A stretch of 64,000 nucleotides of DNA from an uncultured Acidobacteriia bacterium (GTDB lineage: Bacteria > Acidobacteriota > Terriglobia > Bryobacterales > Bryobacteraceae), in contig CAIVPR010000074.1 of the NCBI GenBank assembly GCA_903907865.1, forward strand, positions 1 to 64,000. Direction: 5' to 3'. The notes under the pieces are model-generated. The model did no database searches. It saw only the letters and a program-made list of their open reading frames with translations, and had not been told where the DNA came from. A program made the translations under genes and the position numbers. Position 1 is the stretch's first letter. Every line of letters starts with the position of its first letter. Shown piece after piece: positions 1 through 64,000 of this stretch.

Positions 1-186
1 AGGCGGGGACGAACCCGGTTTGCAAAGCTCCGTCAACGGGGTGTGAGCACGGTGCTGGCTGCGGTTGCGGCGGGCAAAACTCATGGCCCGTGGCGGATGG
101 CGCAACACGAGGCAATGTTCATAGCCTTCCCCAACGCCGCAGTCGACTCGCTGGGGCTTCCGAGATTGGACCCCAAGTATGGCTAA
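1..186 (+). CDS. Group II intron reverse transcriptase/maturase, C-terminal fragment (cut by window start)
   Basis: Frame 1 is open from the first base to a TAA and encodes 61 residues. The segment contains GPWRMA, then AFPNA and a terminal DSLGLPRL; this matches the C-terminal tail of bacterial group II intron-encoded reverse transcriptases, where a GPWR.A / A.PNA / LGLP pattern ends the DNA-binding or maturase region. The N-terminal RT domain must lie upstream, outside the window. Domain V of the intron starts about 10 nt after the stop, the usual arrangement for an ORF in domain IV. The protein would splice the intron RNA and drive its mobility. Whether the full gene is intact cannot be seen. 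Confidence 0.8.
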   Translation, partial: RRGRTRFAKLRQRGVSTVLAAVAAGKTHGPWRMAQHEAMFIAFPNAAVDSLGLPRLDPKYG

Positions 187-190
187 ACCC

Positions 191-267
191 ACCGAACCGC
201 CGGATGCGGACCCGCATGTCCGGTGGTGTGGCAGGGGCGGACGGGCGACCGTCCCCCCTATGCCGAT
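191..267 (+). ncRNA. Group II intron 3' end: domains V and VI
   Basis: Bases 196-227 fold as domain V: a 9-bp lower helix (196-204 with 219-227, one G-U), a 2-nt bulge TG at 217-218, a 4-bp upper helix and a GACC tetraloop at 209-212. Bases 233-259 fold as a domain VI hairpin (233-237 with 255-259 and 239-244 with 249-254, GCGA loop, C238 bulged). The sequence then ends in TGCCGAT, like the usual 3' splice region ending in GAT. It directly follows the maturase stop. The exact 3' splice site is inferred, not proven; the following sequence would be the 3' exon. Confidence 0.8.
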
Positions 268-310
268 TGCTCGTTGGAACGCAACAGACTTGGACACACT
301 GCGGTCATAC

Positions 311-339
311 CCGGATGGGCCCAGAAAAGGCCCATCCGG
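311..339. terminator. Perfect 11-bp hairpin, terminator-like
   Basis: CCGGATGGGCC at 311-321 pairs perfectly with 329-339 around a 7-nt loop. It lies 12 nt beyond the end of the minus-strand hicBA remnant and about 44 nt beyond the group II intron. No U-tract follows on either strand, so classical Rho-independent termination is uncertain; it probably marks the end of the hicB transcript. Confidence 0.5.
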
Positions 340-350
340 GCCGTAATGGT

Positions 351-413
351 TCAGGACTTCAGAAATTCATCCACTTCGATACCGCCCTGCTTGAATCCGC
401 TGAGTCGCCCCAC
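351..413 (-). pseudogene. hicA toxin remnant with internal deletion
   Basis: A GTG codon 5 nt after the hicB stop opens a 20-residue frame that starts VGRLSGF and ends KQGGIEVDEFLKS before TGA. The first part resembles the N-terminus of HicA-type mRNA interferases (M-G-[KR]-L-x-G-F) and the second their C-terminus (K/RQAG-x-x-x-DEFL). The roughly 50 residues between, including the GSH catalytic region, are absent. Position right behind hicB supports this reading. The likely result is a dead toxin produced by an in-frame internal deletion. The family match is from memory of HicA termini and rests on short segments. Confidence 0.6.
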
Positions 414-418
414 CTGAA

Positions 419-649
419 TTACGCGGCAATCAGAATCGTGAAATCCCGACCTGCCCGCATGGATTGAAGAAAGAGATCGCCTTCCCGTTCCCGCCGGGCC
501 TCGACGAGCCGTTCGGCTACGTCGCGTGCGATTTCCAAGGCCTCGGCCACGGTCCGACCTTGCGCCACCAATCCGGGCATGTCCTCCGACGTCGCTAGGA
601 AGATCCCTTCGGGTAGAGCTTCGATTCGTACGTTCAGCGCGAGTTCCAT
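419..649 (-). CDS. hicB: HicB-like antitoxin (partner toxin deleted)
   Basis: The 76-residue protein has the compact HicB-type fold signature: a beta strand (ALNVRIEALPEG), a D-MPGL-x-x-QG turn and an amphipathic helix (EALEIARDVAERLVEARR). HicB proteins bind and inhibit the HicA RNase and often repress their operon. The frame extends 36 codons further upstream, but those residues are not conserved-looking; the ATG used here has AGGAA just before it and a GATAAT box 7 nt upstream, so it is preferred. The gene directly downstream is only a hicA remnant, so this looks like an orphan antitoxin. Confidence 0.75.
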   Translation of the reverse strand: MELALNVRIEALPEGIFLATSEDMPGLVAQGRTVAEALEIARDVAERLVEARREREGDLFLQSMRAGRDFTILIAA

Positions 650-656
650 CGTTCCT

Positions 657-662
657 ATTATC
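657..662 (-). promoter_or_regulatory. Candidate -10 box for hicB
   Basis: GATAAT on the minus strand ends 7 nt before the hicB ATG, which would put the transcript start at or within a base or two of the start codon. No convincing -35 element was identified. Confidence 0.35.
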
Positions 663-807
663 CCGCATCTCAAAGCGGCGATTGCCGGACGAACCCAGCC
701 GCGAAACCGGCTCGCCACCGGCACAGGACAGCTGCCAGCAGTCGACATCACATCCAAAGGTGGAGACTACCCGGAACGGGGCCGCGCGTTCTCGCTCGGC
801 CAGCCCG

Positions 808-1437
808 CTAGAAGAATCTGACGTTCTGGAGCTGGAACTGGAACGGGTCGTCCGGTCCGGCTCCGCCGCCTGTCATAAGAATGTCCGCGGACGCGATCCC
901 GACCAGAGAGAGCTCGGTGTTTATCGAACTAATGATTGCGGCGTTCATGACGTCTCCTTCCTGGACCTGTGAAGCAACACCGATGAAGATCGTGGCGTTC
1001 GAGGTAAACACTGCCTTCCGGCCGGGCGCCACCCCGGTCCATGTCGCAAGCAGCTTGCCGTCCCGGTAAACGTAGGCATCAATGGCACCAACCTGCAGGT
1101 CGTTGCGGACCTCAATATCCGTAGGGAGTGCGGCACCGGGCGGGTAAAAGACCAGTTGGTCCCCGGATGCCTTCAGCTCCATCGAATAGGCATCCCCGGG
1201 GTAAGCGGAGAACTGGGGGGTATAGTTGCCCCACGCATCCGTGGCATTCACGGTCAACTCTAGCGGGAAGTCGAACGGATGATTATCCCCTTGTCCAAGG
1301 TTCTGGATAACCGTCCATGCAATGGCGAGCTCGTCGGAATCGCTAGCGGCGTTCCGCTGGAAGATCAGGACTTCGCTGTTGTCTTGGTCATTGCTTTGAT
1401 TGATCAGATTGAGCTTGGTTACTTGGTTGGATGCCAT
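808..1437 (-). CDS. Conserved-looking protein of unknown function, 209 aa
   Basis: The product begins MASNQVTKLNLINQSN and continues with segments such as ELAIAWTVIQN and GDNHPF; it is rich in beta-prone stretches and has no signal peptide or membrane segment. I recall hypothetical proteins with a similar LNLINQSND/FQ.N...DELA.AW.VI pattern but no known function. The start is set by an AGGAG motif 8 nt before this ATG; the frame is open for another 46 codons upstream without coding character. It lies alone between hicB and the phosphoesterase gene. It might be a small secreted or intracellular beta-sandwich protein; no function is assigned. Confidence 0.6.
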   Translation of the reverse strand: MASNQVTKLNLINQSNDQDNSEVLIFQRNAASDSDELAIAWTVIQNLGQGDNHPFDFPLELTVNATDAWGNYTPQFSAYPGDAYSMELKASGDQLVFYPPGAALPTDIEVRNDLQVGAIDAYVYRDGKLLATWTGVAPGRKAVFTSNATIFIGVASQVQEGDVMNAAIISSINTELSLVGIASADILMTGGGAGPDDPFQFQLQNVRFF

Positions 1438-1634
1438 CGTGGATCTCCTGCGGGACGCTGCTTGAACCGGCTTCCGCTCCAGAAAAATATACCACGCAAG
1501 GCATGTCCCTGACGCCGCCACCGGGCCCACAGACCGCCCCTCCGGCAGATCCCCAGCGCTGCATGGCGGTCGCACTCGAAACCGTTGGGGCAGATCTCGC
1601 CCGACTTCACGGTCTGCGGCGGATTCCCGAGACT

Positions 1635-4115
1635 CTACCGTGAAAACCGACTAGCCACCGGCACCGGCATGGGCACCCCCGGTCCCTTGATCGCCACCCA
1701 CAGGACCGCGTTCAACTCGTCGTCGTCCGCCTCGTCCTCACGATCAAAGCGCATCTTCTCCGAGCGCCGTGCAGCCGCCGTATTTGTCGGATTCTTGGTG
1801 TCCAGCGGAATTCGCGCCTTCTCCAGCACGTACGGTTTCGCCGCAGCCGCCGTCCCGAAGACGCCAAACATCGGTCGAGCCCCCGCGTCGTAGGTCGTCA
1901 GCGGATGCAGGCCCAGAATGATCTCCATCGTCCGCAGCACCGATGTCTGCGTGTACATCGTGCTGTTCACCGTCCCCTGCTTCACCCACGGTGACACCAC
2001 ATACGCCGGGGCGCGGTGCGAATCCACATGGTCCGGCCCGTTCTGCGCGTCGTCCTCGATGATGAAGATCGCCGTCTCGTTCCAGAACTTGCTCTTCGAC
2101 AGAGCCTCCACCACCATCCCGACCCCCAAATCGTTGTCGGCAGCCAACGAAAGGGGCGACAGTTTGCCCGCCGCGAGGCCGCTCGTGTGATCGTTGCCCA
2201 TCCGCATCAGCATCAACTGCGGCATTTTGCCCGACTTCTCGAAATCCGCCAGTTCCTCGATGAACTCCTTGGCGCGCTCCACGTCCGGGTATTCGAGGTC
2301 GAAACCCCGGTAATTCGGATCGGTCACCGGTGCCAGAATAGAATCGCGAATGCCGGTGATCTGCGTCCCGTCGGCCTCCGCGGTCTTGCGGTTGTCCACG
2401 AAGTAGCCGTAGTTGCGCATCGTGACTCCGGCTTGCGACGCGGCGGTCCAGATGTACCCAGCGGGCGGCGCGTTGGCCGGTTCCTGCCCCTCGTAGTCGT
2501 ACTTCTTCCGCCGACCGGCATAGCTGTTGGGCCACATCTTCTGCGTATAGTCCGGCGCGATGGCGGCCGTGGCCCAGTTGTGGCCGTCGGCGCTGACATC
2601 GGAATTCTCATAGAAGTTGTCGAGCAGCACATAGTCGCGCGCCAGCTTGTGGTGGTTCGGGGTCACGTTTTCGCCGAACAGCACCAACGACGCGTCCCCG
2701 TTGCCTTCCTTGATGTCGCCCAGCACCTGGTCGTAGGTGCGATTTTCCTGCACGATGTAGAGGACGTGCTTGATGGGCCCGTTCGGCCTCACGGGCGATC
2801 CCTCGGGCGAGCCAGTCGCCGACCCCGTCACATCTAGCTTGTCGTCGTTATACGGGGAATTCGCCACCACTTCCTTCGTCATGGCGTCGAGCTTGCCCGC
2901 GTCCGAGGTGTCGACGATCTGCAGCGTGCCCCTCTGGATCCGTCCCACATACTGGATTTCGCCCGTACCCACGTGGACGGCCTCCCCCGCTTTCCGGGGG
3001 CTGGGACCGTCGGGATTCGGGAACGACCGGGGCCCCTTCCCGTTCAGGATCCCCATCTGGCCGTCGGGAAGGCTGAACGCCGCCGTCGGATACCAGCCGG
3101 TCGGTACAAAGCCGAGCACGGTGCTGCGCGGGCCCGTGATGTCGATCACGGCTGCGGCGTTGGCGTCCGAACAGGCCACATAGAGTTGCTTCTTGTCGGC
3201 GGAAATTCCGAGCCCGCTCGGCGTCATGCCCAGCGGCTGGCGCGGGGTCAGCGCCAGGTTGATGTTCTCGATGCGCGTCAGCCGTCCCAAGTCGTCCGCG
3301 CCCATCGTGAAGACGGAATTGGTGTTGCTGGCCGACACGAAGAGGCGCGCCTTTACGCTGGGCTGTTCATCAACTTCGCCGTCGAGCCACACCATGTCGG
3401 TGGGATGCGCGGCAACGCGGACATTGTCCAGCCGATCGCCGTTGGCGGGGTCGTACTGCCCTATGGAGCCGTCCGCCCAGCTGGAAACGTAGAAACTCTT
3501 GCCGCTGGGGTGAAAGAGGATCCGGTACGGACGGCGACCGGTCTTGATGCGCGAAACGATGAAGCCGGACTGCGGGTTGATGACTGCGATGCGGTCGCGG
3601 TAGAGTTCGGTGGCGTAGAGGAGCCGCCCGTCGGGCGACAGCCGCACGTCGCCCACGAAGTCTTCGGGCTTGCGGTCCTTTTCCTCGACCACGGGGAACG
3701 TGCGGGTGGCCGTTAGCTTCCCTGCGGCGAAGGCGAATTCGTAAACCCCGGCCTTGGAGCCGCCCCCGACATAGACGCGGTCGCCAGCCTTGTTCATCGT
3801 GAGTCCAAGCCATGCGTCCGGCACCGGCACGCGGGAGGATTCCTTGCCCGCCGCGAGGTCGATCACGCTAATGGTGGGCGGGTTGTAGCCGCCGTTCAGC
3901 ACGAGGAGGTATTGCCCGTCGCGCGAGGCGACTTGCGCCATCGGAAACGTCTCCACCGGGATCTGCTTGCCGGAGGGTTTGATCCGCCAGCCGCTGCTGA
4001 GGAGGAAGCTACCGTCGGGGAGGAAGCCCACCTGTTCGCGGGGGGCAGGTTGGGACATGAGCACGACGGTGGTGGCCGCCAGAAACAGGACGAGCGCGGG
4101 GGTCTTCATGTACAC
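1635..4115 (-). CDS. Exported beta-propeller / phosphoesterase fusion (YncE plus alkaline-phosphatase-like)
   Basis: The 826-residue protein has an N-terminal signal sequence (MKTPALVLFLAATTVV), a YVTN/YncE-type propeller over roughly residues 40-400 with repeats such as RVYVGGGSK, LYATELYRDRI and QLYVACSDAN, and from about residue 445 a phosphoesterase domain beginning KHVLYIVQENRTYDQVLGD. The latter is the acid-phosphatase/phospholipase C type of the alkaline phosphatase superfamily, with metal-ligand-like EDDAQNGPDHVDSHR near the end. Together this is the known bifunctional YncE/alkaline phosphatase family, presumably periplasmic. It starts 4 nt after the nadE stop, so it is probably co-transcribed with it. 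The substrate is unknown. Confidence 0.85.
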   Translation of the reverse strand: MYMKTPALVLFLAATTVVLMSQPAPREQVGFLPDGSFLLSSGWRIKPSGKQIPVETFPMAQVASRDGQYLLVLNGGYNPPTISVIDLAAGKESSRVPVPDAWLGLTMNKAGDRVYVGGGSKAGVYEFAFAAGKLTATRTFPVVEEKDRKPEDFVGDVRLSPDGRLLYATELYRDRIAVINPQSGFIVSRIKTGRRPYRILFHPSGKSFYVSSWADGSIGQYDPANGDRLDNVRVAAHPTDMVWLDGEVDEQPSVKARLFVSASNTNSVFTMGADDLGRLTRIENINLALTPRQPLGMTPSGLGISADKKQLYVACSDANAAAVIDITGPRSTVLGFVPTGWYPTAAFSLPDGQMGILNGKGPRSFPNPDGPSPRKAGEAVHVGTGEIQYVGRIQRGTLQIVDTSDAGKLDAMTKEVVANSPYNDDKLDVTGSATGSPEGSPVRPNGPIKHVLYIVQENRTYDQVLGDIKEGNGDASLVLFGENVTPNHHKLARDYVLLDNFYENSDVSADGHNWATAAIAPDYTQKMWPNSYAGRRKKYDYEGQEPANAPPAGYIWTAASQAGVTMRNYGYFVDNRKTAEADGTQITGIRDSILAPVTDPNYRGFDLEYPDVERAKEFIEELADFEKSGKMPQLMLMRMGNDHTSGLAAGKLSPLSLAADNDLGVGMVVEALSKSKFWNETAIFIIEDDAQNGPDHVDSHRAPAYVVSPWVKQGTVNSTMYTQTSVLRTMEIILGLHPLTTYDAGARPMFGVFGTAAAAKPYVLEKARIPLDTKNPTNTAAARRSEKMRFDREDEADDDELNAVLWVAIKGPGVPMPVPVASRFSR

Positions 4116-4119
4116 CTTT

Positions 4120-5787
4120 TTATTCGTTTTCGAAATAGCGTTGCGCGATGGGGAAGCGTCGGCCGATGCCGAATGCCTTCGACGTTACCTTGAGGCCCGG
4201 CGCGGCCTGTTGCCGTTTGTATTCGTTGCGGTCGACCTTGAGCGCCACATCTTGCACCAGCGGCAGTGGCAGTCCGAGCTCCTCCGCGATTTCCGCAGCC
4301 GACCGGAACTCCTCCACATAGAGGCGCAGGATGGCGTCGAGAACGTCGTAAGGTGGCAGCGAATCGCTGTCCTTTTGGTCGGGACGGAGTTCGGCGGAGG
4401 GCGGTTTCACGAACACCGACTCGGGAATGGCCCCTTCATGCCGACGGTTGCCTTCCCGTGAAAGCTCGTAGACCATAGTCTTGGGCACGTCGCTGATGAG
4501 CGCCAGCCCACCGCACATGTCGCCGTAGAGGGTGCAGTAGCCGACCGCGATCTCGCTCTTGTTGCCCGTCGTCAGCACCACGGCCCCGAACTTGTTGGAG
4601 ATCGACATCAGCGTGAGGCCGCGCAGCCGAGCTTGGATGTTTTCCTCGGCCACGCCGGGCCGGGTGCCAGCGAAGACTCCTGCCAGGGTGCGGGTCATCT
4701 CCTCGTACGCGGGGGTGATGGGGATGATGTCGAACTGGATTCCAAGTCGTTCGGCCATTTCGCGCGCGTCGCGCACCGAGTGGTCCGAGGAAAACGGCCC
4801 GGGCATCGCCACGCCGCGCACGTTTTCCCGGCCCACGGCGTCCACCGCGAGCACGGCCACCAGCGACGAGTCAATGCCGCCACTCAATCCGATCAGCACT
4901 TGCCGGAAACCACACTTGCCCAGATAGTCGCGGGTGCCGAGGACCAGCGCCTCGTAGACGGCCTCGATTTCACCCGGAAAATCGGCATTCAGGTCGCCGG
5001 TTCCAGCGCCGGTATCGACCACCACCAGATCCTCGGCGAAGGATTTGGCTGTTCCCAGCAAATTCCCCTCGGCATCCATGGCGAAACTGGAGCCATCGAA
5101 GATGACTTGGTCGTTGCCGCCAACTTGGTTGACCATCACGACCGGCTTCCCGTAGCGGCGAGCCATCGAACGGATCATTTCGTGCCGCAGTTCGCGTTTG
5201 CCGATGTGGAACGGGGAGGCGTTGATGCTGACCAGCAGGTCGCCGCCTTGGGTCATGAGTTCCTCGACGGGGTCGCGGGAATACAGGCGCGGATGCCAGA
5301 AGAGTTTGTCGTTCCAGGCGTCCTCGCAGATGGTGAGGGCAACGTTAGTGCCTTTGGTTCCGGTGCCGGTGCGCCACAAAGTCTGTTTGTCGGCAGGGAC
5401 GAAGTTGCGGGCTTCGTCGAAGACATCGTAGGTGGGAAGCAGGATTTTCTGCTGCCGCATGAGGATCTCGCCGCCCCTGAGGATCGCGGCTGAGTTGGTG
5501 GCGCGCTTGCCGGTCGTCTTCTCAGAACGACCGACGTAGCCGGCAATGACGGCGAGCGGGAGATCGGCCGTCGCCTCCGCCAGCTTGAGCAGCGATTCCT
5601 CGGCCGCAGGGATGAAGCTGCGCTTCTCGACGAGGTCGCGCGGGGGGTACCCTGTTACGCAGAGTTCCGGGAACACGACGAGTTCCGCCCCGCGTTCGGC
5701 GGCTGCCCGCGCGTACCGGGTGCAGAGGGCGACGTTGCCGGCAAGGTCGCCGACCGTGGGATTGATCTGCCCGAGGGCGATCCGCAT
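4120..5787 (-). CDS. nadE: Glutamine-dependent NAD+ synthetase
   Basis: The 555-residue protein makes NAD+ from deamido-NAD+ and ATP, using ammonia from glutamine. The N-terminal nitrilase-type glutaminase carries Glu in VVFPELCVTGYPP, Lys in QKILLPTYD and the nucleophile Cys in ALTICEDAW. The C-terminal ATP pyrophosphatase has the SGGIDS loop beginning about residue 302, followed by a conserved TTGNKSE segment. Length fits the two-domain bacterial type. It is the first gene of a two-gene minus-strand unit with the phosphoesterase and lies divergently from sppA, about 240 nt apart. Confidence 0.95.
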   Translation of the reverse strand: MRIALGQINPTVGDLAGNVALCTRYARAAAERGAELVVFPELCVTGYPPRDLVEKRSFIPAAEESLLKLAEATADLPLAVIAGYVGRSEKTTGKRATNSAAILRGGEILMRQQKILLPTYDVFDEARNFVPADKQTLWRTGTGTKGTNVALTICEDAWNDKLFWHPRLYSRDPVEELMTQGGDLLVSINASPFHIGKRELRHEMIRSMARRYGKPVVMVNQVGGNDQVIFDGSSFAMDAEGNLLGTAKSFAEDLVVVDTGAGTGDLNADFPGEIEAVYEALVLGTRDYLGKCGFRQVLIGLSGGIDSSLVAVLAVDAVGRENVRGVAMPGPFSSDHSVRDAREMAERLGIQFDIIPITPAYEEMTRTLAGVFAGTRPGVAEENIQARLRGLTLMSISNKFGAVVLTTGNKSEIAVGYCTLYGDMCGGLALISDVPKTMVYELSREGNRRHEGAIPESVFVKPPSAELRPDQKDSDSLPPYDVLDAILRLYVEEFRSAAEIAEELGLPLPLVQDVALKVDRNEYKRQQAAPGLKVTSKAFGIGRRFPIAQRYFENE

Positions 5788-6025
5788 GAACTTTCAGTTT
5801 AGCTGTCCCGTCGCCTTTACGCCTGTTTATGGATCGGACGGGCTGAAGGGCCCTCCGCCGATTGTCCGACGCCCGTGCCTTTGCGCTTGTCGGCCAGGCA
5901 TGAAACGGCGAAATTCCTGGGTGGTGCGCCGGGGTCCAGCGCGGGGTGGAAACGTGGACGCCAGCAAACCGGCTTCGTGGGGCAAGACCACCCTCACCGT
6001 GCTAAGGTCAGACTGAAAGAACAAA

Positions 6026-7783
6026 ATGGGCAGGTATCTTCTCGGAGTATTGACTGGCGTGGTTCTGGTCGTCGTGTTGTGCGTCGCCGGGCTGTTCGCG
6101 GCGGCGTCGCTGAAGTCGCGGGCCCCTACGGTGGCCGACGGCAGCACGTTGGTGCTGCGCATTTCGGGCGAGGTGCCGGAGCGGGCGCCACTCGAGATCC
6201 CCTTCCCGTTCGGCGGCGACAAGGAGACATTGACAGTCCAGAACATCTGGTCGGTGTTGCGTCGTGCGGCTGCGGACAGCCGAATCAAGGCGGTCGTCCT
6301 GCAGCCCGAAGGTGCCACGCTGGGCTGGGCCAAAATGCAGGAGATCCGGCGCGACCTCGACGAGTTCCGCAAGTCCGGCAAGCCCGTCTACGCCTATCTT
6401 CGGACAGCCTCGTCCCGCGACTACTACCTGGCCGCCGGGGCTTCCCGCATCTACTTGGGACCCAGTGACGGCCTGAACGTCAAAGGTGTCGCACTCGGCT
6501 TGATGTACTACAAAGGCACGCTGGACAAACTGGGCGTGCAGGTCGAAGTGGAACATGCCGGGAAGTACAAGGATTTCGGGGACAGCTACACGCGCACCTC
6601 GATGAGTCCCGAGACCAAGGAGGTGCTCAACGGCATCGCCGACAACGTCTACGGCGACCTTATTGCCGCCATCGCACGCGGCCGCAAGCGTCCCGAGGCC
6701 GAAATCCGGGCCACCATCGACGAGGGGCCCTTCATCGCAGCCCAAGCCAAGGCAAAGGGCTTGGTGGATGACATCAAGTACGAGGACGAGATGTGGGCCG
6801 ATCTGAAGAAGGTCCTCAAGCAGACCGAGTTGAAGAAAATGTCGGCCCACGACTATGCCCTCGTCCCCGACGGGGCCGCTGCGTCCCCCGACCGGATCGG
6901 ATTTGTGGTCGCAGAGGGCGAGATTACGCGCGGCGATGCCAATTCGACCGACGACAGCGGACTGGAGTCCAACCAGTTCGTGCGAATGATCAACAAGGTT
7001 GCAGCCGACTCGACATTGAAGGGCGTCATCGTCCGCATCGACTCGCCGGGTGGCGAAGTCCCCGCGTCGGACGAAATGTGGCGGGCGATGCAGGAACTGC
7101 ACCGGAAGAAGCCGGTTGTGATTTCGATGTCGGATGTGGCGGCCTCGGGCGGGTACTACATGGCGATGTCGGGCGACCCTATTGTGGCGTATCCGGGAAC
7201 CGAGACGGGCTCGATCGGGGTTGTTTTCGGCAAGCCCAACCTGCGGGGCTTGTACGACAAGGTTGGGTTGTCGAAGGATTACATCAGCCGGGGGAAGCTG
7301 GCGTTGATGGAGTCGGACTACCAGCCGTTGTCGCCGGCAGGCCGCGCCAAGCTTCGGGAAGGAATCGACGCTACCTATGTAGATTTCGTGGGGAAGGTCG
7401 CGGCCTCGCGCAAGCGCCCGTTCGCGGAGGTCGAGCCCCTCGCCCAAGGTCGGGTATGGATGGGCGACCAAGCCAAGGCCAACGGCTTGGTGGACGAATT
7501 GGGCGGCATCGACCGGGCGCTCGAAATGGTTCGCAAGAAGGCCGGGATTCCAGCCACGGCGAAGGTTCACCTTGTGGTGTTTCCGGGCAAGCGCAGTTGG
7601 TTGGATTTGCTGACGCACGCAGCCTCGGAAACCGCTGAATCGGACGCTGAAGCGCGCATTTCGGGTCTGCTGTCGCGTTCCGGCCTGGAGCCGCTGCGCG
7701 CGGCTTGGCGCGACCCGAGGCTGCGCGTGTGGATGCGGGGCGGCATGTTGCGGATGGCACCGTTCTCCTTGGAATTCCGATGA
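6026..7783 (+). CDS. sppA: Signal peptide peptidase SppA (protease IV, long form)
   Basis: The 585-residue protein has an N-terminal membrane anchor (LLGVLTGVVLVVVLCVAGLF) and two tandem SppA/ClpP-like domains, as in the 67-kDa E. coli enzyme. It cleaves released signal peptides in the membrane. The general-base Lys is in the first repeat (AGKYKDFGDS, about Lys182) and the nucleophile Ser in the second (SDVAASGGYYMA, Ser374), matching the split catalytic dyad of the family. Downstream is a 166-nt non-coding leader and then the metal-transport genes; no promoter was evident in the 238-nt gap upstream. Confidence 0.93.
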   Translation: MGRYLLGVLTGVVLVVVLCVAGLFAAASLKSRAPTVADGSTLVLRISGEVPERAPLEIPFPFGGDKETLTVQNIWSVLRRAAADSRIKAVVLQPEGATLGWAKMQEIRRDLDEFRKSGKPVYAYLRTASSRDYYLAAGASRIYLGPSDGLNVKGVALGLMYYKGTLDKLGVQVEVEHAGKYKDFGDSYTRTSMSPETKEVLNGIADNVYGDLIAAIARGRKRPEAEIRATIDEGPFIAAQAKAKGLVDDIKYEDEMWADLKKVLKQTELKKMSAHDYALVPDGAAASPDRIGFVVAEGEITRGDANSTDDSGLESNQFVRMINKVAADSTLKGVIVRIDSPGGEVPASDEMWRAMQELHRKKPVVISMSDVAASGGYYMAMSGDPIVAYPGTETGSIGVVFGKPNLRGLYDKVGLSKDYISRGKLALMESDYQPLSPAGRAKLREGIDATYVDFVGKVAASRKRPFAEVEPLAQGRVWMGDQAKANGLVDELGGIDRALEMVRKKAGIPATAKVHLVVFPGKRSWLDLLTHAASETAESDAEARISGLLSRSGLEPLRAAWRDPRLRVWMRGGMLRMAPFSLEFR

Positions 7784-7949
7784 ATCGGGGGGGCGGGATT
7801 TTTCCCTTGCAATGGACCACCCCCGTGCGGGATATTGGTTCAGGTAGTCCGAACCAGATGTAGAGCGCCGCCAGTCCGCACAGTCACCTTGACCCAACCG
7901 GGTCATCGTGTGCCGCCTCTTGTTCGGAGTCCCACGACGGACGGCGCGT
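7784..7949 (+). promoter_or_regulatory. Possible structured leader before the MgtE-gate/Nramp operon
   Basis: The gap between sppA and the next gene holds two small perfect hairpins: GGTTC...GAACC at about 7837-7855 and GACCC...GGGTC at 7891-7904, plus a short GGGA-TTTTT-CCC element just after sppA. The stretch could be a leader sensing metal, but I could not match it to the M-box or yybP-ykoY consensus. It may equally be ordinary intergenic DNA. Confidence 0.25.
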
Positions 7950-9200
7950 ATGACAGCGGCAAATTTCGATTTCCTCTTCTTCACCGAACTCCTCGGCATG
8001 CCGGTATACGACCTGAAGCACAGGCGCATCGGGCGTGTGAAGGACGCCGCCATTGTTCCGTTGATCCATCCGGCCCGGGTGGATCGATTCTTGGTAGGCA
8101 ACGGCGATTCGTGGCTCTCCATTCGGTACGACCAGATTTCGTCCATCTCGCTGGCCGAGGGCATCCAGCTCTGCAACGAGAAACTGTATCCGTACCATTC
8201 CGATGAATACATGCTGCGCATACAGCGCGACCTGTTGGACCAACAAATCATTGACGTCAACGGGCGCCGCGTGGTGCGCGTCAACGACGTCACTTTTGAA
8301 ATCCGGAAGGATGATCGGGATTCGTTGTCGGTCATGGAGGTCGACATCGGCCTTCGCAGTATTTTCCGGCGGCTGATGCAGGGTGTGCTGCCCAGCTTGT
8401 TTGTGCGCCGGGTGCAGGAGCCGATCGCGCCGAATTCGATCAGCTGGGATTTCTGCAACATCTTGGAATCGGATCCGCTGCGGCGCCTCCGCCTGAACAT
8501 CTCCAACGAGAAGCTGGAATTGATGCACCCGGCCGATTTGGCCGACATCATGGAGGAACTGGGCCCTGCCGACCGCGAGGCGATCATGGGCACCATCGAC
8601 TCCGAAGTCGCAGCCGAGGCACTCTCGGAGATCGATCCGAAGATGCAGGCCAGCATCCTCGAGGCATTGGAGCCCGAGGTTGCAGCCGACATCGTCGAGG
8701 AAATGTCGCCCGACCAAGCTGCTGACGCGCTGTACGAACTCGAGGATGAGTCCGCCGAGGAAATCCTCGACGAGATGGAGATGGAGCAGGAGGATGTCCG
8801 CGAACTCCTGGAGTACGACGAGCACACTGCCGGCGGCATGATGAACACGGAAGCCATCGTGCTTGCCGAGGACACGACCTTGGACGCGGCCATGGTGCAA
8901 CTGCGGACCCACGAGGACCTCTTGGAGAACACGCATGTCCTGTTTCTCTCCAGTCCCGACGGGCGCATCACCGCCGCAGTCCCGTTGGCGCGCCTATTTC
9001 TTGCTGACGGCGGGACCCAGCTACGGGAACTGGCATACGAGCGTCTGATTTCAACCCGGCCCGGGGAGAAGGAACGTCGCGTGACAGAACTTTTCGACAA
9101 GTACAATTTGCTCGCGCTTCCGGTGCTGGAAGATGACGGGACCTTGGCGGGTGTCATCACGGCAGACGATGTAATTACCGTATTGAGGAAGAAAAAATAG
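7950..9200 (+). CDS. Soluble MgtE-type gate protein: PRC-barrel repeats, MgtE_N and CBS pair, no channel
   Basis: The 416-residue protein starts with two PRC-barrel-like segments (GMPVYDLKHRRIGRVKDA; QQIIDVNGRRVVRVNDV). An MgtE N-terminal superhelix follows (HPADLADIMEELGPADR, AADIVEEMSPDQAADAL, with many acidic residues) and then two CBS motifs ending GVITADDVITVLRKK. In MgtE channels the N and CBS domains bind Mg2+ and close the pore. Here the five-helix membrane domain is missing. The stop overlaps the start of an Nramp-type transporter, so this is most likely its metal-sensing partner. The ATG at MTAANFDF was chosen because the 14 codons before it lack coding character. Confidence 0.85.
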   Translation: MTAANFDFLFFTELLGMPVYDLKHRRIGRVKDAAIVPLIHPARVDRFLVGNGDSWLSIRYDQISSISLAEGIQLCNEKLYPYHSDEYMLRIQRDLLDQQIIDVNGRRVVRVNDVTFEIRKDDRDSLSVMEVDIGLRSIFRRLMQGVLPSLFVRRVQEPIAPNSISWDFCNILESDPLRRLRLNISNEKLELMHPADLADIMEELGPADREAIMGTIDSEVAAEALSEIDPKMQASILEALEPEVAADIVEEMSPDQAADALYELEDESAEEILDEMEMEQEDVRELLEYDEHTAGGMMNTEAIVLAEDTTLDAAMVQLRTHEDLLENTHVLFLSSPDGRITAAVPLARLFLADGGTQLRELAYERLISTRPGEKERRVTELFDKYNLLALPVLEDDGTLAGVITADDVITVLRKKK

Positions 9201-10444
9201 TGCAGAACCTCTTTGCCCGCCTCAAGCGCCATTTCCTGGTCTTCCTTGCTGTTCTTGGCCCGGGTTTCATCACCGCCGTGGTCGACAACGACTCGGGCGG
9301 CATCTACACCTATTCGCAAGCCGGAGCCCGGTGGCTGTACCTGCCGCTCTGGACGCTGCTGCCGATCACCATCGCCCTCATCGTCACCCAGGAAATGTGC
9401 TCCCGCATGGGTGCCGTCACCGGCAAAGGGCTTTCGGACCTGATCCGCGAAGAGTTCGGACTGCGCACGACGTTCCTGATCATGCTGCTGCTGGTGTTGG
9501 CGAACTTCACCAACATCGTGGCAGAGTTCGCCGGCGTGGCCACGTCGCTCGACTTGTTCGGCGTCAGCAAGTACATTTCGGTGCCGATAGCGGCGGTCGT
9601 CGTGTGGTTCCTCGCGGTGAAGGGCAACTATGCCAGTGTCGAGAAAATCTTCCTGTTCGCCTGCGTGATCTACATCGCCTATGTGATTGCCGGATTCCTG
9701 GTCAAGCCGGATTGGGAGGAGGCGCTGGTTACCAGCGTCCACCCCAAACTGATCCTGGACGGCGGCTACATCACGATGCTGATCGCGATGGTCGGGACCA
9801 CGATCGCGCCTTGGATGCAGTTCTACCTCCAGGCGGCAGTGGTTGAGAAGGGGATCACCACCAAGGAATACCGGGAGTCGCGGGTTGAGGTCATTGTCGG
9901 TTGCGTGATGACCTCGGTCATCGCGTTCTTCATCATCGTGGCGTGCGCGGGTGCCTACAAGGGCCATCCGACCGACATCAAGGACGCCAAGGAGGCCGCT
10001 CTGGCGTTCAAGCCGTTCGGCCAGTATGCGTTCCTGCTGTTCAGTGCCGGGTTGCTGAACGCGTCGGTCTTCGCCGCCTGCATCCTGCCCCTTTCCACGG
10101 CCTACTCTGTCTGCGAGGGCATGGGCTTCGAGCACGGGGTCAGCCGGACATGGAAGGAAGCGCCGATCTTCTACTGGCTCTACACTTTGTTGATCGTCGG
10201 CGGAGCCGGAGTCGTGATCCTGCCGCGATTCCCAATGGTCGAGATGATCCTGCTCTCGCAGGTGCTGAACGGGATGCTGCTGCCGTTCATCCTGATCTTC
10301 ATGATCATCTTGGTCAACAAGAAGGGTCTGATGCGGGAGTGGGTGAACCCGCCAGCCTACAACGCGGTCGCTTGGGTAACGGCAATCGTCGTGATCGGAA
10401 TGACTCTCGCGTTGACTGGCATCTCGCTGCGTGGCGGGGAATAG
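9200..10444 (+). CDS. Nramp-family transporter with Mg-type (NRMT-like) metal site
   Basis: A 414-residue membrane protein with about eleven hydrophobic segments and the Nramp opening LGPGFITAVVDND. The canonical helix-1 DPGN is replaced by D29-N30-D31, and the helix-6 M-P-H, whose Met selects transition metals, reads A203-P-W. Loss of this Met is the feature described for Nramp-related magnesium transporters (NRMT). GTG start overlaps the stop of the MgtE-gate gene (TAGTG), so translation is coupled. I infer uptake of Mg2+ or Mn2+ rather than Fe2+, gated by the upstream protein. The frataxin-like gene follows after 10 nt. Confidence 0.85.
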   Translation: MQNLFARLKRHFLVFLAVLGPGFITAVVDNDSGGIYTYSQAGARWLYLPLWTLLPITIALIVTQEMCSRMGAVTGKGLSDLIREEFGLRTTFLIMLLLVLANFTNIVAEFAGVATSLDLFGVSKYISVPIAAVVVWFLAVKGNYASVEKIFLFACVIYIAYVIAGFLVKPDWEEALVTSVHPKLILDGGYITMLIAMVGTTIAPWMQFYLQAAVVEKGITTKEYRESRVEVIVGCVMTSVIAFFIIVACAGAYKGHPTDIKDAKEAALAFKPFGQYAFLLFSAGLLNASVFAACILPLSTAYSVCEGMGFEHGVSRTWKEAPIFYWLYTLLIVGGAGVVILPRFPMVEMILLSQVLNGMLLPFILIFMIILVNKKGLMREWVNPPAYNAVAWVTAIVVIGMTLALTGISLRGGE

Positions 10445-10454
10445 GATTAGGACA

Positions 10455-10778
10455 ATGGACGACCAACAGTTCCGCAAAGCGTCGGACGACGCACTCGACA
10501 GCCTCCGCCGCGCCTTGGAGCGCGCCTCCGAGGACCACGATTTCGATGTCGACAGCAAGGAGGGCGCACTGGCCGTCGAGTTCGACGATCCGCCGACCAA
10601 GTTCGTGGTCAGCCCGAATTCGCCGGTGCGCCAGATCTGGGTGTCAGCGCGTGTGAAGAGCTTCAAGCTGGATTGGAGCCCGGGTGCGGGGGCGTTCGTG
10701 CTGCCGGACGGGCGGACCCTGCAATCACTCATGGCCGACGTTATTGGCGAGCAACTGGGCGAATCCGTCCATCTCTGA
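10455..10778 (+). CDS. cyaY: Frataxin/CyaY-like iron-binding protein
   Basis: The 107-residue protein has the frataxin layout: an acidic helix (QQFRKASDDALDSLRRAL...), an acidic strand pair (DFDVDSKEGALAVEF), then QIWVSARVKSFKLDW and a C-terminal helix (LQSLMADVIGEQLG). The W in QIWVSA fits the conserved surface Trp of the family. Frataxins bind iron and tune Fe-S cluster assembly. The ATG was chosen for a TAGGA motif 3-6 nt upstream and because the domain begins there. It lies 10 nt after the Nramp gene, so a metal-homeostasis operon is likely. Homology is weaker than for proteobacterial CyaY. Confidence 0.75.
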   Translation: MDDQQFRKASDDALDSLRRALERASEDHDFDVDSKEGALAVEFDDPPTKFVVSPNSPVRQIWVSARVKSFKLDWSPGAGAFVLPDGRTLQSLMADVIGEQLGESVHL

Positions 10779-10810
10779 CAACCTCCGGTAATGCGATAAG
10801 CTGGAAACCA

Positions 10811-11545
10811 ATGAAGGTATTGGGTTTCGCCATCGCCACGTGCGGGCTTTTCGTCGCCCTTGTATTGGCTCAAACGCCGCCCGGCGACCAGTTGGTCGAA
10901 GGTTTCAAGTCCGTTGAAGTGGCCTCCGTCGCCGACGCCATCGAACAGCTGTACGGGCAAAAGCTGTACATGCGACACGAGATGCGCCCCGTTTTCACGA
11001 CTAAATTCGCCGGGCGAGCCGTGACCGTACTGCTGAAGAAAGAGGAGCACAAGGAAGGCTCGAAGGCATCGCAGGGCATGCTGGACGCGATTGACGCCGC
11101 CGCTCCGGGGTCCGTGTACGTCATGAAGCTGGACGATGGGACGGGCAAGGGCGACGCCGACATCGCCGGCATGGGCGGCCTGATGGCCACGGCCATGAAG
11201 GCCCGCGGATTTGCCGGGGCTGTGATCGACGCCGGGATTCGCGACATGCCTCAAATCAAGAAACTCCAATTCCCGGTGTTCAGCACTGGCGTGGTTCCCT
11301 CGACGTCCGTCAATCACTATCGTTTTGCCGGTGTTAACGTGCCGGTCACCTGCGCTGGAGCTTTGGTGAACGCCGACGACATCATCTCCGCAGACGAGGA
11401 TGGCGTCGTGGTCGTCCCGAGCGCCAAGGCGGCCGAGATCCTGAAACGCGCCGAGGAACTGGACAACACCGAACACACCATGATTCCCTTCATCGAAAAG
11501 TTCAAGTCCATCCGCGAAGCGGTCGCCAAATTCGGACGGATCTAA
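10811..11545 (+). CDS. Exported RraA/HMG-aldolase-like protein
   Basis: The 244-residue product begins with a signal peptide (FAIATCGLFVALVLAQ) followed by an RraA-fold domain. The family signature G-x-V-I-D-A-G-I-R-D occurs in AGAVIDAGIRDMPQI, followed by FPVFSTGVVPSTS and DDIISADEDGVVVVP; the Arg-Asp pair belongs to the active or metal site of 4-hydroxy-4-methyl-2-oxoglutarate/4-carboxy-4-hydroxy-2-oxoadipate aldolases. RraA relatives are normally cytosolic, so export is unusual. It could be a periplasmic aldolase or decarboxylase; regulation of RNase E is unlikely from outside the cytoplasm. Confidence 0.82.
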   Translation: MKVLGFAIATCGLFVALVLAQTPPGDQLVEGFKSVEVASVADAIEQLYGQKLYMRHEMRPVFTTKFAGRAVTVLLKKEEHKEGSKASQGMLDAIDAAAPGSVYVMKLDDGTGKGDADIAGMGGLMATAMKARGFAGAVIDAGIRDMPQIKKLQFPVFSTGVVPSTSVNHYRFAGVNVPVTCAGALVNADDIISADEDGVVVVPSAKAAEILKRAEELDNTEHTMIPFIEKFKSIREAVAKFGRI

Positions 11546-11547
11546 TC

Positions 11548-12468
11548 TTGGTCAAACCAGCTTTGACGAAACCAACCTCGAACACCGTTTGCGCCGTAGT
11601 CGCAACCCGCAACAGCGCCGAACAACTCCGCAACTGCCTGACAGCACTGCTCGCCCAGACCCGGTTGCCTGACTGCATCCTGGTAGTCGACAACGCCAGC
11701 ACGGACGATACCGCCCGCATGCTGGCGAGCGATTTTCCCCAGTGCGAACGCATGTCGCTGGGCCTCAACTCAGGCCAGACCGGGGCTTTCCGGGCCGGCA
11801 TGCAGTGGATGCATTGCCGACACGATTTCGGTTGGGTGTGGACCATGACCGACCGGCTGGAGCCCTTGCCGGACTGCCTCCAAACCATGCTTTCCTGGCA
11901 ACACGCCGGTGATCTGATTCAACTCCGCAAGCAGACGCCGTCCGGGCTCTCCGTCGACGAAGCGTTCTGGGACGTCGAATCCGCGTCTCTGGTCCAAACA
12001 CCTAGGGAACTCGGGTTCGCCAACGGCCGCAAGTGGGTTCCAGCGCAGCACTGCGATCTGGACGGGGCCCTGACCCGCCGACTCGTCATCGAACGGGCGG
12101 GACTTCCCGATCCGCAATTCTTCCATGGCGGCGGCGAGGCATACGGCTTCGTCGCGGCCTTGCACTCCAGCGTCATCCGCGTCGACCATTTGGGCGCGAA
12201 GTCCACCGGGGCACCCGTGGCATCTCCGTCGGCCGCGCTGTACCTCTCCATCCGCAACCGCTTCCTTACCTGGGAGCACCTGGTGAAGGCAGGACTGCCG
12301 TTGGACCGCAGCATATTGGTCCGACGCGGACTCGCGGACGGATTCGCTGGGATCGTCCGGGCAGCGCGGTCCGGCTCGAACATCCACGCGGCCCTCCAAG
12401 GCTTGCGGGACGGCCTGTACAGCCGCTTCGACCCTCCCGTCTGGTTGATCCAGGACGAGCCGGACTAG
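11548..12468 (+). CDS. Family 2 glycosyltransferase-like protein lacking the DDD motif
   Basis: The 306-residue protein has the GT2 (GT-A) N-terminus: VCAVVATRN, then CILVVDNASTDDTA. A GlfT-like N-SGQTGAF-x-x-G segment follows. Where galactofuranosyl- and rhamnosyl-transferases have WLMDDD-x-x-P, this one reads WTMTDRLEP, so two of the metal-binding acids are replaced. It may be inactive, use another acid, or transfer differently. TTG start two bases after the exported RraA-like gene. Its 3' end shares the palindrome CTAG with the convergent gene's stop. Confidence 0.75.
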   Translation: MVKPALTKPTSNTVCAVVATRNSAEQLRNCLTALLAQTRLPDCILVVDNASTDDTARMLASDFPQCERMSLGLNSGQTGAFRAGMQWMHCRHDFGWVWTMTDRLEPLPDCLQTMLSWQHAGDLIQLRKQTPSGLSVDEAFWDVESASLVQTPRELGFANGRKWVPAQHCDLDGALTRRLVIERAGLPDPQFFHGGGEAYGFVAALHSSVIRVDHLGAKSTGAPVASPSAALYLSIRNRFLTWEHLVKAGLPLDRSILVRRGLADGFAGIVRAARSGSNIHAALQGLRDGLYSRFDPPVWLIQDEPD

Positions 12469-12746
12469 CGGGCGCTGCCGGCTCCGACGGGCGTCTGTAC
12501 ATTCCGCGCGCCCATGTTGGCCTGCTGCATGGACATGTGGAGATTCGCCAACTGCTGGCTGAATTCCGCAGGCTCGATGACCAATCCCGAGTACCAAATC
12601 GAGGCGACCGGCTCCGTGGGCGGACCCGGGAAAAAATCCGTCTTCATTCCCTGGAGTCTGCCGGCAAACGCCTTGGCGCGTTCCAGCCATGTGCTGTCGC
12701 TGACCTCGGGACCGAAGTGTTCTTGAATGGGCAATGGTGGCAACAT
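12465..12746 (-). CDS. Small protein of unknown function, 93 aa
   Basis: I do not recognise this product. It starts MLPPLPIQEHFGPEVSD, contains STWLERAKAFAGRLQGM and an AEFSQQLANLHMSMQQANMGA helix, and ends in a short Gly/Ala/Arg tail. No signal peptide or membrane segment. Its stop overlaps the convergent glycosyltransferase stop and its start lies 60 nt beyond the end of the DUF1080 gene, with which it could be transcribed. The ribosome site is weak (AGACAGGC directly before ATG). It may be a real small gene because the frame fills the gap almost exactly, but evidence is limited. Confidence 0.5.
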   Translation of the reverse strand: MLPPLPIQEHFGPEVSDSTWLERAKAFAGRLQGMKTDFFPGPPTEPVASIWYSGLVIEPAEFSQQLANLHMSMQQANMGARNVQTPVGAGSAR

Positions 12747-12806
12747 GCCTGTCTATCGGCGTGATGAGCCAATACCTTTAGGGGTGTACGTAGAATTCCT
12801 GGCGGA

Positions 12807-13571
12807 CTAGAACTCCTTCAGCCGGAAGTTTCGGTATTCCACCTTCATCGGCGGGCCCACGTGGACCTGCACGCCGATCAGGCCCTCCATCATCCGCCCG
12901 ACGGGATCGTCGTCGATCACCACCGCCATGGTCCGCCCGTTCAGGATGTGCGTCAGTACGTTCCCCCGAATGATCATGTGGTAGGAATTCCAATCCTTTG
13001 TGATCGCCGCGGCCAACTCCTTTGGATCGCCCAGTGACGCAAGGACAATCGGCTTCCGCACGCCCAGCACGTGCGTGACTTGGCCGCGCGTGGCCAGGAA
13101 CAGCCGTCCCTTCTCCTCGTAGTTTTGGCCGGTATAGACGTTGCGACCGTCGATGTCGGCCTGGTAGCCGCGCATGGCGAACTTGTTGGACGGCGTGACG
13201 GCGTCAGGCACCATCACGCTGCGGTAGTTGATGCCGCTGTTGCCTCCTTCAGTGATCCGATAGTCCGCCTTCAACTCGAAATTCTTCGGCTTGCCGCCCT
13301 GCCAGACAATGAAAGTATTGCTCTTGACCACCGTTTCGGGCGTGATCTGGCCGACCAGGTTGCCGTCCTCGACCCGCCAATATTTAGGGTCGCCCTCCCA
13401 GCCGTCGAGGTTCCTGCCATTGAAAATCGGGCGGAAGCCGTCTTCATCGCCGGTGAGCACCTCGGGGCGGTCGCTCTGTTTCGGCTTGTAGGGCTCCGCA
13501 GCTTGCTGGGCCGCCAATGGAGCCGCTACGGCGGCTCCGAGCATGGACTGTAGGAAGGGACGTCGAGTCAT
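12807..13571 (-). CDS. Secreted DUF1080 (3-keto-disaccharide hydrolase-type) protein
   Basis: The 254-residue protein begins with a Tat-like leader (TRRPFLQSMLGAAVAAP) and carries a concanavalin-like DUF1080 domain, seen in FRPIFNGRNLDGWEGDP, YWRVEDGNLVGQI, DYRITEGGNSGINYR and the closing VGPPMKVEYRNFRLKEF. DUF1080 proteins act on sugars or their 3-keto derivatives; the true substrate here is unknown. The frame is open further upstream, but the ATG before the Tat leader is the sensible start. It is divergent from the methyltransferase gene, with only 67 nt between the chosen starts. Confidence 0.85.
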   Translation of the reverse strand: MTRRPFLQSMLGAAVAAPLAAQQAAEPYKPKQSDRPEVLTGDEDGFRPIFNGRNLDGWEGDPKYWRVEDGNLVGQITPETVVKSNTFIVWQGGKPKNFELKADYRITEGGNSGINYRSVMVPDAVTPSNKFAMRGYQADIDGRNVYTGQNYEEKGRLFLATRGQVTHVLGVRKPIVLASLGDPKELAAAITKDWNSYHMIIRGNVLTHILNGRTMAVVIDDDPVGRMMEGLIGVQVHVGPPMKVEYRNFRLKEF

Positions 13572-13638
13572 CTCGGAAACTACGGTATCATGCCCGTTGG
13601 GCATCGATTCCGCGGCACGCAATCCGAACTTCCAGAAG

Positions 13639-14967
13639 ATGATCCGCCTCCAGACGGAGGCCTTCGCGCGCAACACCCCGTACCATAGCCTCGAACTGCC
13701 GGACGGATCCGTGATCGACGGCATCATCCCGGTGGCCAATCTCAAGGCGCGGCTCGATGCCTACCCGCTTCCGGCAGATTTGCGCGGTCGCCGGGTCCTC
13801 GATATCGGCTCGGCCTCCGGCTGGAACAGCTTCGAATGCGAGCGCCGGGGGGCCGAGGTCGTCGCGCTCGATTACGTCGAATACGATGAGTTCACCGCAG
13901 TCCAACGCCTCTGGGACTCGAAGATCGAGTACGTGATCGCCGACATCGAGGAACTGACGCCGGAGCGTTTCGGCTTCTTCGACTACGTCCTGTTCTTCGG
14001 CGTCTTCTACCACCTGCGCCATCCACTCTATGCGATGGAAAACGTCTGCGCCGTCACGCGCGGGCAGGCCTTCATCGAGAGCTACGTCATAGACGACGCC
14101 CCCGACCCGTCGCGATGCCACATGGAGTTCTACGAGACCGACGAACTGGGCGGCCAAATCGACAATTGGTGCGGCCCCACGATTTCCTGCCTGATGGCGA
14201 TGGCGCGATCGGCCGGGTTCCCGCGTGTCGATTTCAACTATGTCGATTCGCGGCGTTGCGGCCTCATAGCCAACCGCCGGTGGGATGTTCCGCCCGTCCA
14301 GCCCGGCGCGAAGGTGCCGTTCCTGTGTTCCGCCGTCAACAACCGCCACAATGACAACGTTTTCCAGCCGCGAAAGGACGAATACCTGGTCCTCGCGTTC
14401 CTGTTCGAGGGTGAGCTGGCGAAGGACGACGTCATGGTGGAGGTGGACCGCTACGGCGTTCCCGCCATCATTCTGGTGAAACACCCGTCGGGCTACTGGC
14501 AGGTGAACTGCAAAGTGCCGCCGGGAATCATGCCGGGCGACCGGGAAGTGCGGGTGGGCGTGCGCGGCGCGGGCTTCAGCGACCCCGTCCGCATGCAGAT
14601 GCTGCCCGCCGGAGCCGACCGCCGGTATGCCCGGACGCCCTTTGTGGCAGAGCCGTCGGAGTCCGTTGCGCCGCCGGTCTGGGTGCGGGTGGAAAACACC
14701 ATGGACCGGGGCACAACCTTCCGGGGCTACCGGAATGAGACGCTGGCCTGCCGGTTCACCCACGGCGAAGGGCCTCTAAACTTGGGGATGGTTCAACTGA
14801 CGGTGGACGGCAACTCGTATCCACTGCTTTCGGTGGAGCGGCCGGAGCCAGGCATGTGGCAGATCAACGCTCGCTTGCGTGGATTGGATAACGGCGACCA
14901 CGAACTGCGTCTCAGGACCGCCCGCAGCGGGTTCTCGGACCCGTTCGTGATCGGGTTTACTGCTTGA
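13639..14967 (+). CDS. SAM-dependent methyltransferase with two C-terminal Ig-like repeats
   Basis: The N-terminal half (442 aa in total) is a class I methyltransferase resembling CmoB-type or related family proteins: the SAM loop VLDIGSASGWNSFECE begins at about residue 53, then VALDYVEYDEF and FDYVLFFGVFYHLRHPLYA. The C-terminal 170 residues hold two similar beta-rich repeats, each with a [VI]xVDxxxxP / PGxWQ[VI]N / GFSDP pattern. These resemble the TIGR03437-type Ig-like domain common in Solibacter exported proteins, yet no signal peptide is visible. The start is uncertain: the frame is open for 32 codons upstream, and a TTG there is possible. The target is unknown. Confidence 0.75.
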   Translation: MIRLQTEAFARNTPYHSLELPDGSVIDGIIPVANLKARLDAYPLPADLRGRRVLDIGSASGWNSFECERRGAEVVALDYVEYDEFTAVQRLWDSKIEYVIADIEELTPERFGFFDYVLFFGVFYHLRHPLYAMENVCAVTRGQAFIESYVIDDAPDPSRCHMEFYETDELGGQIDNWCGPTISCLMAMARSAGFPRVDFNYVDSRRCGLIANRRWDVPPVQPGAKVPFLCSAVNNRHNDNVFQPRKDEYLVLAFLFEGELAKDDVMVEVDRYGVPAIILVKHPSGYWQVNCKVPPGIMPGDREVRVGVRGAGFSDPVRMQMLPAGADRRYARTPFVAEPSESVAPPVWVRVENTMDRGTTFRGYRNETLACRFTHGEGPLNLGMVQLTVDGNSYPLLSVERPEPGMWQINARLRGLDNGDHELRLRTARSGFSDPFVIGFTA

Positions 14968-15307
14968 CCGCCTTGAAGGTTCCGGTCGCCTGACCGCCCA
15001 GGTCGACCGCGCCGCTCATGGATTTCCCGTCGTCCGCGATCTTGCCCTGGTACACCACGTGGACTTGGGCGTCGAATTCGATGGTCACTTCCGTGCCCTT
15101 GACGGTCCCTGTGACCTTCGCTTCCCCGAGCGCGCCCGAGTAGGTTCCGGTGATTTTCTCGCCGTTCTGTTGGAGTTTCAAGGTGGGACTGCCGTTGCCC
15201 GCGTCGGTCTGAACCTCGGCCTGCCAAGTGCCGGTGAGATCGGCCGCGAAGAGCGAGGCGGCGAGAAAAAACAGAGCCAATAGGGCAGTTGCGATGCGGG
15301 TGGACAT
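14957..15307 (-). CDS. Small exported beta-barrel-like protein, 116 aa
   Basis: A signal peptide (IATALLALFFLAASLFAA) is followed by about 95 residues of alternating strands with repeated motifs: LTGTWQAEV, LKLQQNGEKITGTYSG, GEAKVTGTVKGTEVTIEF, and a closing QATGTFKAV. Short secreted proteins of this pattern are common in Acidobacteria and are lipocalin-like or calycin-like by appearance, but no ligand is known. The 3' end overlaps the convergent methyltransferase gene by 11 nt. A GATAAA box lies 8 nt before ATG, so the leader is very short. Confidence 0.75.
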   Translation of the reverse strand: MSTRIATALLALFFLAASLFAADLTGTWQAEVQTDAGNGSPTLKLQQNGEKITGTYSGALGEAKVTGTVKGTEVTIEFDAQVHVVYQGKIADDGKSMSGAVDLGGQATGTFKAVKQ

Positions 15308-15333
15308 GCGGGAAGTTTATCAAATCCGCCGCG

Positions 15334-15375
15334 AAAAAAGGGAGGGCCGGACTGCCCCTGTAACAGCCGGCCCTC
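15334..15375 (-). terminator. Rho-independent terminator, minus strand
   Basis: On the minus strand GAGGGCCGG at 15367-15375 pairs perfectly over 9 bp with 15342-15350 and is followed by CC and then six T residues (15334-15339). It lies about 200 nt beyond the stop of the large GGDEF-EAL gene and just upstream of the next minus gene, so it should end the former's transcript. The 15376-15573 stretch between stop and hairpin shows no gene I can support. Confidence 0.65.
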
Positions 15376-15573
15376 TTCGACAGCACTCAAGACCCCTTCA
15401 GCGCAGTCGAAAGAACGGTCGCCCCTGCTGGCGACCGGATCCCAGACGGGATCTGAATCCATTCTCGCGGAAGGAAGGGCAGCACGTCATTGCCAGGTTG
15501 TAAAGAAGTGGTAAATGCTTCAACCCGCCGACAACGGCGCGATGTCTCCGCTCGCGCACTCCACGCCCCAATC

Positions 15574-18500
15574 CTATAACCGTGCCGGTCCCGCATGCAA
15601 CAGCGCCTCTGCCTCTTCCGGCGTCACGGGCAAAGACAGCAGATTCCCTTGCGCCGCGTCGAAGCCGATATGCCGCAGGATCTCCAACTGTTCCTCGGTC
15701 TCAACGCCCTCGGCCACGACGCGCAACCGCAGGGTCCGCGCCAGCTTGACCATACCTTCAACCAGCGGCAGGCTACTGGACTTCCCGGCCAGGTCGTGGA
15801 CAAAGACCCGGTCGATCTTGACAGCGTCGACCGGCAACTGGTGGAGGAACTGCATGGGTGAAAACCCGGTCCCGAAGTCGTCGAGCGCCACATGGATGCC
15901 AGCTTTGCGGATTCGGCCCAGGAGTTCGGCGGACGCGCCCGCGTCCTTCAATAGCGCCGTTTCCGTGAGTTCGAGCTCCAGTCGCGCCGGATCCAGCCCG
16001 GTCTTCCGCAGCACGCCGAACAAGGTTTGCTCAAATCCCGGTGCAGCCAACTGGACCACCGAGACATTCACCGCGATTCGGATGTGGGAGAAACCCGAAT
16101 CGTGCCACAGCTTAACTTGGCGGCAGGCCTCCTCCAGCACCCACCGGCCGATCTCGATGATCAGGCCGCTCTCCTCGGCAATTGGAATGAACTCGCCCGG
16201 GGAAATGGCCTTGTCCGGCCCATGCAAGCGCAGGAGCGCCTCGAAGCCTGTCAGATGGCCGTCCAAGGAGTACTGCGGCTGGTATCGCAGCCGGAAGCCG
16301 TCGGTCTGCAGTGCTTCCCGCAGTCGGTCCTCGATGTTCTGCGGCCGCGAAGCCGCCTCCATCATGCCCTCGACAAAAACCTGGACTTGGTTTTTCCCCT
16401 CCCCCTTGGCCCGATACATTGCCGCGTCCGCCGCCGCCATCAGGGTGGAGGCCTCGCGGGCGTCCGACGGGAAGACGGCGATGCCCACGCTCATCGTCGC
16501 GAAAACGTTCTTGTCTTCGAACTGGATCGGTGTCTCCAGAAGCCGCATCAGATCCCAACCCCGGACTTCAGCCTCGCGCTTGTCGCGGAGGTCGGGAATC
16601 AGGACCGTGAACTCGTCGCCGCCGATCCTTGCGATCATTTCGTCGGGCAGCAGGCCGGAACGCAGCCGTTCTGCGATTTGTTTCAGGAACACGTCGCCGG
16701 TGCGGTGTCCCCAGGTGTCGTTGATCCGTTTGAAGCGGTCGAGGTCGATGAAGAGCACCGCTACATGGGTGCCCGACAGGTCCGCCGAGATGAGTTCCCG
16801 GCTGAGGCGTTCGCCGAACAGGAGCCGGTTGGGCAAGCCGGTGAGGACGTCGTGCCTCGACTGGTGCGAGAGTTCCCGAGTCCGCTCCGCGACCGCGTTC
16901 TCGAGGGTGCGGCGCATTGCCTCCTCCCGCGCACTCCGTCTTTGGACCAGCACCGCGGCCAACCCGATCAAGAGTCCGATGCTGCCGCCGATGAACCACC
17001 AAGTGCGCCACCAAGGGGCTTTCACCTTGAATTCGAGGAATGCGGGCGTCTCACCCCAGACGCCGCCAAGATCACGGGCCTCGACCTCGAAGCGGTAGTC
17101 GTCCGGCGGCAGGGCGGGGAACTGGAGTTCGCGGTCCGGCGTTTCTCTCCACGTGTTGACCAAGGGCGCGAGCTTGTATCGGAACTCGAGATCCCTGTCG
17201 TGTCCAAAACGGAGCGCGGTGAAATGCAGCACCAAGGGGTCGGAGGAGTATTCGAGTGTCGCCTTGCGCGCCGGGTCGAGTTCGATCTTGCCCAGGGTGG
17301 CGGAAGTCAGAATGGCCTGCGGTGGTTCCGGCTTGTTGGCCTTGGGCCGCGCCATGAAGCGGGAGAGCCCCCCGCTGGTGCCGATCCAAATATGACCGTC
17401 GGGCTCGGTGGCGAAACCGTGGAGATCGCAGTCGTCCCAGACGAGACCGTCGCGGTGGTCATACCGGTCCCAGCGCGTGCCGTCGGCGGAAAGCACTTGG
17501 ACGCCAAAGTTGCTGCCAGCCCACAGACGGCCCTGTTGGTCGAAGTTTAAGAAGTAGGTGATGGTGGAGACGGGGCCGGGCAGCGTGGGTTCGTGGCGGG
17601 TAACCGGAGTGCCGTCCGGTGCCCATGTTAGATGTGTGATGGTGCCTGTGAGGCGGTATCCGATCCACGCCCCGCCGTTCTTGTCCGGCGCGATGGACAG
17701 GATGGAACTGCTGCTGAGCCCCTCCTTGACGGTCAGCCGCCGCCAGGCGCTATCGCCCGCAGCCGTTTTGGAACGACGCCACAATCCGTCGCTCACGCCG
17801 AGCCAGATGTCACCATTCGGTCCCTCTTCGATCGCCCAGCAGCGTGCGCTCGAAACCGCCGTGACCTTTTCGAAGGCCTTGGCACCCGGTGCCAAGGTGA
17901 AGACGCCGTTTTCGGTGCCGGCCCACACCGTTCCCCCGTGGTCCACCATCACCGCGTAAGCCAATCGGCCAGCCAAGCCCTGTTCCGGGCCGAACCATTT
18001 CGGAGGACCATTTTTGGGCGTAAAGAGCGCTAGACTCTTGCCGTCAGTGCCCAGCCATAGGCTGCCGTTGGAAGCTAGGCGCACGGAGTGGATGGGCAGC
18101 TTCCCCACGGAGGGCTCAAGTGCCCAAGTCCATTCGATACCTTTTCTGGTTCCGTGGAAGAGGCCGCTCTCGGTGCCCACCCACGCCTCGCCATTCGGCA
18201 TGGGGACCATCTCATAGACGGTCTCGCCGGTCAGGCCGCTCTGGGCTGCGAAATTTTCCCATTCGTTGTAGCCCATCCACTTGGCAAGGCCGCGCCCGGC
18301 CAGGCCCAGCCAGACCGAGCCCTCGCGGTCCTGCAACACGGAGTAGACAGGAGGCAACAGGCCGGTAGAGCGCCCAATGATTCGGAATTTTCCGTTCTCC
18401 CGGATGGCGAGGCCATCCGTGGTGGGCACCAGAAGTTTTCCGTCCGAGTCCAGTCCGAAGGTTCCCGTGCCCGTTGGGGGCAGGACGGGCGTGGGCTCCT

Positions 18501-19308
18501 CGAACAGTGCGCCACCGGGCTTGAGTCCATACAGCCGGCGGTTCTGTTGGATCCAGATATTGCCCTCGCGGTCGCGCATCAGGGTCGCGACACCCAGTCG
18601 CGGGAGGCCGGTGCGCGCTCCCACATCATCGGTCTGCCAGGAGTTCGAGGAGTCTGCGGTGCTGCGGCACAGACTCAGTCCGCATCCCCACCATATTTCA
18701 GTTTCGGGTTGCGAGTTCGGGGAACTGCGGCCGACGAAGACGGAGCGTGCATCCAAGTGCGCCGCATCCGGCGAGCGCGGGCCGGCTTGGGTTGCCAGGG
18801 TGCCGCCAGCTCCCATTCGCAGGGCGACGAGGCCGATGTCGGTTGCCAGCCAAGTCGTGTTTCCAGCGCGGACGATGCCCGCATAGCCGTTAATTCGTTG
18901 CGCACCAGGAACCGGGACTGCCTCGAACCGGTCATTTCGGAGGCGAAAAAGACCGGATTGGTTTCCGACGAGGACCGAGCCGTCCGGTGCTTCCCCAAGC
19001 GACGTGGTGGAATTCGCCGGTAGCCCCCGATCCTTTCCGAACTGCCGGAAACGGGTGCCCTCGTAGCGGAACACCCCGTTCTCGGTGGCCAGCCAGATGA
19101 ACCCGATCTGGTCCTGGAAAAGCGTCTTGACGCCGAGGTTGGTGAGGCCCTGCTCGACGCCAAAATACTGGAACGCGTACTGCTGGCCCCACATTTTCGC
19201 CGCTAGGCACAGCAGCACGGGCATGGCGCGAAACACGACCGTTGCCGTGCGCGCCAAACCTCCGAACCGCCCGGACTTTAGGGGAACCCTCAAACTCGCC
19301 TGTTCCAA
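15574..19308 (-). CDS. Two-component-regulator propeller receptor with GGDEF and EAL domains
   Basis: The 1244-residue protein has an N-terminal signal or anchor, a periplasmic double propeller of Reg_prop repeats (QDQIGFIWLATENGVFRYEG, DREGNIWIQQNRRLYGL, EPDGHIWIGTSGGLSRF) and a Y_Y_Y-type Ig domain (LEFRYKLAPL). A transmembrane helix (WWFIGGSIGLLIGLAAVLV) leads to a cytosolic GGDEF domain with intact RIGGDEF near residue 895 and an EAL domain with FEALLR near 1021, LDDFGTGFS, KIDR and AEGVET. It should make or degrade c-di-GMP in response to an outside, perhaps glycan, signal. The GGDEF domain lacks the RxxD inhibitory site. Confidence 0.9.
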   Translation of the reverse strand: MEQASLRVPLKSGRFGGLARTATVVFRAMPVLLCLAAKMWGQQYAFQYFGVEQGLTNLGVKTLFQDQIGFIWLATENGVFRYEGTRFRQFGKDRGLPANSTTSLGEAPDGSVLVGNQSGLFRLRNDRFEAVPVPGAQRINGYAGIVRAGNTTWLATDIGLVALRMGAGGTLATQAGPRSPDAAHLDARSVFVGRSSPNSQPETEIWWGCGLSLCRSTADSSNSWQTDDVGARTGLPRLGVATLMRDREGNIWIQQNRRLYGLKPGGALFEEPTPVLPPTGTGTFGLDSDGKLLVPTTDGLAIRENGKFRIIGRSTGLLPPVYSVLQDREGSVWLGLAGRGLAKWMGYNEWENFAAQSGLTGETVYEMVPMPNGEAWVGTESGLFHGTRKGIEWTWALEPSVGKLPIHSVRLASNGSLWLGTDGKSLALFTPKNGPPKWFGPEQGLAGRLAYAVMVDHGGTVWAGTENGVFTLAPGAKAFEKVTAVSSARCWAIEEGPNGDIWLGVSDGLWRRSKTAAGDSAWRRLTVKEGLSSSSILSIAPDKNGGAWIGYRLTGTITHLTWAPDGTPVTRHEPTLPGPVSTITYFLNFDQQGRLWAGSNFGVQVLSADGTRWDRYDHRDGLVWDDCDLHGFATEPDGHIWIGTSGGLSRFMARPKANKPEPPQAILTSATLGKIELDPARKATLEYSSDPLVLHFTALRFGHDRDLEFRYKLAPLVNTWRETPDRELQFPALPPDDYRFEVEARDLGGVWGETPAFLEFKVKAPWWRTWWFIGGSIGLLIGLAAVLVQRRSAREEAMRRTLENAVAERTRELSHQSRHDVLTGLPNRLLFGERLSRELISADLSGTHVAVLFIDLDRFKRINDTWGHRTGDVFLKQIAERLRSGLLPDEMIARIGGDEFTVLIPDLRDKREAEVRGWDLMRLLETPIQFEDKNVFATMSVGIAVFPSDAREASTLMAAADAAMYRAKGEGKNQVQVFVEGMMEAASRPQNIEDRLREALQTDGFRLRYQPQYSLDGHLTGFEALLRLHGPDKAISPGEFIPIAEESGLIIEIGRWVLEEACRQVKLWHDSGFSHIRIAVNVSVVQLAAPGFEQTLFGVLRKTGLDPARLELELTETALLKDAGASAELLGRIRKAGIHVALDDFGTGFSPMQFLHQLPVDAVKIDRVFVHDLAGKSSSLPLVEGMVKLARTLRLRVVAEGVETEEQLEILRHIGFDAAQGNLLSLPVTPEEAEALLHAGPARL

Positions 19309-19342
19309 TATTACCAGCGGAATGCGACAGGGCGTTCCTCGA

Positions 19343-19999
19343 CTATTTTAGGAATTCCTCCACGGACAACGCTCGGGGCGTCATCCGGGCTTTTGCAATG
19401 GCACCTTTGAAATAGTTCACCTTGGTGTAGCGGACGCCCAGCGATGTGCCGCCCGCTTTCTGCGGCGCCAACTTCACGTCGCCCCGGCCTTGGAGCGCGC
19501 CGTCGACGTAGTTTCGGAGCTCCTTCCCGTCATAAACGGCCTCGGCCCAGTGCCATTGATCCATGGAGTGCAACTTGGCGCGGTCCATCAGCGCAAGCCC
19601 GGCTCCGCCCATGGCGTAGCTGTCGAGGCACCAGCGTTTGGCACCCTCGGGGCCCAGAACGCGGATTTCGAACAGCATCCGGTTCTGGGTGCCGGTTTCC
19701 TGGAAGTGGAAGAACCGTTGCTCTTCCGCGCCGCCGGAGTCGGGACGAAAAAGGACCTCCCAGGTCCAGGTTTCGGCTCCGACGAGGGGGTGCGTGTCGA
19801 GGAAGATCGCATCGTCCACGCCGTTGAAGAGGACGGCCTTGCCTTTTGGGGTATCGATCACCTTGGGGTGCCCGAGGAGGGTTGCGGGGTGTCCCGCGAT
19901 GCTCGTGGTGCTGTCGATGTTCCAGACGATGGCGTCGGGTCCGGCGGCGAGACAGGTGAGGGCGAGGGTGGCCGCCAATAGGGTGAGGATTCGATTCAC
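19343..19999 (-). CDS. Exported LamG/concanavalin-like protein
   Basis: The 218-residue protein has a signal peptide (RILTLLAATLALTCLAAG) and one LamG-type jelly roll with typical segments: AVLFNGVDDAIFLDTHPL, TWTWEVLFRPDSGG, QRFFHFQE, WHWAEAVYDGKELRNYVDG and the closing FKGAIAKARMTPRALS. Such domains bind carbohydrate or appear in secreted enzymes; no catalytic module is attached. It stands alone between the propeller-GGDEF gene and a decayed toxin-antitoxin locus. Confidence 0.82.
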   Translation of the reverse strand: MNRILTLLAATLALTCLAAGPDAIVWNIDSTTSIAGHPATLLGHPKVIDTPKGKAVLFNGVDDAIFLDTHPLVGAETWTWEVLFRPDSGGAEEQRFFHFQETGTQNRMLFEIRVLGPEGAKRWCLDSYAMGGAGLALMDRAKLHSMDQWHWAEAVYDGKELRNYVDGALQGRGDVKLAPQKAGGTSLGVRYTKVNYFKGAIAKARMTPRALSVEEFLK

Positions 20000-20039
20000 G
20001 GGGCCATTATTTCATGCCGGAAAGGGGCTCGCAGCGTGG

Positions 20040-20265
20040 CTATTCGGCAGCGTCCAAGAGACCCTGGAGCTCTGGTAGAATTCTTAGGTCCTTGTCCCGG
20101 CCAGCCGCTCGCTTGGCTCGAATCAAGGCAGGCAAAAGTCAAGGGTCCAGACGCGGCGGTCGAAGACATCCAGCTCGCTTGAACTCGCACGAACATGCGA
20201 ATATGGCGCCCAACCCAGTCGACGCCTTCGTCGCAGAGTTGCTGGATTGCACGTACGAAGTTCAT
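20040..20265 (-). pseudogene. MNT-type nucleotidyltransferase remnant (internal deletion)
   Basis: The 5' end encodes MNFVRAIQQLCDEGVDW, the usual N-terminus of small nucleotidyltransferases paired with antitoxin-like genes. In another frame at 20040-20135 the strand encodes LPALIRAKRAAGRDKDLRIL and ends ELQGLLDAAE, the family's usual C-terminal helix with K-R-A-A-G-R-x-K-D-L. The central nucleotide-binding core, with its GG-x(10)-D-x-D signature, is absent and the frames do not join. The ATG overlaps the stop of the upstream small gene (ATGA), which is the usual two-gene arrangement. The enzyme must be dead. Confidence 0.7.
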
Positions 20266-20498
20266 CGCCTGCGCCGCTTGGCGGCACCACGTACTTCTTC
20301 AGCGAGCACACACAGGGAGTGCATCCGTATCGCGCGTTCGGACGGTGTCAGCCGCAACTGCGCAATGAGCAGCGACAGGTCGACACCCGCGTTACGCGCG
20401 GCCTCTATTTGGCTGCCGGGCGCGGGGTGCCGCAGCCGCTCTTCGGCAATTGCGAGCTTCACGGGGGACAGTACGCCGAGATCCATGATCGATTCCAT
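20262..20498 (-). CDS. Small antitoxin-like partner of the decayed nucleotidyltransferase
   Basis: The 78-residue protein reads MESIMDLGVLSPVKLAI... and ends TPSERAIRMHSLCVLAEEV plus a basic tail. Proteins with this L-[TS]-P-x-x-R-x-x-x-x-x-x-L-x-E-[VL]-R helix commonly sit directly upstream of nucleotidyltransferase-like genes. The frame continues 21 codons upstream, overlapping the TPR gene; the ATG at MESIMD is taken as start. It is still intact although its partner is broken. Function as antitoxin is inferred from arrangement only. Confidence 0.6.
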   Translation of the reverse strand: MESIMDLGVLSPVKLAIAEERLRHPAPGSQIEAARNAGVDLSLLIAQLRLTPSERAIRMHSLCVLAEEVRGAAKRRRR

Positions 20499-20535
20499 TG
20501 TAGGCTCACCAGACAGGGTTGCCGGCAAGAGGAAT

Positions 20536-20850
20536 CTACCCCAGCATCTGCAACGCGCCAATCAACTCGCTCCGCGTATGCCCATCGCCCGTCGCGGTCG
20601 TGACCTCGATCCCCTTCTCGTAAATCGCCTTCGCCTCGGCGATCCGGCCCAGCTTCTCCAAGGTCTGCCCGCCGTGGAAATACCCGGCGGCGTAGTTGGG
20701 GTTGTACTTCAGCAGTTCCACAAACTCCGGCACCGCAGCCTCCAGATCCCCGCCGCGCACGTACTCCATCGCGAGGCCGTACCGGCAGAAAGCGTCCTCG
20801 GGGCGCTGCTCCACCATCGATTTCAAGACTTCCAAGCGTCCATTCGGCAT
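20536..20850 (-). CDS. Tetratricopeptide-repeat protein, 104 aa
   Basis: Two to three TPR units are visible: EDAFCRYGLAMEYVRGGDLEAA, PEFVELLKYNPNYAAGYFHG and QTLEKLGRIAEAKAIYEKGI, with TPR-type small/large residue spacing. No signal peptide or other domain is present; it is probably a small cytosolic scaffold. Start: AGGTGA lies immediately before ATG and a TATAGT box 9 nt upstream. It is divergent from the VOC-protein gene with only 28 nt between starts, so the two promoters overlap. Confidence 0.82.
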   Translation of the reverse strand: MPNGRLEVLKSMVEQRPEDAFCRYGLAMEYVRGGDLEAAVPEFVELLKYNPNYAAGYFHGGQTLEKLGRIAEAKAIYEKGIEVTTATGDGHTRSELIGALQMLG

Positions 20851-20878
20851 TCACCTGATACTATAGCGTCCGAGCCGC

Positions 20879-21649
20879 ATGAAACTTGTCTTGATCCCCC
20901 TCCTCGCCGCGCTACCCCTCTGCGCCCAACTGGCCGAGCCGAACGCCGCCGGTGTCGCAATCGGCCATATGCACCTGAACGAGGCCGATCTCGACGTCGC
21001 CAACAAGTTCTGGGTCGACGTCATTGGTGCCACGCCCTACTCCAAGAACGGTCTGAGCGGCGTGGAAGCGCCGGGCATCATCATCCTGATCCGCAAGACC
21101 TCCGTCAAGGGCCCCATGGCGGGATCGAGCGTGAACCACATCGGCTTCACGGTCCCGGACCTCGGCCCCTACCTGCCCAAAATCGACGCCGCCGGCTACA
21201 AGCGCACCCGGCCCGGTGCCACGGTGCAAGCAATCATCGACGGCCCCGACGGCCTCCGCGTCGAACTGACCGAGGACCAGAGCCAGAAAATCCCGCTCAA
21301 GTTCCACCACGTCCACTTCAACTCGCCCGACACCAAGGCCATCCAGGCGTGGTACGCCGAAAAATTTGGCGCCACCGTGGGCAAGCGCGCCCAGTGGGAC
21401 GCGGGCGACGTCCCCGGCTCCAACCTCACTTACGCCCAACTGGACAAGCCCGAGCCAACCGTCGGTCGCGCTCTCGACCACATCGGTTTCGAGATCAAGG
21501 GCCTCGAAGCGTTCTGCAAGAAACTTGCCGACTCCGGGGTCAAATTCGAAATGCCCTACCGCGCCATGCCCCAGCTGAAGCTGACCCTCGCCTTCCTGAC
21601 CGACCCTTGGGGAACGCGGATTGAGTTGACCGAAGGCCTGGTGTATTAG
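20879..21649 (+). CDS. Exported double VOC (glyoxalase/dioxygenase-fold) protein
   Basis: After a signal peptide (LVLIPLLAALPLCAQ) the 256-residue protein has two vicinal-oxygen-chelate repeats. The first shows IGHMHLNEADLDVANKFW and VNHIGFTVPD; the second shows FHHVHFNSPDTKAIQAWY and LDHIGFEIKGLEAFC, ending FLTDPWGTRIELTEG. Histidines and Glu at the usual metal positions are present in both (HMH/VEL and HVH/IEL). Enzymes of this fold include lactoylglutathione lyases, dioxygenases and resistance proteins; an exported version has no assigned substrate. Confidence 0.83.
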   Translation: MKLVLIPLLAALPLCAQLAEPNAAGVAIGHMHLNEADLDVANKFWVDVIGATPYSKNGLSGVEAPGIIILIRKTSVKGPMAGSSVNHIGFTVPDLGPYLPKIDAAGYKRTRPGATVQAIIDGPDGLRVELTEDQSQKIPLKFHHVHFNSPDTKAIQAWYAEKFGATVGKRAQWDAGDVPGSNLTYAQLDKPEPTVGRALDHIGFEIKGLEAFCKKLADSGVKFEMPYRAMPQLKLTLAFLTDPWGTRIELTEGLVY

Positions 21650-21716
21650 CGGGCATTTTCGACGCGCACTCCGCACTGCCGTACGATGCTATGCTGGCCC
21701 TAACCACCATTTCCCC

Positions 21717-24326
<2,610 letters not shown>

Positions 24327-24333
24327 CCCGCTA

Positions 24334-24699
24334 ATGCCCTGTCCTTTGTTTCTGCCGGATGTGGAGGCCGTCCCGATGGGGCAGCCTCCGTCCGGTCGTT
24401 GTTCCGCGGACCCGGCTTTGGAGCTTTCTGCCGATACCCGCGTTCGGCTCTGTAGCCGCGGTTACGCCCGCATCGAGTGCCCGCGAGCGGTCGCTGCGGT
24501 CGAGGACGCGTTCCAGTTTCTGATCCAAGCCCATAACGAGGGCGTTTTCCGGGTGGCGTGGTCCGCCGAGCGCGACCACGGCCCGGTTGCCGTCGGGACT
24601 CTGGAAATCCGCGAAACCGACCCCGCCGAAACACCTCTGGAGCGCCAAGCCCGCGCTGCAATCGCCGAGTATTTGCGACGGTCGGGGCGGGTCTGGTAA
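24334..24699 (+). CDS. Conserved-looking protein of unknown function, 121 aa
   Basis: I do not recognise the family. The product begins MPCPLFLPDVEAVPMGQPP, contains several cysteines in the first 60 residues (CP, RC, LC, EC) and a core that reads FRVAWSAERDHGPVAVGTLEI, then a C-terminal helix (ERQARAAIAEYLRR). The Cys spacing could suit a metal or cluster, but no standard motif is complete. It starts 7 nt after the metalloprotease stop and ends 9 nt before the thioesterase start, so it is probably in the same transcript. Confidence 0.6.
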   Translation: MPCPLFLPDVEAVPMGQPPSGRCSADPALELSADTRVRLCSRGYARIECPRAVAAVEDAFQFLIQAHNEGVFRVAWSAERDHGPVAVGTLEIRETDPAETPLERQARAAIAEYLRRSGRVW

Positions 24700-24708
24700 A
24701 CATCCAGT

Positions 24709-25200
24709 ATGGATACCCCGCACGATCTGCATCCGCAAGGGCGTTACGTCAGTGAATCGGTTTCGGAATACTCGGAGTTGGCGCTGCCCAACGACGCCAA
24801 CTCGCTGGGCAACCTGTTGGGCGGCAAGATCATGCACTTGGTCGACCTCGCGGCGGCCATCGCGGCCATGCGGCACGCCCGCAATGTGGTGGTGACCGCC
24901 TCGATGGACCACATGGATTTCATCCATCCGGTGAAGCTGGGCCAGTTGGTGCGGTTGAAGGCGAGCGTGAACCGGGCGTTTCGGACATCCATGGAGGTCG
25001 GCGTCAAGGTGTGGATGGAGGACCCGGTGAAGGGGACCGTCCAGCATGTGTCGTCGGCGTACTTGACGTTCGTGGCGATCAATCCCGAGGGCAAGGCTGT
25101 GCCTGTGCCCCCGGCGATCCCGGAAACGGTCGACGAGAAGCGGCGCTACGAGCAGGCCGGACTACGCCGGGAGTACCGCTTGCTGCACCGGCGCCGGTAG
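24709..25200 (+). CDS. Acyl-CoA thioesterase, hotdog fold (YciA/BFIT-like)
   Basis: The 163-residue protein carries the hotdog signature N-SLGNLLGGKIMHLVDLAAAIAA, with Asn, Gly-Gly and the catalytic Asp (LVD) of the YciA/acyl-CoA hydrolase group. SMDHMDFIHPVKLGQ and VKVWMED strands follow. It would hydrolyse acyl-CoA to free acid and CoA. The ATG is 9 nt after the preceding small gene. Downstream is the relic of a mazEF-type locus. Confidence 0.9.
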   Translation: MDTPHDLHPQGRYVSESVSEYSELALPNDANSLGNLLGGKIMHLVDLAAAIAAMRHARNVVVTASMDHMDFIHPVKLGQLVRLKASVNRAFRTSMEVGVKVWMEDPVKGTVQHVSSAYLTFVAINPEGKAVPVPPAIPETVDEKRRYEQAGLRREYRLLHRRR

Positions 25201-25243
25201 GGGATGCGGCGGGGTTGACGTCGGTTTGGCAAATACTAATACT

Positions 25244-25375
25244 GTGGCGGCGGAGTTGTTGATCGAACAGGGGACGAGGGGGCGGCTCGCCTTGGAGTTG
25301 CCCAAACTCGACCCGAAAGCTGAAATAGAGTTGGCTGAGGAAGCGCTCGGGGACGAATCTTGGCCAGAATATTAA
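25244..25375 (+). pseudogene. MazE-like antitoxin remnant
   Basis: From a GTG the frame encodes 43 residues: VAAELLIEQGTRGRLALELP... ending AEEALGDESWPEY. Antitoxins paired with MazF/PemK often end in ALAEE...WPEY, so this looks like the C-terminal part of one. No ribosome site or DNA-binding N-terminal half is present (an in-frame TTG six codons upstream adds nothing recognisable). It overlaps the mazF remnant by 16 nt, the usual coupling. Probably a fragment, not a working gene. Confidence 0.5.
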
Positions 25376-25434
25376 GAGGCGAGATCTATTGGGCTGACGT
25401 GAACCCGGTTCGCTGACGCGAACAAGGGCGACGA
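25360..25434 (+). pseudogene. mazF/pemK toxin remnant, stopped by TGA
   Basis: A TTG in the overlap starts LARILRGEIYWADVNPVR, the very typical N-terminus of MazF/PemK endoribonucleases (R-G-E-I-Y-W-A-D-x-x-P-x-x-G). The next codon, where the family has Gly, is TGA; the frame then continues R-E-Q-G-R-R, still matching G-x-E-Q-x-G-x-R-P, before similarity is lost. One GGA to TGA change plus a 3' truncation explain this. The toxin is inactive. Confidence 0.7.
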
Positions 25435-25442
25435 TCTCGTGG

Positions 25443-25476
25443 TTCGGCGGCGGCGCGGGAGCACGCCGCCGCCGAA
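25443..25476. terminator. 13-bp GC-rich hairpin between convergent units
   Basis: TTCGGCGGCGGCG at 25443-25455 pairs perfectly with 25464-25476 around an 8-nt loop. It lies 9 nt beyond the permease stop (minus strand) and just after the mazF relic. There is no clear U-tract in either direction, but position and strength suggest transcript 3'-end formation for the permease mRNA. Confidence 0.5.
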
Positions 25477-25485
25477 AAATGCCAG

Positions 25486-27771
25486 TTAGTCTCCCGATGC
25501 TTCCAATTCCCCGTCGACAACGCCCAAGGCCTTCGCCGATTGGTGCTCGTGCACGATATCCACCGCTTCCGCCATCAGCGCCTTGCTGCCGACTACCCGT
25601 ATGTCGCGTTGCAAACGCCGGAGCGCCAGGCTCACCACGTCGCGGTGCCGGACTTCCTCGCCCGGGCAGGCGTCCACCAAGTCCAGCCAGAGCGCGTGGG
25701 TCAGTTCGACATCCTCGGGCCACATGCGGGGCGGGTGGGGGCCCAAGTTGAAGTAGGTCGAAGGGCCACCGTCGGGCCGGACCACTTCCAGCGAGAGCGA
25801 CGGACGCGGGGCGGGCAACTTCTCCCAAACCGCACCCACGATCCTGCCCTGTTCGGCGGGAGTAATGGTGTGCGCCAAAGAGGTCACCATGCGCGACGCC
25901 TTCAGCCTGGCCGCCGTCTGCACCATCGCCGTCCACGGGTCGGAACCCGGCACGGTTAGAAGTTTTACATGCTTGCCGGCCTTTTCCGCCAGCGCCACCA
26001 CGCGGGAGAACAGCAACGTCTCCGAGGCCGCGAACACTTGGTCGGGATCCAGTCCGTGTTCGCCCGACTCCGCCTGTCCGACCACCCGCACCGTCATCAC
26101 CACCACGTCTTGACGCCGGATGTCGGCCTTTTCGAGGACCCGCTTCAAGTGTTCCAGCCGATGCGGATTGCGCGCCGCGACCAGGATGCAGCCCGGTCGG
26201 ATGTCCATCACGTCCATGGAGAGGTCGTCGCTGGCGTGCAGTTGGAACTCTTCCTGCTCCTCGCCCGCGTGCGAAATCACCGCGTTGTGCCGTTTGTTGT
26301 AGCGTTCCGACATCTCGAACATCAGGAAGAACGCCACGGTGAACGAGATGCCGGAGATCGTCGCCACCTTCTTCGTTAGGACGTTGGCTGTCGCGAGGAC
26401 GAAGAGACACAGTGTGATCAAAATCAGCCCGACTGGAATTTCCGTCCCGCCGATCCTGAAGTTGAGCGGCACCTTCCACTCGCGCGCCTGCGGCATCTTG
26501 TAGCGCAGCACCAGCACGGAGAGCGACTTCATGGCGAAACTCCAAACGACGCCGAACGCGTAGGCCTCGCCCAGCATTCCGACGTCGCCCATGCTGACCA
26601 TGATCGTCACCAACTGGAGGATCGCCACCAGGTTGATGATGCGGCTGGTGGTCCCGTATTTGCGGTTGGGCTTGCGGAACCAGGGCGTCAGAACGCCATC
26701 CTCCGCCACCCGGTTCATCACGCCGTTTGATCCGATCAGCGCCGTGTTCACCGCCCCGGCGAGAATCAGCACGCCGACCAGCACCACGAACGCGTGGAAG
26801 GCGAGCCGCAGTCCCAGCGGTCCTACCAGGAACATCGAAAGGCCGCCGATCAGGTTGTCGAGGTACTTCTGGCGTTCCACATCCGGGATCAGCATGACCG
26901 CGAAGAACGATACCAGCGACGTGAAAACCATGCTGTAGGCGAAGATTACGAAACCGGCGCGTTCCAGGTTCAGCAGCTTCGGCGCGGCGATTTCCCGGTT
27001 GACCTGCGCCAGGCTTTCCTCGCCGCTCATCGCGAGCAGCGAGTGGCCGAGGCCGACCACGATGGCGACCGCTGTGAACGTGGGCCATGTGGTCCCTTGC
27101 AGCCAGCCTAGAGCGTCGGGACCGAACTTGATGTTGCTCATCGCCGGGAACGGCACGGGCTGGTAGCCCTTCGCGAAGATCGTGACCATGCACCAGATGA
27201 TGAGCATCACCACCATCACGGTGGTCACTTGCATAATCCGCAATGCCTTCTCGCTCGACTCGTGGATGCCAATAATATTTTTCCGCCAAAAGTAGGCGGT
27301 AACGAAGATGGAAAACAGGGCCGCGAAGTGCGGCGGGTTTACAGGCGGATAGCCCCAGTGGAAGTATTCAATGGATTCGTTGACCAGTCCGGCAAGATAG
27401 AGGCCTGCACTGACGGCACTGATCGGGCCGGTTAGAACATAATCGAACATCAGCGCGGATACGGAAAACTTGGCCAAGGTCGCGCCCATGGCCTCGTGCA
27501 CCACGCGGTACACGCCGCCGCGCACGAACATGCTGCAGCTTTCGATGTAGATGGCTCGCACCGCGTAGGAGAAGAGCATGATCCCAAGGATGAACCACGG
27601 CGCGGACTTGCCGATGGCCGTTTCCGCGATGCCCCCGACATAGTAGGCGGAAGACGCGAGGTCACTCAGGACGATGGCGGCTGCACGCCAGAAGGAAATG
27701 AACGACAACATGACAGTTGTCGCCACGACGACCTTGTTGGCCGTCGAAGCAGCAGGCTTCGAAACTTGCAA
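25486..27771 (-). CDS. KimA-like APC permease with cytosolic USP-like tail (probable K+ transporter)
   Basis: The 761-residue protein has about 12 transmembrane segments of the APC superfamily, with SDLASSAYYVGG, FVRGGVYRVVHEAMGA, MSGEESLAQVNREIAAPK and a GAVNTALIGSNGVMNR segment that align by eye with KimA of Bacillus subtilis. After about residue 480 a soluble domain follows (RPGCILVAARNPHRLEHLKR...VVVMTVRVVG), like the universal-stress-type tail of KimA. KimA imports K+ and is inhibited by c-di-AMP; here the leader also carries a c-di-AMP riboswitch. TTG start. Amino-acid transport remains possible from family membership alone. Confidence 0.82.
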   Translation of the reverse strand: MQVSKPAASTANKVVVATTVMLSFISFWRAAAIVLSDLASSAYYVGGIAETAIGKSAPWFILGIMLFSYAVRAIYIESCSMFVRGGVYRVVHEAMGATLAKFSVSALMFDYVLTGPISAVSAGLYLAGLVNESIEYFHWGYPPVNPPHFAALFSIFVTAYFWRKNIIGIHESSEKALRIMQVTTVMVVMLIIWCMVTIFAKGYQPVPFPAMSNIKFGPDALGWLQGTTWPTFTAVAIVVGLGHSLLAMSGEESLAQVNREIAAPKLLNLERAGFVIFAYSMVFTSLVSFFAVMLIPDVERQKYLDNLIGGLSMFLVGPLGLRLAFHAFVVLVGVLILAGAVNTALIGSNGVMNRVAEDGVLTPWFRKPNRKYGTTSRIINLVAILQLVTIMVSMGDVGMLGEAYAFGVVWSFAMKSLSVLVLRYKMPQAREWKVPLNFRIGGTEIPVGLILITLCLFVLATANVLTKKVATISGISFTVAFFLMFEMSERYNKRHNAVISHAGEEQEEFQLHASDDLSMDVMDIRPGCILVAARNPHRLEHLKRVLEKADIRRQDVVVMTVRVVGQAESGEHGLDPDQVFAASETLLFSRVVALAEKAGKHVKLLTVPGSDPWTAMVQTAARLKASRMVTSLAHTITPAEQGRIVGAVWEKLPAPRPSLSLEVVRPDGGPSTYFNLGPHPPRMWPEDVELTHALWLDLVDACPGEEVRHRDVVSLALRRLQRDIRVVGSKALMAEAVDIVHEHQSAKALGVVDGELEASGD

Positions 27772-27794
27772 TGTAGACTCCGCTTTCCAGCTCC

Positions 27795-27936
27795 CATTGC
27801 GGGAGATTTGCTCTCAAATTTGGTCTACGAGGTTAGCTGGCGGGCTAGAGCTTGAAAGTACTCCGTCCTTGCGGACTGCGCCCCGAGTGCTCGGGTCCCC
27901 CGTTCCAGCGTAAAGAGTGACACGCCGGACTCGACA
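27795..27936 (-). promoter_or_regulatory. ydaO/yuaA-type c-di-AMP riboswitch
   Basis: In the minus-strand leader of the permease the strongly conserved ydaO core CAGCTAACCTCGTAG is present (complement at about 27825-27839). It is preceded by AGCCCGC and, further 5', by ACGCTGGAACGGGGGACCC and the CGGGGCG element that form the other half of the two-fold ligand pocket. A small CTCCC-ATTGC-GGGAG hairpin at 27791-27805 lies near the 3' end and may belong to the expression platform. ydaO riboswitches turn genes off when c-di-AMP is high and often precede K+ transporters. Borders are approximate. Confidence 0.85.
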
Positions 27937-27943
27937 ATTCCAG

Positions 27944-27973
27944 ATATAGCACAGGTGGGGCGGGGTGTGTCAA
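27944..27973 (-). promoter_or_regulatory. Sigma-70-type promoter of the riboswitch-permease unit
   Basis: On the minus strand TTGACA (27968-27973) is separated by 18 nt from CTATAT (27944-27949). The predicted start at about 27936-27937 is exactly where the riboswitch begins. The -35 box overlaps the TGA stop of the upstream small antitoxin-like gene. Confidence 0.65.
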
Positions 27974-28191
27974 ATCGGTGGTGGACGGCGGACCGTTTTA
28001 TGTTGCTCAGGGAGCGCGTCCTTCACGGCTTGGGCGGTCGAAAATGGTGCTGCGACATCTGATTTCAGGACTACGACCATGCTTCCTGCCGAATACCGGG
28101 AGGCATACTTGTTGGGTGCCGAGTTGGAGAGGTCGTACTCGGGGAGAATCTCGTCTGGATCGAAGGGCTTGTCAATTTTGTTTCGTCGCAT
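27970..28191 (-). CDS. Orphan antitoxin-like protein, 73 aa
   Basis: The product begins MRRNKIDKPFDPDEILPEYDLS and continues PNKYASRYSAGSMVVVLKSDVAAPFSTAQAVKDAL. This is the pattern of small antitoxin-like proteins (PEYDFS-x-x-x-x-x-KYA-x-R-Y-x-x-G-x-x-V-V-L-x-x-DVA-x-x-F) usually encoded beside a toxin gene. No toxin lies next to it: downstream is the permease promoter and upstream a divergent DUF5131 gene. A TTG four codons earlier is an alternative start. Its C-terminal tail (KTVRRPPPI) departs from the family, so the 3' end may be eroded. Confidence 0.6.
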   Translation of the reverse strand: MRRNKIDKPFDPDEILPEYDLSNSAPNKYASRYSAGSMVVVLKSDVAAPFSTAQAVKDALPEQHKTVRRPPPI

Positions 28192-28343
28192 ATTCCCACT
28201 CAACCGCCAGCACCAACCTCATTCTAGACTGGTTCGCGGGGCCATGCCCACTCGGGCCGTGCGCGTTCCCCGGTCGCCTTCCCCACCTCGATGCGGTCGG
28301 TCATCCGATCCAAAACAAAAATGGCCTATAATGTAGCAAAGCC

Positions 28344-29183
28344 ATGAGTGAGCATTCCAAGATCGAGTGGACGGAAGCCACGTGGAATCCCGTGCGGGGC
28401 TGTGTCAAGGTGAGTCCCGGTTGCAAGCACTGCTACGCAGAGACCTTCACTGAACGGTTTCGGGGAGTTCCGAACCATCCGTACGGCAACGGCTTCGACC
28501 CGCGACTGGTGCCGGAAAAGCTTTTGGAGCCGCTGCTCTGGTCCGCGCCTCGCACGGTGTTTGTGAACAGTATGAGCGATCTCTTTCAGGACGCCGTGGA
28601 AGACGCCTATATTGTGGCCGTTGCGCGGATCATGCTGATGTCGCCTTGGCACACGTACCAAGTTTTGACGAAGCGTTCGAAGCGTCTGCAGGAAATGCTG
28701 CGGGGCCCGCTGCGCCAAGCCGCCGCCGCCAGCCACATTTGGTGGGGTGTGAGCGTGGAGGACCGGAAGTATGGTTTGCCCAGAATCGAACACCTTCGAG
28801 CAACGAGTGCCCGCATCCGCTTCTTAAGTGTGGAGCCATTGCTTGAGGACTTGGGTCCCCTCGATGTGCGCGGGATCGATTGGGTGATCGTCGGGGGCGA
28901 AAGCGGCGCGGGTGCGCGAAGAATGGAACAGGATTGGGTCGAACAGATTCGGCGGGCGTGCGAACGCGATGGTGCCAAGTTCTTCTTCAAGCAGTGGGGA
29001 GGCGTTCAGAAGGGGAAGCACGGACGGTTGCTCAATGGTCGTACGTACGATGAGATGCCCAAGCAATCGACGAAGGCAATACCGTCGCGCGCGGACCGGC
29101 TGCAATTGGCCAAAGGGAGCGCCAGCCTCACGGACGGCTGGGCAAGAATTCTCCCCGCCCCGGCGCTGCGGGTTGTGGCCTGA
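28344..29183 (+). CDS. DUF5131 (phage Gp37/Gp68-type) three-Cys protein
   Basis: The 279-residue protein carries the family start KIEWTEATWNPVRGC and three cysteines, C20, C27 and C30 (CX6CX2CYA), a radical-SAM-like or metal cluster motif. VFVNSMSDLFQD, YQVLTKRSKR and WVIVGGESGAGARRM are further family segments. The function is unknown; homologues occur in phages and in genomes next to TcmP, as here. A TATAAT box at 28327-28332 ends 11 nt before ATG, leaving only a few bases of leader. The pair is flanked by the riboswitch-permease locus and the M1 peptidase. Confidence 0.85.
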   Translation: MSEHSKIEWTEATWNPVRGCVKVSPGCKHCYAETFTERFRGVPNHPYGNGFDPRLVPEKLLEPLLWSAPRTVFVNSMSDLFQDAVEDAYIVAVARIMLMSPWHTYQVLTKRSKRLQEMLRGPLRQAAAASHIWWGVSVEDRKYGLPRIEHLRATSARIRFLSVEPLLEDLGPLDVRGIDWVIVGGESGAGARRMEQDWVEQIRRACERDGAKFFFKQWGGVQKGKHGRLLNGRTYDEMPKQSTKAIPSRADRLQLAKGSASLTDGWARILPAPALRVVA

Positions 29184-29205
29184 CAGTCAACGAGGAGTCA
29201 CCCAA

Positions 29206-30342
29206 TTGACGCCCGCTGACCACTACAAGGATCGAGAACAGACCTACATCAAGCACATTTTCCTGCGTCAGTATTTGGAGCGGGTTGCCTACCACATTGG
29301 ATACTTCAATTCAGCGTTCGTCTATGTGGACTGCTTCTCGGGCCCTTGGCAAGCGTCCGATGAGGAACTTGCTGACACCTCCGTGCGGATTGCCCTCGAC
29401 ATTCTGAATCGGGTTCAGTCGGGTCTCGCCAAACAGGATCGTTCCGTTTCGATACAGGCAGTTTTCGTTGAGCGGTCCGGGTCTGCCTTTAAGAAGCTCG
29501 AAGGGGTTCTCACGGAACACTGTGGAGTTGTGCAGACCCGGGCAATCCACGGAACCTTCGAAGACTCCATCCCCGCAATCCTCAATGCGGTTGGGCCAAA
29601 GTTCGCGTTCTTCTTCATCGACCCCACGGGTTGGACGGGCTTCGCCATGGACAACCTGCGACCGATTCTTCAACGTCGCCGTGGTGAGGTCATGGTCAAC
29701 CTGATGTACGATTTCATCAACCGGTTCCTGACTCTTGAGACCGAGGCGAACGAGGAATCGCTGGACAGGTTGTTTGGAACACCCCGGTGGCGCGAGATCC
29801 GCAACGCCCAAGACCGCGAGGCCGCCATGGTTGATCTCTACGTACAGCAGCTGAGATCAGCAGGAGAGTTCCGGTATGCAACATGGATGCGGGTTCTGAA
29901 GCCGCTGTCCGAGCGGACATACTTCTACCTCGTCTACGCGACCAGGAACGGAAAGGGTATTGACGAATTCCGGGCCGTTGAGGAAAAGGTGGTCGCGGAG
30001 CAGGACAATCTCCGCCAGGAAGCGCAGCGTAGCCACCGGGTGACCCGCAGCGGACAGACTGAGCTGGCCTTTTCTTCCTCCGCACCTTCGAACACGCTCA
30101 AGTTGGAGCGCGACTCCCAGGTGGAGGCGGCGGCGCGCCTGATCGACGAACTCCTACATGCTGGTCCGATGCTATTCGGCGAACTCAGGCCCTTGGTCTT
30201 GGAGTTGCCGTTGGTTCGGCGCTCAGACGTCATGCAGTTGCTCCGCGATGGGCAGTCGGCGGGGAAGTATCGAATCGAAGGTATGAGCCCAAGGGAACGC
30301 ACGCCCAAGGACCACCACCGGATAATCCTCGTCCGCAGTTAG
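29206..30342 (+). CDS. tcmP: Three-Cys-motif partner protein
   Basis: The 378-residue protein matches TcmP (TIGR04474): it opens DHYKDREQTYIKHIFLRQYL, contains FVYVDCFSGPWQ, then FAFFFIDPTGWTGF and EVMVNLMYDFINRF. The F-x-D-x-F-S-G and I-D-P-x-G pattern resembles a Rossmann methyltransferase core. A C-terminal winged-helix-like part (AARLIDELLHAGPMLFGELR) may bind DNA. The TTG start is set by GAGGAG 8 nt upstream; no ATG fits. It is the standard genomic partner of DUF5131. The biochemical role is not known; a defence or nucleic-acid modification function is a guess. Confidence 0.85.
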   Translation: MTPADHYKDREQTYIKHIFLRQYLERVAYHIGYFNSAFVYVDCFSGPWQASDEELADTSVRIALDILNRVQSGLAKQDRSVSIQAVFVERSGSAFKKLEGVLTEHCGVVQTRAIHGTFEDSIPAILNAVGPKFAFFFIDPTGWTGFAMDNLRPILQRRRGEVMVNLMYDFINRFLTLETEANEESLDRLFGTPRWREIRNAQDREAAMVDLYVQQLRSAGEFRYATWMRVLKPLSERTYFYLVYATRNGKGIDEFRAVEEKVVAEQDNLRQEAQRSHRVTRSGQTELAFSSSAPSNTLKLERDSQVEAAARLIDELLHAGPMLFGELRPLVLELPLVRRSDVMQLLRDGQSAGKYRIEGMSPRERTPKDHHRIILVRS

Positions 30343-30384
30343 CGCGCACTACCCAATGTGCTAGCCTGTTTCTCGGAGACACCT

Positions 30385-33090
30385 ATGGTTTTCGCCAAAT
30401 CCTCGCGAATCGCCGTCCTTATCCTCGCAACGCTCCTCCCCGCCGTCCTCTTCGCGGCCAAGGTCTCGGTCGCCGTCAACGACCCCAGCGGTGCCGCCAT
30501 CACCGACGCCCAGTTCAGCCTCGAACCCGCACCCGCCGGAGCCGTCGCGCCCCCCTACGACCTCCCGCCCGGCACCTACAAACTCACCGTAAAGAAACAA
30601 GGCTTTGCGACCGCCGTCCGGGAGTTCCAGGTCGCCAACGACCCGGTCAGCATCGTCATCGACCTCAAGATTGAAGCGCAACAGACCACGCTCGACGTCA
30701 CGGGCAAGGTTTCCCGCCTCGCCAACTCCGACCCCAACTACCGGGCACTCCGCAACGCCCTCCCATCGGCCGGTTTCCACGTCGAGAACTACCAACTGGT
30801 CCGCGACGTCGGTACTTTCACCTTCGAGACCGGCGACTTCGCCTTCCTCCCGCCCGTTCTCGGGCGTACCGTGATGGCCGTCTTCACCGGAACCGGCAAG
30901 TTCCACATGAAACCCAAGGTGCCCGCGGAAGCCAATGTACTGGGCCGGATCACAGGAACCAAGGAAGTCGACGAAGCCTTCCGCACCGTGGTCCTCTGTT
31001 TCACCGACGGCACCGACGAGGAGCTCCGCAAGGCCGCAAAAGGACCAGCCGAAGCCACGTCGCAGGCGCAGTCGGCCTTCCGCGAATTCCGCTCCCGCGT
31101 CCGCCACCGGGGCGACGAGCCCAAGAGCATGACCGAGGCCCTCCTCGGCTTCGAGAGCATCCCCAATGTCGAGGCCGAACTGCTGGCCGAGCTCTATGTC
31201 AAATCCCGGCACTCCTTCACCGCCTACATCCACGGCCAGAAGCATGCCGACCTCCGATTCCTCGTCAACACTTCCGGCGCGCTGCCGCACCTGCCCTCGC
31301 CCGAGGAGGTGGCGCTCATCAACGTCGATCCACTCGGTGAGCAGGACGGCGTCTGGTACCTCAGCCACATGGCCGGCGAGTGGGACAACGGCACCGCCTC
31401 GTCGGACGAGAACCGCCGCTGGGTGCAGGCGCTCGATTACCGCGTGAACACCGCCATCGCCTCCAACGAGCACCTCGGCGGTACCTGTACCGTCAAGCTC
31501 AAGGTCCTGGTGGACGGCACGCGCATCATCAAGTTCGGCCTGCTGCCAGCTTTGCGGGTGTCGTCCGTGAAGCAGGGGGCCCAGGAAATCGGCTACATCC
31601 AGGAAGGACGCAAGGAGGACGGGTCGTTCTTCGTCGTCCTGCCCGTCCCGGCCAAGGCCAACTCGCAAGTGGAATTGACCATCGACTACGACGGCGACAA
31701 GGTCATCCGCAACGAAGGCGGCGGCTCGTTCGCGGTCGGGGCGCGCACCAGCTGGTATCCCAGCCTCAACTCGTTTACCGACCGCGCCAAGTTCGACCTC
31801 ACCTTCTCCATCCCCAAGCGCTACACGCTCGTCAGCGTCGGCAAGCTCGAAAACAGCAGCGTGGACAAGGACCAGGCGGTCTCGCACTGGGTGTCCGAAG
31901 TGCCTCTGGCGGTCGCAGGCTTCAACTACGGGGACTTCAAGAAATCGTTCAAACATGACGACCCCACGAACTATGACATCGAGGCCTATGCCACCAAGGA
32001 CGCGCCGGACTACCTCAAGAAGCCCGGTGAGGGTAGCATTTTGTCCCCCGCGTCCATGGCGCAGAACTCCATCATCGAGGCGCAGAACTCCATCCGGGTA
32101 TTCGAGGAGTGGTTCGGCAAGATCCCCTACGGAAGGATCGCGATCACCCAGCAGCCTCAGTTCAACTTCGGCCAATCGTGGCCAAGTCTCGTGTACCTGC
32201 CTGTCAGCGCCTTCCTCGATTCCACCCAGCGTTGGACCCTGTTGGGGGCCAACACCTTCAAGTTCGCCGAATTCATTGAGGAGGTGACGCCCCATGAGGT
32301 TTCGCACCAATGGTGGGGGCACGCGCTCGGGTGGGCGACCTACCACGACCAGTGGCTGTCGGAGGGTTTCGCGGATTTTTCCGCCGGCCTGTACCTCCAG
32401 GCGACAGGCCAACAGGATCGCTGGACCAAGTACCTCGACCGCCAAGTAGAGCGCATCACCCGCAAGAACAACTTCGGGCTACGCGCCAACGACGCCGGAC
32501 CGTTGTGGATGGGCGAGCGGCTCAATACCTTCAAGACTCCCCGGGCCTACAACGACGTCGTCTATCCCAAGGGCGGCATGGTGCTGCACATGCTTCGCCA
32601 GCTCATGTGGGACCCACAGACGCAGGACAAGGACTTCATCGCACTTATGCATGACTTCGTCAAGCGTGGTTTCAACCAGAACGTCTCGACGGAGTCCTTC
32701 CGGGCAGTCGTGGAGCTGCACATGAAGCCGGGCATGGACCTGACGGGCAACAAGAGCATGGCTTGGTTTTTCTCGCAATGGGTGTACGGGACGGAACTCC
32801 CCAAGTACAAGATGGAGTACTCGCTCAAAAAGGAGGACGACGGCAAGTACCTGCTGACCGGGCACGTCACCCAGAGCGAGGTGGGCGCCAACTTCATCGG
32901 GGTGGTTCCGCTCTATGCCGAATTCGAAAACAAGCAGATTCTGCGGCTTGGGTCGACCGGTGTGGCGGGCAATCAGACGAGCAAGGATTTCCAGATCCGG
33001 CTTCCGAAGAAGCCAAAGCGGGTGGTCGCGAACCTGTACCACGACGTATTGGCGCTGGAAACCGTCAGCACCGAAAAGTCCGGCAAGTAA
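30385..33090 (+). CDS. Exported M1-like (gluzincin) aminopeptidase with N-terminal carboxypeptidase-regulatory domain
   Basis: The 901-residue protein has a signal peptide ([17 protein letters not shown]), then an Ig-like regulatory domain ([33 protein letters not shown]). A long middle region precedes an M1 catalytic site H637-E638-V-S-H641 with Glu660 in WLSEGFADF, exactly 18 residues on, as in gluzincins. The GAMEN exopeptidase motif of classical M1 enzymes is not evident, so exact activity is uncertain. The ATG has GGAG 7 nt upstream. Probably a periplasmic or surface peptidase for peptide scavenging. Confidence 0.88.
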
Positions 33091-33096
33091 CACGGG

Positions 33097-33102
33097 TATA
33101 AT
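33097..33102 (+). promoter_or_regulatory. Candidate -10 box for the DUF1592 gene
   Basis: A perfect TATAAT ends 7 nt before the GTG start of the following gene, predicting a leaderless or nearly leaderless mRNA. No -35 element stands out in the end of the M1 gene. Confidence 0.4.
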
Positions 33103-33109
33103 AGGGACC

Positions 33110-35629
33110 GTGGAACGGCCCTTGAACCTCGTGTGGATGCTGGCTTTAGCGCTACCTGTGATCGCCGCACCCGAGCCTCCGACAGTCCGCGCGTTCATCA
33201 CAAAGAACTGCGTCGGCTGCCATAACGCCAATCTCCAATCCGGCAAGCTCGACCTCTCGGCGCTTCCCTTCGAGCCCGCGAACGCCGACAACTTCGCTCG
33301 CTGGACCAAAATCCACGACCGCGTCCGCGACGGCGAAATGCCGCCGAAGGCCCCCGCCAGCCTGACGAAGGCCGCCCGCGAAGGATTCCTCGGCGCGCTC
33401 GCCACCCCACTGATTGCCGCCGATCATGCCCGTTACGCCGCGTCCGGTCGCGCAGTCGTTCGCCGCATGAACCGGCAGGAGTACGAAAACACCCTTCGCG
33501 ACCTCCTCGGCGCTCCCTGGCTTCAGATCCAGGCCATGCTGCCCGAGGACGGCGTCGCCTACAAGTTCAACAAGGTCGGCGAGGCGCTGGATGTTTCGCA
33601 TGTCCACGTCAACCAGTACCTGACCGCGGCCGAATACGCCTTGCGCGAGGTCCTGCCCCAGACCCCGGCCAAGCCGGTCGCCGTCACCACGCGCTACTAC
33701 GCCCGCGAGCAGAACTCCTTTTTCGGCCAGATCCGATTTCCGAAGTCCAACGAGCGCGACGCTTTCCCTGTCATCGGCGACTCCGCCGACCTCGAAGTCC
33801 TCCACAAGACCGGCCCACGCACGCCGCCCTCGAAACCCTCCCCAACCCGCGAAATCGAAGGCATCGCCGTTGTCTGCAGCAGCTACGAGCCCATCGAGCT
33901 CAAGTTCAACCGTTTCAAGGCCCCGGTTTCGGGTCGCTACAAGCTCCGCCTGAACGCCCACAGCGTCTGGGTGGGGTCCGCGGGCGGCGAAAAGTGGTGG
34001 AAGCCCGATCCCGAAAACATCACCGCCGGACGCACCGACGAGCCCATCACCCTCTACTCCGAGGCACCGCCCAGGCAGCAACGCTGGCTGGGGCGCTTTG
34101 ATGTCCATCCCGATGCGACCACCAACGAAATTGACGTCTACCTGCTGAAGGGCGAGACCGTCCGCGTCGACGCCGCCCGCTATTTCCGCTCGCGACCCCC
34201 TGGCAACACATGGCGCAATCCGTGGGCGACCCCGGATGGCCAGCCCGCCGCCAACTTCCGCTGGATGGAGGCTGAGGGCCCGATTGTCGATGCATGGCCG
34301 ACCCCCGGATACCAACTTCTGTTCGGCAATGGCGAAAGCAAGGACCCGGCATCCGACAGCCGCCGCCTGCTCGCCGCGTTCCTGAAGCGCGCCTACCGGC
34401 ATCCGGTACCCGACGGCGAGGTCGAACGCTTCGCCAAGCTTACCGACAAGGCGATCGCGGCGGGCTATAAGTTCGAGGACGCCATGGTTTCGGCCTATTC
34501 TGCCGTGTTGGTGTCGCCCGCCTTCGTCACCCTGGAGGAGAATCCGGGGCGTCTGGAGGGTCCGGCGCTCGCCGCGCGCCTGTCCTACTTCCTCTGGAAC
34601 ACAGAGCCCGACGCCGCCCTGCGCCAAGCTTCCGAGCGCAACCAACTGCAAGACCCGGCGGTCCTGAGGGCCCAAACGAAACGCCTGCTGGCCGACGCCC
34701 GCTCCCAACTCTTCGTCGGCGCTTTCCTCGACTACTGGCTTGACCTCCGGAAGCTCAACAACCAGTCGCCCGACGAGAACCTCTACCCCGACTACTACCT
34801 CGACGACTACTTTGTGGAATCCGCGGGCGACGAAACGCGCGCCTTCTTCACCGAGATGCTGCGCCGCAACCTGCCCGCGCGCAACATCGTTTCGTCCAAC
34901 TTCGCCATGATTAACGAGCGTTTGGCCGACCATTACGGCATCCCCGGCGTCAAGGGCGCTGCCATCCGATCCGTTCCTCTACCGCCCGACTCTGTGCGCG
35001 GCGGGCTGATGACGCAAGCCAGCGTGATGAAGATTACCGCCAACGGCACCACAACGTCGCCCGTGCTGCGCGGGGTGTGGATCAACGAACGCATTCTGGG
35101 TCACCCGGTGCCGCCGCCGCCCACTGGCGTGCCGCCTGTGGAGCCCGACACGCGCGGGGCCAAGACCATCCGCCAGCAGCTCGACCAGCACCGCAGCCAG
35201 ACCTTCTGCAGGTCATGCCACGCCCGCATCGACCCCGCCGGTTTCGCGCTGGAATCGTTCGACGTGGTGGGCGGCTACCGGGATCAGTACCGGGCATTGG
35301 GCGAAGGTGGTCCGCATCCGCTTGGCATCGGCAAGGCCGGACACCTGTTCGAATTCCACATGGCGCTGCCGGTGGACGCGTCGGGAACGCTGCCCGATGG
35401 CCGCAACTTCGCCGATGTCCGGGAACTGAAGAAATTGATCCTCGCCGACGAGCGCCAGGTGGCACGCAACCTCGCTACCCAGCTCGTTACGTACGCGACG
35501 GGGGCCCCGGTGCGCTTCGGCGACCGTCCCCAGCTCGAAGCCATCCTCGACAAGGCCAAGCCGTCGGGGTACGGCACCGAATCGATCATCGATGCGATTA
35601 TCCAGAGCGACTTTTTCCGCTCAAAATGA
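33110..35629 (+). CDS. Exported DUF1587/1592/1588/1585 cytochrome-type protein
   Basis: The 839-residue protein, from a GTG, has a signal peptide ([14 protein letters not shown]) and an N-terminal planctomycete-type cytochrome c motif C34-V-G-C37-H38. DUF1587 ([19 protein letters not shown]), a carbohydrate-binding-like middle, DUF1592 ([19 protein letters not shown]), DUF1588 ([20 protein letters not shown]) with a second C700-x-x-C-H704, and DUF1585 ([15 protein letters not shown]) follow. Such proteins are always paired with DUF1552, the next gene. A periplasmic redox role in breaking down complex organic matter is suspected but not shown. Confidence 0.9.
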
Positions 35630-35653
35630 TGTACAACTAAAGGGAGAACGCCC

Positions 35654-36961
35654 ATGCCATCCGTAGCCACCCAGAACCACCTGCACCGCCGCCACTTCCT
35701 CAGAGGAGCGGGCGTCGCCCTCGCGCTGCCGATGCTGGAGGCGATGACCCCGGCCTTCGCGCGCGCCGAGATCAATCCGGTGCCGCGCCGGTTCTTCGGC
35801 ATTTGCAACAACCTAGGACTGCTGCCCGAACTCTTTTTCCCCGAGGCGGCGTCGTCCGGTCGTGGCTACAAGCCCTCCACCTATTTGGAGCACCTGTCGG
35901 AACACAAGGACGACTTCACGGTGCTGTCGGGCGTCTCCCACCCCGACGTCGACGCCGGCCACCCCGCCGACAACTGCTTCCTCACTGCTGCGCCCCACCC
36001 CTCCAGCGGCGGCTTCCGCAATACGATTTCGCTCGACCAGTATGCCGCCGAACGGCTCGGCAACCAGACCCGCTTCCCGTCGCTGAGCGTCGGCGTCAAC
36101 ATCCAGCAGGGTTCCCGCAGCCTTTCCTGGACCCGCGGCGGGGTGCTGATCCCGTCCGAAGAGAAGGCCTCGGCCGTCTTCAAGCGCATGTTTGTAACCG
36201 GCACGCCCGCCGAAGTGCAGGCGCAGATGCGGCGGCTGTCGCTCGGTCAAAGCATCATGGACACGGTGGCGGACCAGACGAAGAGTCTCGAAAGCAAGAT
36301 CGGTCCGTCGGATCGCGCGCGCCTGGACCAGTACTTGACGGGTGTCCGCGATCTGGAAGGACGCCTCGCCAGCGCCTCGGAATGGGAGTTGAAGCCCAAG
36401 CCGGTGGTCAAGGACGCGGCCCCGGTGGATCCGACCGACCCCCGCGCCTACATGGAAAAGGTTCGCCTGATGTACGACATGGCGCGGTTGGCGTTCGAGA
36501 CTGATTCGACGCGGTTTGTGGCCCTGCTGCTGGATTCGGTCAACTCGCCCGCGATCACCGTGGACAACCAGCCGACCGACGACGGATACCACAACCTTTC
36601 GCACCACGGTAAGAACGCGTCGAAGCTGGCGCAGCTGGAAAAGATCGACCGCGGCCACATGAAACTACTCGCCGGGCTCTTCAGCGACCTCAAATCGCGC
36701 AAGGAAGGTGCCGAGACGCTGCTGGACCGGACGATGATCCTGTATGGCAGCAACATGGGCAATGCCAACACCCACGTGACCACGAATCTGCCCACCCTGT
36801 TCGCGGGCGGCGGCTTCAAGCACGGCCAGCACCTGAGCTTTGACCGCGACTGGAATTACCCGCTGCCGAACCTGTTCGTGTCGGTGCTGCAAAGGTTGGG
36901 GATCGAGGAAGACCGGTTCGCGTCGGGCAAGGGCACGATGCGAGGGCTGGAGATGGTGTAG
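35654..36961 (+). CDS. Tat-exported DUF1552 protein
   Basis: The 435-residue protein has a twin-Arg leader ([19 protein letters not shown]) and family segments [52 protein letters not shown] and [13 protein letters not shown]. It is distantly like DUF1501/sulfatase-fold proteins with metal-binding His and Asp. It follows the DUF1592 gene after 24 nt, the typical pair in Planctomycetes and Acidobacteria. GGGAGAA precedes the ATG. The function is unknown; the pair presumably acts together outside the cytoplasm. Confidence 0.9.
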
Positions 36962-36979
36962 CGGTCTCGCCGCAAGGCA

Positions 36980-37207
36980 CTACAAAGCTTGGAAGAACTG
37001 ATCCTTCGTTAGGCCAGCCATCCGGACGATGCTGGCGAGGGTTCCGGTCGGCAGGACCTTGTTGCCATGGACGGGGACGGGCACACTCAACGGGTGTCCC
37101 GCCTTCACCATGATGTGGTGGCTGCCTTCGATGCGGTCGATTCGGAAACCGAGAGACCGAAGCGCTCGAATCGCATCCTTGCCCGTGACGGCGGGCCGCA
37201 CGGACAT
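36980..37207 (-). CDS. hicA: HicA-type mRNA interferase toxin
   Basis: The 75-residue protein is a full HicA/YcfA: VTGKDAIRALRSLGFRIDRIEGSHHIMVK, with the catalytic His in GSHH, then VPVHGNKVLPTGTLASIVR and a closing AGLTKDQFFQAL. HicA cleaves mRNA in a translation-independent way when free of HicB. Its ATG overlaps the hicB stop by one base (TAATG), so the two are translationally coupled. In contrast to the relic near the window start, this toxin is complete. Confidence 0.9.
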   Translation of the reverse strand: MSVRPAVTGKDAIRALRSLGFRIDRIEGSHHIMVKAGHPLSVPVPVHGNKVLPTGTLASIVRMAGLTKDQFFQAL

Positions 37208-37695
37208 TAGTCGATTCCCACCAACTTCTTCAACTCCGCCAACTTCTTGCTCGATAGCGGTATCTTGTGGCCGTTTGCCTCCATGGACCGGATGTAGCCG
37301 CGGATCATCTCGCCGGTCGCCTCCAGCGCCTCGATCTCGGTGGAACCAAAAGAGGACATGCCGTGCAGTTCCTTGACGAAGGTGACGTATGACTCAGAAT
37401 CGACGTCGTATTCCATGTCGATCGTAACCACATTGGTGGACGCCAAGGGATGGCCAAGGCAGGTTTCCGGGTCAGGAGTCTTCAGAAATCGGTCCGTGGC
37501 TCGCCGTTCCGCCGCCTTTCGGGAACGATCGTAGACGACGATTCCGGGCGCTTCGACGACCGAGGCCACAAAGGAGCCGTCCTTCTGGGGGAGGCTGACG
37601 ATCTGGAAGCGGCGGTCACCGGATCGACCGCGCGCGGTCGGAGAGTCAATGGTGACCCGTTCCAAACGTAGGGGCGTGGGTCGAAGGCGCAGCAT
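37207..37695 (-). CDS. hicB: HicB-type antitoxin, apparently with two domains
   Basis: The C-terminal part (VVTIDMEYDVDSESYVTFV, IEALEATGEMIRGYIRSM) is a HicB-like partial RNase H fold plus a Lys-rich tail. The N-terminal part (RFQIVSLPQKDGSFVASVV, EAPGIVVYDRSRKAAERRA) also looks like a HicB domain, giving 162 residues, about twice the usual length. There is no stop between the two, but an internal start cannot be excluded. It neutralises the HicA encoded directly downstream and probably represses the operon. The 5' end lies 12 nt after the Cys-rich gene. Confidence 0.8.
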   Translation of the reverse strand: MLRLRPTPLRLERVTIDSPTARGRSGDRRFQIVSLPQKDGSFVASVVEAPGIVVYDRSRKAAERRATDRFLKTPDPETCLGHPLASTNVVTIDMEYDVDSESYVTFVKELHGMSSFGSTEIEALEATGEMIRGYIRSMEANGHKIPLSSKKLAELKKLVGID

Positions 37696-37707
37696 GAGGA
37701 ACTCGGG

Positions 37708-37866
37708 CTATTGCCCCGCCTCATTATCATCAAGCGCCAACCCGCAAGTGCAGCAATCGCTGCACCGGGCGCACTTCTCGCACAGGTGGTTTCCGCAGGT
37801 GTCCTTCGTGCAGGACACGCAGATCCGGGTTGATTCCTCTTCGCAAATCGTACAGAAAAATGGCAT
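37708..37866 (-). CDS. Cysteine-rich zinc-finger-like mini-protein, 52 aa
   Basis: A short frame between hicB and the exported coil protein encodes MPFFCTICEEESTRICVSC followed by TKDTCGNHLCEKCARCSDCC. It has 12 Cys in 52 residues, mostly as C-x2-C and C-x4-C pairs plus one His, the spacing of a treble-clef or B-box-like zinc finger. I recall similar short MPFFCTICEEEST proteins in Acidobacteria with no known role. It starts 19 nt after the preceding minus-strand gene and is probably in its operon. The Cys pattern makes chance very unlikely. Confidence 0.75.
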   Translation of the reverse strand: MPFFCTICEEESTRICVSCTKDTCGNHLCEKCARCSDCCTCGLALDDNEAGQ

Positions 37867-37885
37867 CTGGTTAGGGTTTCCGCGC

Positions 37886-38494
37886 TCAGGGGACGCGGCG
37901 GACGGTCTTGGGGGCGGCCTTGGGCGCTGGCGGCTCCTTTGTGAGGACCCCGCGGCACCGTTGCGCCTCCTTCTCCACCACTTGGTATTCCTGTTCCTTC
38001 TGGGCCGCCAATTCGAGGATGTACTGTTGCAGCCGGGCCAGTTCGTCCTGGTCCTCCGCCGCCACTGCCTGAATTAGATCCGCCAACGCCGGATTCTGGT
38101 ACCGCCGAAGTCCGCCCATCAATGAGTCCAGCGCCCGATGGAAGCCTTGGGCCCGAAACAAGGCGCGGATCGAAACATCCAAGCCCGGCGCGGTTTTGGA
38201 AAGCAACTCCATGTCCTTCTGGACCGCAGCAGCCTGCGTTCTCGCGGAGGCCACCTGTTCCACATAGGTCTCGGGAGCACCCTTCGCCACCCAATCGGCT
38301 GCCCGAACCTGGTCGAACATCGGCAAAAGCCGTCCAAAATTGCCAGCGATGCGCCCGTACATCTCGCTCACCTGCTGGTCTGACTGCGCGGGAACCGGCG
38401 CTTGTTGGGCGCGCAGACTCCACCAGCACGCGGCCAAGGCTGGCAGACAGACGAGAACGCCGATGCGCCGTTGAATCAAGATTGTCCGGATCAC
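37886..38494 (-). CDS. Exported helical protein of unknown function, 202 aa
   Basis: A signal peptide or anchor (IGVLVCLPALAACWWSL) is followed by an almost entirely helical protein with heptad-like segments (QVASARTQAAAVQKDMELL; DQDELARLQQYILELAAQ KEQ) and a Pro/Lys-rich tail (PPAPKAAPKTVRRVP). No enzyme motif is present. It overlaps the stop of the FecR-domain gene by ATGA, so the two are coupled and may act together at the cell envelope. Confidence 0.75.
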   Translation of the reverse strand: MIRTILIQRRIGVLVCLPALAACWWSLRAQQAPVPAQSDQQVSEMYGRIAGNFGRLLPMFDQVRAADWVAKGAPETYVEQVASARTQAAAVQKDMELLSKTAPGLDVSIRALFRAQGFHRALDSLMGGLRRYQNPALADLIQAVAAEDQDELARLQQYILELAAQKEQEYQVVEKEAQRCRGVLTKEPPAPKAAPKTVRRVP

Positions 38495-39309
38495 GGATGC
38501 GGAGGTGGTGGTGCCGGGCCCGAAGGTGGTGGAGGCGGTGCCGCCGTCGGTGGCGGCGGGGCGTTCCCCGTGTTCTTGTCCCCGGCGCTTGTTCCGCCAA
38601 CCGGCGTACCCGTACGGGCTACAGTGCCTGCATTCCGGGCACCCATGCCGATCTGGTAGAGAGCGTCGGAGGCCATGCGGGCAGCCCGCTGCATGATGGC
38701 ACCCTTGTCGATGGACGCCTTGGCGATCTGCTCGTTCTTATAGACGCGGACCCACTCGCCCGCCATCAAAACGCGCGACGGACCCGGCCGCAGCAGATGC
38801 CGCACCTCAACCGAGCCTTCCTCGTCCAGAACCCAAGTAATGTCCGTGCCGTCCTCGACCTCAACGTCGAACACCGTCCCGCGCACGGAAATCACCGCGC
38901 TCGGTGTCCGCACACGATTGTTGTTGGGGAGATTGCCGATGTGCTCGATCTGGACCCTTACCTTGCCGATCCAGACTTCCAGCAGGTCTTTCCAGTCCCC
39001 GCGGTTGGCGCGGAACACCACATGGGCATTCTGGAAAACCTCGAACTTGCTGCCATCCGAGACTTGGAACATGCCCCAGCCCTCGGAGCCGGTCACGATC
39101 ATCTGTTGCGGCTTCACCAAGTCGCCCACATTCAGGGCCCAAGGCGTCGAATCCTTCATCACCGAAATCTGGCCCGTGAAGCTCAACAGCTTCGCGGCAC
39201 CGTCCGGGATGTCCACCACGGCGCCAGTTTGCGCGCGCAGCACCGTTCCCGCTGTCAGCAGGAGTGCGACGGCCAAGCCTATCCGCGAAATGGAGGCGCT
39301 AACTGACAC
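38491..39309 (-). CDS. Exported FecR-domain protein with Pro-rich tail
   Basis: The 272-residue protein has a signal peptide (LAVALLLTAGTVLRAQ), then a FecR domain (LLSFTGQISVMKDSTPWAL, GEGWGMFQVSDGSKFEV by type, VRTPSAVISVRGTVFDVEVED). The last 30 residues are a proline-rich tail. Unlike sigma-regulator FecR there is no cytosolic N-terminal zone or central membrane helix, and no sigma gene nearby, so it is more likely an envelope structural or binding protein. First gene of a four- or five-gene minus-strand run that ends with hicBA. Confidence 0.85.
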   Translation of the reverse strand: MSVSASISRIGLAVALLLTAGTVLRAQTGAVVDIPDGAAKLLSFTGQISVMKDSTPWALNVGDLVKPQQMIVTGSEGWGMFQVSDGSKFEVFQNAHVVFRANRGDWKDLLEVWIGKVRVQIEHIGNLPNNNRVRTPSAVISVRGTVFDVEVEDGTDITWVLDEEGSVEVRHLLRPGPSRVLMAGEWVRVYKNEQIAKASIDKGAIMQRAARMASDALYQIGMGARNAGTVARTGTPVGGTSAGDKNTGNAPPPPTAAPPPPPSGPAPPPPHP

Positions 39310-39410
39310 AGGCTACAACAAGAATAGCACCAAGCGGGCGGAAAAGTTCCGAGCCGAACGCAACAAAACCTGCCGGAACGCAACCCGCGCTACCATTAGC
39401 ATAAGGCAAC

Positions 39411-41291
39411 GTGTCAAAGCACGCTAGATTCAACGGTGAAATTCCCCGCCGCCGCGGCCCCTTTGGGGCGTGGACGGTCGTGCTGCCGTTTTTGTGGGTG
39501 GCTATCGCCCCGGCGCAGGATGCTACAGATGCGGCGTGGTCGCGGATCGGCGGCACAGTGGTTGCCTCCGGACTTGCCTCGCCGACCACCGGGCCTGTAA
39601 ACAAAGTTTGGTTTGCCTCGAACGGGCGGCGCCTTCTGGCCGAAACCGCCGCTGGTCGCATTTTCGAAACTTCGGATGCCTCGCACTGGCGGCTGAACAA
39701 TGCCGACCCGGCTCCTGAATCGGGCCGCGCCGCGCTCGGCGTGGTCGTACCCGAAAACGGCGCGACCGTCGTCGCCGCCGGAACGCGCCTGTACGCGGCA
39801 GGCCATTCGAATGTCTATGCGTCCGACGACAACGGCCGGACTTGGCTCAACGTGACCGGTTTCAACAACCGCTCGGTTGTTGGCGATTCCTTCACGGGCT
39901 TGGCAGTTTCGCCCGACAACCCGCTGGAAGTGGTCGCGGCCAACCGCTTTGGCGTCTGGCGCTCTCTGGACGGCGGACTTTCGTGGCGCGGCCTGAACGA
40001 CGACCTGCCCAACCTCGCGGTACGGAAACTGACCGGTGCGCGCTCGGTGGTTTTGGCCGACGGCATGTCCGCCGCGGTCGAATCCGGCACGTGGGCCCTC
40101 TCAAATTCCCCGGACCCCGAACTGATTCTGCGCGCGCGGTTGATCGCCCAAGCGCGACGGGGTTTCGCGACAGCGACGCAATCGGGTGCCCAGATTTACG
40201 GTGGTGGCCTTGATGGCCGGATCGCCGTCTCCCGCGACAATGGCGTCACCTGGACCGAATCCTCCACTGCGGCTACGGGCCCGATCACCAAGATTTGGGT
40301 CGATTCGACCCGCACCGACTCCGCACTCGCCATCTCCGGCTCGAAACTTCTGCGGACCACCAACGGCGGGGCATTTTGGGATGACGTGACGGGCTCCCTG
40401 CCGCAGGCCGCCATCCACGGCGTCACTGCCGACCGGTCGGCAGGAGTGGTCTACGTCGCGACGGATCGCGGCGTCTTCGCCGGCAAGCTCGCACTCGACA
40501 GCGCGGGTCCGGTTGCGTCCGACTGGCGCAGCGTCTCCCGCAATTTACCCGCTGCGCCCGCTTGGGACGTGCGCCTCAACACGGACAATACCCTAACGGT
40601 CGCGATTGACGGCTACGGGGTGTTTGAGGCCCCCGCTCCCCACCGCACCAGGGCCATAAGGTTGCTGAACGGCGCGGACATGACAGAGCGCGCCGCCGCT
40701 CCCGGTTCTCTCGTTGGAATACAGGGAGCCAATGTCCAGCGCGCCACCGTCGGCACCCGCGACTGGCCCGTGGTCGGTTCCTCGGACCGCAGTTCGCAAT
40801 TCCAAGTGCCCTTCGAAAGTCCGGCTGGCGTGTACCAGATTTCTTTGGAAGGCCCCGGCGGTCGTTGGACGGCACCCTTGGCCGTCAAGAACGCGTCCCC
40901 GGCGATTTTCGTGGATTCCGACGGCGCGCCGCTACTCCTCGACGGCGCGAGCGGCTTGGTTCTCGACCCCTCCGCAGCCGTACATGCCAGTTCGACCGTG
41001 CAATTGCTGGCGACCGGCCTCGGCCAGGTGACCCCGGAATGGCCCACCGGCGTTCCAGCCCCCTACGATGCCCCGCCAACCGTGCGCGGTGCCGTGACGG
41101 CCTACTTGGACGGTCTCCCGGTCGAAGTCACGCGCGCGACGTTGGCTCCAGGCTATGTGGGCTACTACGTCGTGGAACTGCGCATCCCGGCGATTGTGAA
41201 TCGCGGCGTATCGGAACTGCGGCTCCTCATGAACGGCGAAGAGAGCAACCGGGTCCGTCTTTACCTCGAGTCCGAACTTGCCTCCAAGTAG
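39411..41291 (+). CDS. Exported BNR-type propeller protein with TIGR03437 C-terminal domain
   Basis: From a GTG the 626-residue product has a signal peptide (GAWTVVLPFLWVAIAPAQ) and a sialidase/YCF48-like propeller with repeated Asp-box-like segments (YASDDNGRTWLNVTG, WRSLDGGLSWRGLND, AVSRDNGVTWTESS, LRTTNGGAFWDDVTG). The last 230 residues are the TIGR03437 type: RLLNGADMTERAAAPGSLV, TVQLLATGLGQV and GVSELRLLMNGEESN. That domain is typical of Solibacter relatives and probably mediates surface attachment. No catalytic residues are evident. Its 3' end overlaps thiL by 14 nt. Confidence 0.87.
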   Translation: MSKHARFNGEIPRRRGPFGAWTVVLPFLWVAIAPAQDATDAAWSRIGGTVVASGLASPTTGPVNKVWFASNGRRLLAETAAGRIFETSDASHWRLNNADPAPESGRAALGVVVPENGATVVAAGTRLYAAGHSNVYASDDNGRTWLNVTGFNNRSVVGDSFTGLAVSPDNPLEVVAANRFGVWRSLDGGLSWRGLNDDLPNLAVRKLTGARSVVLADGMSAAVESGTWALSNSPDPELILRARLIAQARRGFATATQSGAQIYGGGLDGRIAVSRDNGVTWTESSTAATGPITKIWVDSTRTDSALAISGSKLLRTTNGGAFWDDVTGSLPQAAIHGVTADRSAGVVYVATDRGVFAGKLALDSAGPVASDWRSVSRNLPAAPAWDVRLNTDNTLTVAIDGYGVFEAPAPHRTRAIRLLNGADMTERAAAPGSLVGIQGANVQRATVGTRDWPVVGSSDRSSQFQVPFESPAGVYQISLEGPGGRWTAPLAVKNASPAIFVDSDGAPLLLDGASGLVLDPSAAVHASSTVQLLATGLGQVTPEWPTGVPAPYDAPPTVRGAVTAYLDGLPVEVTRATLAPGYVGYYVVELRIPAIVNRGVSELRLLMNGEESNRVRLYLESELASK

Positions 41292-42213
41292 TTTTCCCAC
41301 CGAGAGTTCGATCACGGACTACCTCCGCCGGATCTCCACGATCCCCCCCGCCTCGCAAGTCGTTGTCGGCATCGGCGACGATTGCGCTGTATACCGTCCC
41401 GAGGGCTCGACCGAAGACCTCCTATTCACTACGGACATGTTCATCGAGGGGGGACATTTCCTCCGCGACACCCACACCGCCGCCGATGTCGCGCGCAAGG
41501 CGCTGGCCCGTGGACTCAGCGACATCGCTGCCATGGGAGGAGCCGCCCGGTTTTGCCTGGTTTCCCTCTGCGTCCCGAAATGGGCCGATGGGGAATGGGT
41601 CCGAATTTTCTTCGATACCTTGGTGGCCGACGCCACAAGTGCCGGTGCCGTTTTGGCCGGCGGCGACCTCTCCCATGCCGAAAAGCTGTCCTGCGACATC
41701 GTAGTCTGCGGCGGCGTTCCGCGCGACAGGGCCTTCCTTCGCAGCGGGGCACGAGCGGGCGACGAGATTTGGGTCTCCGGTGCCCTGGGCGGGTCCGCGC
41801 TTGGGCTGGAGCTGGGACACGGAGCCGCGTGGCAGCGCCACCTCCATCCCGAGCCCCGTCTGGCGCTGGCGGCCTTCCTGCAAACGAACATCCACCCGAC
41901 CGCAGCCATCGACATCAGCGACGGACTTTCGCTCGACCTGCAGCGGCTCTGCCTCGCCTCCGGTGTCGCCGCCGAGATCACCGCCCCCCCGGTCTTTCCC
42001 GGAGCCACCCTCCTCCAGGCCCTTCATGGCGGGGAGGAGTACGAACTCCTGTTTACCGTGCAGCCCGACTCCGAACTGCCATTTCAGTTTCGAGGGCTCC
42101 AACTCACTCGTATTGGGATAATCGTAGATGGCCCTCCCGGTGCCGTGCGGCACAACGCCAGGCCGTTGCTGGCCTTGGGCTACGACCACTTTCTAACTGG
42201 CACTGACAACTGA
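41278..42213 (+). CDS. thiL: Thiamine-monophosphate kinase
   Basis: The 311-residue protein has the ThiL features: VVGIGDDCAVYRP, FTTDMFIEGGHF, ALARGLSDIAAMGG and AIDISDGLSLDLQRL, with the Asp residues that bind Mg-ATP. It phosphorylates thiamine phosphate to the diphosphate coenzyme. The TTG start lies inside the end of the propeller gene and the stop overlaps the next ATG by one base, so a compact operon is likely. Length is normal for the family. Confidence 0.92.
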   Translation: MPPSSFPTESSITDYLRRISTIPPASQVVVGIGDDCAVYRPEGSTEDLLFTTDMFIEGGHFLRDTHTAADVARKALARGLSDIAAMGGAARFCLVSLCVPKWADGEWVRIFFDTLVADATSAGAVLAGGDLSHAEKLSCDIVVCGGVPRDRAFLRSGARAGDEIWVSGALGGSALGLELGHGAAWQRHLHPEPRLALAAFLQTNIHPTAAIDISDGLSLDLQRLCLASGVAAEITAPPVFPGATLLQALHGGEEYELLFTVQPDSELPFQFRGLQLTRIGIIVDGPPGAVRHNARPLLALGYDHFLTGTDN

Positions 42214-43130
42214 TGTCCGTCAACATCCAAAAACAACCTTGGGGCGGCTGGCCCAACTGCTACCGCATCGCCAACGACCAGCTCGAATTGATTCTCACTT
42301 CGGATATCGGCCCCCGCATCATGAGCTGCGGATTCCACGGCGGGCAGAACTTCCTCAAAGTCTTCGAGGATCAACTGGGGAAATCGGGCGAACCAGACTG
42401 GCAATTCCGGGGTGGGCACAGGGTGTGGCTGGCACCCGAGGACCGGATTCAGACCTATCAGCCCGACAACCTGCCCGCCGACATCCAGATTGAGAACGGC
42501 GTGGTGACCGCCACTCAGCCGGTGGAACCGGCAACCGGCCTTCGCAAGCAACTGGTGATTCGTTTGGCCGAGTCGGGCGCGAAGGTCGAAGTCGACCACC
42601 GGATGCAGAACACGCTCGATACGCCGGTTACCGTTTCGGCTTGGGTCCTCACGATGCTGGCCCCCGGCGGGACGGCTGTGACCGGATTTCCGCCGCGCGG
42701 ATCGCACGCCAACCACTTGGCTCCTACCAACCCGCTGGTGATGTGGGCGTTTACCGACCTGCGAGATCCGCGCTGGAGCTTCCTCGAAAAGTACCTCGTC
42801 CTGCGCCACGATCCCTCCAACAAGGACCACACCAAGCTCGGCCATTTCAACACAGACACCTGGGGTGCCTACCTGCTGGGCTCGGAGTTGTTCCTGAAGA
42901 GCTACCAGGCCGACCCCGCGCTGCCGTATCCCGACATGGGCTGCTCCTACGAGACCTTCGCCAGCGCCGACATGCTGGAAATCGAAACACTGGGCCCCCT
43001 GACAGTCCTGCAGCCAGGGGAATGGGTTACGCACACCGAAAAGTGGTGGTTACACCGTGAAGTGTCGATCCCGGAGTGGACAGACGCGGGCATCGACGCC
43101 GCGCTGCTGCCCTTGCTGGCCCTTCGTTAG
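42213..43130 (+). CDS. DUF4380/galactose-mutarotase-like protein
   Basis: The 305-residue protein has the supersandwich look of aldose 1-epimerase relatives and DUF4380: NDQLELILTSDIGPRIMSCG near the start, WQFRGGHRVWLAPED, FTDLRDPRWSFLEKYLVL and PYPDMGCSYETFASADMLEIETLGP. It has no signal peptide. The ATG shares a base with the thiL stop. A sugar-binding or isomerase role is likely but the substrate is unknown. lipA follows after 24 nt and probably has its own promoter. Confidence 0.82.
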   Translation: MSVNIQKQPWGGWPNCYRIANDQLELILTSDIGPRIMSCGFHGGQNFLKVFEDQLGKSGEPDWQFRGGHRVWLAPEDRIQTYQPDNLPADIQIENGVVTATQPVEPATGLRKQLVIRLAESGAKVEVDHRMQNTLDTPVTVSAWVLTMLAPGGTAVTGFPPRGSHANHLAPTNPLVMWAFTDLRDPRWSFLEKYLVLRHDPSNKDHTKLGHFNTDTWGAYLLGSELFLKSYQADPALPYPDMGCSYETFASADMLEIETLGPLTVLQPGEWVTHTEKWWLHREVSIPEWTDAGIDAALLPLLALR

Positions 43131-43142
43131 GAGCTGCCGCGC

Positions 43143-43148
43143 GATAAT
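43143..43148 (+). promoter_or_regulatory. Candidate -10 box for lipA
   Basis: GATAAT ends 6 nt before the TTG start of lipA; the transcript would begin at or beside the start codon. A -35 element in the end of the preceding gene is not clear. Confidence 0.35.
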
Positions 43149-43154
43149 CAAGGT

Positions 43155-44057
43155 TTGTCGCCGCTCGTCCAAATCACGCCCGCCAGGCCCCGCCTTCCAG
43201 AGTGGGCGCGCAAGCCCCGGACGCATTTCGAGTCGCTGAACAAGCTGAAATCGGAACTGCGGGCGCACAATCTGCATACGGTGTGCGAGTCGGCGCGCTG
43301 CCCCAACATCCACGAGTGCTTCAACCGCAGTGCGGCCACCTTCATGATCCTCGGCAACCGGTGCACGCGCGGATGCGGCTTCTGCTCGGTCCCGAAGGGC
43401 AATCCCAGGTTGCACGACATGCGTTTGGACCCCTTGGAACCGGCCAACGTCGCGCGGATGGCCGCTTCCATGCAACTCAAGTACGTCGTCATCACGTCTG
43501 TGAACAGGGATGATTTGGACGACGGCGGCTCGACGCACTTCGCCGAGACAGTCCGTGAGGTCCGTGGCGCGCTACCGCAAGCGCGGGTCGAGGTCCTGAC
43601 GCCGGATTTCGAGGGCAACATGGACGCCGTAGCGCGCGTGCTCGATGCCGCCCCCCACGTTTTCAACCATAATATGGAGACCGTGCCCCGGTTGTACAAG
43701 CGTGTGCGGCCGCAGGCGAACTACCGGCAGTCGCTGGATGTGCTCGCGTTTGCCCGCAGGTATAGCCCCGGTACGATTACGAAGTCCGGTTTCATGGTGG
43801 GCTTGGGGGAGACCGGGCCTGAAGTCGAGCAACTGCTGCGCGATCTCCGCGAGCAGGACGTTGATGTCGCGACAATCGGCCAATACCTGCAGCCGACCCG
43901 GCGCAATCTCCCCGTGGCCGGGTATGTGGCGCCGGAGCAGTTCGACGCCTATCGGGATTTCGGCCTCTCTCTCGGGTTCCGCATGGTTTTCAGCGGCCCT
44001 CTGGTGCGGAGTTCGTACATGGCCGACATCGTCAGCGAACAGGCGGCGCATCCGTGA
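43155..44057 (+). CDS. lipA: Lipoyl synthase
   Basis: The 300-residue radical-SAM enzyme inserts two sulfurs into octanoyl groups on lipoate-dependent complexes. Both clusters are in place: the auxiliary cluster C44-x4-C49-x5-C55 (CESARCPNIHEC) and the radical-SAM cluster C70-x3-C74-x2-C77 (CTRGCGFC). Further signatures are VVITSVNRDDL and TKSGFMVGLGE. A TTG start is required because no ATG precedes the first cluster in range. Its TGA overlaps the lnt GTG, so both lipid-linked functions are expressed together. lipB is not present in the window. Confidence 0.95.
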   Translation: MSPLVQITPARPRLPEWARKPRTHFESLNKLKSELRAHNLHTVCESARCPNIHECFNRSAATFMILGNRCTRGCGFCSVPKGNPRLHDMRLDPLEPANVARMAASMQLKYVVITSVNRDDLDDGGSTHFAETVREVRGALPQARVEVLTPDFEGNMDAVARVLDAAPHVFNHNMETVPRLYKRVRPQANYRQSLDVLAFARRYSPGTITKSGFMVGLGETGPEVEQLLRDLREQDVDVATIGQYLQPTRRNLPVAGYVAPEQFDAYRDFGLSLGFRMVFSGPLVRSSYMADIVSEQAAHP

Positions 44058-45490
44058 TCTTGAACTGGGTCCTCGCGCTGCTGTCTGGCGGGCTCCTGGT
44101 CCTGCTGTATCCCCCGTACAACCTGACGTTGTTGGCACCCTTCGCGCTTGTACCCTTGCTGCTGGCGACGGTACGGGAGCCTCGCTGGAAATTGCGGTTG
44201 GCCATGGGCTACGCGGCAGGTTTCCTCTATTGGTTCGGGCTCACCAACTGGATCCATTCTACGCTGGCGAAGTATGGCGGAGTTGGCCCGCTCGGGGCAT
44301 GGGCGCTGTTTGTACTCCTATGTCTGGCGAAAGCGGTCCAGATGGGCGTGTTCGCGGCCCTCGCGGGGCGCGTATATGCAAAGCCGTTCGGCATCCCCGC
44401 AGTCGCCGCGTTGTGGGTCGTGATCGAGTGGACCCAGGTCTGGGTGGGCTTCGAGTGGCTGAATCTCGGTAACGCGGGGGCCGAGATGTCGGTGCTGGCG
44501 AGGGTGGCCCCGATCACCGGCGTTTGGGGCATGTCGTTTGCCTTTGCCCTGATGTCTGGCGTGATCACCGGGCTCTTCCTGAAGCGCCGCCTGGTAAGCC
44601 TTTGGCTGCTGGGTTTCGGCTTGCTTGCGCTCCTGCCCGACCTGCCGGAACCAACGCGCGGAAACAAGTCCGCCATCGTAGTCCAGCCGAATCTGCAGGA
44701 CGACACCATCTGGAGTTCGGAACTGGTCGCCAACGTCTCCAACCACTTGGCCGAGTTGTCCCTCTCGCCGGTGTTGGGCCGCGAGGACTTCGACTTTATC
44801 GTGTGGCCGGAAATGCCTCTCACGTTGCGCGACGTCGACCCGGATGTCCAAGCCTTGGCTGCCCGGGTCACCACCGCATCCGGCGCGGCGCTCCTGCTTG
44901 GCGCGGTCGCCCGCAGCTTCGACCAGTTGCCGTACAACTCCGCGCTGCTGGTCGGCCCGGACGGCAAACAGATCAGCCGGTACGACAAGATCAATCTGGT
45001 GCCGTTCGGCGAGTACGTGCCCAAGCCCCTCGACTTCCTGGTGAACAAGATCTCGACCGAGGCGGGCGATTTCCAAGCGGGCACTAAGGTTGTCGTTTCG
45101 GCGTCGAAGGGCCATCGAAGCGGCACTTTCATTTGCTACGAGGCCGTCTACCCGGATTTCGTCCGCAAGTTCGTCCTAGGCGGTGCCGAGGTTCTGTTCA
45201 ACCTGTCCAATGACAGCTGGGCCGGAAGTGTCTCGGCCCGCCACCAGCACCTGCAGATTGCGCGGATGCGGGCAGCAGAGAACGGGCGATGGCTGGTGAG
45301 GGTCACCAACGACGGAGTTACCGCAGCCATCGACCCTGCCGGACGGCTGGTAGACGCACTGCCGGAAGCGCACGAAGCCGCTGCCCGTTTTCGCTTCCAG
45401 TATCGGGGCGACCTGACCCCGTACACGCGGTATGGCGGCTGGTTCGTGGCTTTGTGCGCCCTGGTGTCGGTAGCCGCTCTGGTGCTCTAG
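44054..45490 (+). CDS. lnt: Apolipoprotein N-acyltransferase
   Basis: The 478-residue inner-membrane protein adds the third acyl chain to lipoproteins. About six N-terminal membrane helices precede a periplasmic nitrilase domain with the catalytic triad: Glu in IVWPEMPL, Lys in YDKINLVPFGEYVPK and Cys in GTFICYEAVYPD. A final helix (WFVALCALVSVAALVL) closes the protein. GTG start overlaps the lipA stop (GTGA). Its presence implies a diderm cell envelope with triacylated lipoproteins. Confidence 0.93.
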   Translation: MILNWVLALLSGGLLVLLYPPYNLTLLAPFALVPLLLATVREPRWKLRLAMGYAAGFLYWFGLTNWIHSTLAKYGGVGPLGAWALFVLLCLAKAVQMGVFAALAGRVYAKPFGIPAVAALWVVIEWTQVWVGFEWLNLGNAGAEMSVLARVAPITGVWGMSFAFALMSGVITGLFLKRRLVSLWLLGFGLLALLPDLPEPTRGNKSAIVVQPNLQDDTIWSSELVANVSNHLAELSLSPVLGREDFDFIVWPEMPLTLRDVDPDVQALAARVTTASGAALLLGAVARSFDQLPYNSALLVGPDGKQISRYDKINLVPFGEYVPKPLDFLVNKISTEAGDFQAGTKVVVSASKGHRSGTFICYEAVYPDFVRKFVLGGAEVLFNLSNDSWAGSVSARHQHLQIARMRAAENGRWLVRVTNDGVTAAIDPAGRLVDALPEAHEAAARFRFQYRGDLTPYTRYGGWFVALCALVSVAALVL

Positions 45491-45505
45491 ATTCGGCGCA
45501 TACCG

Positions 45506-46045
45506 CTATTTTCCGGCCAGGACCTTGTCGAGCATGGCCCGCAGGTTCTTCTCCTGCGAGTCTTTGATCATTTCCGGGCTGTCACCGGTGAAGTGCGCCC
45601 TGATCACGCCGGTCTTGTCGATGAAAACGATCTGGGGCACGAACATCGGGTCGTTCTCCGGGAGCCCGAGGAACTTCATGATGTAGCCCTGCTCGCTGTA
45701 GCCGACGGTGAAGGTGGGCTGGAATTGCTTCTGGAAGGCAGGAATGTGCAGCGAGGACATCGGTTCAATTGCCGACGCGATCACCTTGACGCCTTTCGCG
45801 GCATATTCTGTCTGGATCTTGTTCAGAATGCCGGTTGTGTACTGACAGTGGGGACAGGTTGTCTCAATCACAGCCATGACCACCGTCTGGCCCCGCAGCT
45901 GGCTCAGCCACGTATAGGTTTCCGGTGCCGTTTGGATGCCGATGTCCGTCGCGGGGCGCGGTATCTTGGGCGCGGCGGGGGCCGGGGACTGCGCTTGCAG
46001 TGTCAGCGTGGCGGCGAGCAGGAGGGCGGGGAAGAAGCGCTTCAT
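45506..46045 (-). CDS. Exported TlpA/AhpC-like thioredoxin-fold protein
   Basis: The 179-residue protein has a signal peptide (FFPALLLAATLTLQAQ) and a thioredoxin fold with the redox pair in ETTCPHCQYTTGIL. GVKVIASAIEP and PQIVFIDKTGVIRAHF follow. It probably acts as a periplasmic thiol reductase or peroxide-linked TlpA-type protein. The frame is open nine codons further upstream, but the ATG at MKRFFP fits the signal peptide. It lies 15 nt from the convergent lnt and 60 nt downstream of the aquaporin gene on the same strand. Confidence 0.85.
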   Translation of the reverse strand: MKRFFPALLLAATLTLQAQSPAPAAPKIPRPATDIGIQTAPETYTWLSQLRGQTVVMAVIETTCPHCQYTTGILNKIQTEYAAKGVKVIASAIEPMSSLHIPAFQKQFQPTFTVGYSEQGYIMKFLGLPENDPMFVPQIVFIDKTGVIRAHFTGDSPEMIKDSQEKNLRAMLDKVLAGK

Positions 46046-46105
46046 GCTATTAGCATACGTCGCAGCCCGCAAATGGTGAGGATCGCGGTGGATTGGCAGA
46101 TTGCC

Positions 46106-46864
46106 TTAGTTGCGGGGCAGAAACCGGCGGATGCCGTAGTCGTACACTGCTGCTCCCAGGATTCCACCGAGGATCGGTCCCACGATCGGCACCCAGAACA
46201 GCTTGGGGCCGTCCGTCAGGCCATTGTTCTTGAATCCGGCCACCGCTGCAAAGAGCCGTGGGCCGAAGTCGCGCGCCGGGTTGATGGCGTATCCATGCAT
46301 GCCGCCGAAGCCCATGCCGATCACTACTACCACCAAGCCGACCATCAGCGGGGTCAGATTGGCACCGGGGGACTGGTTGCGCTCGTCGGTGATGGCAAAG
46401 ATCATCAGCACCAGCAGCGCCGTCCCGATGGTCTGGTCCAGCAGCCCCGCAAAGGGAACATTGGGGAACGCAGCGAAGGTGGTGAAGACGCCAGCTGTCT
46501 TCTCCAAGGTGGGATCGAACTTCTGGAAGGCGGGGAGGTAGTTCCAATACACCATGGCGGCACCAACAAACGCGCCAGCCGTTTGCACCAGCGAGTAGGG
46601 TAGGACCTTGCGCCACGGGAAGTCGCGGTAAACGGCCAACGCGACTGTCACCGCGGGGTTGAGATGCGCGCCGCTGATCCTTCCGGCGATATAGATGCCC
46701 ATCGTGACGGCCAAACCCCACGCGATCGTGATGTTCGTGTAGCCACCCATCACGACCTCGCCCGGCACGCCGCTGCCGAAGAGGACCACCATCGCAACGA
46801 CGCCGTTGCCGAAAAGAATAAGCACCAAGGTGCCGAGGAATTCTGCGAGCAGTTCAGGGAGCAT
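46106..46864 (-). CDS. glpF: Aquaglyceroporin (MIP family)
   Basis: The 252-residue membrane protein has six helices and both NPA boxes: HLNPAVTVALAVYRD and YAINPARDFGPR. The Asp right after the second NPAR marks the glycerol-facilitator branch instead of water-only aquaporins, and total length fits GlpF. It should let glycerol or similar small solutes cross the inner membrane. No glycerol kinase gene lies nearby. It is divergent from the kinase gene with 54 nt between starts. Confidence 0.88.
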   Translation of the reverse strand: MLPELLAEFLGTLVLILFGNGVVAMVVLFGSGVPGEVVMGGYTNITIAWGLAVTMGIYIAGRISGAHLNPAVTVALAVYRDFPWRKVLPYSLVQTAGAFVGAAMVYWNYLPAFQKFDPTLEKTAGVFTTFAAFPNVPFAGLLDQTIGTALLVLMIFAITDERNQSPGANLTPLMVGLVVVVIGMGFGGMHGYAINPARDFGPRLFAAVAGFKNNGLTDGPKLFWVPIVGPILGGILGAAVYDYGIRRFLPRN

Positions 46865-46918
46865 GTTTGTAGGAACCGAATGTGGATTCTATCATTCTCT
46901 GTTACGCTGTGAGGAATC

Positions 46919-49666
46919 GTGACGGAGGAAGACTGGAGTACGGTCGAGGCGCATTTCAGCGCCTTGATGGAATTGAGGCATGCGGATCGTGCCTCCGGCT
47001 TGGCGCGGATCGCGGACGAAGCGATCCGGCGCGAGGTCGCGTCCCTGCTCGCCAACGCGGATGAAGGCACGCTGCACCTGCCCGGAATCGGCGGTGTTGC
47101 GGCGGACCTGCAATCGGACCGCACCCGAACGGTGTCGGAGTCGATGTCGAAAGACGGCTCCGGGGCGCAGTTTGACCGCGCCGGCCGTCGCTTGGGGCCA
47201 TGGCGGTTGCTCCACCGGCTGGGACAGGGCGGCCAAGGGACGGTATTCGAGGCGGTGCGGGACGACGGAGCCTATGAGCAGCGCGCCGCCGTCAAGATCG
47301 TCAACCGCGACATCGACAGCGAGCTGTCCCGACGGCGCTTTCGTCACGAGCGCAGGATTCTTGCCGCCTTGGAGCACCCCAACATTGCGAGGTTGCTGGA
47401 TGGCGGCGAATCGTCAGACGGCCAGCCATACTTGGTGATGGAGTTCGTCGAAGGCCGTCCGCTGGTGGCGGCCACTGCCGGATGGAGCGTCCGACGGAAA
47501 CTTGAGTTGTTCCGGGACATAGTCGACGCGGTCGCCTTCGCGCACCGGCATCTGATCGTCCACCGGGATCTGAAACCGTCGAACATCCTGGTCACGGCGG
47601 ACGGAGTGCCGAAGCTGCTCGATTTCGGCATCGCCAAGCTGATTGAAGAGGAGGGAGTCGCCGAAACCGGGGCACATACCGTTACTTCGGCGGGGATGCA
47701 CACGCCGGACTACGCGTCGCCCGAGCAGATCCACGGCAAACCGGCTGGAATTGCATCCGACATCTATTCCTTGGGTGCCGTGCTCTACGAACTTCTGAGC
47801 GGTTCCAAGCCTCATCGGCTGGAGAGCTACTCCACGGCGGACGTGTACCGGGCCATTTGCCTCGACGAACTCCGGTTGCCGAGTAAGCGAGTCGAGTCTT
47901 TGGAACTCGGGCGGCAACTGCGGGGCGATCTCGACACCATGGTGTTGGCGGCGATGGTGCGGCAGCCGGAAAAGCGCTACCCGTCGGCGGAGGCGTTCGC
48001 GGCGGAAATAGACCGATATCTGGAGGGACGCCCGTTATCGGTCCGGCCGGCGTCAGCCGTGGAACGCTGGTGGAAATTCGCTCGGCGCAACCGGGTCGCC
48101 GTTGGTGCCGCCGCGATGGTGTTGTTGGCCGTTGCGACGGGCACGGCGGTGTCGGTGCGGGAGGCCAAGATCGCAAACCAGCGCTTCCAACAGGTGCGGC
48201 GGCTGGCGCATAGTTTCGTTTTCGACTACAACGACGAGTTGGCGCGGGTGGAAGGCACCACGGCAGTTCGCGAGCGGATGGTGCGGACTGCCGTCGAATA
48301 TCTCGACAGCTTGTCCGCAGGCGCGTCGGGCGACAGGAGTTTGCAGCTCGAGTTGGCCGACGCCTACCAGCAAGTCGGCAACGCCCAAGGTTTCCCCACG
48401 CAACCAAGCCTCGGCCACACCGACCAGGCAATTGCCAGCTACCGCAAGGCTGCGGCGATTCGCGCCGCAGTGGGCGCCACCACCGCGAAGGAACTCCTGG
48501 CGAGGGCCAATTCTTACAACCGCTACGCCCAGCTCATGCGGTTTGCCGGAAATACCTCAGAGGCTGCCCGCAACATGGCCCTGGGGCTTCACGACGTGGA
48601 GGCTGCGGCGGAATCCAGCCCCGACGATGTCTCGATCCTGCGCACGCTGGCGAATTCGTGGTGCGGCCTGGGAGATCTCGACGAGGACGAAAACCGCCAC
48701 ACGAAGGCGTTTCAGGAGTTCACCAAGTGCGACCAGATCGCGGGCACCGTGATCGCCAAGGCTCGTACGGTGGAGAATTTCGAGTTGGCGGCGGGTGCCA
48801 AGGAGCGGATCGCGACATCCTCCCAGGCAGCCGGTCGGATGCAGGCGTTTTTTGAAGCCGCGGCCGCCGACCAGGCCTTTGTGGACGAGGGCAGGAAGCT
48901 GGGTGCCAATACGCCGGTTCTGAATCGCCGCCAACTGTTCCTCAACCAGATGACGACGTTTTTCTACTATGATTTCGACGGGCCGAACATGTTGGATCCC
49001 GCGAAATCGTGGGAGTATGCGGAACGGTATCTCGCGTCGGCCCGCGAGGGGGTGGAGCGGGATCCGAACAACGCTTCGGCACAGTTGAGCCTGGCGATCG
49101 CGCTGTTCTCGGTGACGGTGTCACAGGAAGTGGACGATGTTGCCGGAGCTTTGGCAAATGCGAGGGAATCGATCGAACGCTTGGACAAATTGGCGGTGGC
49201 AAAGAAGCAGTCGTACCTGGTGCAATCCCGCAGGGCGCATGGCTTGCGTCGGTTCACAGAGGTTTTGATGGCCGCCGGACACTTGCAGGAGGCGCGGCAG
49301 CGAGCGGCGGAAGCGGTCGCCGAGCAACGCAAGACTCTCACGCACGACGCGGGCGATCTCCACGAAGAGGCGGAGACGGCGGAAGCGCTGATGGCGGCAG
49401 GGGCGGTTGAGGACCGGCTGGGAGAACATTCACGCGCGCTCCCGCTGTTCGAGGAGGCTGGCCGGATGGTGTCGGACGTGGTGGCGCATAAGTGGTGGCG
49501 CATAACGCGGGCGAGTTGGCGACGACCTGCCTACAGTCGTTCTATTTCGAGGCGATGGAAGCCCATTGGAGGTCCGCGAAAGACCTCGGCCAAGCTCGGC
49601 ACTGGTACCAGGAAGTCGAGAAATTGTGGTTGCGGCAGGACCAATCGAACGAGTTCGTCAAGTTGA
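46919..49666 (+). CDS. Membrane Ser/Thr protein kinase with TPR tail, frameshifted at 3' end
   Basis: From a GTG the protein has an acidic N-terminal helix zone, then a Hanks-type kinase: P-loop LGQGGQGTVFEA, Lys in AAVKIVN, HRDLKPSN and LLDFGIAK. A transmembrane helix (VAVGAAAMVLLAVATG) and a long periplasmic TPR-like region follow. The first 857 codons look normal, but after VVAHK the frame turns into a Trp/Arg/Ser-rich tail without TPR character. A 14-bp tandem duplication at this point causes the shift; the natural continuation (VVAHNAGELATTCLQSFYF) is in the next reading frame, that of the histidine kinase gene. Confidence 0.88.
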   Translation: MTEEDWSTVEAHFSALMELRHADRASGLARIADEAIRREVASLLANADEGTLHLPGIGGVAADLQSDRTRTVSESMSKDGSGAQFDRAGRRLGPWRLLHRLGQGGQGTVFEAVRDDGAYEQRAAVKIVNRDIDSELSRRRFRHERRILAALEHPNIARLLDGGESSDGQPYLVMEFVEGRPLVAATAGWSVRRKLELFRDIVDAVAFAHRHLIVHRDLKPSNILVTADGVPKLLDFGIAKLIEEEGVAETGAHTVTSAGMHTPDYASPEQIHGKPAGIASDIYSLGAVLYELLSGSKPHRLESYSTADVYRAICLDELRLPSKRVESLELGRQLRGDLDTMVLAAMVRQPEKRYPSAEAFAAEIDRYLEGRPLSVRPASAVERWWKFARRNRVAVGAAAMVLLAVATGTAVSVREAKIANQRFQQVRRLAHSFVFDYNDELARVEGTTAVRERMVRTAVEYLDSLSAGASGDRSLQLELADAYQQVGNAQGFPTQPSLGHTDQAIASYRKAAAIRAAVGATTAKELLARANSYNRYAQLMRFAGNTSEAARNMALGLHDVEAAAESSPDDVSILRTLANSWCGLGDLDEDENRHTKAFQEFTKCDQIAGTVIAKARTVENFELAAGAKERIATSSQAAGRMQAFFEAAAADQAFVDEGRKLGANTPVLNRRQLFLNQMTTFFYYDFDGPNMLDPAKSWEYAERYLASAREGVERDPNNASAQLSLAIALFSVTVSQEVDDVAGALANARESIERLDKLAVAKKQSYLVQSRRAHGLRRFTEVLMAAGHLQEARQRAAEAVAEQRKTLTHDAGDLHEEAETAEALMAAGAVEDRLGEHSRALPLFEEAGRMVSDVVAHKWWRITRASWRRPAYSRSISRRWKPIGGPRKTSAKLGTGTRKSRNCGCGRTNRTSSSS
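49478..49505. repeat. Perfect 14-bp tandem duplication causing a frameshift
   Basis: GTGGTGGCGCATAA occurs twice without spacer (49478-49491 and 49492-49505). Removing one copy joins the kinase frame to the histidine-kinase frame without any stop and restores a smooth TPR sequence across the junction. Slippage in either direction would switch between split and fused products. A read or assembly error is possible. Confidence 0.9.
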
Positions 49667-51606
49667 AGCTGGCGCAAGTTCGGGGGATCGCCGGCGATTC
49701 CAGTAGCCGGGGCGTATTGTGGGTAGAGGGAATGCCAGACAGGCTCAGCATCCACGCGCCAGTGTTGGTCAATACGCTCGGCCATTGCGCCGGGGCGATT
49801 GTCTTCGGCATCCTGTTCTATTTGCTGGTGCTGGATTGGCGGCGGAATAGGGGGGAGCGCGACGTGCTGCCCGCGATTGCGGCGGCGCTGGCCATGGTGT
49901 GGAACTTTGGATCGCTCATCGCGCTGGCGACGCCGGCCGGCGGGGACGCGCTGGCCGATGTCATTGTGGCGGGTAGTTTTTCCGTGCTGAGCCTGCTGCC
50001 GGCGGTCCTGTTGCACATCTCGCTGCGGGCGTCGCCGGTGGTAGCGGGTCGGCGGGCGCTGTGGGTGTCCGGGTATGTGGTGAGCGGGGCGGCCGTCGTG
50101 CTGCATTTGAGCGATCTGATCACCACTGCGCCGCGATTCCATTACGCCGCTATCCTGCTGGTCACGGTCGGATTCGGACTGCTGACGGCAGTAACGGTGG
50201 CGCGGGAGAGTCTGTCCGGACATGGCCTCCCCCGACGGCGGGATGGCAGTGGCGCCCGGTTGGCCGGGGCGATGGTACTATTCCTTTTCGCGATTTCGTT
50301 CGTGCACTTCGAGACCTCGCGCGAGACGCGCTGGTCCGGCGAGGCGGCGTTCCACCACGCCGGAATCCCGTTGGCTCTGTTTGTTCTGCTGCAGGACTAC
50401 CGGTTCCTGCTGCTCGACGCGTTCCTCCGCTTCCTGGTCAACGCGGTGTCGGCTGCCGTCAGCGTCGGCGCTGCGTACCTTGCGAATGCCAAACTGTCTC
50501 TGGTGGCGCGGGCCGAACGCGATCCGTTCCATGGCGGGCTGATTTTCGTCGGGGCGTGCTTGCTGCTCAGCCTCTTCGTGTACGTGCGGGGGCGCGTGCA
50601 GCGGTGGCTGACGCGGGTCGTCTTCCTGCGGGCCAATACCGACAAGGCCGTGACGGAACTGAGGGAAATCGCCGCCCAGGCTGGCGACGAGGCGGGCTAC
50701 CTTACTGCCACCGGTACCTGCATCTCCCAGTTCCTGTCCGCCCCGCGATTTGAACTGGCGGAGGCGTCGGGCGAGCGGATTCCCGACGTCGCGGTCACGG
50801 TGGTGGATCCCGAAAAGTGGACCGTGCCCGCTTGGACCCAGGCGGTCGCACCGTTGCGGTTCGCGCGGGGTGATTCGAAATTGCTGCTCCTCGGGTCGCG
50901 GTCAGGCGGGCGGCGCTACCTGAGCGAGGACATCGAGGCGCTGGACCGGTTGGCGGCCGTTGTCTGCGAGCACGTCGAGCGGATCCGGTCGTCGGAGATG
51001 CAGAATCTGGTCTCACGCGCGGAATTGAGGGCGCTCCAGGCCCAGATCAACCCGCACTTCTTCTTCAACGCCCTGAATACGCTCTACGGGACCATTGCGC
51101 GAGAGAATGCAGCGGCGCGACGGCTGGTGACAAATCTGGCCGACCTGTTCCGATATTCGTTCGCCGCGGACCGGGTCTTCATCCGTCTGGAAGAAGAGAT
51201 GAAGATGGTGAGGGCGTATCTGGAGATCGAGGAATTGCGATTGGGGAAGAAGCTGGAATCCCGCATCGAAGTGGATCCGGAACTATTGGGGGTCGAGGTG
51301 CCGGTGCTTTCGATCCAGCCGCTGGTGGAAAATGCGGTGAAGCACGGCGTGGCGGCGCGGTCGGCCGGTGGTTTTGTGCGGCTGACAATCCGCCGGGAAG
51401 GACGGTCGGCAATCGTGGAGGTCGCCAATTCCGGCACCTTCGGTGCTGCGCGCCAGCCCGACGCGTCGGGAACCGGCATGGGCATGGGCAATGTCCGGCG
51501 CCGCTTGGCGCTTTGTTACGGGGAGAGCGCGAGGCTTGATATGAAAACATCGGCGGAATCGACTTTGGTGTGGTTCCAAGTGCCGCTCACTGGAGAGGCC
51601 CGGTGA
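49492..51606 (+). CDS. LytS-type membrane histidine kinase (possibly the second half of a kinase fusion)
   Basis: The frame begins with the end of the TPR region (about residues 1-75), then has about eight hydrophobic segments (VLVNTLGHCAGAIVFGILFY onward), a GAF-like part and a His_kinase/HATPase module. Signatures are INPHFFFNALNTLYG with His522 as phosphoacceptor, VPVLSIQPLVENAVKHG and GTGMGMGNVRRRL. It would phosphorylate the LytTR regulator encoded with a GTGA overlap. If expressed separately, start could be the GTG in the duplication or an ATG at 49732 (MPDRLSIH). Without the duplication it is fused to the Ser/Thr kinase. Confidence 0.85.
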   Translation: MVAHNAGELATTCLQSFYFEAMEAHWRSAKDLGQARHWYQEVEKLWLRQDQSNEFVKLKLAQVRGIAGDSSSRGVLWVEGMPDRLSIHAPVLVNTLGHCAGAIVFGILFYLLVLDWRRNRGERDVLPAIAAALAMVWNFGSLIALATPAGGDALADVIVAGSFSVLSLLPAVLLHISLRASPVVAGRRALWVSGYVVSGAAVVLHLSDLITTAPRFHYAAILLVTVGFGLLTAVTVARESLSGHGLPRRRDGSGARLAGAMVLFLFAISFVHFETSRETRWSGEAAFHHAGIPLALFVLLQDYRFLLLDAFLRFLVNAVSAAVSVGAAYLANAKLSLVARAERDPFHGGLIFVGACLLLSLFVYVRGRVQRWLTRVVFLRANTDKAVTELREIAAQAGDEAGYLTATGTCISQFLSAPRFELAEASGERIPDVAVTVVDPEKWTVPAWTQAVAPLRFARGDSKLLLLGSRSGGRRYLSEDIEALDRLAAVVCEHVERIRSSEMQNLVSRAELRALQAQINPHFFFNALNTLYGTIARENAAARRLVTNLADLFRYSFAADRVFIRLEEEMKMVRAYLEIEELRLGKKLESRIEVDPELLGVEVPVLSIQPLVENAVKHGVAARSAGGFVRLTIRREGRSAIVEVANSGTFGAARQPDASGTGMGMGNVRRRLALCYGESARLDMKTSAESTLVWFQVPLTGEAR

Positions 51607-52349
51607 ACCTTCGCACGCTGATCGTGGACGACGAGCCCATCGCCCGCCAGATACTCCGAGAGGAACTGGAGTTGGTGCAGGGGGTTTCGGTGGTGGGAGA
51701 GGCTACCGACGGCTTCGAGGCCGTGGAGTCGGTGCGGGTACTGTCGCCGGATCTGGTTTTCCTCGATTTGCAGATGCCGGGCTTGGGGGGATTCGACGTG
51801 GTGCGGCGGTTGCGGCGGTCGGGGCACGTGCCGATGTTCGTGATTGTGACCGCGTTCGACCGGTATGCCATCGAGGCCTTCGAGGCCGGGGCGGTCGACT
51901 ACCTGCTCAAGCCAATCTCGCCGGAACGTCTGGCACAAGCGGTGGACCGGGCGGCGAAGATGTTCGGCCAGGGCGGGGAAGTGGAGCCGCAACCGCAAGC
52001 GGCGGCTGCGGGATCCGGGCGGACCAGGCGAGTCGTTGCCCGGTCGGGCGCGGAGTATCTACTGCTGAATGCCGACGAGGTCTTGGCGTTCGAGGCGGAC
52101 GGCGACTTGGTATGGATCATCACGGCCAAGAAGCGCTATCTCGCGACGGAGACTCTGAAGGTGATCCAGGAGAAGCTTGGCGGGAACGACTTCCGTCGCA
52201 TCCACCGGAGCGTGCTGGTGAACATCGACCATGTCCGCAAGATGAGTCCGATGAGCAGCCAGCGGTGGCTGGTGACTTTGAGCAACGGCCAGGAGTTTGT
52301 TGTCAGCAAAAGACTGGCCCACAGCGTTAGAAAGACGCTCACGGCGTAG
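51603..52349 (+). CDS. LytTR-family response regulator
   Basis: The 248-residue protein has an N-terminal receiver (TLIVDDEPIARQIL, phosphoacceptor Asp55 in FLDLQMPGLGG, Thr in VTAFDRYAIEAF, Lys in DYLLKPISPE). An Ala/Gln-rich linker and a C-terminal LytTR DNA-binding domain follow (YLLLNADEVLAFEADGD, FRRIHRSVLVNIDHVRKM). The GTG start overlaps the histidine-kinase stop, confirming a cognate pair. The target genes are unknown; the receptor gene immediately downstream is a candidate. Confidence 0.93.
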   Translation: MNLRTLIVDDEPIARQILREELELVQGVSVVGEATDGFEAVESVRVLSPDLVFLDLQMPGLGGFDVVRRLRRSGHVPMFVIVTAFDRYAIEAFEAGAVDYLLKPISPERLAQAVDRAAKMFGQGGEVEPQPQAAAAGSGRTRRVVARSGAEYLLLNADEVLAFEADGDLVWIITAKKRYLATETLKVIQEKLGGNDFRRIHRSVLVNIDHVRKMSPMSSQRWLVTLSNGQEFVVSKRLAHSVRKTLTA

Positions 52350-52446
52350 TCCGGTCACCGGCGGATTGCGCCCGCCTGCTGGAAATATACCCCCGCCTGC
52401 CGTAACCAAGTAAGAAGTGCGAGCCGCCTTGTTAGACACTGGTGGC

Positions 52447-55029
52447 ATGGGAATCCTCGCGCAGGCTCGATTGGTGTTGGCGCTGCTGGTTTGCGCAGGT
52501 TTCGGCTACGGGCAGTCGCTGGGCAACGCTGGAACGATCAACGGATCGGTGACGGACCCATCTGGCGGCGTGGTCGCAGCAGCCCAAGTGACACTGCACA
52601 ACGCGATTTCCGGCTACAACCAAGCGGTCTCCTCGGGTGCCGACGGTGTTTTTCGGCTTGTGAATATCCCGCCCGGAGCGTACCACTTGGAAGTGAACGC
52701 CTCGGGGTTCACCATTTTCACGCACGATGTGACGATCCGGAACTCGGTGCCGATCACCGTCGACGCGAAGTTGACCTTGGCGGGAGCCAAGAGCGAGGTC
52801 AGCGTCGAGGCTTTCGCCGACACGTTGGTGAACGATCCTTCGTCGCACACTGATGTGGATCGCACGCAGTTGCTCAAACTGCCGGATGCCGACCCGTCGG
52901 GAGGCTTGAGCCAGGCCATCGTCTACAGCACGGGCGGCGTATCGGCCGACGCCAACGGATTTTTCCATCCGCTGGGGGACCACTCGCAGGTCAGCTTCGT
53001 CGTCGACGGCCAACCGATCAGCGACCAACAGAGCAAGTTGTTTTCGACGCAGTTGCCGACCAATGCGGTCCAGAGCATGGAGGCCAATACCGGCACTCCG
53101 GCCGCGGAGTTCGGCGACAAGAGCAGCTTGGTGGCGCAGATCACGACCCGGTCGGGACTGGGTGCCGGCAAGGTTTTCGGCGATGTGGATGCACAAACGG
53201 GAAGCTTCGGACTGGTTGGCGGTGGAGCCGCCCTCGGGTTCGGCAATGAGAAGTACGGCAATTTCATCGCCGTGGGAGCGGAACGCACCAACCGGTTTCT
53301 GGATACCCCGGAGTTCGTGCGCATCCACGACGCGGGCAACGGCAGCACCATTTTCGACCGGTTCGACTACCAGCCCGACGGGAAGAATGTTTTCCACCTC
53401 AACCTGTTCGCAGCCAGGAACTGGTTCCAGATTCCCAACGACTACGACCAACTGTCGCAGGACCAGCACCAACGGGTGATGACCTGGAGCGTCGCGCCGG
53501 GCTACCAACACACGTTCAACGCGCATACCCTGATGACGGTGAACCCGTATCTGCGCAAGGATCAAGTTGACTACTACGCCAGCCGGAACCCGTTCAACGA
53601 CACGCCTGCGACCCAGGGCCAATCGCGCCAGTTGCTGAATTGGGGCGTGAAGGCGGACGTCGCCAGCACGATAGGGCACCATTCCTTCAAGGTCGGCCTG
53701 GATTTGAAGCAGACGCGGCTGCTGGAGAACTTCGATCTGGGAATCACGGACCCGACATTCAATGCGCCTTGCCTGGATCCGGACGGAAGCCCCGCTGCCG
53801 GAGCCGCTCAGCGCAATCCGGGTCAATGCAAAGTGGCCGGCCTCGCGCCGAATACGGACGGGTTCTCGGCGGGCATCGCCCCGTTCGACCTCACGCGCGG
53901 CGGTTCCTTGCTGCGGTTCCATGCCACGCGGAACATCAACCAGTACGCGGTGTATGCGCAGGACACCATCACTCTGGGCAAGTTCGTCGCGAGCATCGGT
54001 TTGCGGCTGGACCAGTACGACGGGATCGTGTCGAAGTTTGCGCCCGAGCCCCGGTTTGGGCTCTCCTACAGCTTGAACAAGACCGGAACGGTGTTGCGGG
54101 TGGCTGGAGCCCGGACCATGGAGACGCCGTTCAACGAGAACCTGCTGATTGCCAACGCTTCGGGACAGGGCGGCTTGGCGCAGAATGTTTTCGCAGCGAC
54201 GCCGGTCGGGATCACCCCTGGTGGGCGTAACCAGTACAACGCAGGTTTCCAGCAGTCGCTGGGCCGCTACGCGCTGGTGGACATGGACTACTTCTGGAAG
54301 TTCACGCGGAATGCATTCGACTTCTCGACGCTGCTGAATTCGACTCTGACTTTCCCGGTGGCGTGGCACAAGTCGAGTTTGGACGGCTTGTCGGGGCGGG
54401 TGAGCACGACAAACCTGCACGGATTCCAAGCGAGCCTGAACTTTGGACATACGCGGGCGCGGTTCTTCGGGCCCCAGGCTGGAGGCTTGATTCCGCAAGG
54501 AGCCGGTCTGTCTCATGGAGTGTTCCGCATCGACCATGACCAAGCGTTTGAATCGACGCTTTCGCTGCACTATCAACGTCCCAAGAACGCGGAGTGGATT
54601 TCGTTCGTTCTTCGGTACGACAGCGGCCAAGTGGTGAGTGGCGTGCCGGATACGCAGTTCGCGATGGAGAATCTGACTCCCAACCAGCAGGTGACCATCG
54701 GGTTGGCCTGCGGAGGCACGTTTGCCACCGTGTCCAAGCCGATCGATACGTGCAAAGGGCCGGTTACTTCGACGCTGTTGACCTTGCCCGCGACCGGTAC
54801 CGAGAACGATGACCACAATCCGGACCGCGTGAAATCCCGCAATGTTGTCGACTTGGGATTCGGGACGGACAACTTGCTGCATGTCGAAGGTACGAGGCGC
54901 GTCAAGGTTTCGCTGGAGCTCGCCAATCTGACCAACAAGATCGCGCTGTACAATTTTCTGTCGACGTTCAGCGGCACGCATTTCCTGCAGCCGCGGGCTG
55001 CGGTGTTGAAGGTTTCCTGGGCGTTCTAG
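52447..55029 (+). CDS. TonB-dependent-receptor-like outer membrane protein with regulatory domain
   Basis: The 860-residue protein has a signal peptide (LVLALLVCAGFGYGQ), a carboxypeptidase-regulatory Ig-like domain (INGSVTDPSGGVVAAAQVTL, NIPPGAYHLEVNASGF) and a plug-like segment (VSFVVDGQPISDQQ, NAVQSMEANTGTPAAEFGD). A long beta-barrel region ends in Phe (VLKVSWAF), as in outer-membrane barrels. This is the SusC-like/Oar-like type common in Acidobacteria, usually for uptake of large substrates or adhesion. Start at MGILAQ is preferred to a GTG ten codons earlier. It is downstream of the LytTR regulator by about 100 nt. Confidence 0.87.
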   Translation: MGILAQARLVLALLVCAGFGYGQSLGNAGTINGSVTDPSGGVVAAAQVTLHNAISGYNQAVSSGADGVFRLVNIPPGAYHLEVNASGFTIFTHDVTIRNSVPITVDAKLTLAGAKSEVSVEAFADTLVNDPSSHTDVDRTQLLKLPDADPSGGLSQAIVYSTGGVSADANGFFHPLGDHSQVSFVVDGQPISDQQSKLFSTQLPTNAVQSMEANTGTPAAEFGDKSSLVAQITTRSGLGAGKVFGDVDAQTGSFGLVGGGAALGFGNEKYGNFIAVGAERTNRFLDTPEFVRIHDAGNGSTIFDRFDYQPDGKNVFHLNLFAARNWFQIPNDYDQLSQDQHQRVMTWSVAPGYQHTFNAHTLMTVNPYLRKDQVDYYASRNPFNDTPATQGQSRQLLNWGVKADVASTIGHHSFKVGLDLKQTRLLENFDLGITDPTFNAPCLDPDGSPAAGAAQRNPGQCKVAGLAPNTDGFSAGIAPFDLTRGGSLLRFHATRNINQYAVYAQDTITLGKFVASIGLRLDQYDGIVSKFAPEPRFGLSYSLNKTGTVLRVAGARTMETPFNENLLIANASGQGGLAQNVFAATPVGITPGGRNQYNAGFQQSLGRYALVDMDYFWKFTRNAFDFSTLLNSTLTFPVAWHKSSLDGLSGRVSTTNLHGFQASLNFGHTRARFFGPQAGGLIPQGAGLSHGVFRIDHDQAFESTLSLHYQRPKNAEWISFVLRYDSGQVVSGVPDTQFAMENLTPNQQVTIGLACGGTFATVSKPIDTCKGPVTSTLLTLPATGTENDDHNPDRVKSRNVVDLGFGTDNLLHVEGTRRVKVSLELANLTNKIALYNFLSTFSGTHFLQPRAAVLKVSWAF

Positions 55030-55196
55030 GCCGATAACGGCGGTTCCGAGAATGGCGACAAGGATGTGCCAAGCGGCGTTAGGCGCACGCGCTTTGGTCC
55101 CGATCATCCGTCCGTTCGACATACTAGGCATCTATCGGCGGAAGCGCGAGAAAACTTTATAGGTGTGCCCGCGCTTACAATTGGGGGTGACAGGCA

Positions 55197-55535
55197 ATGA
55201 ACTCCGATATGCCCTTGCACCCCGACGGCAATGCGCACCACTCTATGTCAAATCCATGGGCAAGGCTGCTCTACCGCAGGATGTCGGACGTCAGCCAAGA
55301 CTCCTGGTGCGCGAGCTGGCTGTCCGAAAGCGAATTCGAGTTGTGGGAGGCTCTACACGGGAGCGCCCCCAAGTCCGGCCTATACACCCTGTCCGGGGAG
55401 GAAGTCGAGGAACTGCGGCTGCTTTCCGCGAACGCGGGAGGGTGGATTTATACCGGGCCGGAGCGGGAACACCAGCCGCGTTTGGTGACGTTCCCGGAAT
55501 GGGAGGCGATCTTCGCGGAGTGGAAGAATGGTTGA
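55197..55535 (+). CDS. Small protein of unknown function, 112 aa
   Basis: I do not recognise this product. It is acidic and Trp-rich: NPWARLLYRRMSDVSQDSWC, ASWLSESEFELWEALHG, AGGWIYTGPEREHQPRLVTF, ending PEWEAIFAEWKNG. No signal peptide or membrane segment. Repeated WxxW and acidic helices suggest a small protein-binding module. It lies 99 nt before the ATPase gene and could be part of the same accessory unit. The 55030-55196 stretch before it has no gene I can support. Confidence 0.55.
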   Translation: MNSDMPLHPDGNAHHSMSNPWARLLYRRMSDVSQDSWCASWLSESEFELWEALHGSAPKSGLYTLSGEEVEELRLLSANAGGWIYTGPEREHQPRLVTFPEWEAIFAEWKNG

Positions 55536-55634
55536 GCGCGAGGAATTACAGGGTAATCGGCCCCGCCTCCGCTAGTCAGAATCCGCCGACCGGCGTGCAA
55601 GTATCATGGAAGGACCGTTGGAGGGTAATGCCGA

Positions 55635-57143
55635 TTGCTGACTAGACTCGAAGTGGAAGGGTTCAAGAACTTGGACCGGGTCGATGTCCGGTTTGGCCCC
55701 TTCACCTGCGTCGCCGGACCGAATGGTGTCGGAAAATCAAATCTATTCGACGCGATCGCGTTCCTCGCAGCCTTGGCCGACCAACCCTTGGTCGAAGCCG
55801 CACTGGCAGTGCGTGGCGGAGACGGTCGACGGGGCGATTTGCGTTCACTCTTCCGGCGGGCTGGCGGGCAGACCGCCGACACCATGCGGTTCGCTGCGGA
55901 ACTCCTGATCCCCGAGAAAGGCGAGGATGCGCTGGGCCAGGAAGCAGTCGCGTCGATGACCTTCCTTCGATATGAGCTAAAGCTGCGATTCCGACCGGAC
56001 AGGTCCGTCAAGTCGATGGGAACGCTGGAAGTGGTCAGCGAGACCATGAAGCACATCAACCGGTCGGAGGCCAAGTCCAAACTGGGATTTGCGCATAAGA
56101 AGTCGTGGCGCGACTCGGTGGTACTGGGGCGGCGGACTAGCCCGTACATATCGACCGAGGCGGAAGGCGAGTCCGGTGCCGTTGTCCTGTTGCACGCGGA
56201 CAGCGAAGGCGGTTACGGAGGCGGTCGTCCCCGCCGTGTTCCGGCCGCGAGTCTTCCCAGAACGATGCTTTCGTCGGTCAACAACGCTGCTGAGCACAGA
56301 ACTCTGGTCCTAGCTCGCCAAGAGATGGCAAGCTGGACGCAACTGCAATTGGAGCCGTCCGCACTCCGAGCCCCCGACTCGTTCACTGCACCACGCACCA
56401 TCGGGCCCAATGGCGCCCATCTGCCAGCGACGTTGTACGAACTCGCGCAAAGGGCGGAACGCGATCATGCCGGCGGATCGGACGACGTGTACGCGGGCGT
56501 AGCTACACGACTTTCGCAACTTGTTGAGAATGTGAAGCGCGTCTCGGTAGATGTCGATGAGAAACGGCAGCTACTCAACATCGCGATGACGGATCGGCAC
56601 AACACCGAACACATCGCAAGCGCCCTTTCCGACGGCACATTGAGGTTTCTGGCGCTCACCGTCATGGAGGCGGATCCCAAGAGCCGGCGACTGATCTGTC
56701 TGGAAGAACCAGAAAACGGGATGCATCCACTGCGGATCGCAACGGTAATCGAGTTGCTCGGCGACTTGGCCGTCGATGTTGAAGAGCCGGTGGATGACGA
56801 CAATCCTCTCAGGCAGGTCATCATCAACACCCATTCTCCTTCCGTGGTTGCTTGTGTCTCCGATGCCGCCTTGCTCCTGGCGCGACCCTCCACAGGCACT
56901 TGGAATGGCACCGAGGTATCCCGACTGTCTATTCGCCACCTTGCCAAGACTTGGCGGGACTCGGACCAACCCGGCGAGCCTACGATAACGAGGGGGGATC
57001 TGTTGGCATACTTGAACCCCGTTGCCGCGTTGGCAAATGAGGGACAGGAAGGGCACGTAGGCCGCACGATACGTGTAATGGATCGGGAAGACATGCAGAT
57101 GTACCTGCCCTTGTTTCCATACCAGCAGGGGTCCCCTGAATGA
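55635..57143 (+). CDS. AAA/ABC-type ATPase (OLD/RecF-like, AAA15/AAA21), possible defence protein
   Basis: The 502-residue protein has the complete SMC-like ATPase set: EGFKNLDRVDVRFGPFT, Walker A AGPNGVGKSNLFDA near residue 28, the signature-like LSDGTLRFLAL, Walker B RLICLEEPENGMHP and a switch His in VIINTHSPSVV. Such ATPases occur in OLD, AbiL, PARIS and related phage-defence pairs. TTG start with GGAGG about 10 nt upstream. Its stop overlaps the next ATG (ATGA), whose product looks like a TOPRIM-type partner. A defence role is inferred from this architecture only. Confidence 0.88.
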   Translation: MLTRLEVEGFKNLDRVDVRFGPFTCVAGPNGVGKSNLFDAIAFLAALADQPLVEAALAVRGGDGRRGDLRSLFRRAGGQTADTMRFAAELLIPEKGEDALGQEAVASMTFLRYELKLRFRPDRSVKSMGTLEVVSETMKHINRSEAKSKLGFAHKKSWRDSVVLGRRTSPYISTEAEGESGAVVLLHADSEGGYGGGRPRRVPAASLPRTMLSSVNNAAEHRTLVLARQEMASWTQLQLEPSALRAPDSFTAPRTIGPNGAHLPATLYELAQRAERDHAGGSDDVYAGVATRLSQLVENVKRVSVDVDEKRQLLNIAMTDRHNTEHIASALSDGTLRFLALTVMEADPKSRRLICLEEPENGMHPLRIATVIELLGDLAVDVEEPVDDDNPLRQVIINTHSPSVVACVSDAALLLARPSTGTWNGTEVSRLSIRHLAKTWRDSDQPGEPTITRGDLLAYLNPVAALANEGQEGHVGRTIRVMDREDMQMYLPLFPYQQGSPE

Positions 57144-57766
57144 TGGTACAGGCCACATTGGTAACCGACGGAACCTCGGACGTTGTGCTCATCCGTATCC
57201 TCAGTTGGTTGGTGGCGCGTTTGACAACAGTGGAAGTGGAAATCCGATGGGCCGACTTTCGGTTTCTGTCGCGTAGACCCGAGGGGCTGGCCCAACGCCT
57301 CGACTCTGCCACCCAGCTCTATCCTTGCGACATTCTTTTCGTGCACCGCGACGCCGAGAAGCAGGACTCCGAACTGCGCTACAACGAGATCCAGAATGCA
57401 AACAAGACGGGCACGGGACATGTCTGCATCGTTCCCGTTCGGATGCAGGAAGCTTGGCTCTTACACGATGAACAGGCGTTGCGGGAAGCGGCTGGGCGTC
57501 CATCTGGAACCAATCCCCTTGATCTGCCTCCTGCGTCAAAGTGGGAAAAACTGCCGGATCCGAAGGAAACCCTACACTCCGCGTTGCGGGCCGCCAGCGG
57601 GGCGACCGGTCGTCGAGCCAAGAGCTTCAAGCCAGAGAGGGCGGCGCACCGGTTGGCGGACCTAGTCGAAGACTGGTCGCCGATACGGACGCTGTCGGCA
57701 TTTGTGCGCTTGGAAGCGGATACACGGACCGGATTGCAGAGTCTGGGTATCCCCCTGATCGGGTAG
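57140..57766 (+). CDS. TOPRIM-like/DUF4276-type partner of the ATPase
   Basis: The 208-residue protein begins ATLVTDGTSDVVLIRILSWL, similar to the first TOPRIM motif (E-G-x-x-D) except that Asp stands where Glu is usual. CDILFVHRDAEKQDSE follows, at the place of the second acidic motif. RMQEAWLLHDEQAL and a C-terminal HRLADLVEDWSP are further features of DUF4276-like proteins found beside AAA ATPases. It is probably a nuclease or nuclease-like effector. It is translationally coupled to the ATPase. Assignment to DUF4276 is from memory of the motif pattern. Confidence 0.7.
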   Translation: MMVQATLVTDGTSDVVLIRILSWLVARLTTVEVEIRWADFRFLSRRPEGLAQRLDSATQLYPCDILFVHRDAEKQDSELRYNEIQNANKTGTGHVCIVPVRMQEAWLLHDEQALREAAGRPSGTNPLDLPPASKWEKLPDPKETLHSALRAASGATGRRAKSFKPERAAHRLADLVEDWSPIRTLSAFVRLEADTRTGLQSLGIPLIG

Positions 57767-57774
57767 GGCAGGGC

Positions 57775-59196
57775 CTAAGTGATGATATCCTTGATCACTT
57801 CGCCCCGGATCTCGGTCAGTCGTTCCTTGCGCCCCAAATGCATGAAGCTCAGCGCGTCCTGGTTCAGGCCCAGCTGATACAACAACGTCGTGTGCAGGTC
57901 CCGGAAGTGGACCGGGTTCACAGTCGCCTTCAACCCGATGTCGTCGGTGGCCCCGTAAACCGTACCGCCCTTGAACCCGCCCCCCGCCACCCACATCGAG
58001 AACCCTGTGTTGTGGTGGTCGCGGCCCTTGCTCTTTTCCGATTCCGGCGAACGCCCGAACTCGCCCCCCCACAGCACGATTGTCGAATCGAGCAACCCGC
58101 GCCGCTTCAGATCCTTGATCAGCGCCGCAACCGGTTTGTCGGTCCAACTCGCCATCCGCAGGTGGTTGTCTTCAATATCATTGTGGGCGTCCCATTCGGC
58201 CTCGGGACCGCCTCCGCCCGACACCACCGTCACAAATCGCACGCCGTTTTCCACCATCCGACGGGCCATTAGGCAGCGGCGGCCGTAGTCGTCTGTCTTC
58301 GCATCGCCGACACCGTACATGTCCAGCGTTTCCTTGGGCTCGTTGGACAGGTCGAAAACCTTCGGGGCCTCGGTCTGCATCTTGAACGCCGTGTCGTAGG
58401 CCGACATGCGGGCAGCAAATTCGAGGTCCTCGCCGGGCATGGTGGACTCGTTGAGGTCGCGCAACAGCTTGATCGATCGGCGGCGTTCGTCCAGCGAGAC
58501 GCCCTTGGGAAGGTCCAGATTCAGCACCGGCTTGGTGCCCGGGCGGAACATCGTCGGCTGGTAGACCGACGGCAGGAACCCGTTGGTGTACATCGGCACG
58601 CCAGCCTCCTGGGCACCGTGCGAATCGGGCATCACCACGTACGCCGGCAGGTTTTCCGCCTCCGACCCCAGCCCGTAGACCACCCAACTCCCCATCGCCG
58701 GGAAACCGGGGATCACGCGACCCGTCATCATTTGGTACTGCGCCGCCGAATGCACCACCATGTCGCCGTGCATCGACCGGATCATGCAAAGCTCGTCGGC
58801 AACCTCGGCCTGATACGGGAAGAGGTCGGAAATTTCCATCCCCGACTTGCCGTACTTCTTGAAAGTCCGCTTCGTGCCCAGGATCCGCGACGCCGAATTC
58901 ACATTCTGATACTGCACGTCGCCGAACTCCGCAGGGCGCTTCTGGCCGTCCAGCTTGTTCAGCAGCGGCTTGGGGTCGAACGTCTCGAGGTGCGACGGCC
59001 CGCCCGCCATGAACAGGAAAATGACCGACTTCGCCTTGGCGTGCGCCGGTTCGTGCGGCGGTTTGGGGGCCAAGGGGTTGAATTTGGCTGCCCGCAACTG
59101 TTCTTGCGCGGTCATGGCGGCAAATGCCACCGAGCCCATCCCGCAGAAGCAGTCGGTCAGCCATTCGCGGCGGTTGCGGTTATATCGGGTATGCAT
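57775..59196 (-). CDS. Exported DUF1501 protein
   Basis: The 473-residue protein belongs to DUF1501 (sulfatase/alkaline-phosphatase-like fold): SVIFLFMAGGPSHLETFDPKP, then HGAQEAGVPMY, RRMVENGVRFVTVVSG and STIVLWGGEFGRSPESEKSKG followed by RDHH metal-ligand-like residues. The N-terminus has a weak Tat-like NRREWL leader. It is always paired with DUF1549/DUF1553, here the gene immediately upstream with a 1-nt gap. The function is unknown but presumed extracytoplasmic and linked to breakdown of sulfated or complex polymers. Confidence 0.92.
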   Translation of the reverse strand: MHTRYNRNRREWLTDCFCGMGSVAFAAMTAQEQLRAAKFNPLAPKPPHEPAHAKAKSVIFLFMAGGPSHLETFDPKPLLNKLDGQKRPAEFGDVQYQNVNSASRILGTKRTFKKYGKSGMEISDLFPYQAEVADELCMIRSMHGDMVVHSAAQYQMMTGRVIPGFPAMGSWVVYGLGSEAENLPAYVVMPDSHGAQEAGVPMYTNGFLPSVYQPTMFRPGTKPVLNLDLPKGVSLDERRRSIKLLRDLNESTMPGEDLEFAARMSAYDTAFKMQTEAPKVFDLSNEPKETLDMYGVGDAKTDDYGRRCLMARRMVENGVRFVTVVSGGGGPEAEWDAHNDIEDNHLRMASWTDKPVAALIKDLKRRGLLDSTIVLWGGEFGRSPESEKSKGRDHHNTGFSMWVAGGGFKGGTVYGATDDIGLKATVNPVHFRDLHTTLLYQLGLNQDALSFMHLGRKERLTEIRGEVIKDIIT

Positions 59197-59197
59197 T

Positions 59198-61210
59198 TCA
59201 GTTCACGTACAGGAAGGAGTTCAAATTGAAGACGTCGAGCGCCATTTCCTTCAGGCGCAGTGCGTCGGACGGCCTCTCGTCCAGATAGGTTGCAGCGAGG
59301 CGCTTCTCCTTGTCGGTGGGAGCGCGCCCGATGGCCCAACGCCACGCCAGATCAATCCGCTCGGCGTCGGTCTTGCCGATCTTCAGCAGGCGTTCGGCGA
59401 AGGATTGCGCCAGATCGTTGGACAACTGCCCGTTCAGCAGCTCCAGCGCCTGAGGGGCGTGGGTCGACTGCTCGCGGCGGGAGCAGGAAAGCTGCATGTC
59501 CGGGGCGTCGAAGACCCCCATGAACGGCAGTTGCAGATTCCGCTTGTAGATCATGTAGAGCGTGCGGCGGTCGTACTGCGACTTGTCCTTGGTGGCGACC
59601 CAGTACTGCGGCCGTTTCAGCATTTTCACCAGATCTTGATCGATGGGGATCAGGACGCTGGGCCCGCCGATGTCGCCCTTCAGACGACCGGACGCGGCCA
59701 GCATGGAATCGCGGATCTCTTCGGCCTCCAAACGGCGGCGCGGGAACTTCCATAGCAGCGAGATTTCGGCGTCCTTTTCCATGCCGATCTTCTCGTTCGG
59801 CGACTGGCTCGATTGCCGATAGGCGCTCGACATCAGAATCATCCGGTGGATCGGCTTCATCTTCCAGCCCGATTCGACGTACTTGTTGGCGAGGTAGTCG
59901 AGCAGTTCGGGGTGGGTCGGCCTCGCCCCCATGCGCCCGAAATCGTTTGTTGTGGAGACGATGCCCTTGCCGAAGTGATACTGCCAGACGCGATTGACCA
60001 TGACGCGCGCGGTTAGCGGATTGTCGGGGTCAGCGACCCAGTTCGCGAGTCGCGTGCGCGGATTCGCGGCGTCAAGCGGAGTCTCCGGCGTGTTTTCCGG
60101 CAGCAGAATGCCAAGAGGACGGGCACCGACTGACTCGACTGGCTGCAGATAGTCGCCCTTGAACAAGGTGTGGACCGGGCTGACCTTCTTGGGATCGTCC
60201 TTCACGGCGTAGATGGCCGTCATGGGCGGCGGCATCTTCTCGTCGATGGCGTCGAGCTGGGCCTGGATCTTGCCCTTTTCCTCTTCGGTCGCCTTGCGCA
60301 TGCTGAATTGCAGTTTGCGCATTTCGGTGGTGAGGGGGTCGACGACGGCCTTCCATGCGGCCTGTTCCTCGGCGGAGGCGCGGATCAGGTCGTTTTCATT
60401 GGTCTGGGCGAAGAAGCCTTGGAGGCGGTAGTAGTCGGACTGGCGGAAGGGGTCGAACTTGTGGTCGTGGCAGCGGGAGCAGCCGACGGTGACGCCGAGG
60501 AAGGCCGCACCGACGACGTTGGTCATCTCGGTGAGAACTTCGTTGCGGGATGAGGCCACGTTCTGGTTGCCGGCGTTCTTACGCAGGGGGCCTAGGCGGT
60601 TGAAGCCGCTGGCGACCATCAGAGTTTCGTTGTTGGGGTCGATCTCGTCCCCGGCCAACTGTTCCTTGATGAACTGGTCGTACGGCTTGTCGTCGTTGAA
60701 GCTTTTCACCACGTAGTCGCGGAAGCGGTATGCATCCGGACGGTGCATGTCGTACTCATACCCGTCGGATTCGGCGAATCGGACGACGTCGAGCCAGTGG
60801 CGTCCCCATTGTTCGCCGTAGCGGGGCGAGGCGAGGAGGCGCTCGACGAGGTTTTCCCAAGCTTTGGGGGACTCATCTTTCAAGAAGGCGTCGACTTCCT
60901 CGGGGGTGGGGGGCAGGCCGGTGAGGTCGTAGGTGACGCGGCGGATGAGGGTGGCTTTCGACGCGGGTGGTGCGGGGCGCAGACCAGCCTTCTTGAGGCC
61001 GTCGAGGACGAAGGCGTCAACGGGGGTCTTCACCCAAGCCTTGTCGGCGGCGGCAGCGACAGGCGGCGCGGTGTTCTTGCGCGGCTGGAACGCCCAGTAG
61101 CCGCGCTCGGCGGGCTTGTAGACGCCAAGCGGGGCAATTTTTTCGGGAGCGGTGTTCTCGGCGGCGAACAGAAGAGCCCCGACCGACAGAAGTGCGAAGA
61201 GCTTTTGCAT
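59198..61210 (-). CDS. Exported DUF1549/DUF1553 protein
   Basis: The 670-residue protein has a signal peptide (LFALLSVGALLFAAE), then DUF1549 (FVLDGLKKAGLRPAP, RRVTYDLTGLPPTPEEVDAF, YGEQWGRHWLDVVRFAES) including the haem-type CSRCHDHKFDP. DUF1553 follows (RLANWVADPDNPLTARVMV, VWQYHFGKGIVSTTNDFG). The usual separate N-terminal cytochrome domain is absent. It is the first gene of the two-gene unit with DUF1501. Its partner role is unknown; redox chemistry on polymers is suspected for the family. Confidence 0.92.
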   Translation of the reverse strand: MQKLFALLSVGALLFAAENTAPEKIAPLGVYKPAERGYWAFQPRKNTAPPVAAAADKAWVKTPVDAFVLDGLKKAGLRPAPPASKATLIRRVTYDLTGLPPTPEEVDAFLKDESPKAWENLVERLLASPRYGEQWGRHWLDVVRFAESDGYEYDMHRPDAYRFRDYVVKSFNDDKPYDQFIKEQLAGDEIDPNNETLMVASGFNRLGPLRKNAGNQNVASSRNEVLTEMTNVVGAAFLGVTVGCSRCHDHKFDPFRQSDYYRLQGFFAQTNENDLIRASAEEQAAWKAVVDPLTTEMRKLQFSMRKATEEEKGKIQAQLDAIDEKMPPPMTAIYAVKDDPKKVSPVHTLFKGDYLQPVESVGARPLGILLPENTPETPLDAANPRTRLANWVADPDNPLTARVMVNRVWQYHFGKGIVSTTNDFGRMGARPTHPELLDYLANKYVESGWKMKPIHRMILMSSAYRQSSQSPNEKIGMEKDAEISLLWKFPRRRLEAEEIRDSMLAASGRLKGDIGGPSVLIPIDQDLVKMLKRPQYWVATKDKSQYDRRTLYMIYKRNLQLPFMGVFDAPDMQLSCSRREQSTHAPQALELLNGQLSNDLAQSFAERLLKIGKTDAERIDLAWRWAIGRAPTDKEKRLAATYLDERPSDALRLKEMALDVFNLNSFLYVN

Positions 61211-61313
61211 CGTACCTATACAATCTGGAGCCTATCACAAGCGGGCCGAAAAATCGCCCCACTATGGGTAGGTGTGTGGCTTCAGCGTGCTTCACCCTTA
61301 GCGTGTTGCGAAA

Positions 61314-61547
61314 ATGATGACGATGTCCCTGCTCGCAACGACGGCCAAGAATCTTGAGTTCGACTCCGAAAGGGCCGAGGCCGACTGGTACGTGAGCCTC
61401 GAAGGCAAAGAGCAGACGCGGCGTGAGTTTGAGAAGGCTCTCCGTGACGGGACGCTTTGTTTCTCTCGCGGATCAAACATGATTCGAACCGATCCGGCGG
61501 TGCTGGCGAGGCTAATTGAACAAGCCCGAGAAGCGATCAGGACGTGA
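61314..61547 (+). CDS. CopG-type antitoxin, truncated before its DNA-binding part
   Basis: The 77-residue product reads LLATTAKNLEFDSERAEADW, YVSLEGKEQTRREFEKALRD, GTLCFSRGSNMIRTDPAVLA and stops after RLIEQAREAIRT. Antitoxins with this N-terminal pattern normally continue with A-T-R-A-I-S-I-R-I-P, a ribbon-helix-helix segment, and end near 110 residues. That part is missing and not found in the next bases. No BrnT-like or RelE-like toxin lies next to it. It is probably a decayed relic, although a shorter functional form is conceivable. Family recognition is from memory. Confidence 0.55.
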   Translation: MMTMSLLATTAKNLEFDSERAEADWYVSLEGKEQTRREFEKALRDGTLCFSRGSNMIRTDPAVLARLIEQAREAIRT

Positions 61548-61565
61548 TTGCAGGGACGGCCACTG

Positions 61566-61919
61566 TCATGAAAGCGGAAGGTATAGCACCCCGGCAGCCC
61601 AGTCCGCCTCATTGGAGCATTCGTCCAAGAGAAGAATGTCCTCAATGGCGATGACTGCAGCCAGCCGGTCGGGTACCAGCAAGAGTTTGGCGCAAGCTCC
61701 TGCGCGCCGCAGTTGGATGCGCATCGCAGGAATGATCGTCGACAGATCGTGGGTCAGGACAGTCCGGGCATGGATTGTGGCCCAAGCGAGCATTTCAGGA
61801 TCTTCGGCACCGGAGATCTCGGGGATATCCTGAACCCGCACAACATCGAAGGTTTTCTGCCGCCTCCGGATGCCGCGCAGGATTCCATTGTCGAAATTTT
61901 CGTCGGCGAGCCACTTCAC
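61566..61919 (-). CDS. DUF5615 PIN-like protein (probable toxin)
   Basis: The 117-residue protein opens VKWLADENFDNGILRGIRRR, the DUF5615 signature with the acidic D-E-N-F motif, then FDVVRVQDIPEISGAEDPEML and VLTHDLSTIIPAM. These are small PIN-like nucleases, usually paired with a DUF433 antitoxin, as here. GTG start overlaps the DUF433 stop (GTGA). All expected acidic residues of the pocket (D and E in ADEN, D in EDPE, D in THDLST) are present, so the toxin looks intact. Confidence 0.85.
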   Translation of the reverse strand: MKWLADENFDNGILRGIRRRQKTFDVVRVQDIPEISGAEDPEMLAWATIHARTVLTHDLSTIIPAMRIQLRRAGACAKLLLVPDRLAAVIAIEDILLLDECSNEADWAAGVLYLPLS

Positions 61920-62236
61920 AGGCGGGCGCGGCGCTCCAATAGTCGATTCTTGAGCCCAACCGGCGACCACTCCGGGTGCTCGGCGAGAAGACGGGCCTCG
62001 CGGGCAGAACAGTCGTCGAGATACGCATCGAGTTCCGCACGATTCCTTAGGTAGTATGCGATGACTTGGTAGGCATCGGCCATCTCCAAGCTGGGAAACC
62101 TGCTGACTATGTCCTCTACCGTATCCCCTTGATGGAACGCCCTCAGGACGGAGTCCAGCGTCACCCGGGTCTGCCCGACGCGGTAGACACCTTGGGTGTC
62201 CAACTGAAGGGGGACGGCTTCCATCACGGTCGGCAT
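61916..62236 (-). CDS. DUF433 antitoxin-like protein
   Basis: The 106-residue protein has the DUF433 helix-turn-helix core: VYRVGQTRVTLDSVLRAFHQ, then TVEDIVSRFPSLEMADAYQV and IAYYLRNRAELDAYLDD. DUF433 proteins bind DNA and pair with DUF5615 PIN-like proteins, forming a VapBC45-type toxin-antitoxin system. Stop and start of the partner overlap, so the antitoxin is made first, as usual. The ATG is at the beginning of MPTVMEAVPLQ; the longer frame is not needed. Confidence 0.85.
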   Translation of the reverse strand: MPTVMEAVPLQLDTQGVYRVGQTRVTLDSVLRAFHQGDTVEDIVSRFPSLEMADAYQVIAYYLRNRAELDAYLDDCSAREARLLAEHPEWSPVGLKNRLLERRARL

Positions 62237-62340
62237 GTCTTGATTGTGTCACCGGAAGTGCGGGAGCGCAAGTCGGCGAACAGCCTCCTTGAGCGGCCCA
62301 TCCGTCCAGTTGTGGACGAATGGGGGAGCATTCGACCCGC

Positions 62341-62346
62341 TATAAT
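62341..62346 (+). promoter_or_regulatory. Candidate -10 box for the sigma-factor gene
   Basis: A perfect TATAAT ends 6 nt before a GTG that begins the recognisable sigma-factor sequence. This predicts a leaderless mRNA; a longer frame from an ATG at 62320 would put the box inside the coding region. Confidence 0.4.
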
Positions 62347-62352
62347 CGTCCG

Positions 62353-63339
62353 GTGGCCGCCACCCCCGACATCGCCAGTCTCGAAGTCCACCGCCCCGCC
62401 CTGACCGGCCATTGCTACCGGATGCTCGGGTCCGTGGTCGACGCCGACGACGCCGTGCAGGAAACCATGATCCGCGCATGGAGGAATCTCGACCAGTTCG
62501 ACGGTCGGTCCACCCTGCGCACCTGGCTCTACCGCATCGCGACCAACGTCTGCCTCGATGAACTGGCCCATCGGAAACGGCGCGAACGGCCCATCGGGCA
62601 AGGCTCGCCATCTTCCGGTGCACCGCCTCTCGACGCCCTGATCCAACGGCCACGCGAATACTGGATCGAGCCCATCCCCGACGCGCGAGCCATCCCGCCC
62701 GACGCCAGCCCCGCCGAGCAGGCCATCCTCCGCGAAAGCATCCGGCTCGCCTTCGTCGCCGCTCTCCAGAATCTGGCCCCGAAGCAGAGGGCCGCGCTGC
62801 TGCTGATGGAGGTGCTCGGCTGGTCCGCCGCCGAGGTCGCGGGAACGCTGGAAACCTCCGTCGCCAGTGTGAACAGCGCCCTGCAGCGGGCACGCTCGAT
62901 CCTCGCCTGTCGCCATGACGCCACACCGGTATCGCTGTCGCAATCGCAACAAGAAATGCTGAAGCAATACGTCGACGCCTTCGAGCGCTACGACGTGGAC
63001 CTCTTCGCAACCCTCCTCCGGGATGACGCAACCCTGTCCATGCCGCCTTATTCCCTCTGGATCCAAGGTCCCGACGAGATTCGGACTTGGATGCTGGGCG
63101 TCGGATGCGGATGCCGCGGTTCCCGGTTGGTGCCCACCGCGGCGTGCGGTTCCCCAGCCTTCGGCCACTACCGGCCCGTCGAAACCGGCGGCTACAAGCC
63201 TTGGGCGATCATCGTGCTGGAAATCGACGGCGACCGGATCGGGGCGATAAATTCGTTCCTCGATACGGAAACGCTTTTCCCGATCTTCGGCCTTCCCCTC
63301 GAACCAACTGCCGAAACTTTTTCCCGCGTCCAGCGATGA
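62353..63339 (+). CDS. ECF sigma-70 factor with C-terminal SnoaL-like domain (TIGR02960-type)
   Basis: The protein of 328 residues has sigma region 2 ([52 protein letters not shown]) and region 4 ([37 protein letters not shown]). A C-terminal SnoaL-like domain ([33 protein letters not shown]) follows. ECF factors of this kind have no anti-sigma gene and may sense a ligand through the SnoaL domain. The PhnB/AHSA1 gene 44 nt downstream is a common neighbour. An ATG 11 codons upstream is an alternative start. Confidence 0.9.
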
Positions 63340-63366
63340 GTTTGGCTGGTGCCGCCAGTCTGAATC

Positions 63367-63381
63367 CTTGAAAGCTTCAAG
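63367..63381. repeat. Inverted repeat over the ribosome-binding region
   Basis: CTTGAA and TTCAAG (3-nt spacer) form a short dyad ending 2 nt before the ATG of the PhnB/AHSA1 gene. It could be an operator or a small hairpin that masks the start; chance is also possible at this size. Confidence 0.25.
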
Positions 63382-63383
63382 CC

Positions 63384-64000
63384 ATGAAAAGCGTTACCCC
63401 CTACCTCCATTTCGACGGCAACTGCCGCCAGGCCATGTCCTTCTACCAAAAGTGCCTCGCAACCGAGCTCCAAATCATGCCGATGCCCGACGAGACCGGG
63501 CAGCCATCCTCGGCCCCCGACGCCAGAGTCATGCACAGCCAGTTGCAATACGGTGCCACGCCGATCCTGATGGCGACGGACGGCCGCCCCGGCAGCGCCC
63601 CGAAAGCGGGCAACTTCATGGTGTGCATCGACTGCGACTCCACGGGTGAAATCGAGCGGCTCTTCGCGGCACTCAGCGAGGGCGGACAGATCGGGTTGCC
63701 CCTCTGTGACCAGCCGTGGGGTGGAAGGTTCGGCATGCTCACCGACCAGTTCGGCATCGAGTGGATGCTCAACTGTCAACTGTCGCCCTCCACCAAGATC
63801 ACCGTGGAAACCAATATTGCCGCACCGATCGCGGAAGTCTGGCGAGCATGGACCACGCCGGAAGACATCGTACAGTGGAACGCCGCGTCCGACGATTGGC
63901 ACACCACCAAGGCGGACGTGGACCTGCGTGTCGGCGGCACCTTTTCGTCGCGCATGGAGGCCAAGGACGGCAGCATGGGTTTCGACTTCGCTGGAACCTA
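63384..64000 (+). CDS. PhnB-type VOC protein fused to SRPBCC (AHSA1) domain, cut by window end
   Basis: From ATG the frame stays open to the last base (about 205 residues seen). The first 130 residues are a PhnB/YdhR-like VOC domain (SVTPYLHFDGNCRQAMSFY, YGATPILMATDGRPG, WGGRFGMLTDQFGIEWML). The rest begins an AHSA1-type START/SRPBCC domain (ITVETNIAAPIAEVWRAWTT, PEDIVQWNAASDDWHT). Fusions of this kind are frequent next to SnoaL-type ECF sigma factors. It may bind a small hydrophobic ligand; no enzyme activity can be assigned. The C-terminus is outside the window. Confidence 0.87.
   Translation, partial: MKSVTPYLHFDGNCRQAMSFYQKCLATELQIMPMPDETGQPSSAPDARVMHSQLQYGATPILMATDGRPGSAPKAGNFMVCIDCDSTGEIERLFAALSEGGQIGLPLCDQPWGGRFGMLTDQFGIEWMLNCQLSPSTKITVETNIAAPIAEVWRAWTTPEDIVQWNAASDDWHTTKADVDLRVGGTFSSRMEAKDGSMGFDFAGT

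Follow-up and report, generated by a model that had tools for sequence, protein, structure and literature searches.

A 14-bp tandem duplication probably frameshifts the tail of a Ser/Thr kinase gene lying ahead of a separate histidine kinase gene in an acidobacterial operon

We analysed a 64-kb stretch of DNA (the window) from an uncultured Acidobacteriia bacterium and conclude, with considerable confidence, that it carries separate kinase genes in a three-gene acidobacterial operon, the tail of the first having been frameshifted by a recent 14-bp duplication. The most likely description of the locus is that of a three-gene operon whose first gene is without its last 65 to 70 codons. A first-pass annotation had seen that one copy of the repeat would leave an open frame spanning both kinases and had raised the prospect of a fused ancestral protein or a phase-variable switch; comparison with relatives favors an origin as two genes.

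RESULTS

Duplication and reading frames. The 14-mer GTGGTGGCGCATAA occurs exactly twice in the window, at 49478-49491 and, with no gap, at 49492-49505 on the forward strand, and none of 100 dinucleotide shuffles of the window contained two copies of it. The window has three exact tandem duplications with units between 8 and 60 nt, and this perfect one (49478-49505) is the longest; it shifts the frame, and one of its copies is an insertion relative to the gene family. The repeat is as the first-pass annotation described it, and so is its effect on the frames: the sequence as it stands separates the kinases into two ORFs in different frames (46919-49666 and 49492-51606), and removal of one copy yields 1557 stop-free codons that carry the kinase frame into the histidine kinase. 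High third-position G+C switches frame at the duplication, and this change, together with the open one-copy frame, indicates a frameshift within coding sequence. Both the GTG at 49492 with which the second ORF begins and the preceding in-frame TAA at 49489 were made by the duplication itself. No one-copy version within two mismatches was found elsewhere in the window's own assembly.

A scan of 720,853 bases of loci, in which overlapping loci were counted more than once, returned 10 rows of exact tandem duplications (units, 10 to 60 nt), two of them belonging to the window and two overlapping; among the remainder, two (L111 and L120) have a unit not divisible by three, and both appear by eye to be noncoding. 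A 9-bp exact tandem duplication in the window (TGCGGCGGT twice, 51802-51819) lies within the regulator gene and has a unit that is a multiple of three.

Genes of the window. The Ser/Thr kinase-TPR gene as it stands, delimited by the ORF list, domain search, and family alignment, spans 46919-49666 on the forward strand (915 aa; stop codon at 49664-49666). Its kinase domain covers approximately residues 97 to 354 (PF00069, E value of 6.7e-42) and contains HRDLKPSN at residue 215 and DFG at residue 235, the motifs of Hanks-type Ser/Thr kinases, to which the protein belongs. A single transmembrane (TM) segment lies at about residues 393 to 411, and the C-terminal half gives weak TPR matches. The last 57 or so residues of this ORF are out of frame, and the window kinase lacks the intact C-terminal tail with a stop shortly after it that is present in the relative L036 and in eight further homologues. 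The displaced tail and a short linker (49492-49731, forward strand) occupy codons 1 to 80 of the 704-aa ORF, approximately 65 codons aligning with L036 and about 15 making up the linker; they are read in the frame of the histidine kinase and are not part of it.

The histidine kinase ORF as called (49492-51606, 704 aa) was matched only from residue 69 onward by G015 and G018, the best relatives among the matches listed. On the sequence evidence of the aligned ATG in these relatives and of the stops upstream in homologues, the start is placed at 49732 and not at 49492, giving a histidine kinase proper of 624 aa (MPDRLSIHAPVLVNT..., 49732-51606, forward strand); an ORF caller would place the start 80 codons too early. 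The protein matches PF06580 (His_kinase; E value of 2.6e-25, 88.9 bits against a curated cutoff of 25.2) and contains the motifs QINPHF and ENAVKH, and its HATPase_c match (E value of 1.1e-4, 23.1 bits) is below the cutoff of 26.4, compared with 34.0 for the L036 copy. By a rough hydropathy scan, the N-terminal half is hydrophobic and probably crosses the membrane several times. LytS carries a five-TM LYT-type sensor domain; the membrane part of the window protein gave no Pfam match at an E value of 0.1, and the LytS sensor domain was not found.

The third gene (51603-52349, forward strand), which adjoins the histidine kinase gene as had been noted, encodes a response regulator with PF00072 (E value of 2.6e-28) followed by the LytTR DNA-binding domain PF04397 (E value of 4.3e-22), the Response_reg-LytTR architecture. 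If it starts, as assumed here, at the GTG at 51603, it shares its first 4 nt with the end of the histidine kinase gene, stop codon included; in the ORF list the start is placed further upstream, at a GTG at 51570. Beyond it lies a TonB-receptor-like gene, named by eye, with its ORF at 52417, so that histidine kinase, regulator, and receptor-like genes are clustered at 49732-55029. The members of this trio lie near one another in 8 of 65 rows (L041, L044, L047, L053, L061, L071, L080, and L098), the 65 rows representing 63 distinct places, most with only about 900 nt visible downstream; orientations vary among the eight, and the clusters are without a Ser/Thr kinase. The receptor-like gene may be a target of the LytTR regulator.

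The operon in its nearest relatives. Besides the window's genome, the operon was seen in two genomes only, G015 (taken as locus L036) and G018 (taken as L037), which are 92% identical over 5.4 kb. The kinase-TPR gene of L036 is one intact ORF (3430-6210, 926 aa) ending in TAG, and the histidine kinase ATG follows in a different frame at 6216, 8 nt after the T of the TAG; the complete, intact two-gene arrangement is shown by L036 only. The same TAG and ATG are present in L037, where the histidine kinase starts at the aligned ATG and the kinase frame is broken earlier. Two genes with a stop between them, the arrangement that the first-pass annotation had named as contrary to a fused ancestor, were therefore found in L036. 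The window preserves the TAG-ATG spacing of both loci, with a TAG (49724-49726, forward strand) aligned with the L036 kinase stop and lying 8 nt before the ATG at 49732; this TAG is out of the frame of the tail because the window is a net 19 nt longer than L036 just upstream of it. The linker from the tail to the histidine kinase is free of stops in the frame that the two share, which would make a one-copy allele read as one chain, and the 19-nt difference means that a one-copy window would be an open join and not the relatives' arrangement. The 14-bp repeat is absent from the homologous place in L036 and L037.

Rough pN/pS values for the window against L036 were 0.214 (kinase domain), 0.376 (TPR part), 0.361 (tail in its true frame; 65 codons, with synonymous sites saturated), and 0.176 (histidine kinase). 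Such values suggest that the tail was coding during most of the divergence between window and L036 and that the duplication is young. The kinase frame of L037 is broken by a 1-nt deletion of its own, approximately 70 nt upstream of the position that corresponds to the duplication (region 5840-5880; ORF stop at 5877), which is also seen in L140, the same contig; around it the aligned stretches of L036 and L037 are identical apart from the 1-nt gap. Of the three genomes in which the operon was seen, two thus have a broken kinase tail, reflecting either relaxed constraint or sequencing error.

Homologues of the two kinases. The search set comprised 151 genomes, the window's own and 150 relatives. 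The kinase-TPR query had matches at an E value of ≤1e-20 in at least 63 of them, and eight homologues beside L036 were read to their stops, one from another contig of the window's genome and one a second copy in G015 with its start cut by the contig edge. All eight terminate soon after the tail motif, and with L036 included, all nine do so within about 20 residues; six of the nine aligned homologues have open frames of 885 to 931 aa. The one-copy version of the window tail aligns to the nine family members without a gap at the duplication site, from which it follows that the second 14-bp copy is new.

Longer frames were considered as candidate fusions, in a check that covered part of the matches listed and left out frames of 1219 aa (G046), 1202 aa (G051), and 1143 aa (G000:C88). 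A 1031-aa frame in G100 was rejected, since rereading gave 607 aa with the upstream stop unchanged on rechecking; a 925-aa frame in G111:C19 had no kinase match, and its first 180 or so residues looked by eye like a wrong-frame translation; a 1499-aa frame in G018 proved to be the kinase gene with its frame continuing upstream across an ORF of the opposite strand, which we take to resemble an aquaporin.

The histidine kinase query matched at an E value of ≤1e-30 in at least 117 of the 151 genomes. We inspected 62 places, namely, 60 from the match list (G017, G066, and G013 contributing two each) plus L036 and L037; other listed places, such as those in G138, G144, G116, G124, G102, G105, G099, and G110, were left out of the 60, and so were the weaker matches. 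A same-strand kinase-TPR gene lay upstream in 2 of the 62 (E value of ≤1e-6), L036 and L037 themselves, and a search of both strands at an E value of ≤1e-5 added only L054, whose kinase-like match lies on the opposite strand; upstream sequence was shorter than 2 kb at four places (L043, L055, L064, and L070). At 61 of the 62 places, an in-frame stop preceded the equivalent of the first histidine kinase residue at a distance of no more than 122 codons, and at 51 of these 61 the distance was no more than 40 codons; the remaining place, L070, begins at a contig edge, and for L078 and L097 the first-residue place was extrapolated from a best match starting inside the protein. The upstream ORFs of 15 loci, inspected by eye, included no kinase. 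The continuous fusion, a kinase-TPR protein of approximately 900 residues in front of the histidine kinase, was accordingly found in none of the 61 testable places. Internal stop codons (TGA and TAG) occur in the histidine kinase homologues L044 (G017:C323) and L086 (G106:C169), which are possibly pseudogenes or errors.

DISCUSSION

The locus is best explained as a three-gene signaling operon, the first gene of which encodes a membrane Ser/Thr kinase whose C-terminal half is TPR-like, the second a PF06580 histidine kinase in its own right, and the third a LytTR regulator. The extra 14-bp copy throws the last 65 to 70 kinase codons out of frame; it probably arose recently as a small tandem duplication and is probably present in the cell and without special use. 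The truncated kinase would keep its catalytic and TM parts and lose the end of its repeat domain, and translation of the histidine kinase would still begin at the ATG of that gene, at 49732. Termination-reinitiation coupling between the two would probably be weaker, because the kinase stop ends 65 nt before that ATG in the window compared with 5 nt in L036.

Recent mutation and assembly error had both been offered at the outset as causes and are the likelier of those offered, and the duplication does behave as a frameshift with a second copy that is new to the family. An error of assembly or sequencing, with a single copy in the cell and the genes ancestrally separate and here in one derived frame, is rather unlikely. 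A draft assembly of 186 contigs, the 1557-codon open frame, and the coding constraint still visible in the tail are compatible with such an error, but the assembly holds no one-copy version within two mismatches, and the second length difference, the net 19 nt relative to L036, is required as well. A cell with one copy would have lost the kinase stop and so would have a continuous frame, unless the 19-nt difference were itself erroneous or the histidine kinase still used its own ATG. Closely related, and improbable, is a fusion confined to this lineage that arose when the 19-nt change removed the stop, is made in one-copy cells, and is separated, perhaps reversibly, by the duplication. Its product would be a 1557-residue membrane protein combining the Hanks kinase and its TPR-like domain with the PF06580 histidine kinase. 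The rough hydropathy scan, with one TM segment in the kinase and several hydrophobic stretches in the histidine kinase, does not forbid such a fusion; if present, it would be a derived state of the lineage and not its ancestor.

Slippage between one and two copies, alternately joining and parting the kinases, is most unlikely. In its favor are a perfect repeat in coding sequence with a unit that is not a multiple of three and an open one-copy frame, and the same rough scan leaves room for a workable fused topology; against it, there are only two copies of the unit, the homologous place in L036 and L037 has no repeat, L036 has two genes, and no one-copy allele was seen in the assembly; positive evidence for the switch is lacking. 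An ancestral single protein that was later split is more improbable still: the open one-copy frame speaks for it, whereas in the relatives examined, histidine kinase homologues that have no kinase ahead of them, kinase-TPR homologues that stand alone, and two genes in the nearest operons speak against it. That a frame stays open once a frameshift has been "mended" says little for a fusion. Programmed frameshifting that completes the kinase across the duplication is as improbable as that ancestor, for the nearby frameshift in L037 is countered by an L036 gene that is intact without one, the two stretches differing solely by the 1-nt gap, and the shift site CAT AAG TGG, read by eye, contains no slippery run.

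Separate genes with a duplication-damaged kinase tail remain our preferred interpretation, and its importance reaches little beyond annotation. The Hanks-type kinases of relatives share with the window copy the kinase domain, the TPR-like region, and the C-terminal tail, the single TM segment being recorded for the window copy; the latter differs in the frameshift of its last 65 to 70 codons. The second and third genes resemble LytS-type systems in the PF06580 domain and the adjacent Response_reg-LytTR gene and differ from LytS in a membrane part unmatched in Pfam at an E value of 0.1. A literature search for a protein kinase, tetratricopeptide, and histidine kinase combination in Acidobacteria or Solibacter gave no match, and both phosphorylation systems in one chain are, to our knowledge, uncommon. 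HstK of Anabaena PCC 7120 unites a Ser/Thr kinase and a histidine kinase in one protein (PMC2176072); the likeness lies in the idea of both kinase types in one chain, but the window has two separate genes, and in neither the window, L036, nor L037 do both kinase domains share one frame. KdpD is a tandem serine-histidine kinase in which serine and histidine phosphorylation come from a single polypeptide, but its serine kinase domain is atypical (PMC11018627). A real fusion in cells with one copy would bring two phosphorylation systems together in one chain, in a manner already known from HstK and KdpD.
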